Both the position numbers and the translations under genes were made by a program. This document shows, one piece after another, positions 1 to 64,000 of a stretch of 64,000 nt of DNA. Source of the DNA: Prochlorococcus sp. MIT 1341 (GTDB taxonomy: Bacteria > Cyanobacteriota > Cyanobacteriia > PCC-6307 > Cyanobiaceae); the NCBI RefSeq assembly GCF_034092415.1, contig NZ_CP139304.1:1286001-1350000 (forward strand), in the 5' to 3' direction. The notes below the pieces were generated by a model that made no database searches, had not been told where the DNA came from, and saw nothing but the letters and a program-made list of their open reading frames with translations. The stretch's first letter is position 1; the number at the start of each line of letters is the position of its first letter.

Positions 1-84
1 AATAGGATGGCGTCCTATCTCTTTGAGTACAGTTTCTGGGACTGGTGTAGGACCAGGGATCATCAGGGTTAGTTTGTCCTGCAT
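1..84 (-). CDS. Class V aminotransferase, N-terminal fragment cut by window edge
   Basis: Reading leftwards from an ATG at 84 gives 28 codons with no stop, beginning MQDKLTLMIPGPTPVPETVL. The Met-Ile-Pro-Gly-Pro-Thr-Pro-Val-Pro start is characteristic of the PLP-dependent serine-pyruvate/alanine-glyoxylate aminotransferase family (the cyanobacterial 'soluble hydrogenase small subunit' type). The remainder, including the PLP lysine, lies outside the window. The gene is divergent from cbiD, so the roughly 70 to 130 bases between them should hold both promoters. The family call rests only on the N-terminal signature; the exact substrate cannot be judged. Confidence 0.75.
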   Translation of the reverse strand, partial: MQDKLTLMIPGPTPVPETVLKEIGRHPI

Positions 85-218
85 GGTCTCTGGATTAAAC
101 GGATGACACTTTAAAAGTTAGCCTCTGGTTAGTTCCCATAGAAAAACATTGCGCTATTGACAAAGGATTAGTCCTTCCTGTTTGGGCAGCAGCAGCTGCC
201 AAATCCGCATTAGAAACA

Positions 219-1316
219 TTGCGAGGAAGGCCTTTCTCTTCATCTCAGAGTCTTAATTTATTAGACGGGAAAGGACCCCGAGATGTGCCAGTTAGATTTT
301 CGGGCAGGTTTAATGAAGGTCAGCAAGCTTTTGCAATTGCTGATTGTCAGTCAGGTGCTTCATTAGATTTAACGCGAGGTCTTGAAATCTGGGTATTTGT
401 GCAATGGATAGATGCAGATACAGCAGGACTTTCTAGTGAAAAATTTGAAGATTATGGGGATGATTGGCTTCAAATTATCCCTGGAATAGGAGTTGGGACT
501 TATCAGGATAATGGTGATATTTGCCTTTCATCTTTTGCAAAGGAGTTGTTGACAGTAAATTTACGTTCATTAGTACCTGATGGATCTTCACTAAGGGTTG
601 AAATTGTTTTGCCAAGAGGCAAAGATTTGGCGATTAAAACTAGTAATGCTTCTTTTGGTGTTGTAGATGGCTTAGCTTTGATAGGTACTCAGGCCGAAGT
701 TCAAGATAGTGCTTCTCCTGACCAGCTTCAAAAGACTCTACAAAAACTTCGAGAACAGACTTCTCAAAATGATTTTGAGGGTCGATTTGTTTTTGTTATC
801 GGAGAGAATGGATTGCTATTGGCTCAAGAGATTGGGATACCATTCAATTTGATCCTTAAGGTAGGTAATTGGTTGGGACCCGCCTTAGTTGCTGCTGCTG
901 AAGTTGGTGTTAAAGAACTTTTGTTATTTGGTTACCATGGCAAATTAGTTAAGTTAGCTGGGGGTGTATTTCATACACATCATCATTTAGCAGATGCTCG
1001 TCTTGAAATCCTGACCTCTTTAGCAGTCAAGGAAGAATTATCTGTTTCGGTGATCAGATTAATTGCTGATGCTGAATCAATGGAAGCTGCCTTTCGTGTG
1101 CTTAGTAAGCAACAACCAGATTTAGCAAGCAAATTATGGAATAGATTGGCTGTTGAGGTTGAGATGAAAAGTTTGATTTATATTGCGAGATATGGATCAT
1201 GGTCCATCAAAGTGGGCTCTGCTTTGTTTGATCGAGAGAGGTGTTTGCGATGGGTAGGTCCAAATGGGATGGAACTTCTTAGTTCTTTGGGTGTTGATTG
1301 GGAGGACGTCTCATGA
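219..1316 (+). CDS. cbiD: Cobalt-precorrin C1-methyltransferase CbiD
   Basis: CbiD takes part in anaerobic-type cobalamin ring synthesis, methylating C1 of cobalt-precorrin-5B with S-adenosylmethionine. The protein carries family segments such as LDLTRGLEIWVFVQW and a glycine-rich LFGYHGKLVKLAGGVFHTHHH stretch (split here: LFGYHGKL, then VKLAGGVFHTHHH). The given start is a TTG at 219. In-frame codons upstream encode KGLVLPVWAAAAAKSALETL, which matches the conserved beginning of the family, so the real protein probably starts near 156 (an in-frame ATT) or elsewhere upstream. No ATG, GTG or TTG exists in frame between the stop at 96 and 219. guaA follows after 54 bases on the same strand. Confidence 0.9.
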   Translation: MRGRPFSSSQSLNLLDGKGPRDVPVRFSGRFNEGQQAFAIADCQSGASLDLTRGLEIWVFVQWIDADTAGLSSEKFEDYGDDWLQIIPGIGVGTYQDNGDICLSSFAKELLTVNLRSLVPDGSSLRVEIVLPRGKDLAIKTSNASFGVVDGLALIGTQAEVQDSASPDQLQKTLQKLREQTSQNDFEGRFVFVIGENGLLLAQEIGIPFNLILKVGNWLGPALVAAAEVGVKELLLFGYHGKLVKLAGGVFHTHHHLADARLEILTSLAVKEELSVSVIRLIADAESMEAAFRVLSKQQPDLASKLWNRLAVEVEMKSLIYIARYGSWSIKVGSALFDRERCLRWVGPNGMELLSSLGVDWEDVS

Positions 1317-1370
1317 GTTTTTATCTACTCTGAAGGATCTTAGTGTTTCTTTTTAAAAGATTTAGGATAT

Positions 1371-2957
1371 ATGCCTTCTACTCAGTCAAACGGGCAGCGA
1401 CAGGCTGCGATAGTTATTCTCGATTTTGGCTCGCAATATTCCGAGTTGATCGCTAGAAGAGTCCGAGAGACGGAGGTCTACTCTCTCGTTCTCAGCTATA
1501 GCACTTCAGCGGAGACTCTGCGAAAGATGGCGCCTAAGGGAATCATTCTTAGTGGGGGACCAAGTTCTGTTTATTTTGAAGGTGCTCCTAAGTGTGATCA
1601 AAAAATTTGGGACTTAGATATTCCAGTACTTGGAGTCTGTTATGGAATGCATTTGATGGTACATCAGTTGGGGGGAAAAGTAGAAGCTGCGATTGGCAGG
1701 GCGGAATATGGAAAGGCTCCTTTAGAGATTGATGATCCAACAGAATTGTTTACCAATGTAAAAAATGGTTCAACGATGTGGATGAGTCATGGGGATTCTG
1801 TTTTGCAACTTCCAGAAGGATTTGATTGCTTAGCGCATACATCAAATACTCCTATGGCAGCAATTGCCTCTCAGAGGCAAAGATTATATGGAGTTCAATT
1901 TCATCCTGAAGTTGTACATTCACAATATGGAATGTCAATGATAAGGAATTTTGTTTACCATATTTGTGGTTGTGAACCTGATTGGACTACTAATACATTT
2001 ATTGAGGAATCTATCTCACAGGTTAGACAACAAATTGGAAACAAAAGAGTTCTGCTTGCACTCTCTGGAGGGGTCGACTCCTCAACGCTTGCATTCTTAT
2101 TAAATAAAGCAATTGGAGAAAAGCTGACCTGCATGTTTATTGATCAGGGCTTTATGCGAAAAGGAGAGCCTGAGTTTTTAATGGAATTCTTTAAACAAGA
2201 ATTTCATATTAATGTTGAATATATTAATGCTAGAGAGCGTTTTATTGGAAAACTAGAGGGTATAGTTGACCCAGAAGAAAAACGGAAAATTATTGGAACA
2301 GAATTTATTAGGGTTTTTGAAGAGGAAAGTCTTCGTCTTGGGCCTTTTGATTATTTAGCTCAAGGCACTCTTTATCCTGATGTCATAGAAAGTGCAGGAA
2401 CAAATATAGACTCTAAGACGGGAGAGCGTGTGGCAGTGAAAATCAAAAGTCATCATAATGTTGGTGGACTTCCCAAAGATTTACAATTTAAATTGGTCGA
2501 ACCTTTAAGGCGTTTATTTAAGGATGAAGTGCGTAAGGTCGGAAGGTCACTTGGGTTACCAGAAGAAATAGTTAGAAGGCATCCTTTTCCCGGCCCTGGA
2601 TTGGCCATTCGTATACTTGGAGAAGTTACTCATGAAAAGCTAGATTGTTTACGAGATGCTGATTTTATAGTTCGTGATGAAATACAAAAAGCAGGTTTAT
2701 ATCATGATATATGGCAGGCTTTTGCAGTTCTTTTACCAGTACGTTCAGTAGGAGTTATGGGAGATCAAAGAACTTATGCATGGCCGATTGTACTTAGATG
2801 TGTATCTAGTGAGGATGGAATGACTGCAGATTGGTCTCGATTGCCTGATGAGATTCTTGAATTGATTTCTAATCGCATCGTCAATGAGGTTCAAGGTGTA
2901 AATAGAGTTGTCTTAGACATTACTAGTAAACCACCTGGTACAATTGAGTGGGAATAA
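1371..2957 (+). CDS. guaA: GMP synthase (glutamine-hydrolysing)
   Basis: Converts XMP to GMP using ATP and glutamine in purine synthesis. At 528 residues it is the usual full length. The class I glutamine amidotransferase domain comes first, with nucleophile Cys about residue 90 in GVCYGMHLM and the partner His in FHPEV near 178. The ATP pyrophosphatase domain follows, with its PP-loop [10 protein letters not shown] near 229. The C-terminal dimerisation domain ends in the conserved [11 protein letters not shown] start is preceded by an AGGA-type ribosome site. The last 19 bases recur in imperfect form near 6040 and 6110, which suggests the 3' end has been used as an integration site. Confidence 0.98.
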
Positions 2958-3177
2958 GTAACATATAGAGAACCCAATTACTCACTAAAAGGTCACTTCA
3001 TCGGGAGTTCAACGTAAAATTAGGCGACATAATTGCAAGGGCTCTGAGAGATTACTTCACCGCAACTTCACCGTGACATCTTGTCACCGTCTCCACAGAG
3101 AAATCTTGGATTAGTCTTTTCGATATTTTTAAACATTTAGAAAGAGAAGAATTATGGGTTTCTGAGGGAATAATGGG
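2958..3177. other. Gene-free start of the guaA-linked accessory region
   Basis: No convincing gene is seen here. A stretch around 3050-3100 has repeated TTCACCG units and weak inverted repeats (GTGAC/GTCAC) and is less AT-rich than its surroundings. It may hold the guaA terminator or remains of an integrated element, but no T-rich terminator tail is visible. Confidence 0.4.
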
Positions 3178-3547
3178 CGTACTTTTGTTGGGTACGTTGA
3201 ATTAGATATTGCTGTTGATAAGTATTCACCAAATGCTTATATTTCAAAAGATTAGATAGCAAAATTAATCAACCAGTTAGTGAAAAAAAACTTGGTACGT
3301 AGGTATCCTCGTTCGAAATAAAGATTATGGGAAAAGGTTATCTCTTTGTACTGCTGAATTGTCACCAGCAAAAACTAAAGCACTTCAAAAAGTGATTGAT
3401 CAATGTCTATTAAATAAACGTTCTAATTTTCGTTCTGAAATGGTTGGTAAAAAAGAAGGTGTTAGTAAAAGTATTACTAAAGATAGGTATGACAATATAG
3501 GCATATCCAAATCCAGGTTGAACAAGTCATATAAATATTATTTTTAG
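3178..3547 (+). pseudogene. Decayed winged-helix regulator-like reading frame
   Basis: One frame from 3178 reads a protein-like stretch ending YSPNAYISKD, then a TAG at 3253, then IAKLINQLVKKNLVRR. The next frame continues GILVRNKDYGKRLSLC then TAELSPAKTKALQKVIDQCL up to a TAG at 3545. Joined, the pattern resembles the recognition helix, wing and following helix of a MarR-type winged-helix protein (an 'LINQLVKKNLV' helix, a basic wing, then an 'ELSPAKTKAL' stretch). One stop and one frameshift near 3285-3300 interrupt it. The piece from 3359 alone could be read as a 62-residue ORF with a TTG start. I infer a pseudogene; the family call is weak. Confidence 0.4.
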
Positions 3548-3602
3548 GTTACGAACTAAGAAATTATTCAATAAGACAGGTAGTCAAGTTTCTATAAAGG
3601 AG

Positions 3603-3728
3603 ATGAGAAGTTTAGGTACTAGTCAATATGCTTTCTTTGTTGCAACTAACAAACAAAAAGACCTATTTTCTAGAACAAAATCTAGAAAAATAAGACTCTT
3701 TTTACCAGATATAAAAGTTGGGGAATAA
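3603..3728 (+). CDS. Doubtful 41-residue ORF
   Basis: An ATG at 3603 sits directly behind AAAGGAG, which is a good ribosome-site sequence but very close to the start. The 41-residue product begins MRSLGTSQYAFFVATNKQK and is basic. The open frame extends upstream to 3546 without a start codon, so this may be the tail of a broken gene. It overlaps the opposite-strand ORF at 3702-3839 by 27 bases. No family recognised. Confidence 0.2.
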   Translation: MRSLGTSQYAFFVATNKQKDLFSRTKSRKIRLFLPDIKVGE

Positions 3729-3839
3729 AAATCCCTTCTTCATTTTTTGTACTGGGGCAATTTCTTCTTTGATCGCCATCTCAAGGGAGGTTTCAAAGTT
3801 TTGTAGGTTTATAGTATCTTCCTTTTTATATCTTCCCAT
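3702..3839 (-). CDS. Possible small protein of 45 residues
   Basis: On the minus strand an ATG at 3839 opens 45 codons beginning MGRYKKEDTINLQNFETSLE and ending FPNFYIW. The composition looks protein-like, with a Lys/Glu-rich middle, and it lies just upstream of nothing obvious on its strand. It sits in the decayed region between guaA and the acyltransferase. No homologue is recognised; it may be a fragment or chance. Confidence 0.25.
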   Translation of the reverse strand: MGRYKKEDTINLQNFETSLEMAIKEEIAPVQKMKKGFLFPNFYIW

Positions 3840-3879
3840 CGAATCTCATATGTTTATATAGACTAATCTAGTATTTTAG

Positions 3880-5871
3880 TCAGCCATTCAACAAATTAGA
3901 GTCTTTAAATTTCAAATGCAACTGCCTCAGAATTGAATTGTACAATTCCAAGTATCTTGTTGGGTCTAGGTGATTGGGATCTAAGTAAAGATAATTTTTG
4001 GATTCTTTATGAATAGGATTACAAATCTCATCCATGCAGAATTCGGCAAGGAAATCTACTGCAACAAAGTTCTTATATTTCTCAGAAATAATAAGTACTC
4101 TTTTGTAAGAATATGAACTAAGCCTGTCAATTAAAGTCTGCTTATTTGTATTAGGAATACATTGATCACTACTATAACCTAGATTATTGAACCACTGTTT
4201 AGTACAAAAGTTAGCATCTGTATAAGTTTTGAATTCAGGCAAAGGCATTATAAAAATAACATTGATTGATTTTTCTTTTGCTAATTTTGCTATTTGTTCA
4301 ACTTGATCCCAGAATTGCATTTGGTAGTTATCCCAGTTCTCTTTGTTTAGCTTATTAGGCATGTAAGTTAGACGATTGGTATACCAACCATTCTGAAAAA
4401 TACCTCTATGCCTAGATGAAATAATCAGAAAGTCCCCTTTGACTAAAGTCTCTAGAAGAAGATCTATATCTTTATAAAACGAGCATTGAATTTTATCAAA
4501 ACTCAAAGATTCTTGGTTGATCTCTAAGGTTTCGCAAGGAAAACTTTTTTTGAGGTGAAAAACTTTCTCATCAAATAAATTTTCTAATAGAGGAATTATA
4601 TGGTCGGAGTGACTGTTTCCAGCAATAGAGAAATTTTTATTTGATAGTGTACTTATAAGAGACTCATGCTTGTTGATGGTTTTCTCAATTGGGTATTTAT
4701 ACATTTCTCCTAAGAATAATTTTCCCTTGAGTGGTCTCCCAAGTGCAATAAGACCAGCTGAAAGTGTGACTATCACTCCTCCTCCAACTACAAGAGTCTT
4801 CCATCGTTTCCCAAACCAGTTGCCCTTACGAAGTGGTGTTTCGATCCATCGATAGGAGGCAATTGCCATACCAAGCATTAGAGCGACCTGAATTGGCACT
4901 GACCACCAATGAATTCCAATAGTCCAACGACTGATTGAAAGAACACCCCAGTGCCATAGGTAAAGTGAATAAGAAATGAGACCTATATAAACAACTTTAG
5001 GACTTGTGAAAAATTTGTATGCTCCCGTTTGCTCCTTCAAAGAGGCGATGAGGACTGATGACAAAGCAACCACTGTAATTGTTGCTTCTGTTGCAAATGA
5101 AATCGGTAGATACATCACTCCCACAATCAAAAACAGCACTAAAAGCGGTGGCACCTTCTCAACAAACTTTTCAATAAATGCTCGCCTCTGCAAGCCAATA
5201 AAAATCAGACACCCGACTGCCATTTCCCAGAACCTTGTCGGCATTAGGAAATATGCTGCTGATTGGCTTGTTGGATATAAATAAAGAAATCCAATAAAAG
5301 ATATAATCGTTAGTGTTACAACTGTCAGAAATAAATTGCGAGCACCATTTTTAGTTTGTCTTCCAAAACCAGAAAACCAAATCAGAAAAGGAAACAACAT
5401 GTAGAACTGCTCTTCAACACCAAGAGACCAAGTGTGTGCGAATACATTAAATTCTGTTGACTGGGCAAAGTAATCTGTTGCATTTTTGAGGAGATATAGA
5501 TTAGATAATCCAAATAATGATGTCAGACCTGTTATCAAAGATATTCCAGGTGTTGGATTGAATAAACAGATCGCAATACTTGTGATCAGGACAAAAACTG
5601 ATAGTGCTGGCACTAAGCGTTTGATCCTTCTTTGATAAAATCCACTGATAAAATCCTTGAAGTCTTTACTTCGTCTTTGATAAAGAGATGATGTTATAAC
5701 AAATCCTGATATAACAAAAAAGATATCAACCCCAAGGTATCCATTTGGTAGTATTTCTTTGTTGAAGTGATTGATAATGACAGTGACTACTGCAAATGCT
5801 CTCAAACCATCAATCTCTGGACGGTAGTGACTTTGTCCAGATAATTTACTTTCCTTGATATTGATTGACAT
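3880..5871 (-). CDS. Membrane O-acyltransferase (OafA/YrhL type) with C-terminal SGNH domain
   Basis: Likely O-acetylates a surface polysaccharide or lipopolysaccharide sugar. Residues 1 to about 390 form the acyltransferase-3 membrane domain with roughly ten hydrophobic segments; its start has the hallmark YRPEIDGLRAFAVV and the catalytic-type His in INHF. The C-terminal 270 residues look like an SGNH hydrolase fold: block I is SIAGNSHSDH (Asn where Asp is common), and LDPNHLDP near the end supplies the Asp-x-x-His pair. I chose the ATG at 5871; a TTG precedes it in frame. The gene stands alone, in accessory DNA bounded by guaA and guaA-end repeats, which fits horizontal acquisition of a surface-modification gene. 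Confidence 0.88.
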   Translation of the reverse strand: MSINIKESKLSGQSHYRPEIDGLRAFAVVTVIINHFNKEILPNGYLGVDIFFVISGFVITSSLYQRRSKDFKDFISGFYQRRIKRLVPALSVFVLITSIAICLFNPTPGISLITGLTSLFGLSNLYLLKNATDYFAQSTEFNVFAHTWSLGVEEQFYMLFPFLIWFSGFGRQTKNGARNLFLTVVTLTIISFIGFLYLYPTSQSAAYFLMPTRFWEMAVGCLIFIGLQRRAFIEKFVEKVPPLLVLFLIVGVMYLPISFATEATITVVALSSVLIASLKEQTGAYKFFTSPKVVYIGLISYSLYLWHWGVLSISRWTIGIHWWSVPIQVALMLGMAIASYRWIETPLRKGNWFGKRWKTLVVGGGVIVTLSAGLIALGRPLKGKLFLGEMYKYPIEKTINKHESLISTLSNKNFSIAGNSHSDHIIPLLENLFDEKVFHLKKSFPCETLEINQESLSFDKIQCSFYKDIDLLLETLVKGDFLIISSRHRGIFQNGWYTNRLTYMPNKLNKENWDNYQMQFWDQVEQIAKLAKEKSINVIFIMPLPEFKTYTDANFCTKQWFNNLGYSSDQCIPNTNKQTLIDRLSSYSYKRVLIISEKYKNFVAVDFLAEFCMDEICNPIHKESKNYLYLDPNHLDPTRYLELYNSILRQLHLKFKDSNLLNG

Positions 5872-6020
5872 CAAAATTTACTAATAATTATTAGAATTCT
5901 ATTATCAATACTGAACATTTCCAAAAGTATGTCGCATTATTTTTTAAACACACACTCATCACACGCTAAAATAGTTGTGATACTATGATTTCAACTCCTT
6001 AGTGATCCCATTCATTATGA

Positions 6021-6060
6021 AGGATTAAAATATTGAACTTACTATTGAGTGAGAATACTA
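6021..6060. repeat. Direct repeat, copy 1, containing an imperfect guaA 3' end
   Basis: This 40-base unit recurs at 6090-6129 with about 85 percent identity and a 69-base period. Its inner part (6040-6058) matches 16 of 19 bases of the guaA 3' end at 2939-2957. In the guaA frame it reads LTIE then a stop. It may be a degenerate attachment site left by a mobile element. Confidence 0.6.
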
Positions 6061-6089
6061 GACAAATCCCCAGATTCCTGCAATAATAA

Positions 6090-6129
6090 AGGATCAAAAT
6101 ATCGAACTTACAATTGAGTGGGAGTAATA
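6090..6129. repeat. Direct repeat, copy 2, containing a near-perfect guaA 3' end (att-like)
   Basis: Bases 6109-6127 match 18 of 19 bases of the guaA 3' end (2939-2957), and in the guaA frame encode TIEWE followed by TAA, exactly as guaA does. Such a duplicated gene end is what site-specific integration into guaA leaves behind: one copy completing the gene, the other at the far end of the insert. The 3.1 kb between holds the acyltransferase and decayed sequence. No integrase gene remains. Confidence 0.6.
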
Positions 6130-6134
6130 GATAT

Positions 6135-6866
6135 ATGCCAAACATATTATCTTTGCATGATAAACGATTGAGAGCGCAACACTATTTGCTCTTTCATTAT
6201 AGAAAATACCTTTCTTTTTATTTCTCTTTTTTATTTAAGCCTAGTTGTTTTCAGTATTTAAATTCAATTCTTTTAATATCCTCCCAATTAACTATTTTTG
6301 CTATGTCGGAGTCTAATTTAGATAGTTATCGATTCTATTATAATAGTGGTGTTGAGAGAAGTAGCAAAGGTGATCATCAGGGAGCCCTTAAAGATTATAC
6401 AAAGGCTTTAGAGTTTAATCCTAACAGTGCTGATACTTATAATAATCGTGGCACAGTAAAAAGAATTATTGGTGATTATAAAGGTGCTTTAGATGATTAC
6501 AGTCGGGTCATTTATATTAATTATAATGATTATTCAGCTTTTTATAATCGCGCCACATTGAATGACGAATTGGGAGATTATGAAGCAGCTCTTAAGGATT
6601 ATAATCAAGTAATTCGCTTACGTCCAGATTTTGTACATTCTTACTACTTTAGATCGTTAATTTATAAACGTAAACGAAATTATAAGGCAGCTATCCAAGA
6701 TCTGAATAAGGTTTTACTTATAGATACTAGATATGTAGGTGCTTATAAAAATAGGGGAATTGCTAAGGAATTATCAGGAGATATAGAAGGTGCATGTAGA
6801 GATTGGAGGGAAGTTCTTGGGGTAGGAAGATCTGATGCAATGAGATGGGTTGCAGATCAATGTTAA
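6135..6866 (+). CDS. Tetratricopeptide repeat protein
   Basis: Contains four to five TPR units in series, for example GDHQGALKDYTKALEFNPNS, GDYKGALDDYSRVIYINYND and GDYEAALKDYNQVIRLRPDF, so it is probably a protein-binding scaffold with no enzymatic role of its own. The start is uncertain. The open frame reaches a TTG at 6114 inside the guaA-end repeat; ATG 6135 would add a 56-residue aromatic, partly hydrophobic leader that could be a signal or anchor; ATG 6303 (MSESNLDSYRF) gives a compact cytosolic TPR protein. The stop overlaps that of the convergent methyltransferase gene by four bases (TTAA). Function unknown. Confidence 0.75.
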   Translation: MPNILSLHDKRLRAQHYLLFHYRKYLSFYFSFLFKPSCFQYLNSILLISSQLTIFAMSESNLDSYRFYYNSGVERSSKGDHQGALKDYTKALEFNPNSADTYNNRGTVKRIIGDYKGALDDYSRVIYINYNDYSAFYNRATLNDELGDYEAALKDYNQVIRLRPDFVHSYYFRSLIYKRKRNYKAAIQDLNKVLLIDTRYVGAYKNRGIAKELSGDIEGACRDWREVLGVGRSDAMRWVADQC

Positions 6867-7840
6867 TACGGCCTAATTTTTTGAATAACACAATATATTC
6901 CAGTGTGATCCTCAAACATGAATTCACTTTTCAGCTCTGCATGACTGAGTAATGAATTTAATGATTTCTTTGTGTATCTGTGATTAGCAAGTGACAGCAA
7001 TCTATCTTTTATATCTGGGAGTATTGTATAAGGTTTATTACCAGCCCAATGAAATGGAAATTGGTTTGCTATTTCCTTGAAACCTAAAGATCTAATTAGT
7101 TTGGAGGGTATAGAAAAAAGAATCCAAGCACATGGAGTAATTAAGCCACAACAACTTATTTGAACCCATTGTGGAAATGGCCTAAGGATATCTATCAAAA
7201 ACTTTTCCACAAGAATTCCAATTCTTTTCAATATATTCCCCTCATGGGAGCTATAAACGTATATAAGTAATTTTCCTTTATTTGTCATTACTCTTCTACA
7301 TTCTTTTAGTGATTTAAGAGGATTTTTCGTGTGATGTATTACACCGTATGAGTAAACATAGTCAAATTGCCTCTCTTTTAAAGGGAGAGATTCAGTGTCT
7401 GCTCTAATAATCAAAACATCATTTCGATTTTTAAAGCTTTCAGCAATTGAACTTCCGTTAGAGATTAAATCGACTCCTATTAGTTTTTTGATGTTAATAT
7501 TCTGACTAAATAACTTAAGATCAGCCCCTGCACCAAATCCAATTTCTAGTACTGAACCAGAAATATTTTCTAAATAACCTTTTAGCCTAAGGTTCATATT
7601 GGTTATATTATTATGACTTTTATTCTTTTCTTTTGTAATAAGATCTTCCCAAAATCTGATTTCTTTTAATGATTTTTCATTCAAGCTACTCTCATGTATA
7701 AAATCATAGAAGTTTTTAGATTGTTGAAAAACTTTAAGGCAACTAATGCATTGTATCTTTGACCTACTTTTTAGTTGGTAGATTAAACCAGACTGACATT
7801 TTGGGCATTTTAATTGATCAATTTGAATTCCTGATTCCAT
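6863..7840 (-). CDS. SAM-dependent methyltransferase with N-terminal zinc ribbon
   Basis: A 325-residue class I methyltransferase of the Methyltransf_11 kind. The first 40 residues hold two CxxC pairs (CPKCQSG and CISCLKVF), which suggest a small zinc ribbon of the Trm112-like type. The SAM-binding motif I is SVLEIGFGAGADL near residue 95, followed by an acidic turn and SYGVIHHTKNPLKSL (motif IV region), typical for small-molecule or sugar/lipid methylation. A GGAAGG sequence lies upstream of the ATG. It is convergent with the TPR gene and sits in the accessory region; the substrate cannot be deduced, though surface or lipid modification is plausible. Confidence 0.8.
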   Translation of the reverse strand: MESGIQIDQLKCPKCQSGLIYQLKSRSKIQCISCLKVFQQSKNFYDFIHESSLNEKSLKEIRFWEDLITKEKNKSHNNITNMNLRLKGYLENISGSVLEIGFGAGADLKLFSQNINIKKLIGVDLISNGSSIAESFKNRNDVLIIRADTESLPLKERQFDYVYSYGVIHHTKNPLKSLKECRRVMTNKGKLLIYVYSSHEGNILKRIGILVEKFLIDILRPFPQWVQISCCGLITPCAWILFSIPSKLIRSLGFKEIANQFPFHWAGNKPYTILPDIKDRLLSLANHRYTKKSLNSLLSHAELKSEFMFEDHTGIYCVIQKIRPY

Positions 7841-7999
7841 GTTGAATTTCCTTCCTTTTATTTAATTATCGCTTTTACTAGCTTTGATTTCGAAATTGTT
7901 GTTTATTTCACGACTTTTGATTTACGTTTAGAGATTCATACTAAGAATTGCCAGGTACTGGTGCCTTGCTCTTGAAATAGATATCTTGGTGCACTGGCT

Positions 8000-8620
8000 A
8001 TGAGCATTTTGACTGCCGCACCTCAAGCTGATCCCCAGCTTCAACGACGTTTGCAGCAAGACAGTATTTGGATTGCAGGGAAGACAGTGTTCATCAACCC
8101 TTTTCTTTATTGGCGTCGCTTTGATAGCAATACTGATCGGTGGCTTAGGGAGCCTGGACAGTTAGGTGAAGATCAAATTAATTTGAATAGAGCACGTTTT
8201 TACCCTGAGATTGACTGGTCTCTTTTGGATCAAGAACAAATTGCTCTCAAGGATGCAGCAGTTGAGATGTTTTTAAAAAGTCTTGAGTTGATAGGCACAT
8301 TTCATCCTGAACTCACAGCAGGTCAACTTTTAGAGGTGGAACGCAAAATGGCCGTGACTAAAAAGCGTGCTTTTGAGCGTTGGGTAGAGAAAGCTTTTAG
8401 AAGACGTTTTCACGCTGAACTAAAGGATAGAAAGCGTTTGCAAAGAGAAAGGTTTTGGCGTTCTTGGAAGGAGTGGTTTGCTTTAGATGCCACCCATCAT
8501 GCAATAGGACCCATGATTGCCTTAGTAGTACTTTCGGGCTTTACAGGATGGTCCATTGGGGTGTCTAATTTTTCTTGTCCAACATTTTTCTCTCCTTCCG
8601 AGCAGACTGTAGTTCGTTAG
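8000..8620 (+). CDS. Conserved-looking protein of unknown function with C-terminal membrane segment
   Basis: 206 residues. The N-terminal two-thirds is soluble and rich in charged residues, with a very basic helical stretch (KKRAFERWVEKAFRRRFHAE). One hydrophobic segment lies near 168-187 (IGPMIALVVLSGFTGWSIGV) and a short tail with one Cys ends the protein, so it is probably tail-anchored with the bulk in the cytosol. It leads a plus-strand run with the next two genes (14 and 14 bases apart), ending in a cell-wall penicillin-binding protein. No family recognised. Confidence 0.75.
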   Translation: MSILTAAPQADPQLQRRLQQDSIWIAGKTVFINPFLYWRRFDSNTDRWLREPGQLGEDQINLNRARFYPEIDWSLLDQEQIALKDAAVEMFLKSLELIGTFHPELTAGQLLEVERKMAVTKKRAFERWVEKAFRRRFHAELKDRKRLQRERFWRSWKEWFALDATHHAIGPMIALVVLSGFTGWSIGVSNFSCPTFFSPSEQTVVR

Positions 8621-8634
8621 TTTTTTAAGTATGC

Positions 8635-9021
8635 ATGGCTGATGAAAAAATTGATCGGATACGACTTGCATTTATGCAAGATGTTCTTCCAGTAGGTTTG
8701 GCGATGTTTGAAAGGGTTCGTCAGGGAGGGGTTAAGAGGGTTTTGGAGGTTATTAATGAATCCAAGGCTCCTTTAGATGATTTGAAAAAAGAGGGAGAGA
8801 GTGCAGCTAAAGACTTACGTGAGAAGCTCGATAGTGTTAGTCCAGGTCTTGGTAACCCAGTAATGTCCGTAAATGTAGGGGTTGAAGATTCAATTGCCAC
8901 ATCTAATGGGATTGCAGATGAGGAGGAGTTGGTGAAATTGCTGAGTCGTATTGAATCTAGGCTTGAAGAACTTGAAAATCACTTAGCAGATAATACTTTT
9001 GAATCGTCTATAAATTCTTAG
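8635..9021 (+). CDS. Small acidic protein of unknown function
   Basis: 128 residues, soluble, with no signal peptide. The middle (KEGESAAKDLREKLDSVSPG) and the end (LVKLLSRIESRLEELENHL) look like amphipathic helices, the latter a possible short coiled coil. The ATG at 8635 is preferred; an ATG four bases earlier runs into a stop at once. It lies between the tail-anchored protein and the penicillin-binding protein in a probable operon, so a role around cell-wall synthesis is conceivable but unproven. Confidence 0.7.
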   Translation: MADEKIDRIRLAFMQDVLPVGLAMFERVRQGGVKRVLEVINESKAPLDDLKKEGESAAKDLREKLDSVSPGLGNPVMSVNVGVEDSIATSNGIADEEELVKLLSRIESRLEELENHLADNTFESSINS

Positions 9022-9035
9022 AGAAGGGAAAAGTT

Positions 9036-10868
9036 ATGGCTCAACGTCCCTTCGTGATTAAGAGTAGTCGCCGCTTGGCTGGGACTGGCTTTCAACCTGC
9101 AGTATTTGTTTCTTGCATATTTATTTTTTTTGCGGTCATAGTTGGGCGTCTTTTTTGGTTGCAGGTTTTAGAAGGCTCGAGGTATAGAGATCTTTCTAAG
9201 CAAAATCGTATTCGATTAGTAGCTCGTTCTCCTATACGTGGACGCCTTTTGGATCGAAGGGGTAGGATTTTGGCGACTAATAAATTAATTTACAATCTTT
9301 ATCTTCAGCCAAGATTAATTGAAAAGAAGGATTGGCCTGCACTTCGAGATCGGTTGTCTAGTCTTTTAGATCTGCCTAAAAATAAACTGGATAAGCGATT
9401 TAATAATTTTACTCCTAGTAGTTCTTATAGGATGACTTTAGCAGTGAATTTAAAGCCTAAACAGGTTCTTAGTTTTCGAGAGAATGAAAGTAATTTTAAA
9501 GGAGCACAGGTTGATGTTGATGTCCTTCGTTATTACCCCAATAAGTTTTTAGCTGCACATGCTTTAGGTTATACACAATTAATTACTCAAGATGAATATA
9601 AGTTCTTATCATCAAAGGGATACAGAATTCGAGATCGTATTGGAAGAAAGGGTTTGGAAGCCGCATTTGAGAGTCATTTACGTGGCGAATGGGGTGGTCA
9701 GATGCTTGAAGTAGATGCAATGGGAGTGGTACAAAGAAATTTAGGAGAAAAAGAAGCAGTAGCTGGAAAAGATTTAGTTCTTACACTTGATTTGGATTTA
9801 CAAAGGGCTGCGGAACAAGCACTTTCTGCTAAATCTGCAGGGGCAATTGTTGTTCTTGATCCTAGAGATGGAGCTGTTAGAGCCATGGTTAGTAGGCCGT
9901 CTTTTGATCCAAATTTTTTTTCCAAGTTTTTTACCACTCAAAAGGAGTATGACCGATTATTTTTTTCCTCTACAAAACCTTTATTTAGCAGAGCTTTAAA
10001 TGCATATGACCCTGGTAGTACATGGAAGGTTGTTACTGCAATGGCAGGAATGGAAAGTAAGAAATTTCCTCCAGATGTTCTTCTGGAAACTACTAGTTGT
10101 ATAACTTACGGAAGCCATTGTTTTCCTGATCACAATGGCATTGGTTTTGGCAATATTGGATATGAAGATGCTTTAAGTTTTTCAAGCAATACTTTTTTCT
10201 ATCAAGTTGGAGTTGGAGTCGGTTCTAAAGAGCATTATCAAGCGGCGAGAAAACTTGGTTTTAATGTTTTGACAGGTATTGAATTGAGTTATGAAGAAAG
10301 TCCCGGTTTAGTGGGGCATGAGGACTGGGCCAAAGACGGTAGAGGATGGGCTAATCCAGGGATGACACCATGGATGCCTGAAGACATGGCAAGCGCAGCT
10401 ATAGGTCAAGCAGTGGTTCAGGTAACGCCCCTTCAATTAGCAAGAGCTTATGCAGTTTTTGCAAACGGCGGTTATTTGATTACTCCACATCTAGTAGATG
10501 GAGGAAAAGATTGGATGTCTGATAAATACCGCAGCAAAGTAGATATTAGACCATCTACTTTGAACACAATTAGACGAGGACTTAGAAAAGTTGTTCAGTC
10601 AGGTACTGGTGCAGCAATGTATATGGCTGATTTTCCAATTGTCGCTGGCAAGACTGGCACTGCTGAGGATAGTTCTGGAGGGCATGATCATGCATGGTTT
10701 GTGTGTTTTGCTCCTTACCAATCACCAGAGATTGTAGTTGTTGCTTTTGCACAAAATACTCCTGGCGGAGGTTCGGTACATGCATTGCCTATTGCAAGAA
10801 AAGTCCTGAAGGTTTGGGAGAGAATTCGTAAGGAAAATGTAGGGTCAGCATCTTTAGCAGAAAGCTAA
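9036..10868 (+). CDS. mrdA: Class B penicillin-binding protein 2 (peptidoglycan transpeptidase)
   Basis: Cross-links peptidoglycan during cell elongation (PBP2 class). A cytosolic tail and one membrane anchor (about residues 24-46) are followed by the dimerisation domain with RSPIRGRLLDRRGRILATN. The transpeptidase domain carries all three active-site motifs: STWK near 329, SSN near 382 and KTGT near 538. At 610 residues it is of family length. PBP2 rather than FtsI is inferred from sequence flavour (the RGRILATNKL region and pedestal); FtsI cannot be wholly excluded. Its stop overlaps that of convergent sqdX by three bases. Confidence 0.9.
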   Translation: MAQRPFVIKSSRRLAGTGFQPAVFVSCIFIFFAVIVGRLFWLQVLEGSRYRDLSKQNRIRLVARSPIRGRLLDRRGRILATNKLIYNLYLQPRLIEKKDWPALRDRLSSLLDLPKNKLDKRFNNFTPSSSYRMTLAVNLKPKQVLSFRENESNFKGAQVDVDVLRYYPNKFLAAHALGYTQLITQDEYKFLSSKGYRIRDRIGRKGLEAAFESHLRGEWGGQMLEVDAMGVVQRNLGEKEAVAGKDLVLTLDLDLQRAAEQALSAKSAGAIVVLDPRDGAVRAMVSRPSFDPNFFSKFFTTQKEYDRLFFSSTKPLFSRALNAYDPGSTWKVVTAMAGMESKKFPPDVLLETTSCITYGSHCFPDHNGIGFGNIGYEDALSFSSNTFFYQVGVGVGSKEHYQAARKLGFNVLTGIELSYEESPGLVGHEDWAKDGRGWANPGMTPWMPEDMASAAIGQAVVQVTPLQLARAYAVFANGGYLITPHLVDGGKDWMSDKYRSKVDIRPSTLNTIRRGLRKVVQSGTGAAMYMADFPIVAGKTGTAEDSSGGHDHAWFVCFAPYQSPEIVVVAFAQNTPGGGSVHALPIARKVLKVWERIRKENVGSASLAES

Positions 10869-12013
10869 GCAGCAATAGTTATAGAAGGTGTCTCAATAAT
10901 TTGTTTGTAATAACTTTGTAGTTGTTTTGTCGCCCCTTTCCAACCCCATCGCTCTGCTTCTTGACGAGCGGCATTACGCATTGTTTGTCGATCAAGATCG
11001 TTTGAAAGAAGTCTCTGGGTGGCATTAATCAAACTTTTTGAGCCACCATCCATTCCATCTGGATCGTAAAGACATCCGTTTACACCATCCGTAATGATGT
11101 CTGGTATGCCACCTTTATTTGCTCCTACGACTGGGCAGCCTGCTGCCATGGCTTCTAAGAGTACTAATCCTAGGGTTTCTGTACTAGACGGGAAGAGGAA
11201 TGCATCACCGCATGCATAAGCACTGGCAAGTTCTTCGCCGCTTAAATATCCAACGAAAGTTGTAGCAGTATTTTCAAAGATTTTTTCTAGTTGTTGTCGG
11301 TATGGCCCATCCCCTACTAGAGCAAGTCTCGATTCAGGAAGTGCTTCCAAAACAGGTTTGATTCTTTCAATTTGTTTTTCTGCAGAAAGTCGTCCTACGT
11401 ATATGAGTAGAGAACCTTGATCATCATATTTTCCCAACAGTTTTTTACGCATAGATTCTTTGCGTAACTCAGGTCTAAATGTTTCTGTGTCAACCCCTCG
11501 TTGCCATAGAGCTGTGTGTTGTATTCCTTTTTCATGCAATTCTTTAACCATTGCAGTGGATGTGCACAGATTTAGTTGTGCTTGGTTGTGTGCTGCTTTT
11601 AGCATTTCCCAAAGCAAAGGTTCAAGCATCCCCATTCCGTAATGCTCAAGGTATTTAGGTAGATGAGTGTGGTAACTGGCTACCAGTGGAATTCCATTGG
11701 TTTTTGCAAGCCAGATGCCTCCAAGGCCTAGAACAGCAGGATTGACAACGTGCACCAAATCCGGTTGGAATTCGTCTAATGCTTCTGACACAGCAGGCCT
11801 AGGTAAGGCAAGTTTGAGTTCTGGATATAGCGGTAAGGGCATTGCCGGTACACCAATAACCTTCGCTCCCATGTAATGCTCAGGTCCACCTTCGGGACAG
11901 AACAAAAGGACCTCATCGTTTAATTCAATAAGGTTTTGAATTGTTTTGGTTAGACGAGTAACAATTCCATCCACCTTGGGGAGGAAAGTTTCGGTGAAAA
12001 AAGCAATCTTCAC
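10865..12013 (-). CDS. sqdX: Sulfolipid synthase, SQDG glycosyltransferase
   Basis: Transfers sulfoquinovose from UDP-sulfoquinovose to diacylglycerol, making the thylakoid lipid SQDG. The 382-residue GT4 protein has the N-terminal glycine loop FTETFLPKVDGIV, a donor-domain LIYVGRLSAEKQIE, and the E-x7-E nucleotide-sugar signature in PSSTETLGLVLLEAMAAG. It starts with GTG. It lies 27 bases downstream of sqdB on the same strand, so the two enzymes of the pathway are co-transcribed. Sulfolipids replace phospholipids in phosphate-poor ocean water, consistent with a marine cyanobacterium. Confidence 0.95.
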   Translation of the reverse strand: MKIAFFTETFLPKVDGIVTRLTKTIQNLIELNDEVLLFCPEGGPEHYMGAKVIGVPAMPLPLYPELKLALPRPAVSEALDEFQPDLVHVVNPAVLGLGGIWLAKTNGIPLVASYHTHLPKYLEHYGMGMLEPLLWEMLKAAHNQAQLNLCTSTAMVKELHEKGIQHTALWQRGVDTETFRPELRKESMRKKLLGKYDDQGSLLIYVGRLSAEKQIERIKPVLEALPESRLALVGDGPYRQQLEKIFENTATTFVGYLSGEELASAYACGDAFLFPSSTETLGLVLLEAMAAGCPVVGANKGGIPDIITDGVNGCLYDPDGMDGGSKSLINATQRLLSNDLDRQTMRNAARQEAERWGWKGATKQLQSYYKQIIETPSITIAA

Positions 12014-12040
12014 TGGGTTAATGGAATTAGATAGGGATGC

Positions 12041-13237
12041 TTAGGAACCCTTTTTGATGGCTTGTGCTTGTGTGGTTGTCCATGCCGATATACATGGAAT
12101 TCGTTTGCGGTCGCAGCGGTCAGACCATCTACGAGCCACATCTACCACTTCTTCTAACAGACCATCATCTAGTGTTGTTGGCTTTAGTCCTAGTTCTATA
12201 AAGCATTTGTTATCTACGATGAGATCGTTTTCAACAGCTTCATTGCGAGGGTTAGGTAAATAATTGACTTTGGCCCCTGTTAAGGCAGCAACTTTTTGGG
12301 CAAGTTCTCCTACTTGATGGCTTTCTGTCATTTGGTTGAAAATTTTGACTCGTTCACCTTTCTTTGGTGGATTTTCTAAAGCCAGTTGAACACACCTTAC
12401 TGAGTCTCGAATATGTATGAAGGCTCTTGTTTGACCACCAGTTCCATGAACAGTTAAGGGGTATCCAATTGCAGCCTGCATGAGGAAACGATTAAGAACA
12501 GTTCCATAGTCACCATCGTAATCAAATCGATTTGAGAGTCTTAGGTCTTTATTAGTCGCATCAGTATTTGTACCCCATACAATTCCTTGATGAAGGTCAG
12601 TTATACGTACTAGATCGTTTTTGTTGTAGTACAAGAAAAGTAGTTGATCAAGAGTTTTAGTCATGTGATAAACACTTCCAGGACTTGCTGGATGAAGAAT
12701 TTCTTCTTCGAAACGACTTCCATCTGGTTGAGGTACTTCTACTTTTAAATATCCTTCAGGAATCGTTGCTCCACGATGTGATCCATAGCCATAAACTCCC
12801 ATTGTCCCAAGGTGAACCACATGAATATCTAGGCAACTTTCAACAATTGCCGCGAGAAGGTTATGAGTTCCATTGACATTATTGTCAACTGTATAACGCT
12901 TTGTAGCGCTTGTTTTCATCGAGTAAGGAGCTGCACGTTGTTCAGCAAAATGAACAATTGCTTTTGGCTTTTCTGCAAGGATCAGGTCTAAGAGTCGTTG
13001 ATATTCATGGGCGATATCCATATGGATAAATTTCATTGGTTTCCCTCCCACCTCTTCCCAAGCTTTCAAGCGATCATTCATGCTTGAAATAGGGGTGAGG
13101 GATGCAACCTCCAAGTCAATGTCAATTTTGCGTCGACTGAGGTTATCTACGATCAAAACCTCATGACCTTGATCTGCGAGGTTGACCGAACAAGGCCACC
13201 CACAGAAGCCATCACCACCAAGAACAATTACTTTCAC
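12041..13237 (-). CDS. sqdB: UDP-sulfoquinovose synthase
   Basis: Makes UDP-sulfoquinovose from UDP-glucose and sulfite with tightly bound NAD+, the first committed sulfolipid step. It is an extended short-chain dehydrogenase: Rossmann loop LGGDGFCGWPCS at the start, HLGTMGVYGYGS, and the YHMTKTLDQ active-site Tyr-x-x-x-Lys. 398 residues matches the family. The start is GTG at 13237, backed by a TAGGAG ribosome site nine bases upstream. It is first gene of the sqdB-sqdX operon. Confidence 0.97.
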   Translation of the reverse strand: MKVIVLGGDGFCGWPCSVNLADQGHEVLIVDNLSRRKIDIDLEVASLTPISSMNDRLKAWEEVGGKPMKFIHMDIAHEYQRLLDLILAEKPKAIVHFAEQRAAPYSMKTSATKRYTVDNNVNGTHNLLAAIVESCLDIHVVHLGTMGVYGYGSHRGATIPEGYLKVEVPQPDGSRFEEEILHPASPGSVYHMTKTLDQLLFLYYNKNDLVRITDLHQGIVWGTNTDATNKDLRLSNRFDYDGDYGTVLNRFLMQAAIGYPLTVHGTGGQTRAFIHIRDSVRCVQLALENPPKKGERVKIFNQMTESHQVGELAQKVAALTGAKVNYLPNPRNEAVENDLIVDNKCFIELGLKPTTLDDGLLEEVVDVARRWSDRCDRKRIPCISAWTTTQAQAIKKGS

Positions 13238-13296
13238 CCAAAACTCCTAGAGAAATGACTAATAAGCTCCCCTCAGGCAAGTTAATACCTAGGTTT

Positions 13297-13464
13297 TCAG
13301 CTGATCCTAACTGTGTAAGCGATTAAACCTATTAGGAGAGCCGCGCCAGCTACAAATATAAGCCTAAACCCATTGCCTAGACTAGAGCTTGTATTTACTA
13401 CTTCAATTTTTGGTTCTTTTGCAAAGGCGTTATAACGTCCACCTTCTTCTTTGATAACCGTCAT
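13297..13464 (-). CDS. psb34: Psb34-like photosystem II assembly protein
   Basis: A 55-residue ORF from ATG 13464. The beginning EGGRYNAFAKEPKIEVV followed by one membrane helix (GFRLIFVAGAALLIGLIAY) matches the layout of Psb34, a small protein related to high-light-inducible proteins that associates with photosystem II assembly intermediates. The conserved motif is the N-terminal EGG..N.FA.EPK. It lies between sqdB and thiG, all on the minus strand. Name by motif recall; a true HLIP chlorophyll-binding helix (ExxNGRxAM) is absent. Confidence 0.7.
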   Translation of the reverse strand: MTVIKEEGGRYNAFAKEPKIEVVNTSSSLGNGFRLIFVAGAALLIGLIAYTVRIS

Positions 13465-13547
13465 TTTTTTGGTGTAGCTTGGCGGACAATATGGAATGGA
13501 AGGCTTAAGTTCTCGCTTCCGTCATCTTCCTTTATTAAAAGCTTTGC

Positions 13548-14366
13548 TTATTCACTCTGTAAAGAAATTCCCTGTGTGGGAGAGGAGGCGATTGCTTGAG
13601 CTTTTTGGGGCAACCTTCCAGAGAGGAAAGCTTCTCTTCCTGCTTGGACACCTGCTGCCATTGCTTTAGCCATGAGAACAGGTTTTTTAGCTAGGGCAAT
13701 GGCGCTATTGACTAATACAGCATCAGCACCCATCTCTAGTGCTTGAGCAGCTTCACTTGGGACCCCTATCCCGGCATCAACAATTACAGGTATTTTTGCA
13801 TTTTCAATAATTAAAGCAATGTTGGCAGCGTTTTTCAGGCCTTGTCCAGAGCCAATCGGTGAACCTAATGGCATTACTGTCGCACATCCTAATTCTTCTA
13901 ATCGTTTAGCAAGGATTGGATCAGAATTAATGTATGGTAAAACCGTAAAATTTTCTTTTATTAGTTGTTCCGCAGCTTGGAGTGTACCCAGAGGGTCAGG
14001 CAGTAAGTATTTGGAATCGTCAATAACCTCTAACTTGACAAAGTTATTATTTTCTTGCCCAGCGACTTTTGCAAGTTCTCGTCCAAGCCTTGCAATCCGG
14101 ATTGCTTCATTGGCTGTGCGACAGCCAGCTGTATTAGGAAGCATCCATAGTTTTGACCAATCTATTGCTTCAAGTAAACCTTCATGATTTTTTTCTAAGT
14201 TCTTGATACGTCGAACAGCGACTGTTACTACTTCGCAATTAGAGCTAGTTAGAGATTGCTGCATGAGCTTTATATCTGAATATTTTCCTGTTCCAGTTAG
14301 AAGTCTGCTTTTAAATAATTTATTTCCAATCTTAAGGGGATCATTTTCAGATGATTGTATATTCAT
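13548..14366 (-). CDS. thiG: Thiazole synthase
   Basis: Forms the thiazole phosphate of vitamin B1 from deoxyxylulose phosphate, dehydroglycine and ThiS thiocarboxylate. It is a TIM-barrel with [12 protein letters not shown] near the start, VTVAVRR, the Schiff-base lysine region [30 protein letters not shown] and [28 protein letters not shown] (phosphate-binding; here written over two parts: [22 protein letters not shown]). 272 residues, ATG start. No TPP riboswitch is evident in the 90 bases upstream. Confidence 0.96.
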
Positions 14367-14455
14367 AAGAATAAGAAACTTGACGAGAAATGGTTAGTTG
14401 TTCTTGCAGAAAGCATTTTCATTTGGAGATAATCTAATAAGTTTGCATATTTAAT

Positions 14456-15016
14456 TTAGAATCCTTGTTGATTTACAGGTTTTGATATGTCATCTTCCTG
14501 TGCTTTTTCAAGTCGTTTAATTTGCTTCATCGCTGTTTTATTTTTTGGGTCTATTCTTAATACCTGTTGATAGAGTTGTTTGGCTTCTGATATTTGTTTA
14601 AGACGTTCTTGGGCAAAGGCAAGATTATTTAAGGCCACTGGATAATCAGGTTTTGATTGTAAGGCAGAACGATAGTGCTTTACCGCTGTGGAAAAGTCGT
14701 CTTGAGCTGCTAGGGAAAAACCGAGAGCATTTTCTATTAGTGCTTTTGCTTCTGCTGGTTCTTCTTTTGCAAGTTGTTTTAAAGCTTTTCTGAGGGTTGA
14801 AGCAGCTTGTGGGTATAAACGTTTTTGGAGCTGAACTGAAGCAAGTTCATATAATTTGGAAGCTTCTTTTGACGATCCCGCACCTTCTTTTTCAAGGTTA
14901 ATCATTTTTATCTCTTCATTTCTCACTTTTAGGACCTGACGACCTACTAAGACAGAAATAACTAGGAGTAGTCCTATCAGGCCTATTAGGTAGGTTTCTG
15001 GAACGAGCATTTTCAT
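14456..15016 (-). CDS. ycf37: Ycf37-like TPR protein, photosystem I assembly
   Basis: 186 residues: one N-terminal membrane helix (about 7-26, LIGLIGLLLVISVLVG) followed by about three TPR units (e.g. DDFSTAVKHYRSALQSKPDY, KQISEAKQLYQQVLRIDPKN). This architecture matches cyanobacterial Ycf37, which helps assemble or stabilise photosystem I at the thylakoid. Two Met codons stand at the start (15016 and 15010). It is divergent from the small ORF at 15310. TPR proteins are easily confused; the assignment rests on size, anchor and repeat placement. Confidence 0.75.
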   Translation of the reverse strand: MKMLVPETYLIGLIGLLLVISVLVGRQVLKVRNEEIKMINLEKEGAGSSKEASKLYELASVQLQKRLYPQAASTLRKALKQLAKEEPAEAKALIENALGFSLAAQDDFSTAVKHYRSALQSKPDYPVALNNLAFAQERLKQISEAKQLYQQVLRIDPKNKTAMKQIKRLEKAQEDDISKPVNQQGF

Positions 15017-15309
15017 GACAAGGTTTGGCGATTGTTGTTGTGTGAGGGGCTTCTTGTTTGATTAAGTTGGCACGGACGGTTGGCATCCCATTTGCATATT
15101 GTTCGCAAATCTAAAGTTGCACAACGGTATATCCAAAGAGTCAGGCTTTACAAGTTTTCCTCACATCTTGCTAGATCAGATTTGATTTTATGGCAATGTT
15201 TCTAGCTGATCTCTTGAAGCCGAAAATTTCATTTTAGAGCGAAAAGCCTTAACTCCATATTTAGTGTGTTATAATTACAATTATCCTATACGACGCTATT
15301 GATAGTTCT
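15017..15309. promoter_or_regulatory. Divergent promoter region between ycf37 and a 55-residue gene
   Basis: About 290 bases without a gene. A perfect TATAAT lies at 15270-15275, 35 bases before the ATG at 15310, and is a good -10 candidate for that gene; no clear -35 TTGACA is seen. Nothing recognisable as an RNA gene. Confidence 0.4.
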
Positions 15310-15477
15310 ATGGCGGAAGTTGTAAGACAGTTGAAAGCCTCTCTGCATCCAGTGCTGACCCCTAGGGTTCAGCGAATACGCCAACAGATAAGCGACCAAG
15401 AACTTGAATTGCGCTTGCTAAGGTTAGGCCTTGCCCCAGAGCTATCTTTTAGTCATCGTGAAGGCACTTATATTTGA
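15310..15477 (+). CDS. Small protein of 55 residues, unknown function
   Basis: ATG at 15310 opens 55 codons beginning MAEVVRQLKASLHPVLTPRV and containing a helical Gln/Arg/Leu-rich middle (RQQISDQELELRLLRLGL) before SFSHREGTYI. It has no membrane segment and is mostly a single long amphipathic helix. A TATAAT box lies 35 bases upstream. Coding-like composition and placement between conserved genes argue for a real gene, but I do not recognise the family. Confidence 0.6.
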   Translation: MAEVVRQLKASLHPVLTPRVQRIRQQISDQELELRLLRLGLAPELSFSHREGTYI

Positions 15478-15490
15478 GAATAACAATCTT

Positions 15491-15952
15491 TTATAAGCAA
15501 TACTTTTTTAAAGCTTTTAAAACCATCTTAGGCCTATCCTCCATCCAATAGGCTTCATATTCTTCTTCTCTATTTCCAGATAGTTTGGTTGAAGCTTCAA
15601 GAGCTTCTTTTTTGAAAGGATGTAGTTTCATTCTTTCCTTTTTAACCATATTTAAAAGTTTGCCGTTGTTGCAGACTTGAGCTGCATGAGTTGCCTCATG
15701 CCTTAACGCTTTTCTGATGTAAATTTTAGTTGGATCCCAGTCATCATTAGACCTTGGGATGGAATGCCCTCCCATTTTCATTGCATTCCTTGTGCAGATC
15801 ACAATAGTTTTTTGTGATTTCTTGATAAAACCAAAATATCTTTCTCCTAGCAGACAAGGGATTGAGTTCTCTTCTATAGAAAAGCCTGCTTTATATAAAT
15901 TGTCGAGAATTTTTTTGTCACTCGAAGACAAAAATATAAGAAATTCAAACAT
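15491..15952 (-). CDS. Small putative zinc metallopeptidase-like protein
   Basis: 153 residues, no signal peptide. The central LRHEATHAAQVC carries His-Glu-x-x-His, the zinc-binding and catalytic motif of zincins, in a helix followed by more basic residues; a third ligand may be a Glu in the EAYWMED region or the NREEEYEAY stretch about 45 residues later. The size resembles minimal neutral zinc peptidase-like proteins. Catalysis is inferred only from the motif. It lies 49 bases downstream of rpl20 on the same strand and converges with the 55-residue gene. Confidence 0.65.
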   Translation of the reverse strand: MFEFLIFLSSSDKKILDNLYKAGFSIEENSIPCLLGERYFGFIKKSQKTIVICTRNAMKMGGHSIPRSNDDWDPTKIYIRKALRHEATHAAQVCNNGKLLNMVKKERMKLHPFKKEALEASTKLSGNREEEYEAYWMEDRPKMVLKALKKYCL

Positions 15953-16001
15953 TATATTTATTCCTTATAATTTACTTTTAAGAATTCTTAGATTTCATTT
16001 A

Positions 16002-16346
16002 TTATTTGATTGAGTTAACTACTTCTTTAAAGCTATTAGGATCTACAAGTGCAATTTGTGCAAGCATTTTTCTGTTTAGACGAATATCAGCTTTTTTGAG
16101 CCCGCCAACTAGACGGCTGTAATTAACACCATTTATTCGTGCGGCAGCATTAATTCGTGAAATCCATAGTCGTCTGAAATCACGTTTACGACGCCTTCGA
16201 TCTCTATAGGCATTGCATAGGGCCTTCATGACCCGTTGGTTTGCAGTCCGGAACAGCCTTCCGTTGCTTCCACGAAAGCCACGGGCAAGCTTTAGGATTT
16301 TGTTACGGCGCTTACGGGCAACATTGCCTCTCTTAACGCGGGCCAT
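16002..16346 (-). CDS. rpl20: 50S ribosomal protein L20
   Basis: A large-subunit protein binding 23S rRNA early in assembly. 114 residues, starting [20 protein letters not shown], with the very basic N-terminal tail and the conserved [12 protein letters not shown]. It follows rpl35 by 55 bases on the same strand, the usual rpmI-rplT pairing. infC, which precedes this pair in many bacteria, is far away at 53.9 kb. Confidence 0.98.
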
Positions 16347-16401
16347 AGGACTTCAATTAGTTAGTGAAAGATCGCTGCAAAGTGAAACGAGACGTTTTCG
16401 G

Positions 16402-16599
16402 TTAGGCGTAAGGGAGCATCAAACTAACATTGTCTGCATCTTTTTCATCTACCACTGCTTTTGTTGCAAGATGACGTTTTAGCTTTGGGCTTTTGTGGTC
16501 TAGTAGATGATTTCTAAATGCTCTACGGCGCATGAATTTACCGGTACCAGTAGCTTTGAACCGCTTTGCGGCAGCTTTGCGGGTCTTTAGCTTTGGCAT
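16402..16599 (-). CDS. rpl35: 50S ribosomal protein L35
   Basis: 65 residues from ATG 16599: [20 protein letters not shown] and then the conserved [21 protein letters not shown] (as [12 protein letters not shown] and HKSPKLKR). A longer reading frame reaches 16617 but homologues begin with MPKLKT, so the shorter start is right. First gene of the rpl35-rpl20 pair; its promoter should lie in the 110 bases shared with the divergent SpoIID-like gene. Confidence 0.98.
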
Positions 16600-16709
16600 G
16601 TCTCGCACTAAGCACAATACATAACACTACGACCCCGACCTGCTCTTAGCCAAACCATCGCATCATTGTTTTATTGATTCGCTGAACCTTTAGTAAAGGT
16701 TGTTTTGTT

Positions 16710-18266
16710 TTGAATATTGAGATCAAAGTCAAGATTAAGTATTTCTTCCTTTTAATTACTGGACTTCTTGGTGGCTGTAAAAACTTTTACCTTGCTTCAA
16801 ATATCCCGGATGAATTGCCTACTCATTGGGCTGTCTCAGCGCCACCTTTAGCCAAAAATGCTGATTCATCTCTTTGGGTTGCTTTGGAGCATTATTTGGG
16901 TGCTAGACAAACTGGTAATGATGTAAGTTCCTCTCTGCAATTAAAATTGTTTGGTGAGTCTTTAATACTGAAGGATGCTAATGGATTTGTTCATAGAGCT
17001 TCGGAAATTCAACTGCGCTGGGAAAAAGTGCCTTTGGCGAAACCTATTAAATGGCAAAGGCAAGTAGTAGGACCTTATGCAAGCTTTGAATCAGCAGAGC
17101 GTGTTGCTTTGTTGGTTAGAAAATTTGGCCTTAAGGCTGAGGTTGCTCGACCAAAAGATTGGCAAGTTTGGTTTTCTGCTTCAGGTAAGTCCCCTCGAGG
17201 AATAAAGGCAATTACAGAAAAGGGGTTAATTGAAAAAGCACTTTTACCAAGATTAGTTAGTAATAATAAGCAGCAGCTTCTTTTAGGACCTATAGAAATA
17301 GATGCCCCCAAAGGAATGATTTGGAAAGGGGTTGTATATAAAGGACCTTTTCGACTTCAAAGAGATGCTTATGGCAGTTGGACATTGATTGAGAAGGTGC
17401 CTATGCAGAATTATCTAGAAGGTGTTGTACCGCATGAAATTGGTTCAGGTGCTCCTTTTGCTGCACTTACGGCACAAGCAGTTTTGGCGCGGACTTGGGC
17501 ATTGGCTAATAGTCATCGTTTTGTGATTGATGGATTTCATTTATGTAGCAATACACAGTGTCAGGTTTATAGGGATTCGGCGAAAGCAACTACTCAAGTA
17601 CGAAAGGCAATTGATGCCAGCAAAGGTATGGTTCTTAGTTGGCAGGGCAAACCTATTAATGCTTTTTATCATGCAAGTAATGGGGGCGTTATGGCTTCTG
17701 CGGAAGAGGCATGGTCAATGAAACCATTGCCTTATCTGAAAGCTAAATTGGATAGTTCTTCCTCTTCGTCAACAAGATTTTCTTTACCTTTCAAAAAAAA
17801 GAGTTCTATAAAGAAATTTTTAAAGTTTCGAACGGGTTCTTTTGGGGCAGATCACCCTCGTTTCCGCTGGGAAAGGAAAATAAACACTAATCAATTAAGT
17901 GAATCTTTGGTTAAGGTTTTATCTGGGATTTATTTTCCACAGGATATTAATGTTCTTGAAAGAGGTAAGAGCGGACGTGTTTTAGCTTTAGAGCTTGTTT
18001 TCAAGTCGAATCGAAACCCGTTGATTTTGAGGCTGGATGAAATAAGACGTTATTTACCTCAACTTCCTAGTACTCTCTTTGTGATTGAAAAGATTGATAA
18101 AGGAGTTTGGACTTTTTCTGGTGGTGGATTTGGTCACGGAGTGGGACTTTCTCAGGCAGGAGCCATGGATTTAGCGCGGAGAGCTTGGTCGATTGAGCAA
18201 ATTTTTAGACATTATTATCCAGGAGCAACTTATGGATTTTGGCCTGTAAACCACAATCCGCCCTAG
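16710..18266 (+). CDS. SpoIID/LytB-domain lipoprotein
   Basis: 518 residues. The N terminus has a lipoprotein signal ending in a lipobox LLGGC near residue 23, so it is exported and lipid-anchored. A middle domain resembles the amidase-enhancer/SpoIID fold: KVPMQNYLEGVVPHEIGSGA, AQAVLARTWALAN, CQVYRDS, NAFYHASNGG and the final GGGFGHGVGLSQAGAMDLAR, all hallmark SpoIID segments. In spore formers SpoIID degrades denuded peptidoglycan glycan strands; in cyanobacteria the role is probably cell-wall remodelling. The start codon is TTG with AAAGG about 11 bases upstream. The next gene follows after 25 bases. Confidence 0.88.
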   Translation: MNIEIKVKIKYFFLLITGLLGGCKNFYLASNIPDELPTHWAVSAPPLAKNADSSLWVALEHYLGARQTGNDVSSSLQLKLFGESLILKDANGFVHRASEIQLRWEKVPLAKPIKWQRQVVGPYASFESAERVALLVRKFGLKAEVARPKDWQVWFSASGKSPRGIKAITEKGLIEKALLPRLVSNNKQQLLLGPIEIDAPKGMIWKGVVYKGPFRLQRDAYGSWTLIEKVPMQNYLEGVVPHEIGSGAPFAALTAQAVLARTWALANSHRFVIDGFHLCSNTQCQVYRDSAKATTQVRKAIDASKGMVLSWQGKPINAFYHASNGGVMASAEEAWSMKPLPYLKAKLDSSSSSSTRFSLPFKKKSSIKKFLKFRTGSFGADHPRFRWERKINTNQLSESLVKVLSGIYFPQDINVLERGKSGRVLALELVFKSNRNPLILRLDEIRRYLPQLPSTLFVIEKIDKGVWTFSGGGFGHGVGLSQAGAMDLARRAWSIEQIFRHYYPGATYGFWPVNHNPP

Positions 18267-18291
18267 AGTTTATTCAAATTTTGGATTATTC

Positions 18292-19614
18292 ATGACTGCG
18301 TTTGCTGTCATTGATGATTATCGACGAGGCAAGACAGCCCTTTTTTTGATTGCCTGTGGATGGGCAGGTGCTGCTCCTCATTGGGTAGAAACGGGCAGAA
18401 GTTTGTTGCCAGCAATTACCTTGGCAGTGTTCTTAGGTGGTTATGGATTGCGAGCGGTCTTGCAGGAGAGAAAGAAAGGCTCGCAAAATCCAGATAAGAT
18501 CGATCTTTCATTGTCTGACCCAAAGGAGTGGCCTATGGTCGATATTGTTGTTGCCGCAAGAGATGAAGAAGCCGTTATTAAGAGCTTGGTGAAACGTTTG
18601 AATTTGATTAGTTATCCAAAGGAAAATTTATCAATTTGGATTGTGGATGATGGAAGTAAAGACAAGACACCAGTTCTTTTAGATCAGTTAGTGAATCAAT
18701 TTCCTAAGTTGAATGTTATTCATCGTAAATTTGGAGCTGGGGGTGGAAAATCAGGAGCTCTTAATCAGGCCCTTAGGGAAGTTAATGGAAAGTGGTTATT
18801 AATTTTGGATGCTGATGCTCAATTGCAAGATGATTTGTTGAAGCGTGTTGTATCTTTTGCGGAGCAAGGTAACTGGTCTGCAATTCAATTGAGAAAGGCA
18901 GTAATTAATTCCGAAAAAAATCCTTTGACTCGCATGCAGGCTATGGAAATGGCTATGGATGCTGTAATTCAACAAGGTCGTCTGACGAGTGGCGGTGTTG
19001 TTGAATTACGAGGTAATGGTCAATTACTCCTTAGACAAGCTTTGGAGAAGTGTGGTGGCTTTAATGAAGATACTGTTACTGATGATTTAGATCTGAGTTT
19101 TAGGTTTTTAGTAACTGGATCTTTAGTAGGGATGCTTTGGAATCCACCAGTAAAAGAGGAGGCTGTTCAAACACTTCCAGCTCTTTGGAGGCAAAGGCAA
19201 CGCTGGGCAGAGGGGGGCCTGCAGCGATTTTTTGATTATTGGTCAATTTTGATTTCTAATAAATTGACTCTTGCGCAGAGGTATGACCTTAGTTGTTTCT
19301 TTTTGCTCCAATATGCACTACCCGTTGTGACGATGTTTGATTTGATGACAGCAATTGCAACTCGAACTATACCTGCATATTTTCCATTATCTATAGTGGC
19401 TTTAAGTGTTTCAGGGCTTGCATTTTGGCGTGGTTGTAGAAAAGTAAGTGAGGGACCTCAATTGCCTGTTGCGAGCCCTTTGACAGTTTTATTTGCAATT
19501 TTATATTTGGCACATTGGTTCATAGTAATCCCTTGGGTTACGATACGTATGGCTATTTTTCCTAAGAGATTGTTTTGGGCAAAGACCAATCATTTAGGTG
19601 TGGAAGCATTGTAG
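18292..19614 (+). CDS. Membrane family-2 glycosyltransferase, possible monoglucosyl-diacylglycerol synthase
   Basis: 440 residues with hydrophobic segments near 15-60 and three or four after residue 330. The GT2 catalytic domain shows VAARDEE, IVDDGSKDKT, LDADAQL, TDDLDLSFR and the QRQRWAEGG processive-type signature. The Synechocystis enzyme that makes monoglucosyldiacylglycerol, precursor of the galactolipid MGDG, has this same architecture, so that role is a reasonable guess. A polysaccharide synthase is the alternative. Close to the SpoIID gene and probably co-transcribed. Confidence 0.8.
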   Translation: MTAFAVIDDYRRGKTALFLIACGWAGAAPHWVETGRSLLPAITLAVFLGGYGLRAVLQERKKGSQNPDKIDLSLSDPKEWPMVDIVVAARDEEAVIKSLVKRLNLISYPKENLSIWIVDDGSKDKTPVLLDQLVNQFPKLNVIHRKFGAGGGKSGALNQALREVNGKWLLILDADAQLQDDLLKRVVSFAEQGNWSAIQLRKAVINSEKNPLTRMQAMEMAMDAVIQQGRLTSGGVVELRGNGQLLLRQALEKCGGFNEDTVTDDLDLSFRFLVTGSLVGMLWNPPVKEEAVQTLPALWRQRQRWAEGGLQRFFDYWSILISNKLTLAQRYDLSCFFLLQYALPVVTMFDLMTAIATRTIPAYFPLSIVALSVSGLAFWRGCRKVSEGPQLPVASPLTVLFAILYLAHWFIVIPWVTIRMAIFPKRLFWAKTNHLGVEAL

Positions 19615-19627
19615 TTATTGATTTTAT

Positions 19628-21378
<1,751 letters not shown>

Positions 21379-21382
<4 letters not shown>

Positions 21383-22083
21383 GCGTTCATTTTTGTCGTT
21401 TTGTCTTTTTTTGAATAATTGGGTGCTTCTAGTAGACAATAGATCCTCGTTTCTAGTTCGTCTAAAGTTGTTATTTGGTCTTCAAGATTTTGGCCTCTTA
21501 GTAAAAGAAAATGGGTTGCTTTACTTGTCGCTTCTGTTCTGATTGCTGTTGGGTTGTTTTGTATCCAGCTTTCAACTTTTTCAAGTGTTGATTCAAGTGC
21601 TTTATATAATTCCAAACGCATTTGTCTAAGGTTTTTGAGTGAATTTAAAGCTTTCTTTCGTGTTTTCTCGTTGCTAATCCCTTCTTTTAAAAGCAGCCTT
21701 AGATAATTTAGTAATGCTGCAGGTAAAACTTGGCTGATAGGCATATCGCCTAGGTTGCCTCTTTGTAATAGGTTCTCCATTTGGGTGCATCTGTGCTTAC
21801 CAGTTTTGCACCAGTTTGCGAAATGTTCGCAGTTGTTGAAAAGGAGGTTATAGCGTTGTTCCCCAATACGACTTTTTGCTCTTTTTAGGGTTGTTGTTCT
21901 TGTTGATGCGTGATTATGAACTATGACTTTGATAGATCCTCCACTGCGAAAGTCTTCTATTGGGCTTTTAAGAATTTCTTTTCCTTCTAAGTAATGCGCA
22001 ACTGTGCCATCTCCAAGATCAATCCCGTGATGGAGGAATAAGCCATGTTGCCTTGGTACCTGTAAATGGTCCGCAGCTGCCAT
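21379..22083 (-). CDS. LRAT/NC-domain (NlpC/P60-like fold) protein
   Basis: 234 residues. The first half has the H-NCEHF signature of the NC/LRAT family: HGLFLHHGIDLGDGTVAHYL with the paired His residues and then NLLFNNCEHFANWCKTG, whose Cys is the catalytic thiol of the permuted papain-like fold. Such proteins act as acyltransferases or amide hydrolases on lipids or cell walls; the substrate here is unknown. The second half is helical and highly charged. It starts five bases after clpX and its stop overlaps the dnaX start, so it is inside the tig-clpP-clpX-dnaX operon. Confidence 0.8.
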
Positions 22084-22088
22084 TGGAG

Positions 22089-23441
22089 TTAGGCAGATTC
22101 TTTTTGGTTTCTATTTTTCTTCTCAGGCATTGGCAGGATTTTGCCCCCAATATGTTCTTCAACCATAGATTTAGTCACAACAAAGTCTTTTATTTCTTGT
22201 TGGGAAGGTAAGTCATACATTAGGTCAAGCATGATTTCTTCGACAATTCCTCTAAGTGCTCTTGCCCCAGTCTTCCGGCGATGAGCTTCCTGGGCGATAG
22301 CTGTCACTGCTTTTGGCTCGAAGTCCAATTGGACATTGTCCATGCTGAGCAGTGTTCGGAATTGTTTGACGAGTGCATCCCGTGGTTCAGTAAGAATCGA
22401 CTTAAGGGCTTCTTCATCAAGAGGCTTTAATACGGCGCTTACAGGCATACGACCAATGAACTCTGGGATCAACCCATATTTGACTAAGTCATCTGGTTCC
22501 AGTTCACGGAGCACTTGTGCGGCTTGTAGCTCACGATTTATGCGCCCTCGCCCCTCACTTGGCATAAAACCTATTGAATTCTTACCTAGCCGTCGTTGAA
22601 CAACGTCTTCCAGCCCTACAAATGCACCACCACAAATAAAAAGTATTTGACTGGTATCTATTTGGATAGCATCGTGATAGGGATGCTTGCGTCCACCTTG
22701 TGGAGGAACATTGGCGACTGTTCCTTCTAGCATTTTTAATAGTGCTTGTTGAACTCCTTCTCCCGAGACATCCCTTGTGATGGAAGGGTTTTCACTTTTA
22801 CGGGCGATTTTGTCAATTTCATCTATATAGATAATTCCTCGTTGAGCTTGATCCACATCCATATCTGCTTTTTGTAAAAGCCGCAGCAGAATGTTTTCTA
22901 CGTCTTCCCCTACATAGCCTGCTTCAGTCAGTGTTGTCGCATCGGCTATAGCAAAAGGTACATCTAATAATTCTGCAAGGGTTTGAGCTAAAAGAGTCTT
23001 TCCACATCCAGTCGGACCAATCAGAAGGATGTTTGACTTATGTAATTTGGTGGCTGTTTGGTCTGCCTCTGCTTTGCCATCTCCTTGCCAAGCAAGACGT
23101 TTGTAGTGGTTATAAACAGCAACAGATAAAACTTTTTTTGCGTCCTCTTGTCCCATCACCTGTTGATCTAAGAATTTTTTTATTTCTAGTGGTTTTGGTA
23201 TTGATGCAAGTGTTGGGGCCGGTTTGCCACTATTTCTTGCAGGGTTAGAGGTGCTTTTGTTGGGATCAGGATTTTGTCTCTGATTGCTTTGCGTGTCTAA
23301 GAGCTCTTCATCCAAAATCTCATTGCAGAGATCGATGCATTCATCACAGATGTAAACACCAGGGCCGGCAATAAGCTTTCGCACTTGTTCCTGGGACTTG
23401 CCGCAAAAGGAGCACTTGAGATGGGCGTCAAACTTAGCCAT
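22089..23441 (-). CDS. clpX: ATP-dependent Clp protease ATPase subunit ClpX
   Basis: AAA+ unfoldase that feeds substrates to ClpP. N-terminal C4 zinc-binding domain ([10 protein letters not shown] and [10 protein letters not shown]), linker, then Walker [16 protein letters not shown], pore loop GYVGEDVE, Walker [12 protein letters not shown], sensor and arginine finger regions, and the ClpP-docking IGF loop (NSIGFMP). 450 residues, as expected. It lies 120 bases downstream of clpP and begins with ATG. Confidence 0.98.
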
Positions 23442-23561
23442 CGGCCGTGGGGGTCTTGGGGTTTACTGTCGCAGGATCTGACACAAGTATTGCCAACCTG
23501 GATTACAGGATCGTTCGGAAATTGGAATTAGTCAGCTTTCCGTAATGATTTAGCTGTTGTT

Positions 23562-24230
23562 TTAAGGTTGGACTACTCGGTCGATCAGGCCATATTCAAC
23601 CGCTTCTTCCGGCGAAAGGAAGTGGTCACGCTCTGTGTCTTCAGCAATTTTGTTGAGAGGCTGACTTGTGTGTTCTGCAAGCAAGCTATTGAGAGTGTCT
23701 TTGAGGAAAAGAATTTCTTTGGCTTGAATCTCAATATCAACGGCTTGACCTTGTGCTCCACCAAGCGGTTGATGAATCATTATTCGTGCATTTGGAAGAG
23801 CAAGTCTTTTTCCTTTTGAACCTCCTGACAACAGAAAAGCTCCCATGCTTGCAGCAAGTCCATAGCAAATGGTTACGACATCGGGTGTTACTTGCTGCAT
23901 CGTGTCGTAAATAGCCAGTCCTGCGGTCACTGATCCGCCAGGAGAATTGATATAAATCTGGATGTCTTTCTCTGGATCTTCTGCTTCAAGAAACAACATT
24001 TGAGCGACCAATGCATCTGCTATTTGATCATTTACTTCTGTACCAAGGAAAATGATCCTTTCACGCAGTAATCGCGAGTAGATATCGAATGCCCTTTCTC
24101 CCCGTCCTGATTGCTCTACAACCGTGGGCAAGATGCCAGTTGGAGAAGAGACGGGGTAGTTCCCTGTCCAGAGATTTTTAATTGGATGGCCACTGCTGGC
24201 TTCTATCACGTGCAATTTATGCTGCATCAT
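23562..24230 (-). CDS. clpP: ATP-dependent Clp protease proteolytic subunit
   Basis: Serine peptidase forming the ClpP chamber. The triad residues are visible: Ser in [12 protein letters not shown], His in MIHQPLGG and Asp in [19 protein letters not shown]. 222 residues with a longer N-terminal leader than E. coli ClpP. Two adjacent ATGs (24230, 24227) follow an in-frame TTG; I use 24230. The trigger factor gene ends 19 bases upstream. Cyanobacteria carry several clpP paralogues plus clpR; the clpX-linked one is usually called clpP2. Confidence 0.97.
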
Positions 24231-24252
24231 CAAAACAATCTATTTGGATAAC

Positions 24253-25692
24253 TCATGATTTGGGTGTTTTAGGGGTGGATTTTGTGTTCTTGGTTTTATT
24301 GACTTGTGATTTGCTGACAGCAGTGCTTTTACTCTTTGCTTTAGAAGCAGGCTGTAATTTCTGATCAGCATCTGAAGGTTTCATTTCTTTGATTGTATTA
24401 TTTTCTTCTAGCCAGCCAAGAAGTTTTTCACGTAAAAGATCTTCTCTAATTGCTTCTTTTAGTCTTTCATCATTTATTTGCTTCTCATCTGATAATTGTT
24501 TTTTTACCTCCTGCATTTTTTCTTCTATACTTTTATCTTCAACTGTGATCTCTTCTGTTTCTGCAAGAGCTTTAAGTGCAAGACTCTTGCGTAAGTTTTC
24601 TTCTGCTTCGCCTCTCGAAGATTCCATTAATGATTTGACAAGCTTCTCAGTAAATAAGGATTTAACATCCATTCCCTGCTCTGCGAAATTACTAGCTGTT
24701 TGTTCAATTAAATTCCTAATTTCTTGCTGGATAAGAGTTTCAGGAAGGTCTACTTCTAATTGGCTAACAAGTTCTTTTAGTAACGCATCATGACGATTGC
24801 CTTCATTTTTAAGCTCGGTATCTTTTTTTAGTCTTTCTTCCAGGTCATCTTTTAATTCTGCAAATGTTTTTTTGTCACTTGCCTGTTTGGCAAATGAATC
24901 ATCTAGGGGAGGAAGTTCTCTTTGCTTTAAATCTTTTAAAGTTAAATCGAAAATAGCTTTTCTTCCCTGTGCATCTTTTTCAACATAGTCTTTGGGAAAA
25001 TCACATTCGATCATTTTTTGTTCATTTAATGACATTCCTATAATTCCTTCAATGAAACCTGGAATCATTTGCCCTTTTTCAAGATCTATATCCATTGATT
25101 CTGAGCTGCCACCTTTTATCTCACTACCATTATCTTTGTAGGTTCCTTTGAAACTAACAACGGCTACATCTCCTTTTTCTGCTGGTCTTTTCTCAACAGG
25201 TATTAGGGTAGCAAGTTGTTTTCGAGATTGTTCTATGAGTTCATCGACTTTTGATGGGTCATAGTTCACAGTTTCTACTTCGGCTGTAAGACCTTTGGTG
25301 GCTTTTAATTTTGGATTAGGTGAGATATCAGTTTCAAAAGTGACTTTTAGAGTTTCTCCAGGCTTGAACTCTTCTAAGAGACTTTCAAAGCCATCTTTAA
25401 TTTGTGGCTCACAAAGTGCATTAATTGACTCTTGATCTAGGGTTTCTCTCCAAATTTTTTCTATGAGTTTTTCAATAGCAGTTGCTTTAATTCGAATTAT
25501 TCCGATTTGTTGAAGCAGAACAGCTTTTGGTACTTTTCCTTTTCGAAAGCCTGGCAGCTTTACCGATCGACTTAAATTTGAGATGGCTTCGTCATAGCTT
25601 TCCTGGCTTCGCGACCCAGGAATTTCGACCTCTATTGCGAGTCGGCTTTTGGGAAGTTCCGAGGTGTTTACCTTCAATTTGACTGCACTCAT
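24253..25692 (-). CDS. tig: Trigger factor, ribosome-associated chaperone
   Basis: Binds nascent chains at the ribosome exit and has peptidyl-prolyl isomerase activity. 479 residues in three parts: ribosome-binding domain with the signature LPGFRKGKVPKAVL near 47; FKBP-type PPIase near 160-250 (GDVAVVSFKGTYKDNG ... GMSLNEQKMIECDFPKDY); long helical C-terminal domain. The final 40 residues are a Lys/Ser/Thr-rich tail typical of low-complexity extensions. First gene of the minus-strand operon, divergent from asd. Confidence 0.97.
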   Translation of the reverse strand: MSAVKLKVNTSELPKSRLAIEVEIPGSRSQESYDEAISNLSRSVKLPGFRKGKVPKAVLLQQIGIIRIKATAIEKLIEKIWRETLDQESINALCEPQIKDGFESLLEEFKPGETLKVTFETDISPNPKLKATKGLTAEVETVNYDPSKVDELIEQSRKQLATLIPVEKRPAEKGDVAVVSFKGTYKDNGSEIKGGSSESMDIDLEKGQMIPGFIEGIIGMSLNEQKMIECDFPKDYVEKDAQGRKAIFDLTLKDLKQRELPPLDDSFAKQASDKKTFAELKDDLEERLKKDTELKNEGNRHDALLKELVSQLEVDLPETLIQQEIRNLIEQTASNFAEQGMDVKSLFTEKLVKSLMESSRGEAEENLRKSLALKALAETEEITVEDKSIEEKMQEVKKQLSDEKQINDERLKEAIREDLLREKLLGWLEENNTIKEMKPSDADQKLQPASKAKSKSTAVSKSQVNKTKNTKSTPKTPKS

Positions 25693-25860
25693 CGTTGGAC
25701 TTAAACCAGATAATTACCACCTTAAGAAAGCAAGGGGCACTCACTGCCAAGTTATTGTGGTTTTAACGTCTCCTTGCTCAAGCTTTAAAGGCTGTAGTCC
25801 TTTGACAGATTGATCATTGATTAGATCAACCCATTCAACGTCGATACCTTTGCTTTAAGT

Positions 25861-26892
25861 TTGACTTCTACAACATTTTTCCCTGATCGTCCTCTTACAG
25901 TTGCAGTCCTTGGTTCAACTGGCGCAGTTGGCCAAGAGTTGCTTCAGCTTTTGGCTGATCGATCTTTCCCTGTAAAGGAACTTCGCTTATTGGCTTCTGC
26001 GCGGACAGCTGGGAATACTCAGAGTTGGAACGGATCTAGGCTTACGGTTCAAGAGGTAGGGGATGCGTCTTTTGAAGGGGTAGATCTGGTGTTTGCATCT
26101 GCAGGCGGTTCTATCTCTAGAAGGTGGCAGGAATCCATCAAATTAGCCGGCGCTGTAATGATTGATAATTCCAGTGCATTTAGGCTGGATTCCGACGTTC
26201 CATTAGTTGTTCCAGAAGTTAATCCAGCTTCTGTAGAAACACATCAGGGGGTTATTGCTAATCCAAATTGCACAACAATTTTGCTCACACTTGCATTAGC
26301 CCCATTGGCTAGGCATAGAAAAATTCGCAGAGTAATTGTTTCTACTTATCAATCTGCTAGTGGTGCTGGTGCTAGAGCCATGGAAGAGTTGAAAGAACTA
26401 ACAAAAGAAGTCTTAGAAGGCAAAGATCCTAAAAGTGAGGTTCTTCCATATTCACTTGCTTTTAATTTGTTTCTGCATAATTCTTCTCTTCAAGAGAATA
26501 TTTATTGTGAGGAGGAAATGAAGATGTTGAATGAAACCAGAAAGATTATGAATTTACCTTCCCTGGGTCTTTCTGCTACTTGTGTTCGGGTGCCTGTTTT
26601 AAGAGCCCATTCTGAGTCAGTAAATGTAGAGTTTGAGCAGCCATTTTGTGTTACTGAGGCTCGTAAGGTTCTGTCAAACGCTAAGGGGGTGCAATTGATT
26701 GAAGATATTCAATCGAATCGTTTTCCTATGCCATCTGATGTCGCAGGAAAAGATCTTGTTGCAGTGGGTCGAATACGACAAGACATTACTAATGCTAATG
26801 CCTTAGAGTTCTGGTTATGTGGAGATCAAATACGTAAAGGTGCTGCATTAAATGCCATTCAAATTGCTGAACTTTTATTGAGGTCAGAATGA
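25861..26892 (+). CDS. asd: Aspartate-semialdehyde dehydrogenase
   Basis: Reduces aspartyl phosphate to aspartate semialdehyde in the lysine/threonine/methionine branch. NADP-binding [11 protein letters not shown] at the start, catalytic Cys in NPNCTTILL near residue 138, substrate-binding YQSASGAG and catalytic His in [10 protein letters not shown]. 343 residues. The start is TTG at 25861; no ATG is available upstream in frame. Its stop overlaps the dapA start (ATGA), so these consecutive lysine-pathway genes are translationally coupled. Confidence 0.97.
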
Positions 26893-27797
26893 GTTTTTTA
26901 GCTGAACTATCTCCAACCCCATTTGGTCGTTTGCTTACAGCAATGGTCACCCCGTTTGATGAAATGGGTAATGTTGATTTAGCGTTGGCGGGAAGACTTG
27001 CTAGGCATTTAGTTGATGAAGGGTCTGATGGAATAGTGGTATGTGGAACTACAGGAGAATCCCCAACACTAAGTTGGAAGGAACAACATCAACTATTGGA
27101 TGCAGTCAGACAAGCAGTTGGATCAGGTGTAAAGGTACTTGCTGGCACAGGAAGCAATAGTACTGCCGAAGCCGTTGAGGCCACTGCTGCAGCCGCAGCA
27201 GCTGGGGCAGATGGCGCTTTGGTGGTTGTGCCCTATTACAACAAACCTCCTCAGGATGGACTCGAGCATCATTTTCGTAAGGTTGCAGAGGCTGCTGCGG
27301 ATTTACCTTTAATGCTCTACAACATTCCAGGTAGAACAGGATGTGCCCTTGAACCAAGTACAGTTGCAAAGTTAATGGAATGTCAAAATGTTGTCAGTTT
27401 TAAAGCTGCTAGTGGTTCGACAGACGAGGTGACACAGCTTAGGTCTAACTGTGGTTCAAAGCTCGCTGTTTATAGCGGTGATGATGCTTTGCTTTTGCCA
27501 ATGCTTTCAGTAGGTGCTGTTGGGGTAGTCAGTGTGGCTAGCCATATTGTCGGGAGGCGTCTGAAGGCGATGATTGATGCTTATTTAAGTGGTCAAGTAG
27601 CTTTAGCTCTTGGCTATCACGAGCAGCTTCAGCCTCTCTTTAAGGCTTTGTTTGCAACAACTAATCCAATCCCAGTCAAAGCCGCATTGGATTTAAATGG
27701 TTGGCCTGTAGGTCCACCCCGTAGCCCTTTAATTCCTTTAAATCAAACAATGAGAAATTCACTTTCTCAAATCCTTGCTTCGCTTCGTCATTCTTGA
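26889..27797 (+). CDS. dapA: 4-hydroxy-tetrahydrodipicolinate synthase
   Basis: Condenses aspartate semialdehyde with pyruvate, the first lysine/diaminopimelate-specific step. TIM-barrel lyase with the [11 protein letters not shown] signature, Tyr in [11 protein letters not shown] and Schiff-base Lys in [10 protein letters not shown]. 302 residues. It overlaps asd by four bases. The product also supplies diaminopimelate to the cell wall. Confidence 0.98.
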
Positions 27798-27876
27798 CGA
27801 AGGTACGAATCAATTTGATGGTTTTCGCTCTTTGCGATTTTTGTAACAACCATTAGTTCCTTATACGAATTTCAAA

Positions 27877-29853
27877 ATGTCTAGCTCTTCCAATCAAACA
27901 AGCTCTCGAATAAACACATCCTCTAGGGCAAAAGATCCCTGCTTACGTGTCATTCCTTTAGGGGGTCTTCATGAAATAGGTAAGAACACATGTGTCTTCG
28001 AGTACGGGGATGATTTGATGTTAGTAGATGCAGGACTTGCATTTCCTTCTGATGGTATGCATGGTGTGAATGTTGTAATGCCAGATACAAGTTACTTACG
28101 TGAAAATCAAAGACGAATTCGTGGGATGATAGTGACACATGGCCATGAAGATCATATTGGTGGAATTCCACATCACTTAAAACATTTCAATATTCCGATC
28201 ATCTATGGACCTCGTCTAGCAATGTCTATGCTTCAGGGGAAAATGGAGGAAGCCGGTGTTAGTGATCGTTCCACAATTCAAACTGTAGGTCCAAGAGATG
28301 TAGTCAAGGTTGGCCAAAATTTTTCAGTAGAATTTATACGAAATACCCATTCAATGGCTGATAGTTTTTCTTTAGCGATTACTACGCCTGTAGGAACAAT
28401 TATATTTACAGGCGATTTTAAGTTTGATCATACACCAGTTGATGGAGAACATTTTGATCTTTCACGCCTCGCACATTATGGTGACAAGGGAGTCTTGTGT
28501 TTATTTAGTGATTCAACTAATGCAGAAGTTCCAGGTTTTTGCCCTCCAGAGAGATCTGTATTTCCTTCTTTAGATAGGCATATATCCGAGTCAGAAGGTA
28601 GGGTTATAGTAACTACTTTCGCTAGTTCAATTCATCGAGTTTCAATGATTTTAGAGCTAGCAATTAAGAATGGGAGAAAAGTTGGCTTATTAGGTCGTTC
28701 AATGATCAATGTAATTGCTAAGGCTAGAGAGCTTGGTTATATGCGTGCACCTGATGATTTATTTGTTCCGATTAAACAAATTCGTGATCTGCCAGATCGA
28801 GAAACACTCTTACTTATGACAGGTAGTCAGGGAGAACCTTTAGCAGCTCTTAGTCGTATATCTAGGGGTGATCATCAACATGTTCAAGTAAAGACTACCG
28901 ATACGATTATTTTTTCAGCAAGTCCTATTCCTGGCAATACAATATCTGTTGTTAATACAATTGATAGATTAATGATGTTGGGTGCGAAAGTTGTATATGG
29001 GAAAGGTGAGGGAATTCATGTTTCTGGGCATGGATTCCAGGAAGATCAGAAGTTGATGTTGGCACTAACAAAACCTAAATTCTTTGTGCCTGTGCATGGT
29101 GAACATAGGATGCTTGTTTGCCATAGTAAGAGCGCGACGTCAATGGGTGTTCCTGCAGAAAATATCCTTATTCTTGACAATGGAGATGTTGTTGAACTGA
29201 CATCAGAATCTATTGCAAAAGGAGATTCTGTGAAGGCAGGAATTGAATTATTAGATGCTTCTAGAAATGGCATTGTTGATGCAAGAGTTTTAAAAGAACG
29301 ACAACAATTGGCTGAAGATGGTGTTATTACAGTACTTGCTGCAATAAGTACTGATGGGATGATGGTTGCGCCACCCCGGGTAAATCTCAGAGGTGTGGTT
29401 ACTACTGTTGATGCAAGGAAGATGTCTTTTTGGACTGAAAAGGAAATAGCCTGGGTCCTAGAAAATCGTTGGAAGCAACTTGCACGCCATACTGGAGGGT
29501 CTTCGGCCCCAGAAGTTGATTGGATGGGGGTTCAGAGAGAAGTTGAAGTTGGGTTGGCACGTCGAATACGACGTGAGTTACAGATCGAACCTTTGATTCT
29601 TACGTTGGTACAGCCAGCACCAGGAGGTACAGCTGCATATAAGAGTCGTTTTGATCAAGAAAAAGACCCAAGATCAGTTTCCAAGATCTCACGAAATTCT
29701 CGCTCAGGTCAGACTGCAAATCCTGTAAAGATGGCTACTGGAGATTCTGCACCTTCTGAAAAAGGGGTAGCTAACTCTGAATCGGTCAATAAGGATCAGA
29801 ACGGTGAGGTTTCTACTGGTCGAACACGTCGCCGTAGCTCTGCCGTGGCATAA
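27877..29853 (+). CDS. rnj: Ribonuclease J
   Basis: 5' exo- and endoribonuclease of the metallo-beta-lactamase/beta-CASP family, central to RNA decay and rRNA processing. Metal-binding VTHGHEDHIGG near residue 88, IFTGDFKFDHTP, beta-CASP motifs including TGSQGEPLAAL and FVPVHGEHRML. 658 residues; the last 100 are a low-complexity extension ending in a basic TGRTRRRSS stretch, common in cyanobacterial RNase J. It follows dapA by 79 bases. Confidence 0.97.
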   Translation: MSSSSNQTSSRINTSSRAKDPCLRVIPLGGLHEIGKNTCVFEYGDDLMLVDAGLAFPSDGMHGVNVVMPDTSYLRENQRRIRGMIVTHGHEDHIGGIPHHLKHFNIPIIYGPRLAMSMLQGKMEEAGVSDRSTIQTVGPRDVVKVGQNFSVEFIRNTHSMADSFSLAITTPVGTIIFTGDFKFDHTPVDGEHFDLSRLAHYGDKGVLCLFSDSTNAEVPGFCPPERSVFPSLDRHISESEGRVIVTTFASSIHRVSMILELAIKNGRKVGLLGRSMINVIAKARELGYMRAPDDLFVPIKQIRDLPDRETLLLMTGSQGEPLAALSRISRGDHQHVQVKTTDTIIFSASPIPGNTISVVNTIDRLMMLGAKVVYGKGEGIHVSGHGFQEDQKLMLALTKPKFFVPVHGEHRMLVCHSKSATSMGVPAENILILDNGDVVELTSESIAKGDSVKAGIELLDASRNGIVDARVLKERQQLAEDGVITVLAAISTDGMMVAPPRVNLRGVVTTVDARKMSFWTEKEIAWVLENRWKQLARHTGGSSAPEVDWMGVQREVEVGLARRIRRELQIEPLILTLVQPAPGGTAAYKSRFDQEKDPRSVSKISRNSRSGQTANPVKMATGDSAPSEKGVANSESVNKDQNGEVSTGRTRRRSSAVA

Positions 29854-29871
29854 GATCCGAGAAACAATCTT

Positions 29872-30918
29872 TTAGTAATTCATTGCACTTTGTTGATTGT
29901 TCCTGATCAATGAAACTATTTCTTTATTCCATTTGACTACCCATCCATTAGTTAGGTTAACTGAACCTGGTGCTTGTTGAGCACCGATGCGTCTTGATAG
30001 ATTCATAAGTTTTTTAGAAGTTTGAGATGGCACATTATTTCTTTGTAGCCATAAAGATAATATTTTTGCCCTTGAAGTTTCTGAAATATCAAAGAAAATG
30101 TTCCGAGCTATTCCTTCTGGTTTGAGTCCTGATTGAAGAGCTAAAAAAGTTAATTCATTCTGGTCTTCTTTATAGTTTTTTAATCGATTAGTTAATGAGG
30201 CTATACGTAGACTGCATCCCGGAAAAATTTCTTCAAGGACAGGAATAACTTCATGGCGGATTCGGTTTCTTTTGTATTCTTTAGATTCATTTGAGGGGTC
30301 TAGCCAAATAGGAAGATTCAATTTGGCGCAAATCTCTTGGGTTTCCTGACGACTAAATTCAAACATTGGTCTTACTAAAGTCACATCATTTCCATACATT
30401 TTTTTATCTAATGGCCGCGTTTCTCTTAATGAGCACATTCCAGAAAGGTCTGTTCCTCGTGATAAATTTAATAAAAGTGTTTCTGTTTGATCACTTCCTG
30501 TATGAGCTGTGATTACATGTGAACATTTTATATTTATTTTGGAGAGTTTTTGTATGGTCGAGGCAAGCTGATGATAACGCCAATTTCGTGCAGAGGATTC
30601 ATTTTTAGCTTGATTTAAATTGTCACGATCACAAAAGAATTTACAGTACTTTTCCTTGCACCAATTCTCTAATCCACTTGCAATCTCGGCAGAATAATCA
30701 TGCCACGCATGATCTCCATGCCATATAAATAATTGCCAATTATGTATTCGCCTTAAATCACTTAAAAGCCCAAGCATTGCCATTGAGTCTTGTCCGCCAG
30801 AGATGGCTAACAAAAGAGCTGCTCCTTTAGGTAGTAAATCAGGAGTGGCTAGTAATTTTTGATGAAGCCGCTCATGAAAAGAACTCCATGATTGGCAATT
30901 GGTGGAGGTTGGCTGCAT
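29872..30918 (-). CDS. tilS: tRNA(Ile)-lysidine synthase
   Basis: Converts C34 of tRNA-Ile(CAU) to lysidine so that it reads AUA. N-type ATP pyrophosphatase with PP-loop LLAISGGQDSMAMLG near 36, followed by HGDHAWH and TAHTGSDQTETLLLNL. 348 residues, a little short: the second C-terminal domain of E. coli TilS is not obvious. Convergent with rnj (18 bases apart) and divergent from ycf23. Confidence 0.96.
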   Translation of the reverse strand: MQPTSTNCQSWSSFHERLHQKLLATPDLLPKGAALLLAISGGQDSMAMLGLLSDLRRIHNWQLFIWHGDHAWHDYSAEIASGLENWCKEKYCKFFCDRDNLNQAKNESSARNWRYHQLASTIQKLSKINIKCSHVITAHTGSDQTETLLLNLSRGTDLSGMCSLRETRPLDKKMYGNDVTLVRPMFEFSRQETQEICAKLNLPIWLDPSNESKEYKRNRIRHEVIPVLEEIFPGCSLRIASLTNRLKNYKEDQNELTFLALQSGLKPEGIARNIFFDISETSRAKILSLWLQRNNVPSQTSKKLMNLSRRIGAQQAPGSVNLTNGWVVKWNKEIVSLIRNNQQSAMNY

Positions 30919-31003
30919 GGGTTTCGAGATTTACCCACCTGATGACAGTCTTAAGATATCTGCCTTGTTGAGTGGCAGAATTTCTGTATTCCGTGGTTTT
31001 TTG

Positions 31004-31774
31004 ATGTCTCGTCTTTATCGTTTGCCAGTTTCTCTTAGGGCACGTCTTCAGAAGCGTAGTCTTTTCAAAGTGATTTCAGGGCTTAGTAACTTCAATTCAG
31101 CTTCTGTTGAAATGATCTCCTGGGCCGCTTCTCAGGGCGGTGCTGATTTGGTTGATATTGCATGTGATCCAGATTTAGTTCGGCTTGCAATCAAGACTTC
31201 AAAATTACCTGTTTGCGTAAGTTCTGTAGAGCCAGATCTTTTCCCAAACGCAGTAGCTGCTGGTGCAGCAATGGTTGAAATTGGTAACTTCGACACCTTT
31301 TACCCAGAAGGACGAATTTTTACTGCGAAAGATGTGCTTTCTTTGGCTTTTAAAACAAGAGAACTTTTGCCAGAGGTATTCCTGTCTGTGACTGTTCCAC
31401 ATGTTTTACCTTTAGATCAGCAAGGCCAATTAGCGCTCGACTTAGTTACTGCAGGAGTAGATTTGATTCAAACTGAAGGTGGGACCTCGTCTAGGCCATT
31501 TAGCACAGGCCTGCAAGGACTCGTGGAAAAGGCAGTGCCTACTTTGGCGGCCACGAATGCGATTGTTGATGCTTTACGTTCTGAGGAATGTTTTATTCCA
31601 GTCATGACTGCATCAGGAATCACTGCAGTTACAGCACCTATGGCGATTGCATCAGGAGCAAGTGGAGTGGGTGTAGGGTCATTGATTAATAGATTGGATA
31701 ACCAATTGGCTATGGTTGCAGCTGTTCGAAGCTTGAGAACAGCTTTGATTGATCAATCTCTTATAACAGTATGA
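31004..31774 (+). CDS. ycf23: Ycf23/DUF561 TIM-barrel protein
   Basis: A conserved plastid and cyanobacterial protein of unknown biochemical role. From ATG 31004 (MSRLYRLPVSLRARLQKRSL) it has 256 residues; an open frame extends back to 30899 but overlaps tilS, so the internal ATG is preferred. TIM-barrel features include the repeated FKVISGLSNFN start, VDIACDPDLVRLA, VEIGNFDTFYPEG and a GASGVGVGSLIN phosphate-like loop, recalling phosphate-binding dehydrogenase barrels. Confidence 0.9.
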   Translation: MSRLYRLPVSLRARLQKRSLFKVISGLSNFNSASVEMISWAASQGGADLVDIACDPDLVRLAIKTSKLPVCVSSVEPDLFPNAVAAGAAMVEIGNFDTFYPEGRIFTAKDVLSLAFKTRELLPEVFLSVTVPHVLPLDQQGQLALDLVTAGVDLIQTEGGTSSRPFSTGLQGLVEKAVPTLAATNAIVDALRSEECFIPVMTASGITAVTAPMAIASGASGVGVGSLINRLDNQLAMVAAVRSLRTALIDQSLITV

Positions 31775-31935
31775 GTTCAAGATTAAATATCAGCACATAA
31801 TTTAGATAATCTCTTGAATATTTTATTTTGTAGTAATTAATTTGCTCTAATTTTCATTGTCAGCCTTCTAACAACAGTTATTTCTAAGTCAACATGAGGG
31901 TTACTTTTTCTTTTTTAATAGATTAAAATATTCAT

Positions 31936-33972
31936 ATGTCTAATTATCATCTTGATTCTCCCTATACTCCAAAAGGTGATCAACCTAAAGCGATTACGTG
32001 TCTTGTTGATGGTGTAAATAAAGGCAAGCCATTTCAGACACTATTAGGTGCCACTGGAACTGGGAAGACATTTACGATAGCGAATGTGATTGAGCAAACA
32101 GGACGCCCAACACTTGTGTTGGCTCATAATAAGACGCTTGCTGCTCAATTATGTAATGAGTTGCGTGAGTTTTTTCCGCAAAATGCAGTTGAATACTTTA
32201 TTTCTTATTATGATTATTATCAGCCTGAGGCTTATGTCCCGGTTAGTGATACTTATATAGCAAAAACAGCTTCTGTTAATGAAGAGATAGATATGCTAAG
32301 GCATTCTGCAACTCGTTCATTATTTGAGCGCCGAGATGTAATTGTTGTTGCATCTATAAGTTGTATATATGGATTAGGTATGCCAGCAGAATATTTGAAT
32401 GCTGCCGTGCAATTTGATGTAGGTTCAACACTTGACCTTAGAGTGTCTTTACGAGATTTGGTAAATAACCAATACACACGGAATGATTATGATATTACTC
32501 GTGGTCGTTTTCGAGTTAAGGGCGATGTTTTAGAAATTGGACCTGCTTATGAAGATAGATTAGTTAGGATAGAATTATTTGGTGATGAAGTAGAGGCAAT
32601 TAGATATGTTGATCCTACTACTGGCGAAATCCTTAATAGTTTAGATCATATTAGTATTTACCCTGCAAAACATTTTGTAACTCCTAAAGATCGATTGGAG
32701 GAGGCTATCCAATTAATTCGAAAAGAACTAAATGAGAGGTTAGATTTTCTGCATTCTGAAGGAAAATTACTGGAAGCACAACGTTTAGAACAGCGAACTA
32801 AATATGATCTTGAAATGTTGAATGAAGTTGGATATTGTAATGGCGTAGAGAATTATGCGCGTCATCTCTCTGGAAGAGCTGAAGGATCACCTCCGGAATG
32901 TTTAATTGATTATTTCCCTAGTGATTGGTTGCTAGTTGTAGATGAAAGTCATGTAACATGTTCTCAATTACAAGCCATGTATAATGGGGACCAAGCAAGG
33001 AAAAATGTGCTGATAGAGCATGGGTTTAGATTGCCTAGTGCGGCTGATAATCGGCCTTTAAAGAGTGAGGAGTTTTGGGAAAAGGCTAGACAAACAATTT
33101 TTATTAGTGCAACACCTGGAGATTGGGAACTTGCCATAAGTGATGCCGAAGTTATTGAGCAAGTTATCAGGCCAACAGGTGTTCTTGATCCCTTAATTGA
33201 GGTTAGGCCTACTAAAGGTCAGGTCGATGATCTTCTAATAGAAATTAATTCACGCTCTAAAAAAAATGAAAGGGTTTTGATAACTACTTTAACTAAAAGA
33301 ATGGCTGAAGATTTGACAGATTATCTGTCTGAACATCATGTAAGAGTTCGATATCTACATTCTGAAATTCACTCGATAGAACGCATAGAGATAATTCAAG
33401 ATTTGCGTTTAGGTGAATATGATGTTCTTGTTGGTGTAAATTTGTTGAGAGAAGGGTTGGATTTACCAGAGGTTTCTCTGGTTGTTATACTTGATGCAGA
33501 TAAAGAGGGCTTTCTTAGGGCTCAAAGATCTTTAATTCAGACAATTGGAAGAGCCGCAAGACATATTAACGGTATGGCAATTATGTATGCAGATAATCTC
33601 ACGAAATCTATGGTGAAGGCTATTTCTGAGACTGATCGAAGACGTGCTATTCAACAAGATTATAATAAAGAACATAGCATTATCCCTAAACCTGCTGGGA
33701 AGAAAGCCAATAATTCTATTTTGTCTTTTTTAGAATTATCAAGACGAGTCCAGAAGGACTGCACTGGTAATGATTTATTAGAAATAGTAGACGTTGCAAA
33801 TCAAGTAATAGTCGAACATGACGATGCTGCAATTGCGCTTGAGACACTCCCAGACTTAATCGATAAGCTAGAGCTAAGAATGAAATTAGCTGCTAAAGAA
33901 TTAGATTTTGAAGAAGCGGCTAAGTTGCGTGACAGAATTCGCAAGTTACGGCTCAAAATGTTTGGCAATTAG
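31936..33972 (+). CDS. uvrB: Excinuclease ABC subunit B
   Basis: Damage-verifying helicase-like subunit of nucleotide excision repair. Walker [15 protein letters not shown], the beta-hairpin [18 protein letters not shown] Walker B and motif [11 protein letters not shown] are intact. A C-terminal UVR motif ([16 protein letters not shown]) contacts UvrC. 678 residues, full length. It has its own promoter region of 160 bases with no other gene in it. Confidence 0.98.
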
Positions 33973-33989
33973 GTCGCAAATAAAATTCT

Positions 33990-35765
33990 TTAGGATTTAC
34001 TGAGATTTTCTTCTCCAAGGTTAAAGTCTTTATGAATTGCTCTAATGGCTTTTACTCCATTATCTGCTGACACTACGCAACTAGTTCTGATTTCGCTTGT
34101 TGCAATCATTGCAATGTTGATTTCTGCGTTTGCAAGAGCCCGAAACATGCGACCTGCAGTTCCGGGAATTGTTGGCATTCCCGCTCCAACTGCACTGACA
34201 CGTGCAATCCCAGGGCCTTCTTCCAGATGTGAGCCAGGCCATTGGGCAAGTAGAGGCACAAGGGCTTGATCTGCATGTTGTCTATTTTCCGTTTTTAGGA
34301 TGAAGCTAATATCTCTACTGCCATCTTTATGTTGTCTTTCTGATTGAACGATTGCATCTAGACTGATACCAGATTCGGCCATTGCCGCACAAAGTGCCGC
34401 TGCTGTACCAGGTTTGTCTGGTACATGAAGCACACTTAGTTGAGATTGGTTTGTATCTAACGCAACTCCTCGGACCTCTGGGGAGTTCATAGGTATATTT
34501 ATTGGATTTAATTGGATTTGATTTTCTGATAGATCAAACGTTGATGCGACTGCACGGATAGCTTTATTTCCTAACTTCTTATCGATAACACAGCTAACTT
34601 TGACTTCACTTGTAGCAATTAGCCGTAGATTGATACCCTCTCGAGAGATTTTATCGAAGAAACTTGCTGCAATACCAGGTCTGCCCATAATTCCTGCGCC
34701 ATTAATACTGAGTTTTGACATTCCCTTTTCGGTACAAAGATTTCCTCCAATTCTCGCAAGTATTTTTGTGCAAAGTATTTTTGTTTTTTCGAGGTTCTCT
34801 TCAGCAACTGTGAATGTTATGTCATTGCTATTGCCAGCATGTGTTGATTGAATTATGAGATCTACATTCACTCCACCAGTCGACAGTTCTTCAAAAAGCT
34901 TGGCTGCAATTCCTGGTTTGTCTGGGAGGTCCGAAAGTGCGATTACGGCTTGATTTTCTAGAAGTTCTACTCCATCAACCGGGCGCCCTAATTCCAGGCC
35001 CGCTAGACCAATTTCTCGAATGGATTTGCTCGTGAGTTTGGTTCCAGGGTTTTCGCTCCAGCTTGAACGCACAAATAATGTGACTCCATAGTTTCTTGCA
35101 ATTTCAACAGCTCGAGGGTGCAGAACTGCAGCTCCAAGACTTGCAAGTTCAAGCATTTCATCACAACTCACTTCTGTCATTAGTCGTGCCTCTGGAACTA
35201 GACGGGGATCAGTGGTCAGGACTCCAGGAACATCTGTGTAGATTTCACATGCGTCTGCTTTCAAGGCTGCCGCTAGGGCTACTGCAGTCGTGTCTGACCC
35301 TCCTCTACCAAGGGTGGTAATTTCAGCAGTTCCTCTACTACTTAATGTTGTTCCTTGAAAGCCTGCCACGACAACAACTTTCCCATCTTCTAAAAGGTTG
35401 TGTAGTCTTTCAGTTTTAACTTCTAAAATTCTGGCTCTTCCATGCGCGGATTCAGTCACAATGCCAACTTGGGCTCCTGTCATTGAAACGGCTGATATAC
35501 CCAGTTTGTGTAGTGCTATCGAAAGTAATGCTATGGAAACCTGCTCTCCTGTGGAGAGGAGCATATCCATTTCTCTTTGAGGCGGATTTTTACTAATTGT
35601 TTTTGCTAATTCAGTGAGCTCATCAGTTGTACCCCCCATGGCTGAAACAACGATAACTAGATCATTGCCATACTCTTTGCTAGTTGCTATTCGTTTTGCG
35701 ACAGCTTGAATTCGTTCTACGTTCCCAACAGAAGTGCCGCCAAATTTTTGAATTAGTAATGCCAT
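33990..35765 (-). CDS. lysC: Aspartate kinase with four ACT domains
   Basis: Phosphorylates aspartate, entering lysine/threonine/methionine synthesis. The kinase begins LIQKFGGTSVGN and includes VVSAMGGTTDEL and GRGGSDTTAVALA. About 320 C-terminal residues carry two tandem ACT pairs (repeats such as DLPDKPGIAAKLF and HVPDKPGTAAALC, and the paired ATSEVKVSCV/ATSEIRTSCV), the cyanobacterial layout giving concerted feedback by lysine and threonine. 591 residues. Downstream of holA (52 bases) on the minus strand. Confidence 0.97.
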   Translation of the reverse strand: MALLIQKFGGTSVGNVERIQAVAKRIATSKEYGNDLVIVVSAMGGTTDELTELAKTISKNPPQREMDMLLSTGEQVSIALLSIALHKLGISAVSMTGAQVGIVTESAHGRARILEVKTERLHNLLEDGKVVVVAGFQGTTLSSRGTAEITTLGRGGSDTTAVALAAALKADACEIYTDVPGVLTTDPRLVPEARLMTEVSCDEMLELASLGAAVLHPRAVEIARNYGVTLFVRSSWSENPGTKLTSKSIREIGLAGLELGRPVDGVELLENQAVIALSDLPDKPGIAAKLFEELSTGGVNVDLIIQSTHAGNSNDITFTVAEENLEKTKILCTKILARIGGNLCTEKGMSKLSINGAGIMGRPGIAASFFDKISREGINLRLIATSEVKVSCVIDKKLGNKAIRAVASTFDLSENQIQLNPINIPMNSPEVRGVALDTNQSQLSVLHVPDKPGTAAALCAAMAESGISLDAIVQSERQHKDGSRDISFILKTENRQHADQALVPLLAQWPGSHLEEGPGIARVSAVGAGMPTIPGTAGRMFRALANAEINIAMIATSEIRTSCVVSADNGVKAIRAIHKDFNLGEENLSKS

Positions 35766-35817
35766 TTAGGCTGTCAGAGTAGGTGGATTGATTCTTTGAG
35801 TTTGCAAAGAAGATAAA

Positions 35818-36804
35818 TTAAATTGTGCTTAAAAGACCATCTCTAAAAGCATCTTTAGGCTCAATTCCCATTTTGATAGCAGCTTCAATTGATAGCAAGC
35901 GACTTAGCAAAGTTAAAAATAGCTCAGGTGGTTGGCCATTTAGTTGTTTTCGAATCACATAAATACGTTTTGGATTATTAATTCCCGAAGCTTTTGCTAT
36001 AAAGCCTACATCCTTTTCTCCTGCTTTTTCTAAAAGGCTGACCCATAGCCAACCTCTAACCTGGCCAATGAGTGTGGCCACAATTTTTAAGGGTGGTTCT
36101 CCCTTTTCCAGTAATGCATCTAGTAGCGCAATAGTTTCTATTGGTTTGTTTATAAGCAATGAATTGGCAATTTCAATTGCATTTGTAGAAATACCTTCAA
36201 TCAGAGACCGAACCATTTTTGTTGTTATTACTGAGTTCCTTGTTGTTTCCGCATTGAGAGAAAGCTTTTGGAGCTCAGAGTAGATGCGAACACTGTCATT
36301 GCCTATTGCATCAATGAGTTCTTCTATTACATCAGATTCCATTTGAAGGCCAAGCTCTTTCGAAATCCGTTTGATCAGTTCTTGTTGCCCTTGCTTATCC
36401 CATGCAGCAGGAAGGACAAAACTCTTTTCGATACAACATTTTGACTTGATTAATTTTTGTAGTGCTTTAGTCGGTTTTAGCCTTCCATCAGGTTTTTTGT
36501 GATTACTAAGAAGTAAATGATTTTGAACTGAGATCAGTTTCAATGTTTCTTCAAAAAGGATCGCAAGTTCATTGGTGCAGCCATTGCAAAAAGGACTGTT
36601 GTTGAGCCAAATAATTTTGCAACCACTACCTAAAGGTGGAGTTCGAGCTTCTTCCAGCGCTTGGATGGCTTGTTCAGGATTTGTACCTTCTAATCGACTT
36701 AAGTTGATGCTGATCCAGGAGGGGTCAACAGTTGTTTTGATTAGTGTGTTTATGTAGTTTTCTTTCCCTGCGGAGTCGTCTCCCCAGATGAGGTGAATAG
36801 GCAT
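35818..36804 (-). CDS. holA: DNA polymerase III delta subunit
   Basis: Clamp-loader wrench that opens the beta sliding clamp. 328 residues with the delta-type N terminus IHLIWGDDSAGKENYINTL (a Walker-like but degenerate loop) and, later, GQVRGWLWVSLLEKAG, typical of HolA domain III. The family is divergent and the call depends on overall pattern and size. Probably co-transcribed with lysC. Confidence 0.88.
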   Translation of the reverse strand: MPIHLIWGDDSAGKENYINTLIKTTVDPSWISINLSRLEGTNPEQAIQALEEARTPPLGSGCKIIWLNNSPFCNGCTNELAILFEETLKLISVQNHLLLSNHKKPDGRLKPTKALQKLIKSKCCIEKSFVLPAAWDKQGQQELIKRISKELGLQMESDVIEELIDAIGNDSVRIYSELQKLSLNAETTRNSVITTKMVRSLIEGISTNAIEIANSLLINKPIETIALLDALLEKGEPPLKIVATLIGQVRGWLWVSLLEKAGEKDVGFIAKASGINNPKRIYVIRKQLNGQPPELFLTLLSRLLSIEAAIKMGIEPKDAFRDGLLSTI

Positions 36805-36870
36805 TAAATCAGTGGATTGGACGTAGTGATTTCAACTTGCTTAAGCTCATAACTGTAAAACCTGATTTCA

Positions 36871-37509
36871 GTGAAGAGTCCAGATCATCCAATTTTTATA
36901 AAGAGTGTTCAGTTCATTCGAGAGAGGCTGGACTCAACAGGTTTGGATCCATTGCAACAAGAAGTACTTGAGCGGTTAATCCATAGCAGTGGTGACTTTG
37001 CTCTTATGGATTCGCTTCGCTTTAGTGCGTCTTCATGTGAGATTGGTGTAAATGCTTTATTAGCAGGGGCATCGATTCTTGTGGACACGGGAATGGCTCA
37101 TGCAGGCGTAGAGGCTATGGCGAGACGTACTTTAGGTACCTCAGTTTATTGTTCTCTCAACTGGGCAACTGATTTAGATAACGAAGCCGTCACAAGATCT
37201 GCTAGAGGTATGACAATAGCCTGGCAAGAACTTACAAAGAAGTCGGACTTTGGGCCTGCTCCTATTGTTTTAATAGGAAGTGCACCTACTGCGTTAAATG
37301 CATTACTTGATTTAGTTGAAAAAGGCTTTGCAAAACCAAGTTTAGTAATAGGAATGCCTGTTGGGTTTATAGGGGTTTCACAGAGCAAAACAAGATTGGC
37401 TGCTACTGACTTGGCGAATATTCGACTGACGGGGAGCCGGGGGGGTGCAGGGTTAGCTGCAGCAACACTAAATGCTTTGCTTAGAGCAGCATATTTAAAG
37501 ATGAATTAA
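36871..37509 (+). CDS. cobH: Precorrin-8X methylmutase
   Basis: Moves a methyl group from C11 to C12 of precorrin-8X to give hydrogenobyrinate in cobalamin synthesis. Catalytic His in ERLIHSSGDFALMDSLRFS near residue 33, plus DTGMAHAGVEA, IGMPVGFIGVSQSK and the last TGSRGGAGLAAAT stretch. 212 residues, GTG start. With cbiD at the left end this is the second B12 gene in the window. Convergent with mutS, one base apart. Confidence 0.97.
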   Translation: MKSPDHPIFIKSVQFIRERLDSTGLDPLQQEVLERLIHSSGDFALMDSLRFSASSCEIGVNALLAGASILVDTGMAHAGVEAMARRTLGTSVYCSLNWATDLDNEAVTRSARGMTIAWQELTKKSDFGPAPIVLIGSAPTALNALLDLVEKGFAKPSLVIGMPVGFIGVSQSKTRLAATDLANIRLTGSRGGAGLAAATLNALLRAAYLKMN

Positions 37510-37510
37510 T

Positions 37511-40303
37511 TTATGCTGCACTCGTAAGTGAATTTTTAATGGAGATTTGTTTTGCTGTAATTGTCTTCACTCCTTCACCATTTTCGAGTTGATGTAAGAT
37601 TTTTTTTGCATGATTTAAAACTTTTTTGGGTACCCCTGCTAAGCGTGCTGCTTCAATGCCATAGCTTTTGTTGGCTCCTCCAGGAACAACACGATGAAGG
37701 AATAGAAGATCGTTACCAGTTTCTTCAACAAGAACTTGGAAGTTCTCTACATTTTTGATTTGCTTTGCTAAATGATTTAGCTCGTGATAGTGGGTAGCAA
37801 AAATTGTTTTAGAACAAAGAATTTCCGCTAGGAATTGACTTACAGCCCAAGCTATTGATAAACCATCATAAGTGGCAGTTCCTCTTCCTATTTCGTCTAG
37901 CAAAACTAGTGATCTATCAGTTGCGTGATGAAGGATATAGGCTGTTTCAGCCATTTCAACAATGAAAGTTGATTGCCCTGCAGCAAGATCATCAACAGCC
38001 CCTACCCTAGTAAATATTTGGTCAGCAATGCTAATGCGTGCTTTCTTTGCAGGTATCCAACTTCCTATTTGTGCCAACAATTGTATTAACCCTATTTGTC
38101 TAAGATAACAGCTTTTCCCACTCGCATTTGGGCCTGTAAGTATTATTAGTTCTGTTCCTTCACCAAGCCGTAGATCATTTGGAATAAAAGATTCATTGAC
38201 TAATAATTGCTCTACAACTGGATGTCTAGAATCTTCAAGATGCAAGATGCGTTTGTTCTCTGTTTTTAAAGGCTCTAAAATTTCTGGCTGGCAGTATCCA
38301 TTCGTAGCTGCCACTTCTGCCAAACTAACAATTGCATCTAATCCAGCTACAGCTCTAGCCGCATTGCGAATTTCGCTTGTATATTTGCTGACTTTTTCTC
38401 TTACCTGACAAAAGACGTCATACTCACGTTGTGTGCAACGTGCTTTAAGTTGAAAAATCTTTTCTTCTCTCGACTTTAATACTGGTGTTACAAAGCGTTC
38501 CTCATTGGCAAGTGTTTGCCTTCTAATCCAATGTTCAGGAACTGCTTTAGCTTTGGCTTTACTTACTGCTAAAAAATAACCAAATGTCCTGTGATATTGA
38601 AGTCTAAGGTTCGCTATATTGCTATTCTTTCTTTCTATATTTTCTTGACTATTTAGCCATTTTTCTTGGTCATCAATTTGGTTTCTTAATCCATCTAAAA
38701 TTTTATCTACGCCATCATAAATAATACCTCCATCGCTTAGGCTTAATGGTGGATTTTCGATAATACTTTCTCGAATTATAGATGCAACTTCTATTAATTT
38801 AGGATTAACTTTTGCTAAGTCTTTGATGAAATTAGGCCCAATTGCATCTTTCGATGGCAATTCTCTTGAAAGATATGGCAATCTTTCAATGCCATCAGCA
38901 ATAGCAATTAGGTCTCTAGGACTACTTTGACCTGCACTAGAGCGACCTGCTAATCGTTCAAGATCACCCATAGGCTTAAGAATTTTACGAAGCGATTTAC
39001 GAGCGTGTTTTTGTTTGACTAACCAACTAATAATTGCCTGTCGCGCCTTAATTTTCTCGATATTAATCAGTGGATTTTCCAACCATCGTCGGAGACATCT
39101 TGCTCCCATTGCTGTGAGCGTTTGATCAATAGCCCAAAGTAAAGAACCAAAAAATTGGCCCTTCCTTTGTGTTGATGTTATTTCAAGATTTCGTCTGGTT
39201 TGGGCATCTAACTTTAATGACTCATTTTTGAAGGTTATCTTTGGTAGATCAAGATTTGGTACGGACTCTTTGCTTACTTTTAATTCACCATTAATAGGCT
39301 TAGTTGTATTTAGGTAACTTAGTAATCCTCCCGCGGCTCTAAATGCAAGAGGAACCTCTTGTAGACCAAGAAAATCTAGATTCGAAAGGTTATATGTCTC
39401 TTTTAATCTTTTTTCTGCTTCAGGGTAAGTAAAAGGAGTATTTCCAATTTTTGTGACATGTATATCCCGCGGACACCAGGAATGATTCGCTCCTTTTGTG
39501 TGTTCTGATACGAGAATTTCAGCAGCTTCTATCTGTGCTAAAGATTGAAAAAGTTCTGATTCTGATTCCTGTTGAGTTACTAAGAACTCGCCCGTGCTCA
39601 CGTCAGCACAGGCGAATCCCCATACAAATGTTTTAGTTTGTGGCTTTTCTTCAACTATCACTGCTGCCAACCAATTGTTGCGACTTGCAGTTAATAGCTC
39701 TTCTTCCAGAATGGTACCTGGTGTTAGAACTCTTGTAATGCCTCTTTTTAATAAATTTCCTTTAGAAGGTGTCCTTTCTAACTGGTCGCAGAGAGCAATA
39801 CTTTTACCTTTTCGTATCAATTCAGAGCAATATCTTTCAGCGGCATGGTGAGGAATGCCTGCCATGGGAACTCTTCCAATAGATTTGCCTCCGTCTTTTC
39901 CTGTGAGAGTTAGTTCAAGCAGTTGTGAAAGAAGGATTGCATCTTCGAAAAAGCATTCAAAGAAGTCTCCTAACCTATAGAGCAATATTCTTTCTGGATT
40001 AGCTTTTTTCAGTTCTACGTAATGCTTAAGGACCGGTGTTAAGAGCTCGACTTCAACCAAAGTGTGGTGAGACCATGAAGGCTCGAGATTGTCTTGGATA
40101 GGGTTTTTTAAAAGGGTTTTTTTGTCTGTTGAGATGGGGTCCTTCCTTGTCCTTGGTCTTTGTTCAGCATCTAAAACAAGATCTTTTTCTGCAAGATCAG
40201 AAATATCGTTCAAATTGGGTTTTTGGAGGTCTTCCGTAACGAATGATTCTTCAGGAGAATCCCCAAATAGGCTGCCTTGCAGGGCTTTATCATCGCCAGC
40301 CAT
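37511..40303 (-). CDS. mutS: DNA mismatch repair protein MutS
   Basis: Recognises mispairs as a dimer. 930 residues, with an extra 90-residue polar N-terminal extension before the mismatch-binding domain ([15 protein letters not shown], where the usual FYE/FFE mismatch motif is present as FFE). Walker [18 protein letters not shown], Walker [16 protein letters not shown] and the THYHEL signature are intact. Its activity matters for the stability of the short repeats seen elsewhere in the window. ATG 40303 ([13 protein letters not shown]). Confidence 0.97.
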
Positions 40304-40455
40304 CTATCCCTACCCCTTTAAAGATGGGCATCGTAAGGGAGATTCGTTCCTTTGGATGTGAAGCCTCGCGACATCATTGCTACGTTTTTCCTGGATTCTT
40401 ATCCACCATGGGAGAATATCTTGGTTAGAGCATTGGCTCAGCTGCTTCATCTCCA

Positions 40456-40680
40456 ATGAACACTATTAGTTTTATCGCTGCAAACGCGCTTTTATTTGCG
40501 TCTCTGATTCTTGTCGTGGCAGTACCACTGCTGTTTGCCTCAGATACAGAAAGTTATGGCAGTCGATCCAGGAATATTCGATTGATCGAGAATGGTTGTG
40601 GAATTTGGTTCCATATTTTGCTCGTCAATGGTTTGATTTCTGAGTATGTCGCACATCAGTTGGTCGGGGTTTCTTTTTAG
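40456..40680 (+). CDS. psbZ: Photosystem II protein PsbZ (Ycf9)
   Basis: A 74-residue protein with two membrane helices: residues about 8-28 (ANALLFASLILVVAVPLLFA) and about 50-70 (GIWFHILLVNGLI). The VVAVPxxFAS end of helix 1 and G-x-W start of helix 2 match PsbZ, a peripheral subunit stabilising PSII-antenna contacts. Position directly before ribH, as in other cyanobacteria, supports it. The loop and C-terminal tail are longer than the usual 62-residue protein. Confidence 0.75.
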   Translation: MNTISFIAANALLFASLILVVAVPLLFASDTESYGSRSRNIRLIENGCGIWFHILLVNGLISEYVAHQLVGVSF

Positions 40681-40739
40681 GCTCTTTCTCTGATGAGCGA
40701 TTGAAAGTTTTTGACAATACTAGTTGTTTTGTATTTTCT

Positions 40740-40759
40740 GGGGATTGGGTTCAATCCCC
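40740..40759 (+). terminator. Perfect 8-bp hairpin between psbZ and ribH
   Basis: GGGGATTG and CAATCCCC pair perfectly around a four-base GGTT loop, 60 bases after psbZ. There is no long T run after it, so it may be a weak terminator, an mRNA stabiliser for psbZ or a leader structure for ribH. Confidence 0.5.
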
Positions 40760-40784
40760 TATCTTCTAGTGTAGTTAGATAATT

Positions 40785-40805
40785 ATGGCAGTTGCTGCTC
40801 TTTAA
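40785..40805 (+). CDS. Seven-codon upstream ORF abutting ribH
   Basis: ATG 40785 reads MAVAAL then TAA, ending one base before the ribH ATG at 40807. It could couple translation to ribH or be the remnant of an older ribH start in another frame. It may also be chance. Probably too short to encode a functional peptide. Confidence 0.25.
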
Positions 40806-40806
40806 A

Positions 40807-41301
40807 ATGGCTACAATTGAAGGACGTTTTACTGAAATCTCAACTTTACGCATAGCCGTAGTAGTTGCTCGATTTAATGACTTAGTCACTAGCAAGCTTC
40901 TTACTGGTTGTTTGGACTGTTTAGAAAGGCATGGTATTGATACTTCAGAAAATAGTTCTCAGCTTGATATTGCTTGGGTCCCAGGTTCCTTTGAATTACC
41001 ACTTGTGGCTCAACAGTTGGCACGAAAAGGTAGTTATCAGGTCATCATTACTCTTGGGGCTGTAATTAGAGGTGATACGCCTCATTTTGATGTTGTAGTA
41101 GCTGAGTCAAGCAAGGGGATTGCTTCTGTTTCACGAGAGACAGGAATACCAATTATTTTTGGTGTACTCACAACAGACAATATGCAACAAGCTCTTGAGA
41201 GAGCTGGCATTAAGAATAATTGCGGGTGGAATTTTGCGCTGCAGGCTCTCGAAATGGGTTCGCTGATGGGGGAAATAGAATCGTCCAAGCTTGCAAGATG
41301 A
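40807..41301 (+). CDS. ribH: 6,7-dimethyl-8-ribityllumazine synthase
   Basis: Condenses the pyrimidine ribitylamine with dihydroxybutanone phosphate, the penultimate riboflavin step. Motifs: [39 protein letters not shown] (with catalytic His) and [12 protein letters not shown]. 164 residues from ATG 40807, which matches family starts; a TTG 15 bases upstream is possible. No FMN riboswitch is recognisable upstream. Confidence 0.97.
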
Positions 41302-41375
41302 TTGTTTTAATTGACCAGTTACCCATTAGTGGTGCATGCTTGTTTAGATTGAGAATGTAACTTCCTAGTTCGAGT

Positions 41376-41447
41376 GCGGATGTAGCTCAGTGGTAGAGCA
41401 TCTCCTTGCCAAGGAGAGGGTCGAGAGTTCGAATCTCTTCATCCGCT
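41376..41447 (+). tRNA. tRNA-Gly (GCC)
   Basis: 72 bases folding as a cloverleaf: acceptor GCGGATG/CATCCGC, D arm GCTC/GAGC, anticodon stem TCTCC/GGAGA around TTGCCAA (anticodon GCC), T arm GAGAG-TTCGAAT-CTCTT. Discriminator T at the end; CCA is not encoded. It marks the edge of an accessory block to its right. Confidence 0.97.
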
Positions 41448-41454
41448 TAGAGTG

Positions 41455-41480
41455 AATCCCTGTTTAAACAGGGATTTTTA
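41455..41480 (+). terminator. Rho-independent terminator of tRNA-Gly
   Basis: Perfect inverted repeat AATCCCTGTTT/AAACAGGGATT followed by TTTTAAAT, eight bases after the tRNA. Confidence 0.85.
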
Positions 41481-41726
41481 AATTTTCAGAAATGCCAGGG
41501 CGGCACTTGAAATGCCACTAGAAAAGTTTGGAAGTCTTCCTAGAGGTTTGGTACCTTTCCAATGAAAGGCTCTGTTATGGGTATTCGCTTGCTATTTGAT
41601 CAAAATCCATACCAAAAGTTTTATGCGGTTGGATTTCTCCACTAGCAGCTCCATAAATTCAATTCGCACTGCTCCTGAAGAAATCTCTCCATCTCACTGG
41701 TTTGGAAACATAAATTTAAGTAATTG
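41481..41726. other. Gene-free stretch between the tRNA-Gly terminator and a methyltransferase
   Basis: About 245 bases with short broken frames only (an 18-residue MPLEKFGSLPRGLVPFQ on the plus strand and a 20-residue frame on the minus). It looks like decayed sequence at the edge of an accessory block, but I cannot name its source. Confidence 0.3.
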
Positions 41727-42479
41727 ATGTTGTTAGATTTTGGCCATACAATCGATGGGGTAAACGATAAAGGGCTTTCAAACTTGTTTAACAAACTTAC
41801 AAATATCGCAATTAGGCTGTTTAATTATGCTCGCTCCATAAACTTTATCAGAGATAAATGGTTATATAATGAGTATATCAAAAACAATAAAATTCGTAAG
41901 TTACATATTGGATGTGGTAGAAGCCTAATTAAAGGTTGGCTAAATACTGATTATTATGGCGGTAAAGATATTATGAGATTAGACGCAACTAAGAAATTCC
42001 CTTTTAAAGATAATGAGTTTGATTATATATTTAGTGAGCACATGATAGAACATATATCCTATAATGATGCAACTAAGATGTTGAAAGAGTGCTTTAGAAT
42101 ACTTAAACCAGGCGGTAAAATTAGAATCTCAACCCCTGATATTAGAAAAATAATCACCTTATTCAATCCAAAAACTGAAACCCATAAAAGTTATATTGAA
42201 TGGTCGATTGAGAATTGGTGTTGTAATAAATATCCAAAAGTTTTTAGCCCTGCTTTTGTAGTTAACAATTATGTTCGTGACTGGGGACATCAATTTATAT
42301 ATGACATAGAAACACTTGAATTAAATTTATCGATAGCTGGCTTTGTTGATATTCCCAAAAAGACATTATCTATTTCTGAAAGCTCGGATGTTAATTTAAG
42401 CCTTCTGGAGAATGAAGCAAGAATGCCTCCTGGATTTCTTGAATTTGAGACAATAACTTTAGAGGGACTGAAACCATAA
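41727..42479 (+). CDS. SAM-dependent methyltransferase
   Basis: 250 residues. SAM motif I is IRKLHIGCGRSLIKGWLNTD (GxG loop HIGCG), followed by EHMIEHISY and the LKPGGKIRISTPD strand, which defines the Methyltransf_11 type common in polysaccharide clusters. Very AT-rich. ATG 41727 with a TTG before it in frame. It probably methylates a sugar or nucleotide sugar for the surface polysaccharide; the substrate is unknown. Starts the accessory block right of tRNA-Gly. Confidence 0.8.
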   Translation: MLLDFGHTIDGVNDKGLSNLFNKLTNIAIRLFNYARSINFIRDKWLYNEYIKNNKIRKLHIGCGRSLIKGWLNTDYYGGKDIMRLDATKKFPFKDNEFDYIFSEHMIEHISYNDATKMLKECFRILKPGGKIRISTPDIRKIITLFNPKTETHKSYIEWSIENWCCNKYPKVFSPAFVVNNYVRDWGHQFIYDIETLELNLSIAGFVDIPKKTLSISESSDVNLSLLENEARMPPGFLEFETITLEGLKP

Positions 42480-42592
42480 TTTTTCTCGCCTGAGAGTTTA
42501 GGAATAATTTCTAAAGCCACCTATTTGTTAAATGAAGAAGGCTTTTGCATAAATTTATTAAGTTAAAAACACCAATGATGCCCCCTAAATTA

Positions 42593-43801
42593 TTATTTAG
42601 ACCAGATTGCGAAATTTGATTTTCCTGTGAGGGTTGTTTTAATTAAGTTTTGAATAGAACGAAACTTCAAAGGTCCATCTGGGAAATATCTCCAGTTTAT
42701 AGATAAGTATGAGAGGCTTTTTTTGTTTAAAAGTTCTTCAACTATTTCATATTTTGATGCTTCATCTAGTGTATTTTTAACAAAGGAATAGGCTGTGTTG
42801 GAGCTACTATAGTTAGCATCTAATGTTTTAGAGCAGAAAATTAATGATTCATATAATGTCATTGATAAAATGATAGAAGCATGAGTTTTAGAAAGTCTTG
42901 CATATAGATATTTTGTAAATAGCATTGCAAATATTTTCCGCCATGATTTTGCTAAGTCCTTTTTGTTTGCAAAATTATTTTTATAATTATCAAGATTATT
43001 ATCTAGATAACAATACATTGATATCAATACACCACAAAAATATATAAGTGGCACATTTAATGGATTCATTGTTGTATTGATGTTGCGATAAAATTTCCTC
43101 ATCTTTTCATCCATCGTTTTGCTCTCTATTTCTTTGCCTCCCCCCCCCCAATGTGATTGATCGTAGAAATATAGAAGTTCTGGAGATTGGTATAAAGGCC
43201 CTTGGATAGCAAGATGAACCATCCAAACATAATCAAAACTATATTGCTCATATGGCCAATCAAGTAATTTTTCAAGAGGCCTTATGCTGACTTGATTCTT
43301 ATCGGTTACAGCATAAAAAGACACTCCATATTTACCCTGAGCAAAAATATCAAGAACTCTTTTGTAGGGATCTTTAGTTATATTTTGTGTCAGAATTTTA
43401 CCAGATAATAAAGTGCCTACATTGGTTGAATGATAATTAGGTATACCATGCCATGCAACACAATCTGGGTGGTTATCTATTGAATTTAATACAGATTTAT
43501 TAAGAGCTGGAGAGATATAATCATCATCTCCCAGCCAAAGAAAATATCGATTATTAACCAGCTTATAAAGATTGACATAGTTTTTATACATTCCTAAAGA
43601 AGGTTTGTTCTGAAAATAACGAACTCTAGGGTCTAATTTTTGAGCAAGTTCTCCTAACTCTTGATTAGAGCCATCATCTGAAAGAATTATTTCAGAGACA
43701 ATAGATCCCTGAGTTATGGCACTGGCTATGCAGAGAAGTGTTCTTCTATCATTTTTATAAAGTGGTACTGTTACGCTAATTGAAATGTTTTGATTGTTCA
43801 T
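42593..43801 (-). CDS. Family-2 glycosyltransferase with an internal G10 tract
   Basis: 402 residues. GT-A fold start SISVTVPLYKNDRRTLLCIA, EIILSDDGSN and the DxD-like FLWLGDDDYISPALN. The C-terminal half is mostly helical with weak similarity to known domains. A run of ten C on the plus strand (43140-43149) is ten G in the gene, encoding SHWGGGGKEIE near residue 218. Slippage by one or two bases would frameshift the C-terminal 185 residues. Presumably adds a sugar to a surface glycan. Confidence 0.8.
   Translation of the reverse strand: MNNQNISISVTVPLYKNDRRTLLCIASAITQGSIVSEIILSDDGSNQELGELAQKLDPRVRYFQNKPSLGMYKNYVNLYKLVNNRYFLWLGDDDYISPALNKSVLNSIDNHPDCVAWHGIPNYHSTNVGTLLSGKILTQNITKDPYKRVLDIFAQGKYGVSFYAVTDKNQVSIRPLEKLLDWPYEQYSFDYVWMVHLAIQGPLYQSPELLYFYDQSHWGGGGKEIESKTMDEKMRKFYRNINTTMNPLNVPLIYFCGVLISMYCYLDNNLDNYKNNFANKKDLAKSWRKIFAMLFTKYLYARLSKTHASIILSMTLYESLIFCSKTLDANYSSSNTAYSFVKNTLDEASKYEIVEELLNKKSLSYLSINWRYFPDGPLKFRSIQNLIKTTLTGKSNFAIWSK
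43140..43149. repeat. Ten-base homopolymer (C10 on plus, G10 in the gene)
   Basis: A GC-only homopolymer of ten in AT-rich DNA, within a coding sequence. Such tracts are prone to slipped-strand mispairing and are the basis of phase variation in other bacteria. Confidence 0.97.
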
Positions 43802-43897
43802 GTAATTGAGAAATCATTTGTAATTAATAAGGCAAGCAATTATGCCTGAGGGCTAAATAACTCAGCGATTTACTATAGTTTATTGTGGCCGATTCAT

Positions 43898-43921
43898 ACT
43901 TTAGCTTATTAAAAGCTAAGT
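43898..43921. other. Hairpin between the GNAT and glycosyltransferase genes
   Basis: ACTTTAGCTT and AAGCTAAGT pair with one bulged base around ATTAA. It could terminate transcription of the GNAT gene, but no clear T run follows on the minus strand. Confidence 0.35.
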
Positions 43922-44005
43922 GATTCGATTTTAATACATAGATATTATAAATCAATGGCACCTTCCCTAAGGATAATGTTTTGTAAATAGATATCTACTT
44001 TATTC

Positions 44006-44479
44006 TCACAGAGTTCTTTGTTTAGGTCTCTTTTTTAAAAGCAGACTTTGTTGATTAACTTTTTCGAAACCAAATTGGTTGTAAAATTTAGAACAATTAC
44101 TTGTCATTAGATATATCCTTTCAACGTTTTTAAGTGAATTGGACTTCAAAAGCGCATCTACTATTTTTTTACCTAATCCTTTGCCTTGGAGGTCCTGCGG
44201 AACTATGACGTCCCATAGCACAGCTCGGTAGACGCCATCAGTTGTAGCGCGGCCAAACCCAACAATTCTATTTTTCTCCCACACACTGATTACTACTTGG
44301 CTGCCTGCAAGTAGTCTTTTGATGCTGATTAAGTCACGATTCTCAGCCCAAAAAGCATGGTCATCAAAAAGAATTTTTAATTTTTTTAACCCTCTTATAG
44401 GTTTCAAGCCTGGTCCTAGGCCTAACCATCGGAGGCCTATAGCTCCTCTTCCATGTTTAATCAGTTTTATAGAAGGCAT
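44006..44479 (-). CDS. GNAT-family N-acetyltransferase
   Basis: 157 residues with the acetyl-CoA-binding signature VPQDLQGKGLGKKIVDALL (Q/R-x-x-G-x-G/A type) and the last strand CSKFYNQFGFEKV, both standard GNAT elements. The acceptor is unknown: protein, sugar nucleotide or antibiotic-like amine are all possible. It is divergent from rfbA with 44 bases between the two ATGs, so they share a promoter region. Confidence 0.85.
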   Translation of the reverse strand: MPSIKLIKHGRGAIGLRWLGLGPGLKPIRGLKKLKILFDDHAFWAENRDLISIKRLLAGSQVVISVWEKNRIVGFGRATTDGVYRAVLWDVIVPQDLQGKGLGKKIVDALLKSNSLKNVERIYLMTSNCSKFYNQFGFEKVNQQSLLLKKRPKQRTL

Positions 44480-44523
44480 TGTGAATGGTCTCTATGTCAG
44501 CATGAAGGCAGTAACAGCTGTAC

Positions 44524-45420
44524 ATGAAGCGTAAGGGGATCATTCTTGCTGGCGGTTATGGCACCAGGCTATATCCGATTACCAAGGCAGTTTGTAAGCA
44601 GCTGTTACCTGTCTATGACAAGCCTATGGTGTTTTATCCATTAACAACCTTAATGCTTACAGGTATTCGAGAAGTTCTTGTCATTACAACTCCTCAGGAT
44701 CTAGCGAGTTTTCAAAATTTGCTAGGTGATGGCAGTGACTTGGGTATGGAGATTAATTATCAGCTGCAAATGAGTCCAGATGGTTTGGCACAAGCATTTT
44801 TGATTGGTGAGAAATTTCTCAATAATTCTCCAGTCACATTAATACTCGGCGATAATATCTTTCATGGTAATGATTTAGTCCCTCAGTTGATTGCCAGTCG
44901 TTCTAAAGACGTAGGTGCGACATTATTTGCCTATCCAGTGAGTGACCCAGAAAGATATGGTGTTGTTGAGTTTTCTCAAGATGGTCAAGTCTTAAATATT
45001 GAGGAGAAACCAAAAAATCCTAAAAGTACTTATGCAGTTACAGGATTATACTTTTACGATCATACTGTTGTTGAACGCGCCAAATCTGTTCAACCTTCTT
45101 CTAGAGGAGAATTAGAAATAACCGATTTGAATCTTCAGTATTTACAAGATGGTTTGTTGCATGTTGAATTAATGGGTCGCGGCATGGCCTGGCTTGATAC
45201 TGGCACTTGCGATTCTTTGCAGGAGGCAGCAGCTTATATACGCACTTTGGAACACAGACAGGCGTTAAAAGTTGGTTGTCCAGAAGAAGTGGCGTGGCGA
45301 TTAGGATGGATTACAGCTGAGGATTTAGCTGAATTGGCACATCCTTTGCGGAAGAGTGGTTATGGGGATTATTTGCTTGATCTTCTTGAAAAACCACAGC
45401 CAAATATTGCAATGTCATAA
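44524..45420 (+). CDS. rfbA: Glucose-1-phosphate thymidylyltransferase
   Basis: Makes dTDP-glucose from dTTP and glucose-1-phosphate, the first step toward dTDP-rhamnose and other 6-deoxysugars. N-terminal [20 protein letters not shown] nucleotidyltransferase loop, GDNIFHG metal site, [19 protein letters not shown]. 298 residues, ATG start. rfbB follows after about 120 bases; rfbC and rfbD are not between or beside them. Confidence 0.97.
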
Positions 45421-45541
45421 TCCATTGCTGCTATGAAAGGTTCTGTTAATTTTCTTTTTGAGACCTTATAAAATTAGTTAGTAATCCTCGATGATTAACT
45501 TTTGATTCATGTGTTTTCTTTTAGTCCGTTAATCGCTATCC

Positions 45542-46651
45542 ATGACTATTTATTCTCCAGAAATATTTCAAATCAATGAGCTTCTTTCTGATAGGCAGCG
45601 AATTCTTGTAACGGGTGGAGCTGGCTTTATAGGAGGTTGCTTGATAAGGCGGTTATTAACAGGAAGCAATGTAAAAGTGTTTAATTTAGATAAGTGTGGT
45701 TATGCTAGTAATTTGAAAAGTATTCAGCAGGTTGGTGAATCATCACAACGTCATGAATTGATCAATGTAGATTTATCTGATGCAGGCTCGATTGATGAAG
45801 CGATTATTTATGCTAATCCAGATATAGTTTTTCATCTTGCGGCTGAGAGTCATGTTGATCGATCAATTGATGGACCAAAAACCTTTCTAGATAGCAATGT
45901 AATAGGCACCTTTAATCTTTTACAAGCTATTCGTAAATTTTGGGAGTCTTTACCTCCTAAAAGAAAGGGCTCTTTTCGGCTTATTCACATAAGTACGGAT
46001 GAGGTTTTTGGATCTTTAGGTAATACAGGATATTTTTCTGAAGATACACCATATAACCCCAGCTCTCCTTATGCAGCTACTAAGGCGGCTAGCGATCACC
46101 TCGTTAGAGCTTGGAATCTTACTTATGGTTTACCCGTGGTTGTAACAAATTGCTCAAATAATTATGGCCCTTGGCAATTCCCAGAGAAGCTAATCCCATT
46201 GGTCATACTTAAGGCTTTAAAGGGAAAACAAATTCCCCTTTATGGAGATGGTATGAATACCAGAGATTGGCTTTATGTTGAGGATCACGTCGACGCGCTA
46301 TTGTTATCAGCAATCAAAGGTGAGATAGGTAAAAGTTATTGTGTGGGGGGTAATGGTGAATGTACAAATAAGCAAATCGTTTATTCAATTTGTTCACTCC
46401 TCGATGCAAAAATACCTAATTCTGCTCCTCATAGTAGTTTGATTAGTTTTGTTCAAGATAGACCAGGCCATGATTTTCGATATTCAATTGATTCAAAAAA
46501 AATACAGGAAGAATTAGATTGGAGACCAAGGCATAGCTTAGAAGAAGGACTCAAAAATACAGTAGAGTGGTATTGTAATAATCTTAGTTGGTGTAATGAT
46601 GTGGTAAATAAGTCTGGTTACGATGGACAACGAATGGGACATATAAATTAG
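45542..46651 (+). CDS. rfbB: dTDP-glucose 4,6-dehydratase
   Basis: Converts dTDP-glucose to dTDP-4-keto-6-deoxyglucose with bound NAD+. Extended SDR: VTGGAGFIGGCLI loop, HLAAESHVDRSI, HISTDEVFG (Thr-Asp-Glu catalytic set) and PSSPYAATKAASDH with the Tyr-x-x-x-Lys. 369 residues. Its product is the branch point for rhamnose, fucosamine and other sugars of the surface glycan; which sugar is made here depends on enzymes outside the window. Confidence 0.96.
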   Translation: MTIYSPEIFQINELLSDRQRILVTGGAGFIGGCLIRRLLTGSNVKVFNLDKCGYASNLKSIQQVGESSQRHELINVDLSDAGSIDEAIIYANPDIVFHLAAESHVDRSIDGPKTFLDSNVIGTFNLLQAIRKFWESLPPKRKGSFRLIHISTDEVFGSLGNTGYFSEDTPYNPSSPYAATKAASDHLVRAWNLTYGLPVVVTNCSNNYGPWQFPEKLIPLVILKALKGKQIPLYGDGMNTRDWLYVEDHVDALLLSAIKGEIGKSYCVGGNGECTNKQIVYSICSLLDAKIPNSAPHSSLISFVQDRPGHDFRYSIDSKKIQEELDWRPRHSLEEGLKNTVEWYCNNLSWCNDVVNKSGYDGQRMGHIN

Positions 46652-46664
46652 TTGATAGAAAAGT

Positions 46665-46678
46665 AACCCTTATGGGTT
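46665..46678. terminator. Small hairpin between convergent rfbB and the ABC exporter gene
   Basis: AACCC and GGGTT pair around TTAT in the 59 bases between the two stop codons. Weak, and without a T tail, but at the expected site for a bidirectional terminator. Confidence 0.35.
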
Positions 46679-46710
46679 GTAAACTTTATGCCAAAATCAT
46701 TAGAACTAAT

Positions 46711-48540
46711 TCATGATTTAGATTCTGTTTGCTCTAAGTATGTGAGATTTTTGAAGCTTGTTGAGGTTTTGCGTAGTTCTTCAAATCGACCGGAATCCTT
46801 TATTCTTCCTTCCTCGAATTCATATATAAAGTCAGATCTAATAACAGTAGAAAGGCGATGAGCAATAATGACTAAAGTACATCTGCGTCCAATAACTTCT
46901 ATGGCATCCATTACTTCAGCCTCAGTTTTATTATCTAATGCACTTGTTGCTTCATCCAAGACTAATAATTTTGAATTGCGATAAAAGGCTCTTGCTAATG
47001 CAAGCCTTTGTCTTTGTCCCCCTGATAGCCGAATACCATTTTCACCTATATGCGTAAATAGCCCTAACGGTAGTTCGGAGACTAAATCTGCTAATTGAGC
47101 AGCTTGCAAAGCATCCCAGATTTGATCTTTGTCCACCTTGCTTGGGTCTTTTCCATAGGCAATATTCTCTAGAACATTGCTATTCAGCAGGGTTATAGAT
47201 TGAGGAACATAAGCACAATTTGCCTGCCAAGCAGGTATATCTGCTTCAGAAACATCAATCCCATCTAGTTGTAATGAACCTTTGGTTGGTCGAAGTAAGC
47301 AAAGAAGTTGATTGGCAGCAGTAGTTTTGCCGCTACCGGTTGCACCAACAAAGGCTACTCTTCCTCCAACAGGGATTGTTATATTTATGTCTTTGAGAAC
47401 TAGTTGATCTCTGGATGGGTATTTATAATCAATATGGTTTAACTTTATATTGTATTTAGGTGCTATTCCTCTTGGAGAAGGTACACCTAGTGACCCTAAA
47501 GTAAGCCTGTTGGTTTTTAATTCAATCAGTTTAAGTGTCTCTTCAAGGTCAGCCATTGCTGATCGAATCGATGTGAAAGCTCGAAAACAATCCTGAAGCG
47601 GAGGTGTTAGCTTTAAAGAGGAAACGGCAATAGTAGCTAGAAAAGGTATTATCTTTAATAAGTTAGATGGATCAGAATTGCTCAATATTGGGAGCATTCC
47701 AATGCTAAAGATTAGGGTTATCCCAAGAGGCTCTAAGAGAGCTCTTGGCATTTCTGGTAATGCTTCACCTTTCCAAATAAAAGGAATACTAGAACGCCAA
47801 GCAGATGCATATCTTTTCTGAAAGAATTCTTCTGAACCTGTTAATTGCACATCAAGAATGGTTCTTAGAGAATCATTCAATACGTTATTTGTCTGCTTGA
47901 GAAGAGTTACGCGTTGTCTCGATGAAAAACGTATAAAAGGAGTAATACTTAGAGTTATAGCCACATAGCTGAGGATTAAACATCCTATTAACACAAAGGC
48001 TACGAGTTTCTCGACAAATATGATTGCTGTAAAAAGAAAACTTATTAGAAATAAACCGCTTATTAATTGCAATAAGGGTAGTATTAACCTTTCCGATACT
48101 CGTTCTATATTTACTAATATAGTTGCCGACAACTCGCTATTATCTTTTCCTAGAAAATATTCATACCTCTGACCTAGTATTTTCCTTTGGGCCATTTCTG
48201 AGAGGTCTCGCCAAATACCTGATTTCAAACGAAATTGCCAAGATCTTAGTAAAAGCTTTGTGAATGAAGAGAACCAACTCAATCCTATGAATGCAATGAC
48301 AAGTCCTAAGGCTTTGATGCGTGGGTCGGCTGGAATAAGGTCTGTAAATGGTAAAGATGGACGATTTGGAGACCCGACAAATACGGTAAATAGTCTAGAA
48401 ACGGCTGCTATAACAAGTACGTCTGCAAGGCCTGCGATAAAGGCTACTGGGATCAAGCCTACGAGAGCACGCTTACGCTTAGCCGGTAGTGCCTTCATTA
48501 GACGCACCAGGTTGTTTAGTGTCTGGCTCGCCTTCATCAT
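46711..48540 (-). CDS. ABC exporter, fused membrane and ATPase domains
   Basis: 609 residues. Six membrane helices in the first 330 residues (type I exporter), then the ATPase: Walker A VAFVGATGSGKTTAANQ near 398, signature RLSGGQRQRLALARAF, Walker B KLLVLDEATSALD, and IIAHRLST. The build is that of MsbA-like half transporters that flip lipids or lipid-linked oligosaccharides. Next to rfbA/rfbB, it may export a surface glycan or its lipid carrier; a lipid or peptide exporter is the alternative. Two adjacent ATGs. Confidence 0.9.
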   Translation of the reverse strand: MMKASQTLNNLVRLMKALPAKRKRALVGLIPVAFIAGLADVLVIAAVSRLFTVFVGSPNRPSLPFTDLIPADPRIKALGLVIAFIGLSWFSSFTKLLLRSWQFRLKSGIWRDLSEMAQRKILGQRYEYFLGKDNSELSATILVNIERVSERLILPLLQLISGLFLISFLFTAIIFVEKLVAFVLIGCLILSYVAITLSITPFIRFSSRQRVTLLKQTNNVLNDSLRTILDVQLTGSEEFFQKRYASAWRSSIPFIWKGEALPEMPRALLEPLGITLIFSIGMLPILSNSDPSNLLKIIPFLATIAVSSLKLTPPLQDCFRAFTSIRSAMADLEETLKLIELKTNRLTLGSLGVPSPRGIAPKYNIKLNHIDYKYPSRDQLVLKDINITIPVGGRVAFVGATGSGKTTAANQLLCLLRPTKGSLQLDGIDVSEADIPAWQANCAYVPQSITLLNSNVLENIAYGKDPSKVDKDQIWDALQAAQLADLVSELPLGLFTHIGENGIRLSGGQRQRLALARAFYRNSKLLVLDEATSALDNKTEAEVMDAIEVIGRRCTLVIIAHRLSTVIRSDFIYEFEEGRIKDSGRFEELRKTSTSFKNLTYLEQTESKS

Positions 48541-48883
48541 TAATAAAAAATACCCATTTATGGCAGGGACATTCCTCGATGGCCGGCCACTTATTTGGGT
48601 GTTTGTTTGACGTCTTCTAAATGATTTTTGGTTTGATCAATGGTTATTGGGCTTTTTTTCTAAAGGTTCTTACAGAACAGATGAGCTTTTGTTGATAAAG
48701 CAATAGGCTTAATATTGTGAATTAGAGATTGGTCCAGTCTCCAAAACACTGATACTTGTTAGTGTTTCAGGAGATAGATTTGCTCTTTTTACAGTTGTTT
48801 ATTCCGTCACTGCTAAAAAGAGCTCTTTTGTTGTTGACCTCGTCTAAGTAGGCTGCGCTAAAAGCTTTAGCAGCCATAACAAT
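48541..48883. promoter_or_regulatory. Divergent region between ABC exporter and secA
   Basis: 343 bases with no supported gene. Two inverted repeats are visible: AAACACT/AGTGTTT with a ten-base loop around 48750-48773, and GCTAAA-AGC-TTTAGC at about 48856-48871, just before the secA ATG. These could be operators or leader structures; no RNA gene is recognised. Confidence 0.4.
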
Positions 48884-51733
48884 ATGCTCAAGCATCTTCT
48901 TGGTGATCCGAATAACCGCAAGTTGCGGCGTTATCAGCCCATTGTCACTGATATCAACCTTTTAGAAGAGGAAATTTCCTCGTTATCAGATCAAGATTTA
49001 TGTGCAAAAACCGCTGATTTTCGAAAGAGGTTAGAGGAGGCAGAAAATCTTCAAGTGCAGCGTGCTCGACTGGATGAGCTTTTGCCTGATGCTTTTGCAG
49101 TTGTCAGGGAAGCAAGTAAACGTGTTTTAGGCATGCGTCATTTTGACGTGCAGTTAATTGGTGGAATGGTTCTTCATGAAGGGCAGATTGGAGAGATGAA
49201 GACTGGTGAGGGGAAAACGCTTGTTGCAACACTTCCCTGCTATTTAAATGCTTTAACAGGTAGGGGTGTGCATGTAGTTACGGTGAATGATTATTTAGCC
49301 CGCCGCGATGCAGAGTGGATGGGTCAAGTACACAGGTTTCTTGGATTAACTGTTGGGCTTATTCAGCAAGATATGAGCCCTTCAGAAAGGCGTAAAAATT
49401 ATTTGTGTGATATTACTTATGCAACTAATTCCGAACTTGGTTTTGATTATCTACGCGATAATATGGCTACAGATAGTACAGAGGTTGTTCAAAGAGATTT
49501 TCATTATTGTGTAATTGATGAAGTAGATTCAATTCTGATAGATGAGGCACGAACACCTCTAATTATCTCAGGTCAGGTTGAGAGGCCACAAGAAAAATAT
49601 GAAAAAGCTGCAGAATTAGTTTCTCAATTAGAACGTTCTCCTGAAATTGGAAAAGATGGAATCGACCCAGATGGTGACTATGAAGTTGATGAAAAACAGC
49701 GCAGTTGTACCCTCACTGATCAAGGCTTTGCAAAGGCAGAGAAGCTTTTGAATGTTGGTGACTTATATGACCCTGCAGATCCCTGGGCACACTACATAAC
49801 AAATGCTTTAAAAGCAAAAGAACTGTTTGTTAAAGATGTTAATTATATTGTTCGTGATGGTGATGCAGTAATTGTTGATGAATTTACTGGACGTGTTATG
49901 CCAGGTAGACGTTGGAGTGATGGCCAGCATCAGGCTATTGAGGCTAAAGAGAATTTACCTGTTCAACCTGAAACACAGACTCTTGCATCAATAACTTACC
50001 AGAATTTCTTTTTGCTATATCCACGATTGGCTGGGATGACGGGTACAGCAAAGACTGAGGAAGTAGAATTTGAGAAGACCTATAAACTCGAAACTACTGT
50101 TATTCCTACAAATAGGCCTACTTCTAGAGAGGATTTGGTTGATCAAGTTTATAAAACAGAGGCTGCAAAATGGAGGGCTGTGGCTCAGGAAACTGTTCAT
50201 ATACATAAAAAGCTACGTCCGGTCTTAGTTGGAACAACAAGTGTTGAGAAAAGCGAGCTTTTAAGCACTCTTTTGTCTGAGCAAAATATTCCTCATAACT
50301 TACTTAATGCTAAGCCAGAAAATGTTGAGCGTGAGGCTGAAATTGTTGCTCAAGCAGGTCGATCTGGAGCAGTTACTATTGCAACCAATATGGCTGGAAG
50401 AGGTACAGATATTATTTTAGGAGGTAATAGTGATTATATGGCTAGACTTAAATTGAGAGAGGTTTTAATGCCTAGACTCGTTAAACCTGAAGATGGCCAT
50501 AGGCCTCCTGTACCCATTCAAAATCGTGGTTCAAATGTATCGGGTTTTGGAGAGAAGGAGAAGCCCTTAACTGAATCAAAATTGACTTCTACTAATACAT
50601 CAAAAGCAATAGATAGCTTATACCCCTGTCAATTAACTGAAGAAATTGACAAGTTACTTGGTGACTTGGCAAGTGACTTAGTAAAGACTTGGGGTGACAG
50701 GTCTTTGAGCTTGATAGAGTTAGAGGATCGTATATCGACGGCTGCTGAAAAGGCTCCTACTGATGACCAGAAAATTGCTGACCTAAGAAGTGCAATTGCC
50801 AAGGTTAAGGCTGAGTACGATGTTGTTGTTCAACAGGAAGAATCTGCGGTTAGACAAGCAGGGGGTTTACATGTAATTGGCACTGAAAGGCATGAATCTC
50901 GTAGGGTAGATAATCAACTAAGGGGTCGTTCTGGTAGACAAGGCGATCCTGGAAGTACACGCTTCTTTTTATCTCTCGGAGATAATCTTTTGCGAATTTT
51001 TGGAGGTGATCGAGTTGCGGGATTAATGAATGCTTTTCGTGTTGAAGAAGATATGCCAATCGAGTCCGGGATGCTTACTCGTTCATTAGAAGGTGCTCAG
51101 AAGAAGGTAGAGACCTATTACTATGACATCCGAAAACAAGTTTTTGAATATGATGAAGTCATGAATAATCAGCGGAGAGCTGTTTACTCTGAGCGGAGAA
51201 GAGTTCTTGAAGGTATCGGACTAAAAACCCAGGTTATTGGTTATGGAGAAAGGACAGTTGATGATATCGTCGAAGCTTACGTAAACCCTGATCTTCCCCC
51301 TGAAGAGTGGGACCTTGAACGATTAGTCGCCAAAATGCAAGAGTTTGTTTATTTATTAAGTGACTTAACGCCAGACCAAATACGAGGTTTAGGGGTGGAG
51401 GAACTCAAGCTATTTTTACGAGAACAATTACGTAATGCATATGATATTAAGGAATCTCAAATAGAGCAGGAAAGACCTGGCTTTATGAGGGAAGCCGAAA
51501 GATTTTTTATCCTTCAACAAATTGATACTTTATGGCGTGAACATTTGCAAGCTATGGATGCTTTAAGAGAGTCAGTTGGGTTAAGAGGATATGGGCAAAA
51601 AGATCCTTTAATTGAGTACAAGAATGAGGGATATGATATGTTCTTAGAGATGATGATGAACATGCGGAGGAATGTAATTTATTCGATGTTTATGTTCCAA
51701 CCTGCACCGCCCCAGGAATCTACAACGGCATGA
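48884..51733 (+). CDS. secA: Preprotein translocase ATPase SecA
   Basis: Drives protein export through SecYEG at the plasma and thylakoid membranes. Walker [14 protein letters not shown] near 106, [19 protein letters not shown] with Walker B, and [15 protein letters not shown]. 949 residues; about 100 residues near 555-655 are an extra polar and charged insertion typical of cyanobacterial SecA. The C-terminal zinc-binding cysteine motif that docks SecB in proteobacteria is absent: the protein ends [13 protein letters not shown]. Confidence 0.98.
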
Positions 51734-51749
51734 TTTTTGATTGATTTAC

Positions 51750-52496
51750 TTATTCTCCGAGAAATTCAATAATTTCTCTGTCTTTAAGACTTTGTGCTTT
51801 ATTGGTAAGCACTTTTTCTGGCAGATTGTCAGAGCTGGTTTCTTGTAAGAACCTTTCTAGTGCTGCGATCTGATTTTCTAGCTCGTCAATTCTTTCCATA
51901 AGGTTACGTATTACATTTGCCTCAGCATCTGGTAATGCTGAGTGAGCAAGTGGATTGATTTTTACGCCACTCTGATGCACTACTCGTCCTGGTATGCCAA
52001 CTACTGTGCTATCTGCCTCTACGTCACGAACTACAACAGAACCTGCACCAATTCTTGTATTTGCACCAACACGAATTGCTCCTAATACTTTTGCTCCTGC
52101 ACCAATTACAACATTCTCTTCGAGAGTTGGATGTCTTTTCCCATGTTCTTTTCCAGTTCCACCTAGGGTCACTCCTTGATAGAGCAAACATCGATTGCCG
52201 ATTTCTGCAGTTTCACCAATTACAACACCCATTCCATGATCGATAAATACTCCATTTCCAATTATTGCTCCGGGATGTATTTCTACCCCTGTTAGGTTTC
52301 GACTTACTTGACTCAGAATTCGAGCTATTAGTTTCATGGGTAGGAGTGGAAATCTTGTATACCAGATTCGATGACTCAGCCTATGCATTGCCAGTGCATG
52401 TACTCCTGGGTAGCAAAGTAAGATCTCGAAAAGACCTCTTGCGGCCGGATCGCGTTCTCTAACAATTGCTAGATCGGTTTTTATGTCCCTGAGCAT
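51750..52496 (-). CDS. cysE: Serine O-acetyltransferase
   Basis: Activates serine with acetyl-CoA as the first step of cysteine synthesis. The N-terminal helical part has [20 protein letters not shown], and the left-handed beta-helix is built from hexapeptide repeats with [17 protein letters not shown] (catalytic His) and [15 protein letters not shown]. 248 residues. It lies 16 bases downstream of the GntR-like gene on the same strand, so the two are probably co-transcribed. Confidence 0.97.
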
Positions 52497-52512
52497 CTAT
52501 TTTTTAATAATT

Positions 52513-53502
52513 TCAAGATGACTGAAGTCCAATTTCCTTTAGTAATAAATCAATTGTGTCTTTACTTAAATAGCTTTCTGCACAGTGAATTTGGGGCATT
52601 CTCATTAATTGGGATCTATTTTGACGCAAACTTTGCTCTACTAATGAAAGACTTGGTTTATCGCAAAGGACATGGCTAGATGCTCTAAGAAGAGCTAATA
52701 GTCTGCTACCAATGTCCGGGGAAGCTGTCATTAGAAGGATTTCGTTTCCTCGCATGCTGTGAAGGATTACTTCAGCAGCTCTCAGAATCCCTGGACTAAT
52801 GCTAACAAGGCCCACGCAGCTTCCTGGGCGGAGCTCTTTTAACATATTTAGTTCTTGGCGGAAGTCATTTAGATCCACTGCAACTGCTCGCAAGCGGTGT
52901 GCTTTTGCAAGACTTTCAATGGGTTGTAAAAAATATCTACTAGTTACTACGGTTCCATTGGTTGAGCTTTCCAGAACGCTTTCTAGTTCTTCCATTGGAA
53001 CCACTTCAACAGGCACGTTTAGATGGGGTTCAAGTTCTTCTGCAATAAGCATTGATGCTCCAATATCTTCCCTCGGGGTACTGATCAGCACCCTGGCACC
53101 ACAACGCAAGCGCCAGTCAATTTCTCTGGTTAGTAAATCCCTTGTTTGTTGAAGCGTGCATCCTGCATTGAGTAATCCATCAACACATTTTCGAACTTCT
53201 TGATCTATATCAGTAATTGCTTTATTCCTGATGTGTGGAGGACTTTTCGCTTCTCTTGGTTTTTGTTGATCGCGAACATAGATTCCTGACCCAGCCATTG
53301 CTTCAACGACACCATCTGTTTCCAGTTGTCGATATACCTTGCTTATGGTGTTTCTATGAAGCCCGGTTTGCATTGCCAATTGTCTTGTGCTGGGAAGTCG
53401 ATGCCCAGGCGGATAGTGTCTCGCTGCAATCGCGAAACAAATTTGGTTATATAACTGAGTGGAAGCAGGAATATCGCTTTCTTGCTGGATGTGGAAGCGC
53501 AC
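52513..53502 (-). CDS. GntR-type transcriptional regulator
   Basis: The first 75 residues are the GntR winged helix: IPASTQLYNQICFAIAARHY, PGHRLPSTRQLAMQTGLHRNTI (split PGHRLPSTRQLAMQ, TGLHRNTIS) and VVEAMAGSGIYV. The remaining 250 residues do not match the FCD, UTRA or aminotransferase effector domains by eye; they alternate strands and helices and may be a periplasmic-binding or receiver-like sensor. 329 residues. It sits directly upstream of cysE, which suggests it controls sulfur or cysteine metabolism, or itself, but this is inference. Confidence 0.85.
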   Translation of the reverse strand: MRFHIQQESDIPASTQLYNQICFAIAARHYPPGHRLPSTRQLAMQTGLHRNTISKVYRQLETDGVVEAMAGSGIYVRDQQKPREAKSPPHIRNKAITDIDQEVRKCVDGLLNAGCTLQQTRDLLTREIDWRLRCGARVLISTPREDIGASMLIAEELEPHLNVPVEVVPMEELESVLESSTNGTVVTSRYFLQPIESLAKAHRLRAVAVDLNDFRQELNMLKELRPGSCVGLVSISPGILRAAEVILHSMRGNEILLMTASPDIGSRLLALLRASSHVLCDKPSLSLVEQSLRQNRSQLMRMPQIHCAESYLSKDTIDLLLKEIGLQSS

Positions 53503-53579
53503 GCCAGTGGGACAGGTTGTAATGCGGCCACCCTAAGGAGGCACGAGCAATGTGACAATTGGATTTTGATTTTGTTGTT

Positions 53580-53726
53580 TTAACTCTTTCGTCCTGAAGG
53601 CCTCAATTTACCTAAAACACTAGGCCCAAGAACTGATGAAGCAGCAAAGTGAGACGCATAAAAGTATCTAATTCGTAACAGCATTGTTACGTATTTGCGC
53701 TTTTGGTCTTTTTTTAGGTTTTGCAT
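53580..53726 (-). CDS. Possible small basic protein of 48 residues
   Basis: ATG 53726 opens 48 codons: MQNLKKDQKRKYVTMLLRIR, then YFYASHFAASSVLGPSVLGK and a basic end LRPSGRKS. Strongly cationic, like a ribosome- or nucleic-acid-binding peptide. It lies between infC and the GntR gene, same strand, in a 386-base gap. It contains a palindrome at 53674-53691. No clear ribosome site and no recognised family, so coding is not certain. Confidence 0.35.
   Translation of the reverse strand: MQNLKKDQKRKYVTMLLRIRYFYASHFAASSVLGPSVLGKLRPSGRKS
53674..53691. promoter_or_regulatory. Palindrome upstream of the GntR gene (candidate operator)
   Basis: CGTAACA and TGTTACG are perfect inverted arms around GCAT, about 170 bases before the GntR start codon. 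Dyads of this size fit a dimeric regulator, possibly GntR itself. It could equally be coding sequence of the 48-residue ORF. Confidence 0.3.
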
Positions 53727-53888
53727 ATCTCAAAACCAAATTAATTTTGCCCCGTTTGTATTTCTTGATGTGCAAACGAAATTTACTTACTTGTTAAGAG
53801 GCTCTAAAGCATTAGCTACTGATATACGTAATTTTTTCTAATAGCAAGGCATTCATATATTTGCTGGGACCTTGAGAATTTCTTTGCT

Positions 53889-54539
53889 TCAACGATTTTT
53901 TATTTGAGACCCTCGAGGGGAGGTAGAGGTAGTTGAGATGCTTCTTATTACTCGAGGCTGCTTGTCATCTTCTTTGTCTTTTTTGATAAGCGGTGTTTTC
54001 CGTGGAGTAAGGAACATAATCATGTTCCTACCTTCTCTTTTTGGGGCTTGTTGTATTTCTGCCTGTTCTTCTAAGTCTTTAGCCATTCTTCTTAAAAGCG
54101 TTTCTGCTAGGGCCGTATGTTGAATTTCCCTGCCTCGAAATATCACCGTACATTTGACCTTGTCTCCTGCCTTAAGAAATCTCACTGCATGCCCAATTCG
54201 TACCTGATAGTCATGCTGATCGATCTTGTAGCGCATTTTGACTTCCTTAACTTCGGTTTGATGGGATTTTTTTTTGGCTTCTTTTGCTTTTTTTTCTTGT
54301 TCAAACTTGAATTTCCCGTAATCCATAATTCTGCATACGGGTGGATCAGCTTTTTCGCTAACTAGTACTAGGTCTAATTCCCTTTCTTTGGCTACTTCTA
54401 GGGCTTCTTCCCTATTAATAATTCCAAGTTGGGTTCCATCAGCATCGACCACTCGAAGTTTTGGATACTTGATACGGTCATTAATGTTTGGGAGCTCCCG
54501 AACGGGAGCGCGACGATCAAAACGAGGACGAGGAGGCAT
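53889..54539 (-). CDS. infC: Translation initiation factor IF-3
   Basis: Prevents premature subunit joining and checks the start codon. IF3-N ([21 protein letters not shown], in part) and IF3-C ([21 protein letters not shown], in part) domains are complete: [20 protein letters not shown] forms the linker. 216 residues with a 40-residue polar tail. Starts with ATG, not the AUU known from E. coli infC, so that type of autocontrol is not visible. Confidence 0.97.
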
Positions 54540-54603
54540 TCAGTGGGTTGAGGGGGTCAGAGCCGATTACAGAATTAACGGTAGTTGATTTTCAAGAATT
54601 AAC

Positions 54604-55518
54604 CTAAATCTCAGGGATTAATGTAAGAGCTTTAATTAGGGCATTCTCATTTTTTAACCAGTGTGGTTCATGTTGTTTTTTAAACCATGTTCTTTGGCGT
54701 TTAGCAAATTTCTGGGTACGAGTTGTTGTGATGGCTATGGCTTCTTGGGTATTCAGTTCATTGTTCAGAACTTTTAAGGCTTCTTCATAACCAATAGTTT
54801 TTAGCATAGGTAGTTCTGGTCCGTAGCGTTGCGTTAATTCATCGGTTTCTTCTAGAAGTCCTTCTGAATACATTGTTGAAGTTCTTTTGGCGATGCGATC
54901 TGCTAGGTCAATTGGGTCAAGCCCTAGTTCAATAATTTGCCAAGGAGGAGGCGAAGCGCTTTGTTGAGAACTGATTTCTTTGCCGGTTCCATAAAGGACT
55001 TCAAGAGCACGTTCTGTGCGCATTGCATCCGCTGATGAGATGCGGGCTGCTGCTTTTGGATCTGAACTGGAAAGAATTTGATAGCACTCATTTTGTCCCA
55101 GGTCTTGTAATTGTTTTCTCAATGATTTCTGAGGGCCTATAGCCGGGGGATTAAGCCCTGCTGTAATAGCTTTTAGATAAAGACCACTGCCGCCAACTAA
55201 AAAGGCAATGCCTCTGTCTTGAAAAGATTGCTCAATTTTCTTTTCTGCTTCAAGGCGAAATTCTTGCACCGTTATTGGCTGATTGGGGAGTCTTAAATCA
55301 AGCAGATGGTGCTCTACTTGGGTTTGTTGATCCTTGGTGGGCTTTGCAGTCCCTATGTTCATCCCTTTATATAGCTGCCGAGAATCAATGTTAATGATGC
55401 TTAAATCAAGGACTTTTGCTATCTCTAGAGCTAATTTCGTTTTACCGCTAGCAGTTGGTCCTAGCAGGACAATTACTAATGAATCTTTTGCTTTTTGCGT
55501 TTCCGTAGAATTTTTCAT
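54604..55518 (-). CDS. miaA: tRNA dimethylallyltransferase
   Basis: Adds the isopentenyl group to A37 of tRNAs reading UNN codons. P-loop [32 protein letters not shown] and [11 protein letters not shown] are family hallmarks. 304 residues from ATG 55518; an in-frame TTG at 55527 gives three more. Divergent from gyrB and 64 bases upstream of infC on the same strand. Confidence 0.96.
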
Positions 55519-55593
55519 TGTGTTCAAAGCTAGGCTTTTTCCTTGTCAGAAAAGCTCTGCTCGAGCATCCCTAGTGAGCCAGTGTTAGATTAA

Positions 55594-57630
<2,037 letters not shown>

Positions 57631-57641
57631 AAATAGTTTAA

Positions 57642-57971
57642 ATGGGTATTTTTATACGATGGGGTTGGTTACTAGGGATTTCACTGCTTGCCCCTATTTC
57701 TTTACCTGCTGGAGGTGCGCAATTTTTGATACCACAGATTCGTTCTCGCAAATCTTCTGATCCTTTTTTAACTACAAGAGATACTGCATTGAGAGCTAGC
57801 CCTTTAAAAAAAGCACCTGTTCTGAGGTCAGTTCCATCTGGAACACCTTTGACAATCTTGAAATATTGGCAAGAATCAGATGGCCAAGTGTGGACTTATG
57901 TTCATGTTTTATACGAACATAATTTTAATATTAATTCCGTAAGAAATGGCTGGTTAGATATAGATGCTTGA
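57642..57971 (+). CDS. Small secreted SH3-like domain protein
   Basis: 109 residues with an N-terminal signal segment (GWLLGISLLAPISLPAGGA). The remainder resembles a bacterial SH3 fold: TTRDTALRASPLKKAPVL, GTPLTILKYWQ and NGWLDIDA, as in cell-wall-binding proteins. Location outside the membrane is inferred. It lies between gyrB and the crcB pair and overlaps crcB1 by eight bases, so it is co-transcribed with them. Confidence 0.7.
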   Translation: MGIFIRWGWLLGISLLAPISLPAGGAQFLIPQIRSRKSSDPFLTTRDTALRASPLKKAPVLRSVPSGTPLTILKYWQESDGQVWTYVHVLYEHNFNINSVRNGWLDIDA

Positions 57972-58362
57972 GGATAATATAGTTCTTTCTCAATTTTTCT
58001 TTGTTTCGATAGGTGCTTGTTTTGGTACATTGGCAAGATTCAATTTTGTTAGATATTTTCAATCAATCTATGAACTAACTTTTCTTGGTACCTTGACAGT
58101 AAATATTCTTGCCTCTTTTGCATTGGGGCTATTTATTTCTATAGAGCCATTGGTTTTTTCTCAAGCAAGTTTGAACTCTTTGATTTTGTTTTTTGGAGTA
58201 GGCTTTCTAGGGAGTCTGAGCACATTTTCTTCTTTTATTTTGGATATTCTGCAAAGCATATTTGATGATCGATATAAAGACGCCATTCTAATTTTTTTGT
58301 TCTCTTTAATCGGAGGGTTCGTTGCAATAGTAATTGGATATAGCATTGGAAAAGCTTGGTAA
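57964..58362 (+). CDS. crcB: CrcB/Fluc fluoride channel protein, copy 1
   Basis: 132 residues with four hydrophobic helices. Family features: FVSIGACFGTLARFNFVRYF (GxxxGxxxR start), GTLTVNILASFALGLF with the N-bearing helix, and GVGFLGSLSTFSSFILDI, the conserved G(F/L)xGxxSTFSxF break. Fluc proteins export fluoride as dual-topology dimers; two tandem genes often make an antiparallel heterodimer. The second gene begins six bases after this stop. Confidence 0.93.
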   Translation: MLEDNIVLSQFFFVSIGACFGTLARFNFVRYFQSIYELTFLGTLTVNILASFALGLFISIEPLVFSQASLNSLILFFGVGFLGSLSTFSSFILDILQSIFDDRYKDAILIFLFSLIGGFVAIVIGYSIGKAW

Positions 58363-58368
58363 AGAAAA

Positions 58369-58713
58369 TTGTTCACAAGTAATAAGTTAAATACTTATGC
58401 TTTGCTTTCCTTAGGAGCTATTCCTGGAGCTTTGATCAGGTGGCACTTGAACAATGATTTGTTAGTGAATGTTATTGGGGCGGCTCTTTTAGGATTTTTT
58501 TTTGGAGCTAAACTCTCAAAGAAGTATTACATAATGATGGGAATTGGTTTTTGTGGTTCTATGACAACATTTAGTACTTTGATGGGTGATTTACTGTTTC
58601 TTGCTATAAAAAATAATTTCTTGGGATTGTTTTGGGTAATAATTAGTCACACAAGTTTAGCATTGATCTTTGCATTTCTAGGATTTTATCTTGGCAAAAA
58701 ATTAGTTGGTTAA
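58369..58713 (+). CDS. crcB: CrcB/Fluc fluoride channel protein, copy 2
   Basis: 114 residues, four hydrophobic helices: LLSLGAIPGALIRWHL, LLVNVIGAALLGFFFGAKL and GIGFCGSMTTFSTLMGDLL. The start is TTG at 58369, just behind crcB1. With copy 1 it probably forms a heterodimeric channel. Its last 12 bases overlap the convergent peroxidase gene. Confidence 0.92.
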   Translation: MFTSNKLNTYALLSLGAIPGALIRWHLNNDLLVNVIGAALLGFFFGAKLSKKYYIMMGIGFCGSMTTFSTLMGDLLFLAIKNNFLGLFWVIISHTSLALIFAFLGFYLGKKLVG

Positions 58714-59181
58714 AGCTTGTTCGATCGCTGATTTGAGCTCGCTACTATTAGGTTCAATATCACTCTTAAACCTTCCAATTACTTTGCCTTGTTTGTTTAT
58801 GAGAAATTTTTCAAAATTCCATGCGACATCTCCTTTGGGCTCTGTTTTTGTAAGTGTTGTATATGGTTCCGTCGTGTTGCCTTTTGCGTGCACCTTTGCA
58901 AAGAGTTCGAAGGTTGCGTTATAGGTTGTTTTGCAGAATGTTTTGATTTCCTCAAGCTCCCCAGGCTCCTGTCCTCCGAAGTCATTGCAAGGAAAGCCAA
59001 GAACCGTTAGTCCTTGTTTTCCATATTCGTCTTGCAGTGATTGGAGCCCTTCATATTGTTTGGTGAACCCGCACCGGCTTGCCACGTTTACGATTAAAAG
59101 AACCCGTTCTTTGTAGTCACCTAGTGCTTTCTTTTTTCCATCTGGTGTTGTAACCAGAACGTCGCTTACGTTTATGTCCAT
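58702..59181 (-). CDS. gpx: Glutathione peroxidase-like protein
   Basis: Thiol peroxidase of the GPX family. Active-site Cys in VNVASRCGFTKQYEGLQ (Cys in place of selenocysteine), VLGFPCNDFGGQEPG and VAWNFEKFLINKQGKV with Trp-Asn complete the catalytic set. 159 residues, cytosolic, ATG start. Cyanobacterial homologues often use NADPH or thioredoxin rather than glutathione and act on lipid hydroperoxides. Confidence 0.95.
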   Translation of the reverse strand: MDINVSDVLVTTPDGKKKALGDYKERVLLIVNVASRCGFTKQYEGLQSLQDEYGKQGLTVLGFPCNDFGGQEPGELEEIKTFCKTTYNATFELFAKVHAKGNTTEPYTTLTKTEPKGDVAWNFEKFLINKQGKVIGRFKSDIEPNSSELKSAIEQALTN

Positions 59182-59246
59182 GGTTTACTCACAAAAAAAC
59201 TAATTTCGTCAAGGTTAAGCCATACACTTAATCAAGCCTCCATGGT

Positions 59247-60671
59247 GTGCCTATGAAACAGGAAATTGGGCCGCCAGGTCATGTTGCATCAGTAGTCAAT
59301 GATCCTCAGCTTGCAGAAGTAGTTGCCGCAGATTTGAAAGCTTTGCTTTCCAATGGCAATTATGACGGAGCAAAAACTTTGCTGCAGCCTGTTCAGCCAG
59401 TTGATATTGCAGAAGCTATTGGCTTTTTACCTTTGGTTTTGCAGGCTTTTGCATTCCGGTTATTAAGTAAGGATGAGGCCATCGAGGTATATGAGTATTT
59501 GGATCCAGGAGTTCAACAGAGTTTGCTTGACAGACTTCGTTCAAGTGAGGTTCTTGAATTGGTTGAGGAGATGTCACCAGATGACAGGGTTCAATTGTTT
59601 GATGAGTTGCCAGCAAAAGTTGTCCGAAGACTACTTGCTGAATTAAGTCCTTCTGAGAGGAGAGTTACAGCACAATTGCTGGGCTATGAGTCAGAGACTG
59701 CCGGAAGGCTGATGACCCCAGAATTTATTGATTTAAAGGAATTTCACAGTGCAGCTCAAGCTCTAACCATTGTTCGTAAAAGGGCGCCAGATACAGAGAC
59801 GGTTTATAGCCTTTATGTGACTGATGGGAAAAGACATTTGACTGGAATCCTGTCATTACGGGATTTAGTTACTGCAGATCCCGAATCACGCATTGGCGAT
59901 GTGATGACTAGAGAGGTGGTAAGCGTTGCTACGGACACAGATCAGGAAGAGGTTGCAAGAGCGATCCAGCGATATGACTTTCTTGCGCTTCCAGTAGTTG
60001 ATAGAGAACAAAGACTTGTAGGAATTGTGACTGTTGACGATGTTATTGATGTGATTGAGCAGGAAGCAACTAGAGATTTGTATGCCGCTGGTGCAGTTCA
60101 AGCTGGTGATGAAGATGATTATTTTCAAAGTAATTTATTCATGGTTGCTAGAAGGCGGGTGGTTTGGTTAGTGGTACTTGTGGTGGCAAATGGTTTTACA
60201 ACTCAAGTAATTGCAATGAATGATCTTGTGTTGAAGCAGGTTGTTTTGTTAGCAGCATTTATTCCCCTTTTGATTGGAACTGGGGGCAATGTTGGCGCTC
60301 AGAGTTCCACCGTTGTAATTAGAGGTCTTAGTACACAAAGGATTCAAGCTTTAGGGCCTTTAAAGGCAGTTGCTCGAGAGGCGATAGCCGGTGCACTTCT
60401 TGGATTATTAATGCTTTTAGTTGTTGTGCCTTTTGCTTGGTGGCGAGGGGAGAGTCCTTTGGTGGGGGCTGCGGTGGGGATAAGCCTTATGGCAATAACT
60501 ACTCTTGCTGCCACTGCAGGAGCCGCTTTGCCACTTTTTTTTGATCGCATGGGGCTGGATCCTGCCCTGATGTCTGCACCATTTATCACTACAGCGACTG
60601 ATGTTGCAGGGGTTTTAATCTATTTGCGTACTGCAGCATGGTTGCTCAGGCACATGAACCCAGTAAGTTGA
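59247..60671 (+). CDS. mgtE: Magnesium transporter MgtE
   Basis: 474 residues: N-terminal helical domain (IAEAIGFLPLVLQAFAFRLL), two CBS domains (VMTREVVSVATDTDQEEVAR; LPVVDREQRLVGIVTVDDV) that sense Mg2+, a plug helix, and five membrane helices. The start is GTG 59247 or ATG 59253. Mg2+ demand in a chlorophyll-making cell fits a core gene. No magnesium riboswitch is evident upstream. Confidence 0.96.
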   Translation: MPMKQEIGPPGHVASVVNDPQLAEVVAADLKALLSNGNYDGAKTLLQPVQPVDIAEAIGFLPLVLQAFAFRLLSKDEAIEVYEYLDPGVQQSLLDRLRSSEVLELVEEMSPDDRVQLFDELPAKVVRRLLAELSPSERRVTAQLLGYESETAGRLMTPEFIDLKEFHSAAQALTIVRKRAPDTETVYSLYVTDGKRHLTGILSLRDLVTADPESRIGDVMTREVVSVATDTDQEEVARAIQRYDFLALPVVDREQRLVGIVTVDDVIDVIEQEATRDLYAAGAVQAGDEDDYFQSNLFMVARRRVVWLVVLVVANGFTTQVIAMNDLVLKQVVLLAAFIPLLIGTGGNVGAQSSTVVIRGLSTQRIQALGPLKAVAREAIAGALLGLLMLLVVVPFAWWRGESPLVGAAVGISLMAITTLAATAGAALPLFFDRMGLDPALMSAPFITTATDVAGVLIYLRTAAWLLRHMNPVS

Positions 60672-60756
60672 TGAGTATTAATACCTAAACAATCCCCTAA
60701 ATCTTTATCTTTACACTTCTTAGTAGTACGCTTTACATAACGCAATAAATTGATTC

Positions 60757-61764
60757 GTGGCCTCTGCACTGTTGACTAAAGATTCCGTTAAGGCTGTGGT
60801 GAAGTCCACTCGTCAGCCTGGAGGAGATCTAGACCTGGTCAGCTCATATTTACGTGATATAGGTCGTGTTCCTTTGTTGACGAATGATCAAGAAATTACT
60901 TTAGGAAGACAAGTCCAGGAGCTGATGTCTCTTGAGCAGTTGGGCACCGAATTAGAACTAACCAATGGTGAGAAGCCCAGTTTTGACGAATTATCTAAAG
61001 CAGCAGGGATTTCCATTACCCAGCTAAAGAAAAAACTTAAATCTGGGCGACGCGCTAAAGAGCGTATGGTCGCTGCAAACTTGCGTTTGGTTGTCAGCGT
61101 TGCAAAGAAATATACGAAACGGAATATGGAGCTTTTGGACCTAATCCAAGAAGGTACTCTCGGATTAGTGCGAGGGGTAGAAAAGTTTGACCCTACTCGA
61201 GGCTATAAATTCTCGACATACGCCTACTGGTGGATTCGACAAGGAATAACAAGGGCATTGGCTGAGAAAAGCCGAACTATTCGTTTGCCTATTCACGTCA
61301 CTGAAATGTTGAACAAACTGAAAAAAGGTCAAAGAGAATTAAGTCAAAAGCTTGCAAGGACTCCTTCTATATCGGAATTGGCGAAATTTGTTGAGCTAAA
61401 AGAAGAAGAAGTCAAGGAATTGATGTATAGAGCTAGTCAACCAATGAGTTTGGAAAAGAAAGTAGGAGAGGGTGATGACACGATCCTGCTTGACTTACTT
61501 CCAGGAGAAGAAAGCCTACCTAGTGAAAAAGTCGAAGCTGATTGCATGAAAGGAGATTTACATGCATTAATTGATCAGTTACCAGAAATACAAGGTCTTG
61601 TATTGCGAAAGAGATATGGGATTGATGGAGATGATCCCATGACCCTTACTGGTATCGGGAGAGATTTGGGAATGAGTCGTGATCGAATACGGAATTTAGA
61701 GCGAGATGGGCTAAGACTATTAAGACAAAAAAGTAAGTCTTATGACGCTTATATTGCTGCTTGA
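60757..61764 (+). CDS. Type II (group 2) RNA polymerase sigma-70 factor
   Basis: 335 residues, GTG start. Region 1.2 SSYLRDIGRVPLLTNDQE; region 2 NLRLVVSVAKKYTKRNMELL, FSTYAYWWIRQGITRALA; regions 3 and 4 including GLVLRKRYGIDGDD and SRDRIRNLERDGLRLLR. It lacks the acidic region 1.1 and 'group 1' extensions, so it is a non-essential principal-like sigma used under stress, light or growth-phase change. Its stop overlaps the convergent hydrolase gene by 16 bases. Confidence 0.92.
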   Translation: MASALLTKDSVKAVVKSTRQPGGDLDLVSSYLRDIGRVPLLTNDQEITLGRQVQELMSLEQLGTELELTNGEKPSFDELSKAAGISITQLKKKLKSGRRAKERMVAANLRLVVSVAKKYTKRNMELLDLIQEGTLGLVRGVEKFDPTRGYKFSTYAYWWIRQGITRALAEKSRTIRLPIHVTEMLNKLKKGQRELSQKLARTPSISELAKFVELKEEEVKELMYRASQPMSLEKKVGEGDDTILLDLLPGEESLPSEKVEADCMKGDLHALIDQLPEIQGLVLRKRYGIDGDDPMTLTGIGRDLGMSRDRIRNLERDGLRLLRQKSKSYDAYIAA

Positions 61765-62684
61765 ATAATTTTTAATAGTAAAGGGTTGACTAGCTCAGGT
61801 TTTTCATCATGAGGGCAATGTCCTGCGCCCTGGATAATGTCAAGTGAATGAATACATGGGATAGAAGAGTTCCATTTTTTTGCTAATGCTATCGGTTCCC
61901 AAGGATCAGCCTCTCCCCAAATTAGGTGAACTGGTGTATCAGTTTTTGCTAGAAGGTCTGGAGCTAAATGGTCATCAAAGAGATTAATAAAACCTCTAAA
62001 TGATTCAGCTGCTCCCATTTTTTGACTAGGTCTGTGCAGAAGATCAATCAGTTCCTCATCAACATTGCACCCACTTGGGTATGCCTGTCTAAGTACTTTT
62101 TGAATTACAGTGCGATTGGCTGCATTTCTAAATAAGCTATTGCTGAGCCATCTTTGGCGGACGATCGTTTTTAGGAATGGTCTGACTATTCGCATCCAAT
62201 ATTTCTGCTCACTAAGGCGTTTGTCATCCATAGTTCTTTGTGCACAATCTATAAGAATGATTTCTGCACATGTCTTGGTTAGATGTTGTGCAGCAGTGAG
62301 TGCAACTACACCACCTATGGAGTTTCCCACTAGAATAACTCTATCTTTAATAATTTGTTGGCAAAAGTTAGCCACCTGTTCTCCCCAGGAGTCAAAGCAA
62401 TAACAGAAATCTTTTTCCTCTGTCGGTTCCTCTTTTAGTCTTGCTTTTGGTTTACTGCTATTACCAAAACCAATGAGATCAATAGCAAAGCAGTTTGTTT
62501 TGTTTGCTATAAAATTTTGATTGTGACGCCAATGCTCTTTGGATGCTCCAAAGCCGTGTATTAACAAAACAGCCGGTAGTTCATTGCTTTTTGAACCCTT
62601 GCTTGTCCAGGCAATATTGTGACCTTTCCATTCCCATATACCATGTTTTAAATGATTTGAGTTTGGAAAAGTTTTTTCCGACAT
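61749..62684 (-). CDS. Alpha/beta hydrolase
   Basis: 311 residues. Oxyanion region LLIHGFGASKEHWRHN, nucleophile elbow VGNSIGGVVALTA (Ser), acid in LIWGEADPWEP and His in QGAGHCPHDE complete the triad. The substrate is unknown; cyanobacterial relatives are annotated as haloalkane-dehalogenase- or esterase-like without evidence. Convergent with the sigma factor gene. Confidence 0.9.
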   Translation of the reverse strand: MSEKTFPNSNHLKHGIWEWKGHNIAWTSKGSKSNELPAVLLIHGFGASKEHWRHNQNFIANKTNCFAIDLIGFGNSSKPKARLKEEPTEEKDFCYCFDSWGEQVANFCQQIIKDRVILVGNSIGGVVALTAAQHLTKTCAEIILIDCAQRTMDDKRLSEQKYWMRIVRPFLKTIVRQRWLSNSLFRNAANRTVIQKVLRQAYPSGCNVDEELIDLLHRPSQKMGAAESFRGFINLFDDHLAPDLLAKTDTPVHLIWGEADPWEPIALAKKWNSSIPCIHSLDIIQGAGHCPHDEKPELVNPLLLKIIQAAI

Positions 62685-62865
62685 TGTTTAAAGGTATTTT
62701 TAGTGAAAGAAGATTGAAGAGGAAAACTTGAGCCGTTGATGTTTGTCTTTCTTTGCAGCCATTAATATGTTTAATCTTGCTGAATTATACGGTATTTTTG
62801 CTGTTAATTGCTATTAGTTCCTAAGGAGAAAATTTAATGACTTGGAAATTAAAGATTAATTATTG

Positions 62866-63996
62866 ATGGATACTATTATTTCATTCAAATATGTTCGTGA
62901 AAGAGTTCTGGATTGGTGGGCTGTTTATGGCCGTCATGATTTGCCTTGGAAAAAGGCTTCGGATCAATTCGATTTGAAGCCTTCTCACGAACAAACTACT
63001 TGTGAACTAGATCCATATCGAATTTGGATTGCTGAAATCATGCTTCAGCAGACCCAAGTTGGTGTGATGTTGCCTTTCTGGAAGAGATGGATGGATGCTT
63101 TTCCTAATGTTTCTTTGCTTGCTGAAGCGCCTTTAGAAGAGGTCCTTCTTATTTGGCAGGGACTCGGCTACTACAGGAGAGCTCATAGTATTCATAGAGC
63201 ATCAATGAATTTAAAAGGTGATGCTTGGCCTCGCACTTTGCAAGGTTGGATGCTTTTGCCGGGTATAGGTCGTACAACTGCTGGAAGCATTCTTTCTAGT
63301 GCGTTTAATTTGCCTTTCCCCATACTTGACGGGAATGTTCGACGTCTTTTGACGAGATTAACTGGATGTAAAGAACCCCCTTCAAAATCAGTTGATTCGA
63401 GGCTTTGGCGATTGAGTTTTTTGTTGTTGGATAAGGAACGACCACGGGATTTCAATCAAGCTCTAATGGATCTTGGAGCTTTAGTTTGCACGTCACGTAA
63501 TCCAAAATGTTCTTTATGTCCTCTTGTTGAAAGGTGTTTTGCGTACTCTATTGGCCAGCAAAGTAGTTTCCCAGTGAAAATGGAATCAAGAAGGTTGTCC
63601 ATTCAAGTGATAGGCGTAGGAGTGATTTTTAATCAGAGGGGGGAAGTCCTTATTGATCAGAGAAAGAATGATGGATTGTTGGGAGGGATGTGGGAATTCC
63701 CGGGAGGAAAGCAAGAACAAGGCGAACCGATTAAATCAACAGTTTCGCGAGAAATCATTGAGGAACTTGCGATTACCGTTGAAGTTGGCGAAGAATTAAT
63801 TTCTTTTGCTCATGCTTATAGCCATAAAAGATTGCGATTTGTGGTTCATATTTGCGAATATGTTAGTGGAGAACCAAAGCCACTAGCCAGTCAACAAGTT
63901 CGATGGGTTGAGCCTAAATCTCTTAATAAGTATCCATTTCCAGCTGCTAATACAAAGATTATTGATGCGTTAATGAATTATATAAAATCCATATAA
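62866..63996 (+). CDS. mutY: A/G-specific adenine DNA glycosylase with Nudix domain
   Basis: Removes adenine mispaired with 8-oxoguanine. HhH-GPD domain: catalytic Glu region IMLQQTQVGVMLPF, LLPGIGRTTAGSIL, and the Asp in LDGNVRRLL; 4Fe-4S cluster with Cys spacing x6-x2-x5 (CTSRNPKCSLCPLVERC). The C-terminal domain has a nearly complete Nudix box, GGKQEQGE ... REIIEEL (G-x5-E-x7-R-E-x2-E-E), which is usually degenerate in MutY. 376 residues from ATG 62866; a TTG precedes it. Ends just before the window edge. Confidence 0.95.
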   Translation: MDTIISFKYVRERVLDWWAVYGRHDLPWKKASDQFDLKPSHEQTTCELDPYRIWIAEIMLQQTQVGVMLPFWKRWMDAFPNVSLLAEAPLEEVLLIWQGLGYYRRAHSIHRASMNLKGDAWPRTLQGWMLLPGIGRTTAGSILSSAFNLPFPILDGNVRRLLTRLTGCKEPPSKSVDSRLWRLSFLLLDKERPRDFNQALMDLGALVCTSRNPKCSLCPLVERCFAYSIGQQSSFPVKMESRRLSIQVIGVGVIFNQRGEVLIDQRKNDGLLGGMWEFPGGKQEQGEPIKSTVSREIIEELAITVEVGEELISFAHAYSHKRLRFVVHICEYVSGEPKPLASQQVRWVEPKSLNKYPFPAANTKIIDALMNYIKSI

Positions 63997-64000
63997 TTTT

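Follow-up and report, generated by a model that had tools for sequence, protein, structure and literature searches.

Is a run of ten guanines inside a glycosyltransferase gene of Prochlorococcus a switch that turns a surface glycan on and off, as a sequence-only reading had proposed, or a homopolymer belonging to the background of its lineage? The run lies in a window (the whole 64-kb stretch of DNA that we analysed) located in the closed chromosome, 1,937,096 bp long, of Prochlorococcus sp. MIT1341, a member of the LLVII grade with 40.1% GC (PMC11559063). Its relatives within the genus include the single-cell genomes AG-363-P08 and AG-363-P19.

The tract, its gene and its neighborhood

The exact position of the tract, ten C on the plus strand and ten G in the sense of the gene, and its in-frame location in a GT2-family gene were both confirmed from the letters and from the Pfam match (Table 1). 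No other G/C run of the window is longer than 7. Read on the minus strand, the codons of the tract are TGG GGG GGG GGA GGC (W218-G219-G220-G221-G222); the four glycines announced near residue 218 are therefore present, and the tract directly follows a conserved tryptophan. The protein resembles the GT2 family by its Glycos_transf_2 domain (PF00535) at residues 9-127 (E 4.7e-14, 53.1 bits against a curated cut-off of 23.3), whereas the rest of it, including the part after the tract, matched no Pfam or NCBIfam model. Among known structures, those of chondroitin synthase and GalT1 matched its sequence weakly. The AlphaFold model (mean pLDDT 49.8) was set aside.

With a tract of ten, as read, the gene is open and encodes the full-length product. 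When other lengths were simulated, 7, 10 and 13 gave an open frame of 401-403 aa, i.e., lengths of the form 3n+1 keep the frame, while 8, 9, 11 and 12 led to a stop at 224-231 aa and lengths 6, 8, 9, 11, 12, 14 and 15, taken together, to a stop at 223-232 aa. The expected frameshift of the C-terminal part by one or two bases was thus recovered as a truncation soon after the tract, but about 180 residues lie downstream of it rather than the 185 initially proposed. The tract has two properties of contingency loci, a G/C run of at least 7-8 bases within an ORF and the loss of the full-length product upon a change of one or two bases.

Table 1. Features of the window around the G10 tract, with positions in the window.
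Feature	Position	Strand	Remarks
mutS1	37511..40303	-	intact
SAM-dependent methyltransferase (Methyltransf_11)	41724..42479	+	converges with the GT2 gene; shared low-GC stretch
GT2-family glycosyltransferase gene	42593..43801	-	402 aa; Pfam PF00535 (Glycos_transf_2)
G10 homopolymer (C10 on the + strand)	43140..43149	-	gene nt 653-662; most of W218-GGGG
GNAT acetyltransferase	44006..44479	-	upstream of the GT2 gene
rfbA/rmlA, glucose-1-phosphate thymidylyltransferase	44524..45420	+	TIGR01207
rfbB, dTDP-glucose 4,6-dehydratase	45542..46651	+	TIGR01181
ABC transporter	46711..48540	-	membrane and ATPase domains

The neighboring genes (methyltransferase, GNAT, rfbA, rfbB and ABC transporter) would fit a role of the GT2 gene in a cell-surface polysaccharide. 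The GC content of the GT stretch (28-34%) is below that of its surroundings. Most of the interval 41724-44479, in which the methyltransferase, glycosyltransferase and acetyltransferase genes are located between ribH and rfbA, has this low GC, and it is possibly a small acquired polysaccharide islet.

Homologues and the reliability of the tract length

Searches of several hundred family genomes and of GTDB contigs gave only three homologues of the GT2 protein, with 39-44% identity. A single-protein search of genome contigs and viral contigs recovered no relatives; a search with the four-sequence alignment recovered the same three homologues from genome contigs and none from viral contigs, and a search with the DNA around the tract matched its own genome only. 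Gene neighborhood was not shared with the homologues, since within 4 kb no other gene on their side matched a gene of the window. In the three homologous genes, no G/C run reaches 6 bases. The alignment places the G10 right after an invariant YFYD..W motif, where gaps are frequent, ahead of a conserved VPLIY region. Downstream of the G10, the frame can be aligned with each of the three homologues, indicating that ten is an open length. At 39-44% identity these proteins are too distant to tell if the run persists in close relatives, which we counted against a background origin.

Homopolymer runs of about ten bases can make a polymerase or a ribosome slip, and the tract might then give rise to two forms of the protein, through transcriptional slippage or programmed frameshifting. 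However, the alternative frames stop about 2-9 codons past the tract and the homologues have no such site, making this explanation very improbable.

Another explanation concerns the assembly itself, which was obtained from PacBio RS II reads with HGAP and Quiver polishing, from a xenic culture that had not been purified by dilution (PMC11559063). In the same genome, a C run of 9 bases marks the exact point at which infB breaks into two frames (near 1496595; L242:1765-5180). IF2_N lies in a frame of 453 aa and the remaining part of IF-2 (TIGR00487, E 4e-244) in another one, and a change of one base in the run joins the two into 1139 aa. Since infB is presumably an essential gene, the consensus at this run is probably off by one base. 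The combination of a PacBio-only assembly with this out-of-frame run makes tract lengths uncertain by about one base, and an error of this kind may also affect the GT tract, though its frame is open as read. Its true length would then be 9 or 11, with the gene off in the strain, or mixed in the uncloned culture. A length drawn at random would nevertheless keep the frame in only a third of cases, and here the frame is open at ten with a downstream half that aligns with all three homologues; we thus consider such a consensus error quite unlikely.

G/C runs in the genome and in the clade

We derived the numbers of runs expected by chance from Markov models (order 0-4) trained on the window, and those present in the genome from pattern searches. 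MIT1341 contains 20 G/C runs of at least 8 bases, 8 of at least 9 and 2 of at least 10 (12 of exactly 8, 6 of 9 and 2 of 10), for 5.5-10.5, 1-2.2 and 0.2-0.46 expected per genome, respectively, and thus exceeds chance two- to several-fold. For runs of 10 or more, the count is somewhat above expectation, and this too was counted against a background origin. For this length class the models give about 0.01 run per window and a probability of about 17-37% for at least one per genome, so that the G10 is striking within one window but only mildly unusual genome-wide.

The other G10 of the genome is in no sizeable ORF. Runs of 8-9 were found in ORFs for a CbiX-like protein, cobyric acid synthase, a ClpP-like protease, petB, infB, a urtE-like ABC ATPase, an MlaE permease and a lipoyl-ligase-like protein (names read from the sequences, except for IF-2 and MlaE, which were identified by domain scan). 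The genome has 16 GT2 loci among about 2,037 CDS (PMC11559063), under 1%, and a run of at least 8 bases was present at only one of the 16.

The clade dataset, 87 HL and 19 other picocyanobacterial genomes, contained 197 G/C runs of 9 or more, of which five, in the window's own genome, were analysed separately and the other 192 together. Among these 192 runs, 98 were located within ORFs of 90 aa or longer, nine were so only when their length was shifted by one, 47 were in none and 38 were in the spacer between rpsK and rpoA. Their numbers fell steadily with length (119, 51, 15 and 4 for lengths 9, 10, 11 and 12). According to Pfam, the coding runs of 10 or more were in MutS2, phosphoglycerate kinase, HisRS, a TilS-type PP-loop protein, P5C reductase, CbiQ, AIR-synthase-type and TrpD-type (Glycos_transf_3) proteins and similar ones; none of the 27 such runs other than the G10 was in a GT2 gene. 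The 70 coding runs of 9 include, by sequence, truB, ubiE, atpA, carB, polA and clpC, and we recovered no GT2 either in the families matched by more than one member, a tabulation that may hide families matched once, or in the members scanned singly. With about 0.8 GT2 expected among the 98 coding runs and one seen, there was no excess of glycosyltransferases among runs of 9 or more in this genome or in the clade. The runs were not concentrated in surface genes; they occurred in housekeeping genes and in the ribosomal-operon spacer. Outside this spacer, HL genomes had 78 runs for 22-77 expected under models of order 1-5.

The spacer runs form a group of their own. In the 87 HL genomes, 38 of the 116 G/C runs of at least 9 bases belong to one poly-C tract (C9-C16), which an A-rich run usually follows (loci L037, L043, L057, L125, L149 and 33 other HL loci). 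This tract is found a short distance upstream of the probable GTG start codon of rpoA, and its length and make-up differ between species. A recurring ORF with T/G runs in HL genomes, considered as a candidate frameshifted gene, turned out to be this same spacer and was rejected.

These distributions bear on whether the G10 belongs to a contingency locus, in which the run would slip at high frequency and turn the GT2 gene on and off, altering a surface glycan used by cyanophages. The tract is in frame in a glycosyltransferase gene near rfbA and rfbB, a gene class in which phase variation is usual, with the G on the sense strand and the gene in the open state, and all lengths except 3n+1 truncate the product early. 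It resembles in this respect the poly-G phasome genes of Campylobacter, which have in-frame sense-strand runs of 9-10 whose changes in length truncate the protein (PMC6321876). In Campylobacter, however, poly-G runs are many per genome and peak at 9 (53%) and 10 (26%), 7-8 being rarer (PMC6321876), whereas the runs of the picocyanobacteria decrease steadily with length and occur in housekeeping genes without surface bias. Another precedent could be the loss of one base from an A-run upstream of mutT-phrB, which recurred in three UV-resistant variants of MED4 (PMC2955971). It is a case of selection acting on a homopolymer indel in Prochlorococcus, but that run is intergenic, with a putative regulatory effect, was selected by UV and involves no glycan gene. 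Our searches of the literature on phase variation in Prochlorococcus or Synechococcus yielded no study of poly-G switches. Considering also the lack of run excess in surface genes, the homologues without a run and the single coincidence among 16 GT2 loci, we regard a contingency locus as unlikely. The initial proposal of a phase-variable glycan gene therefore stands for the truncating, in-frame run beside dTDP-sugar genes, but finds no echo in the clade-wide distribution or in the homologues.

Mismatch repair and the significance of the run

The remaining argument for a switch concerns repair. The MutL domain PF08676 was not found in the genome of MIT1341, nor PF01119 in 11 picocyanobacterial genomes including this one, while the Synechococcus elongatus and E. 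coli controls were positive. MED4 was reported to be without mutL (PMC2921402), which is also absent from several P. marinus strains (PMC5101192). Mismatch repair may thus be incomplete in the clade despite the intact mutS1, and slippage loops may be poorly repaired, which makes slippage at the G10 plausible. However, poor repair would raise the mutability of all such runs and not that of the G10 of the GT2 gene in particular. In another picocyanobacterium (G055, L193:697-1557), mutS itself is seemingly frameshifted at a G11 run, which could point either to an error of assembly or to a mutator.

Similar runs being equally frequent in ordinary housekeeping genes of its relatives, the G10 looks like background and not like a surface switch, and there is no sign that it was selected or kept as one. 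We thus consider it probable that the G10 is a neutral background homopolymer, probably slippage-prone, in a currently open GT2 gene. The run would have arisen through chance and slippage in a lineage without MutL, in a poorly constrained, tolerant linker of a working glycosyltransferase. Its gains and losses of bases would probably occur at a rate somewhat above average, and any change other than by a multiple of three would truncate the protein at about 223-232 aa, presumably with loss of function, so that loss-of-function mutations and reversions at this gene would be made a little easier.

A lone in-frame G10 in a glycan gene is therefore weak evidence for phase variation unless it is set against the background of runs in the genome and the clade. 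That a free-living picocyanobacterium without MutL toggles its sensitivity to cyanophages by a poly-G switch in a surface glycosyltransferase appears rather unlikely; if true, such switching would provide Prochlorococcus with a fast, reversible route to phage resistance.
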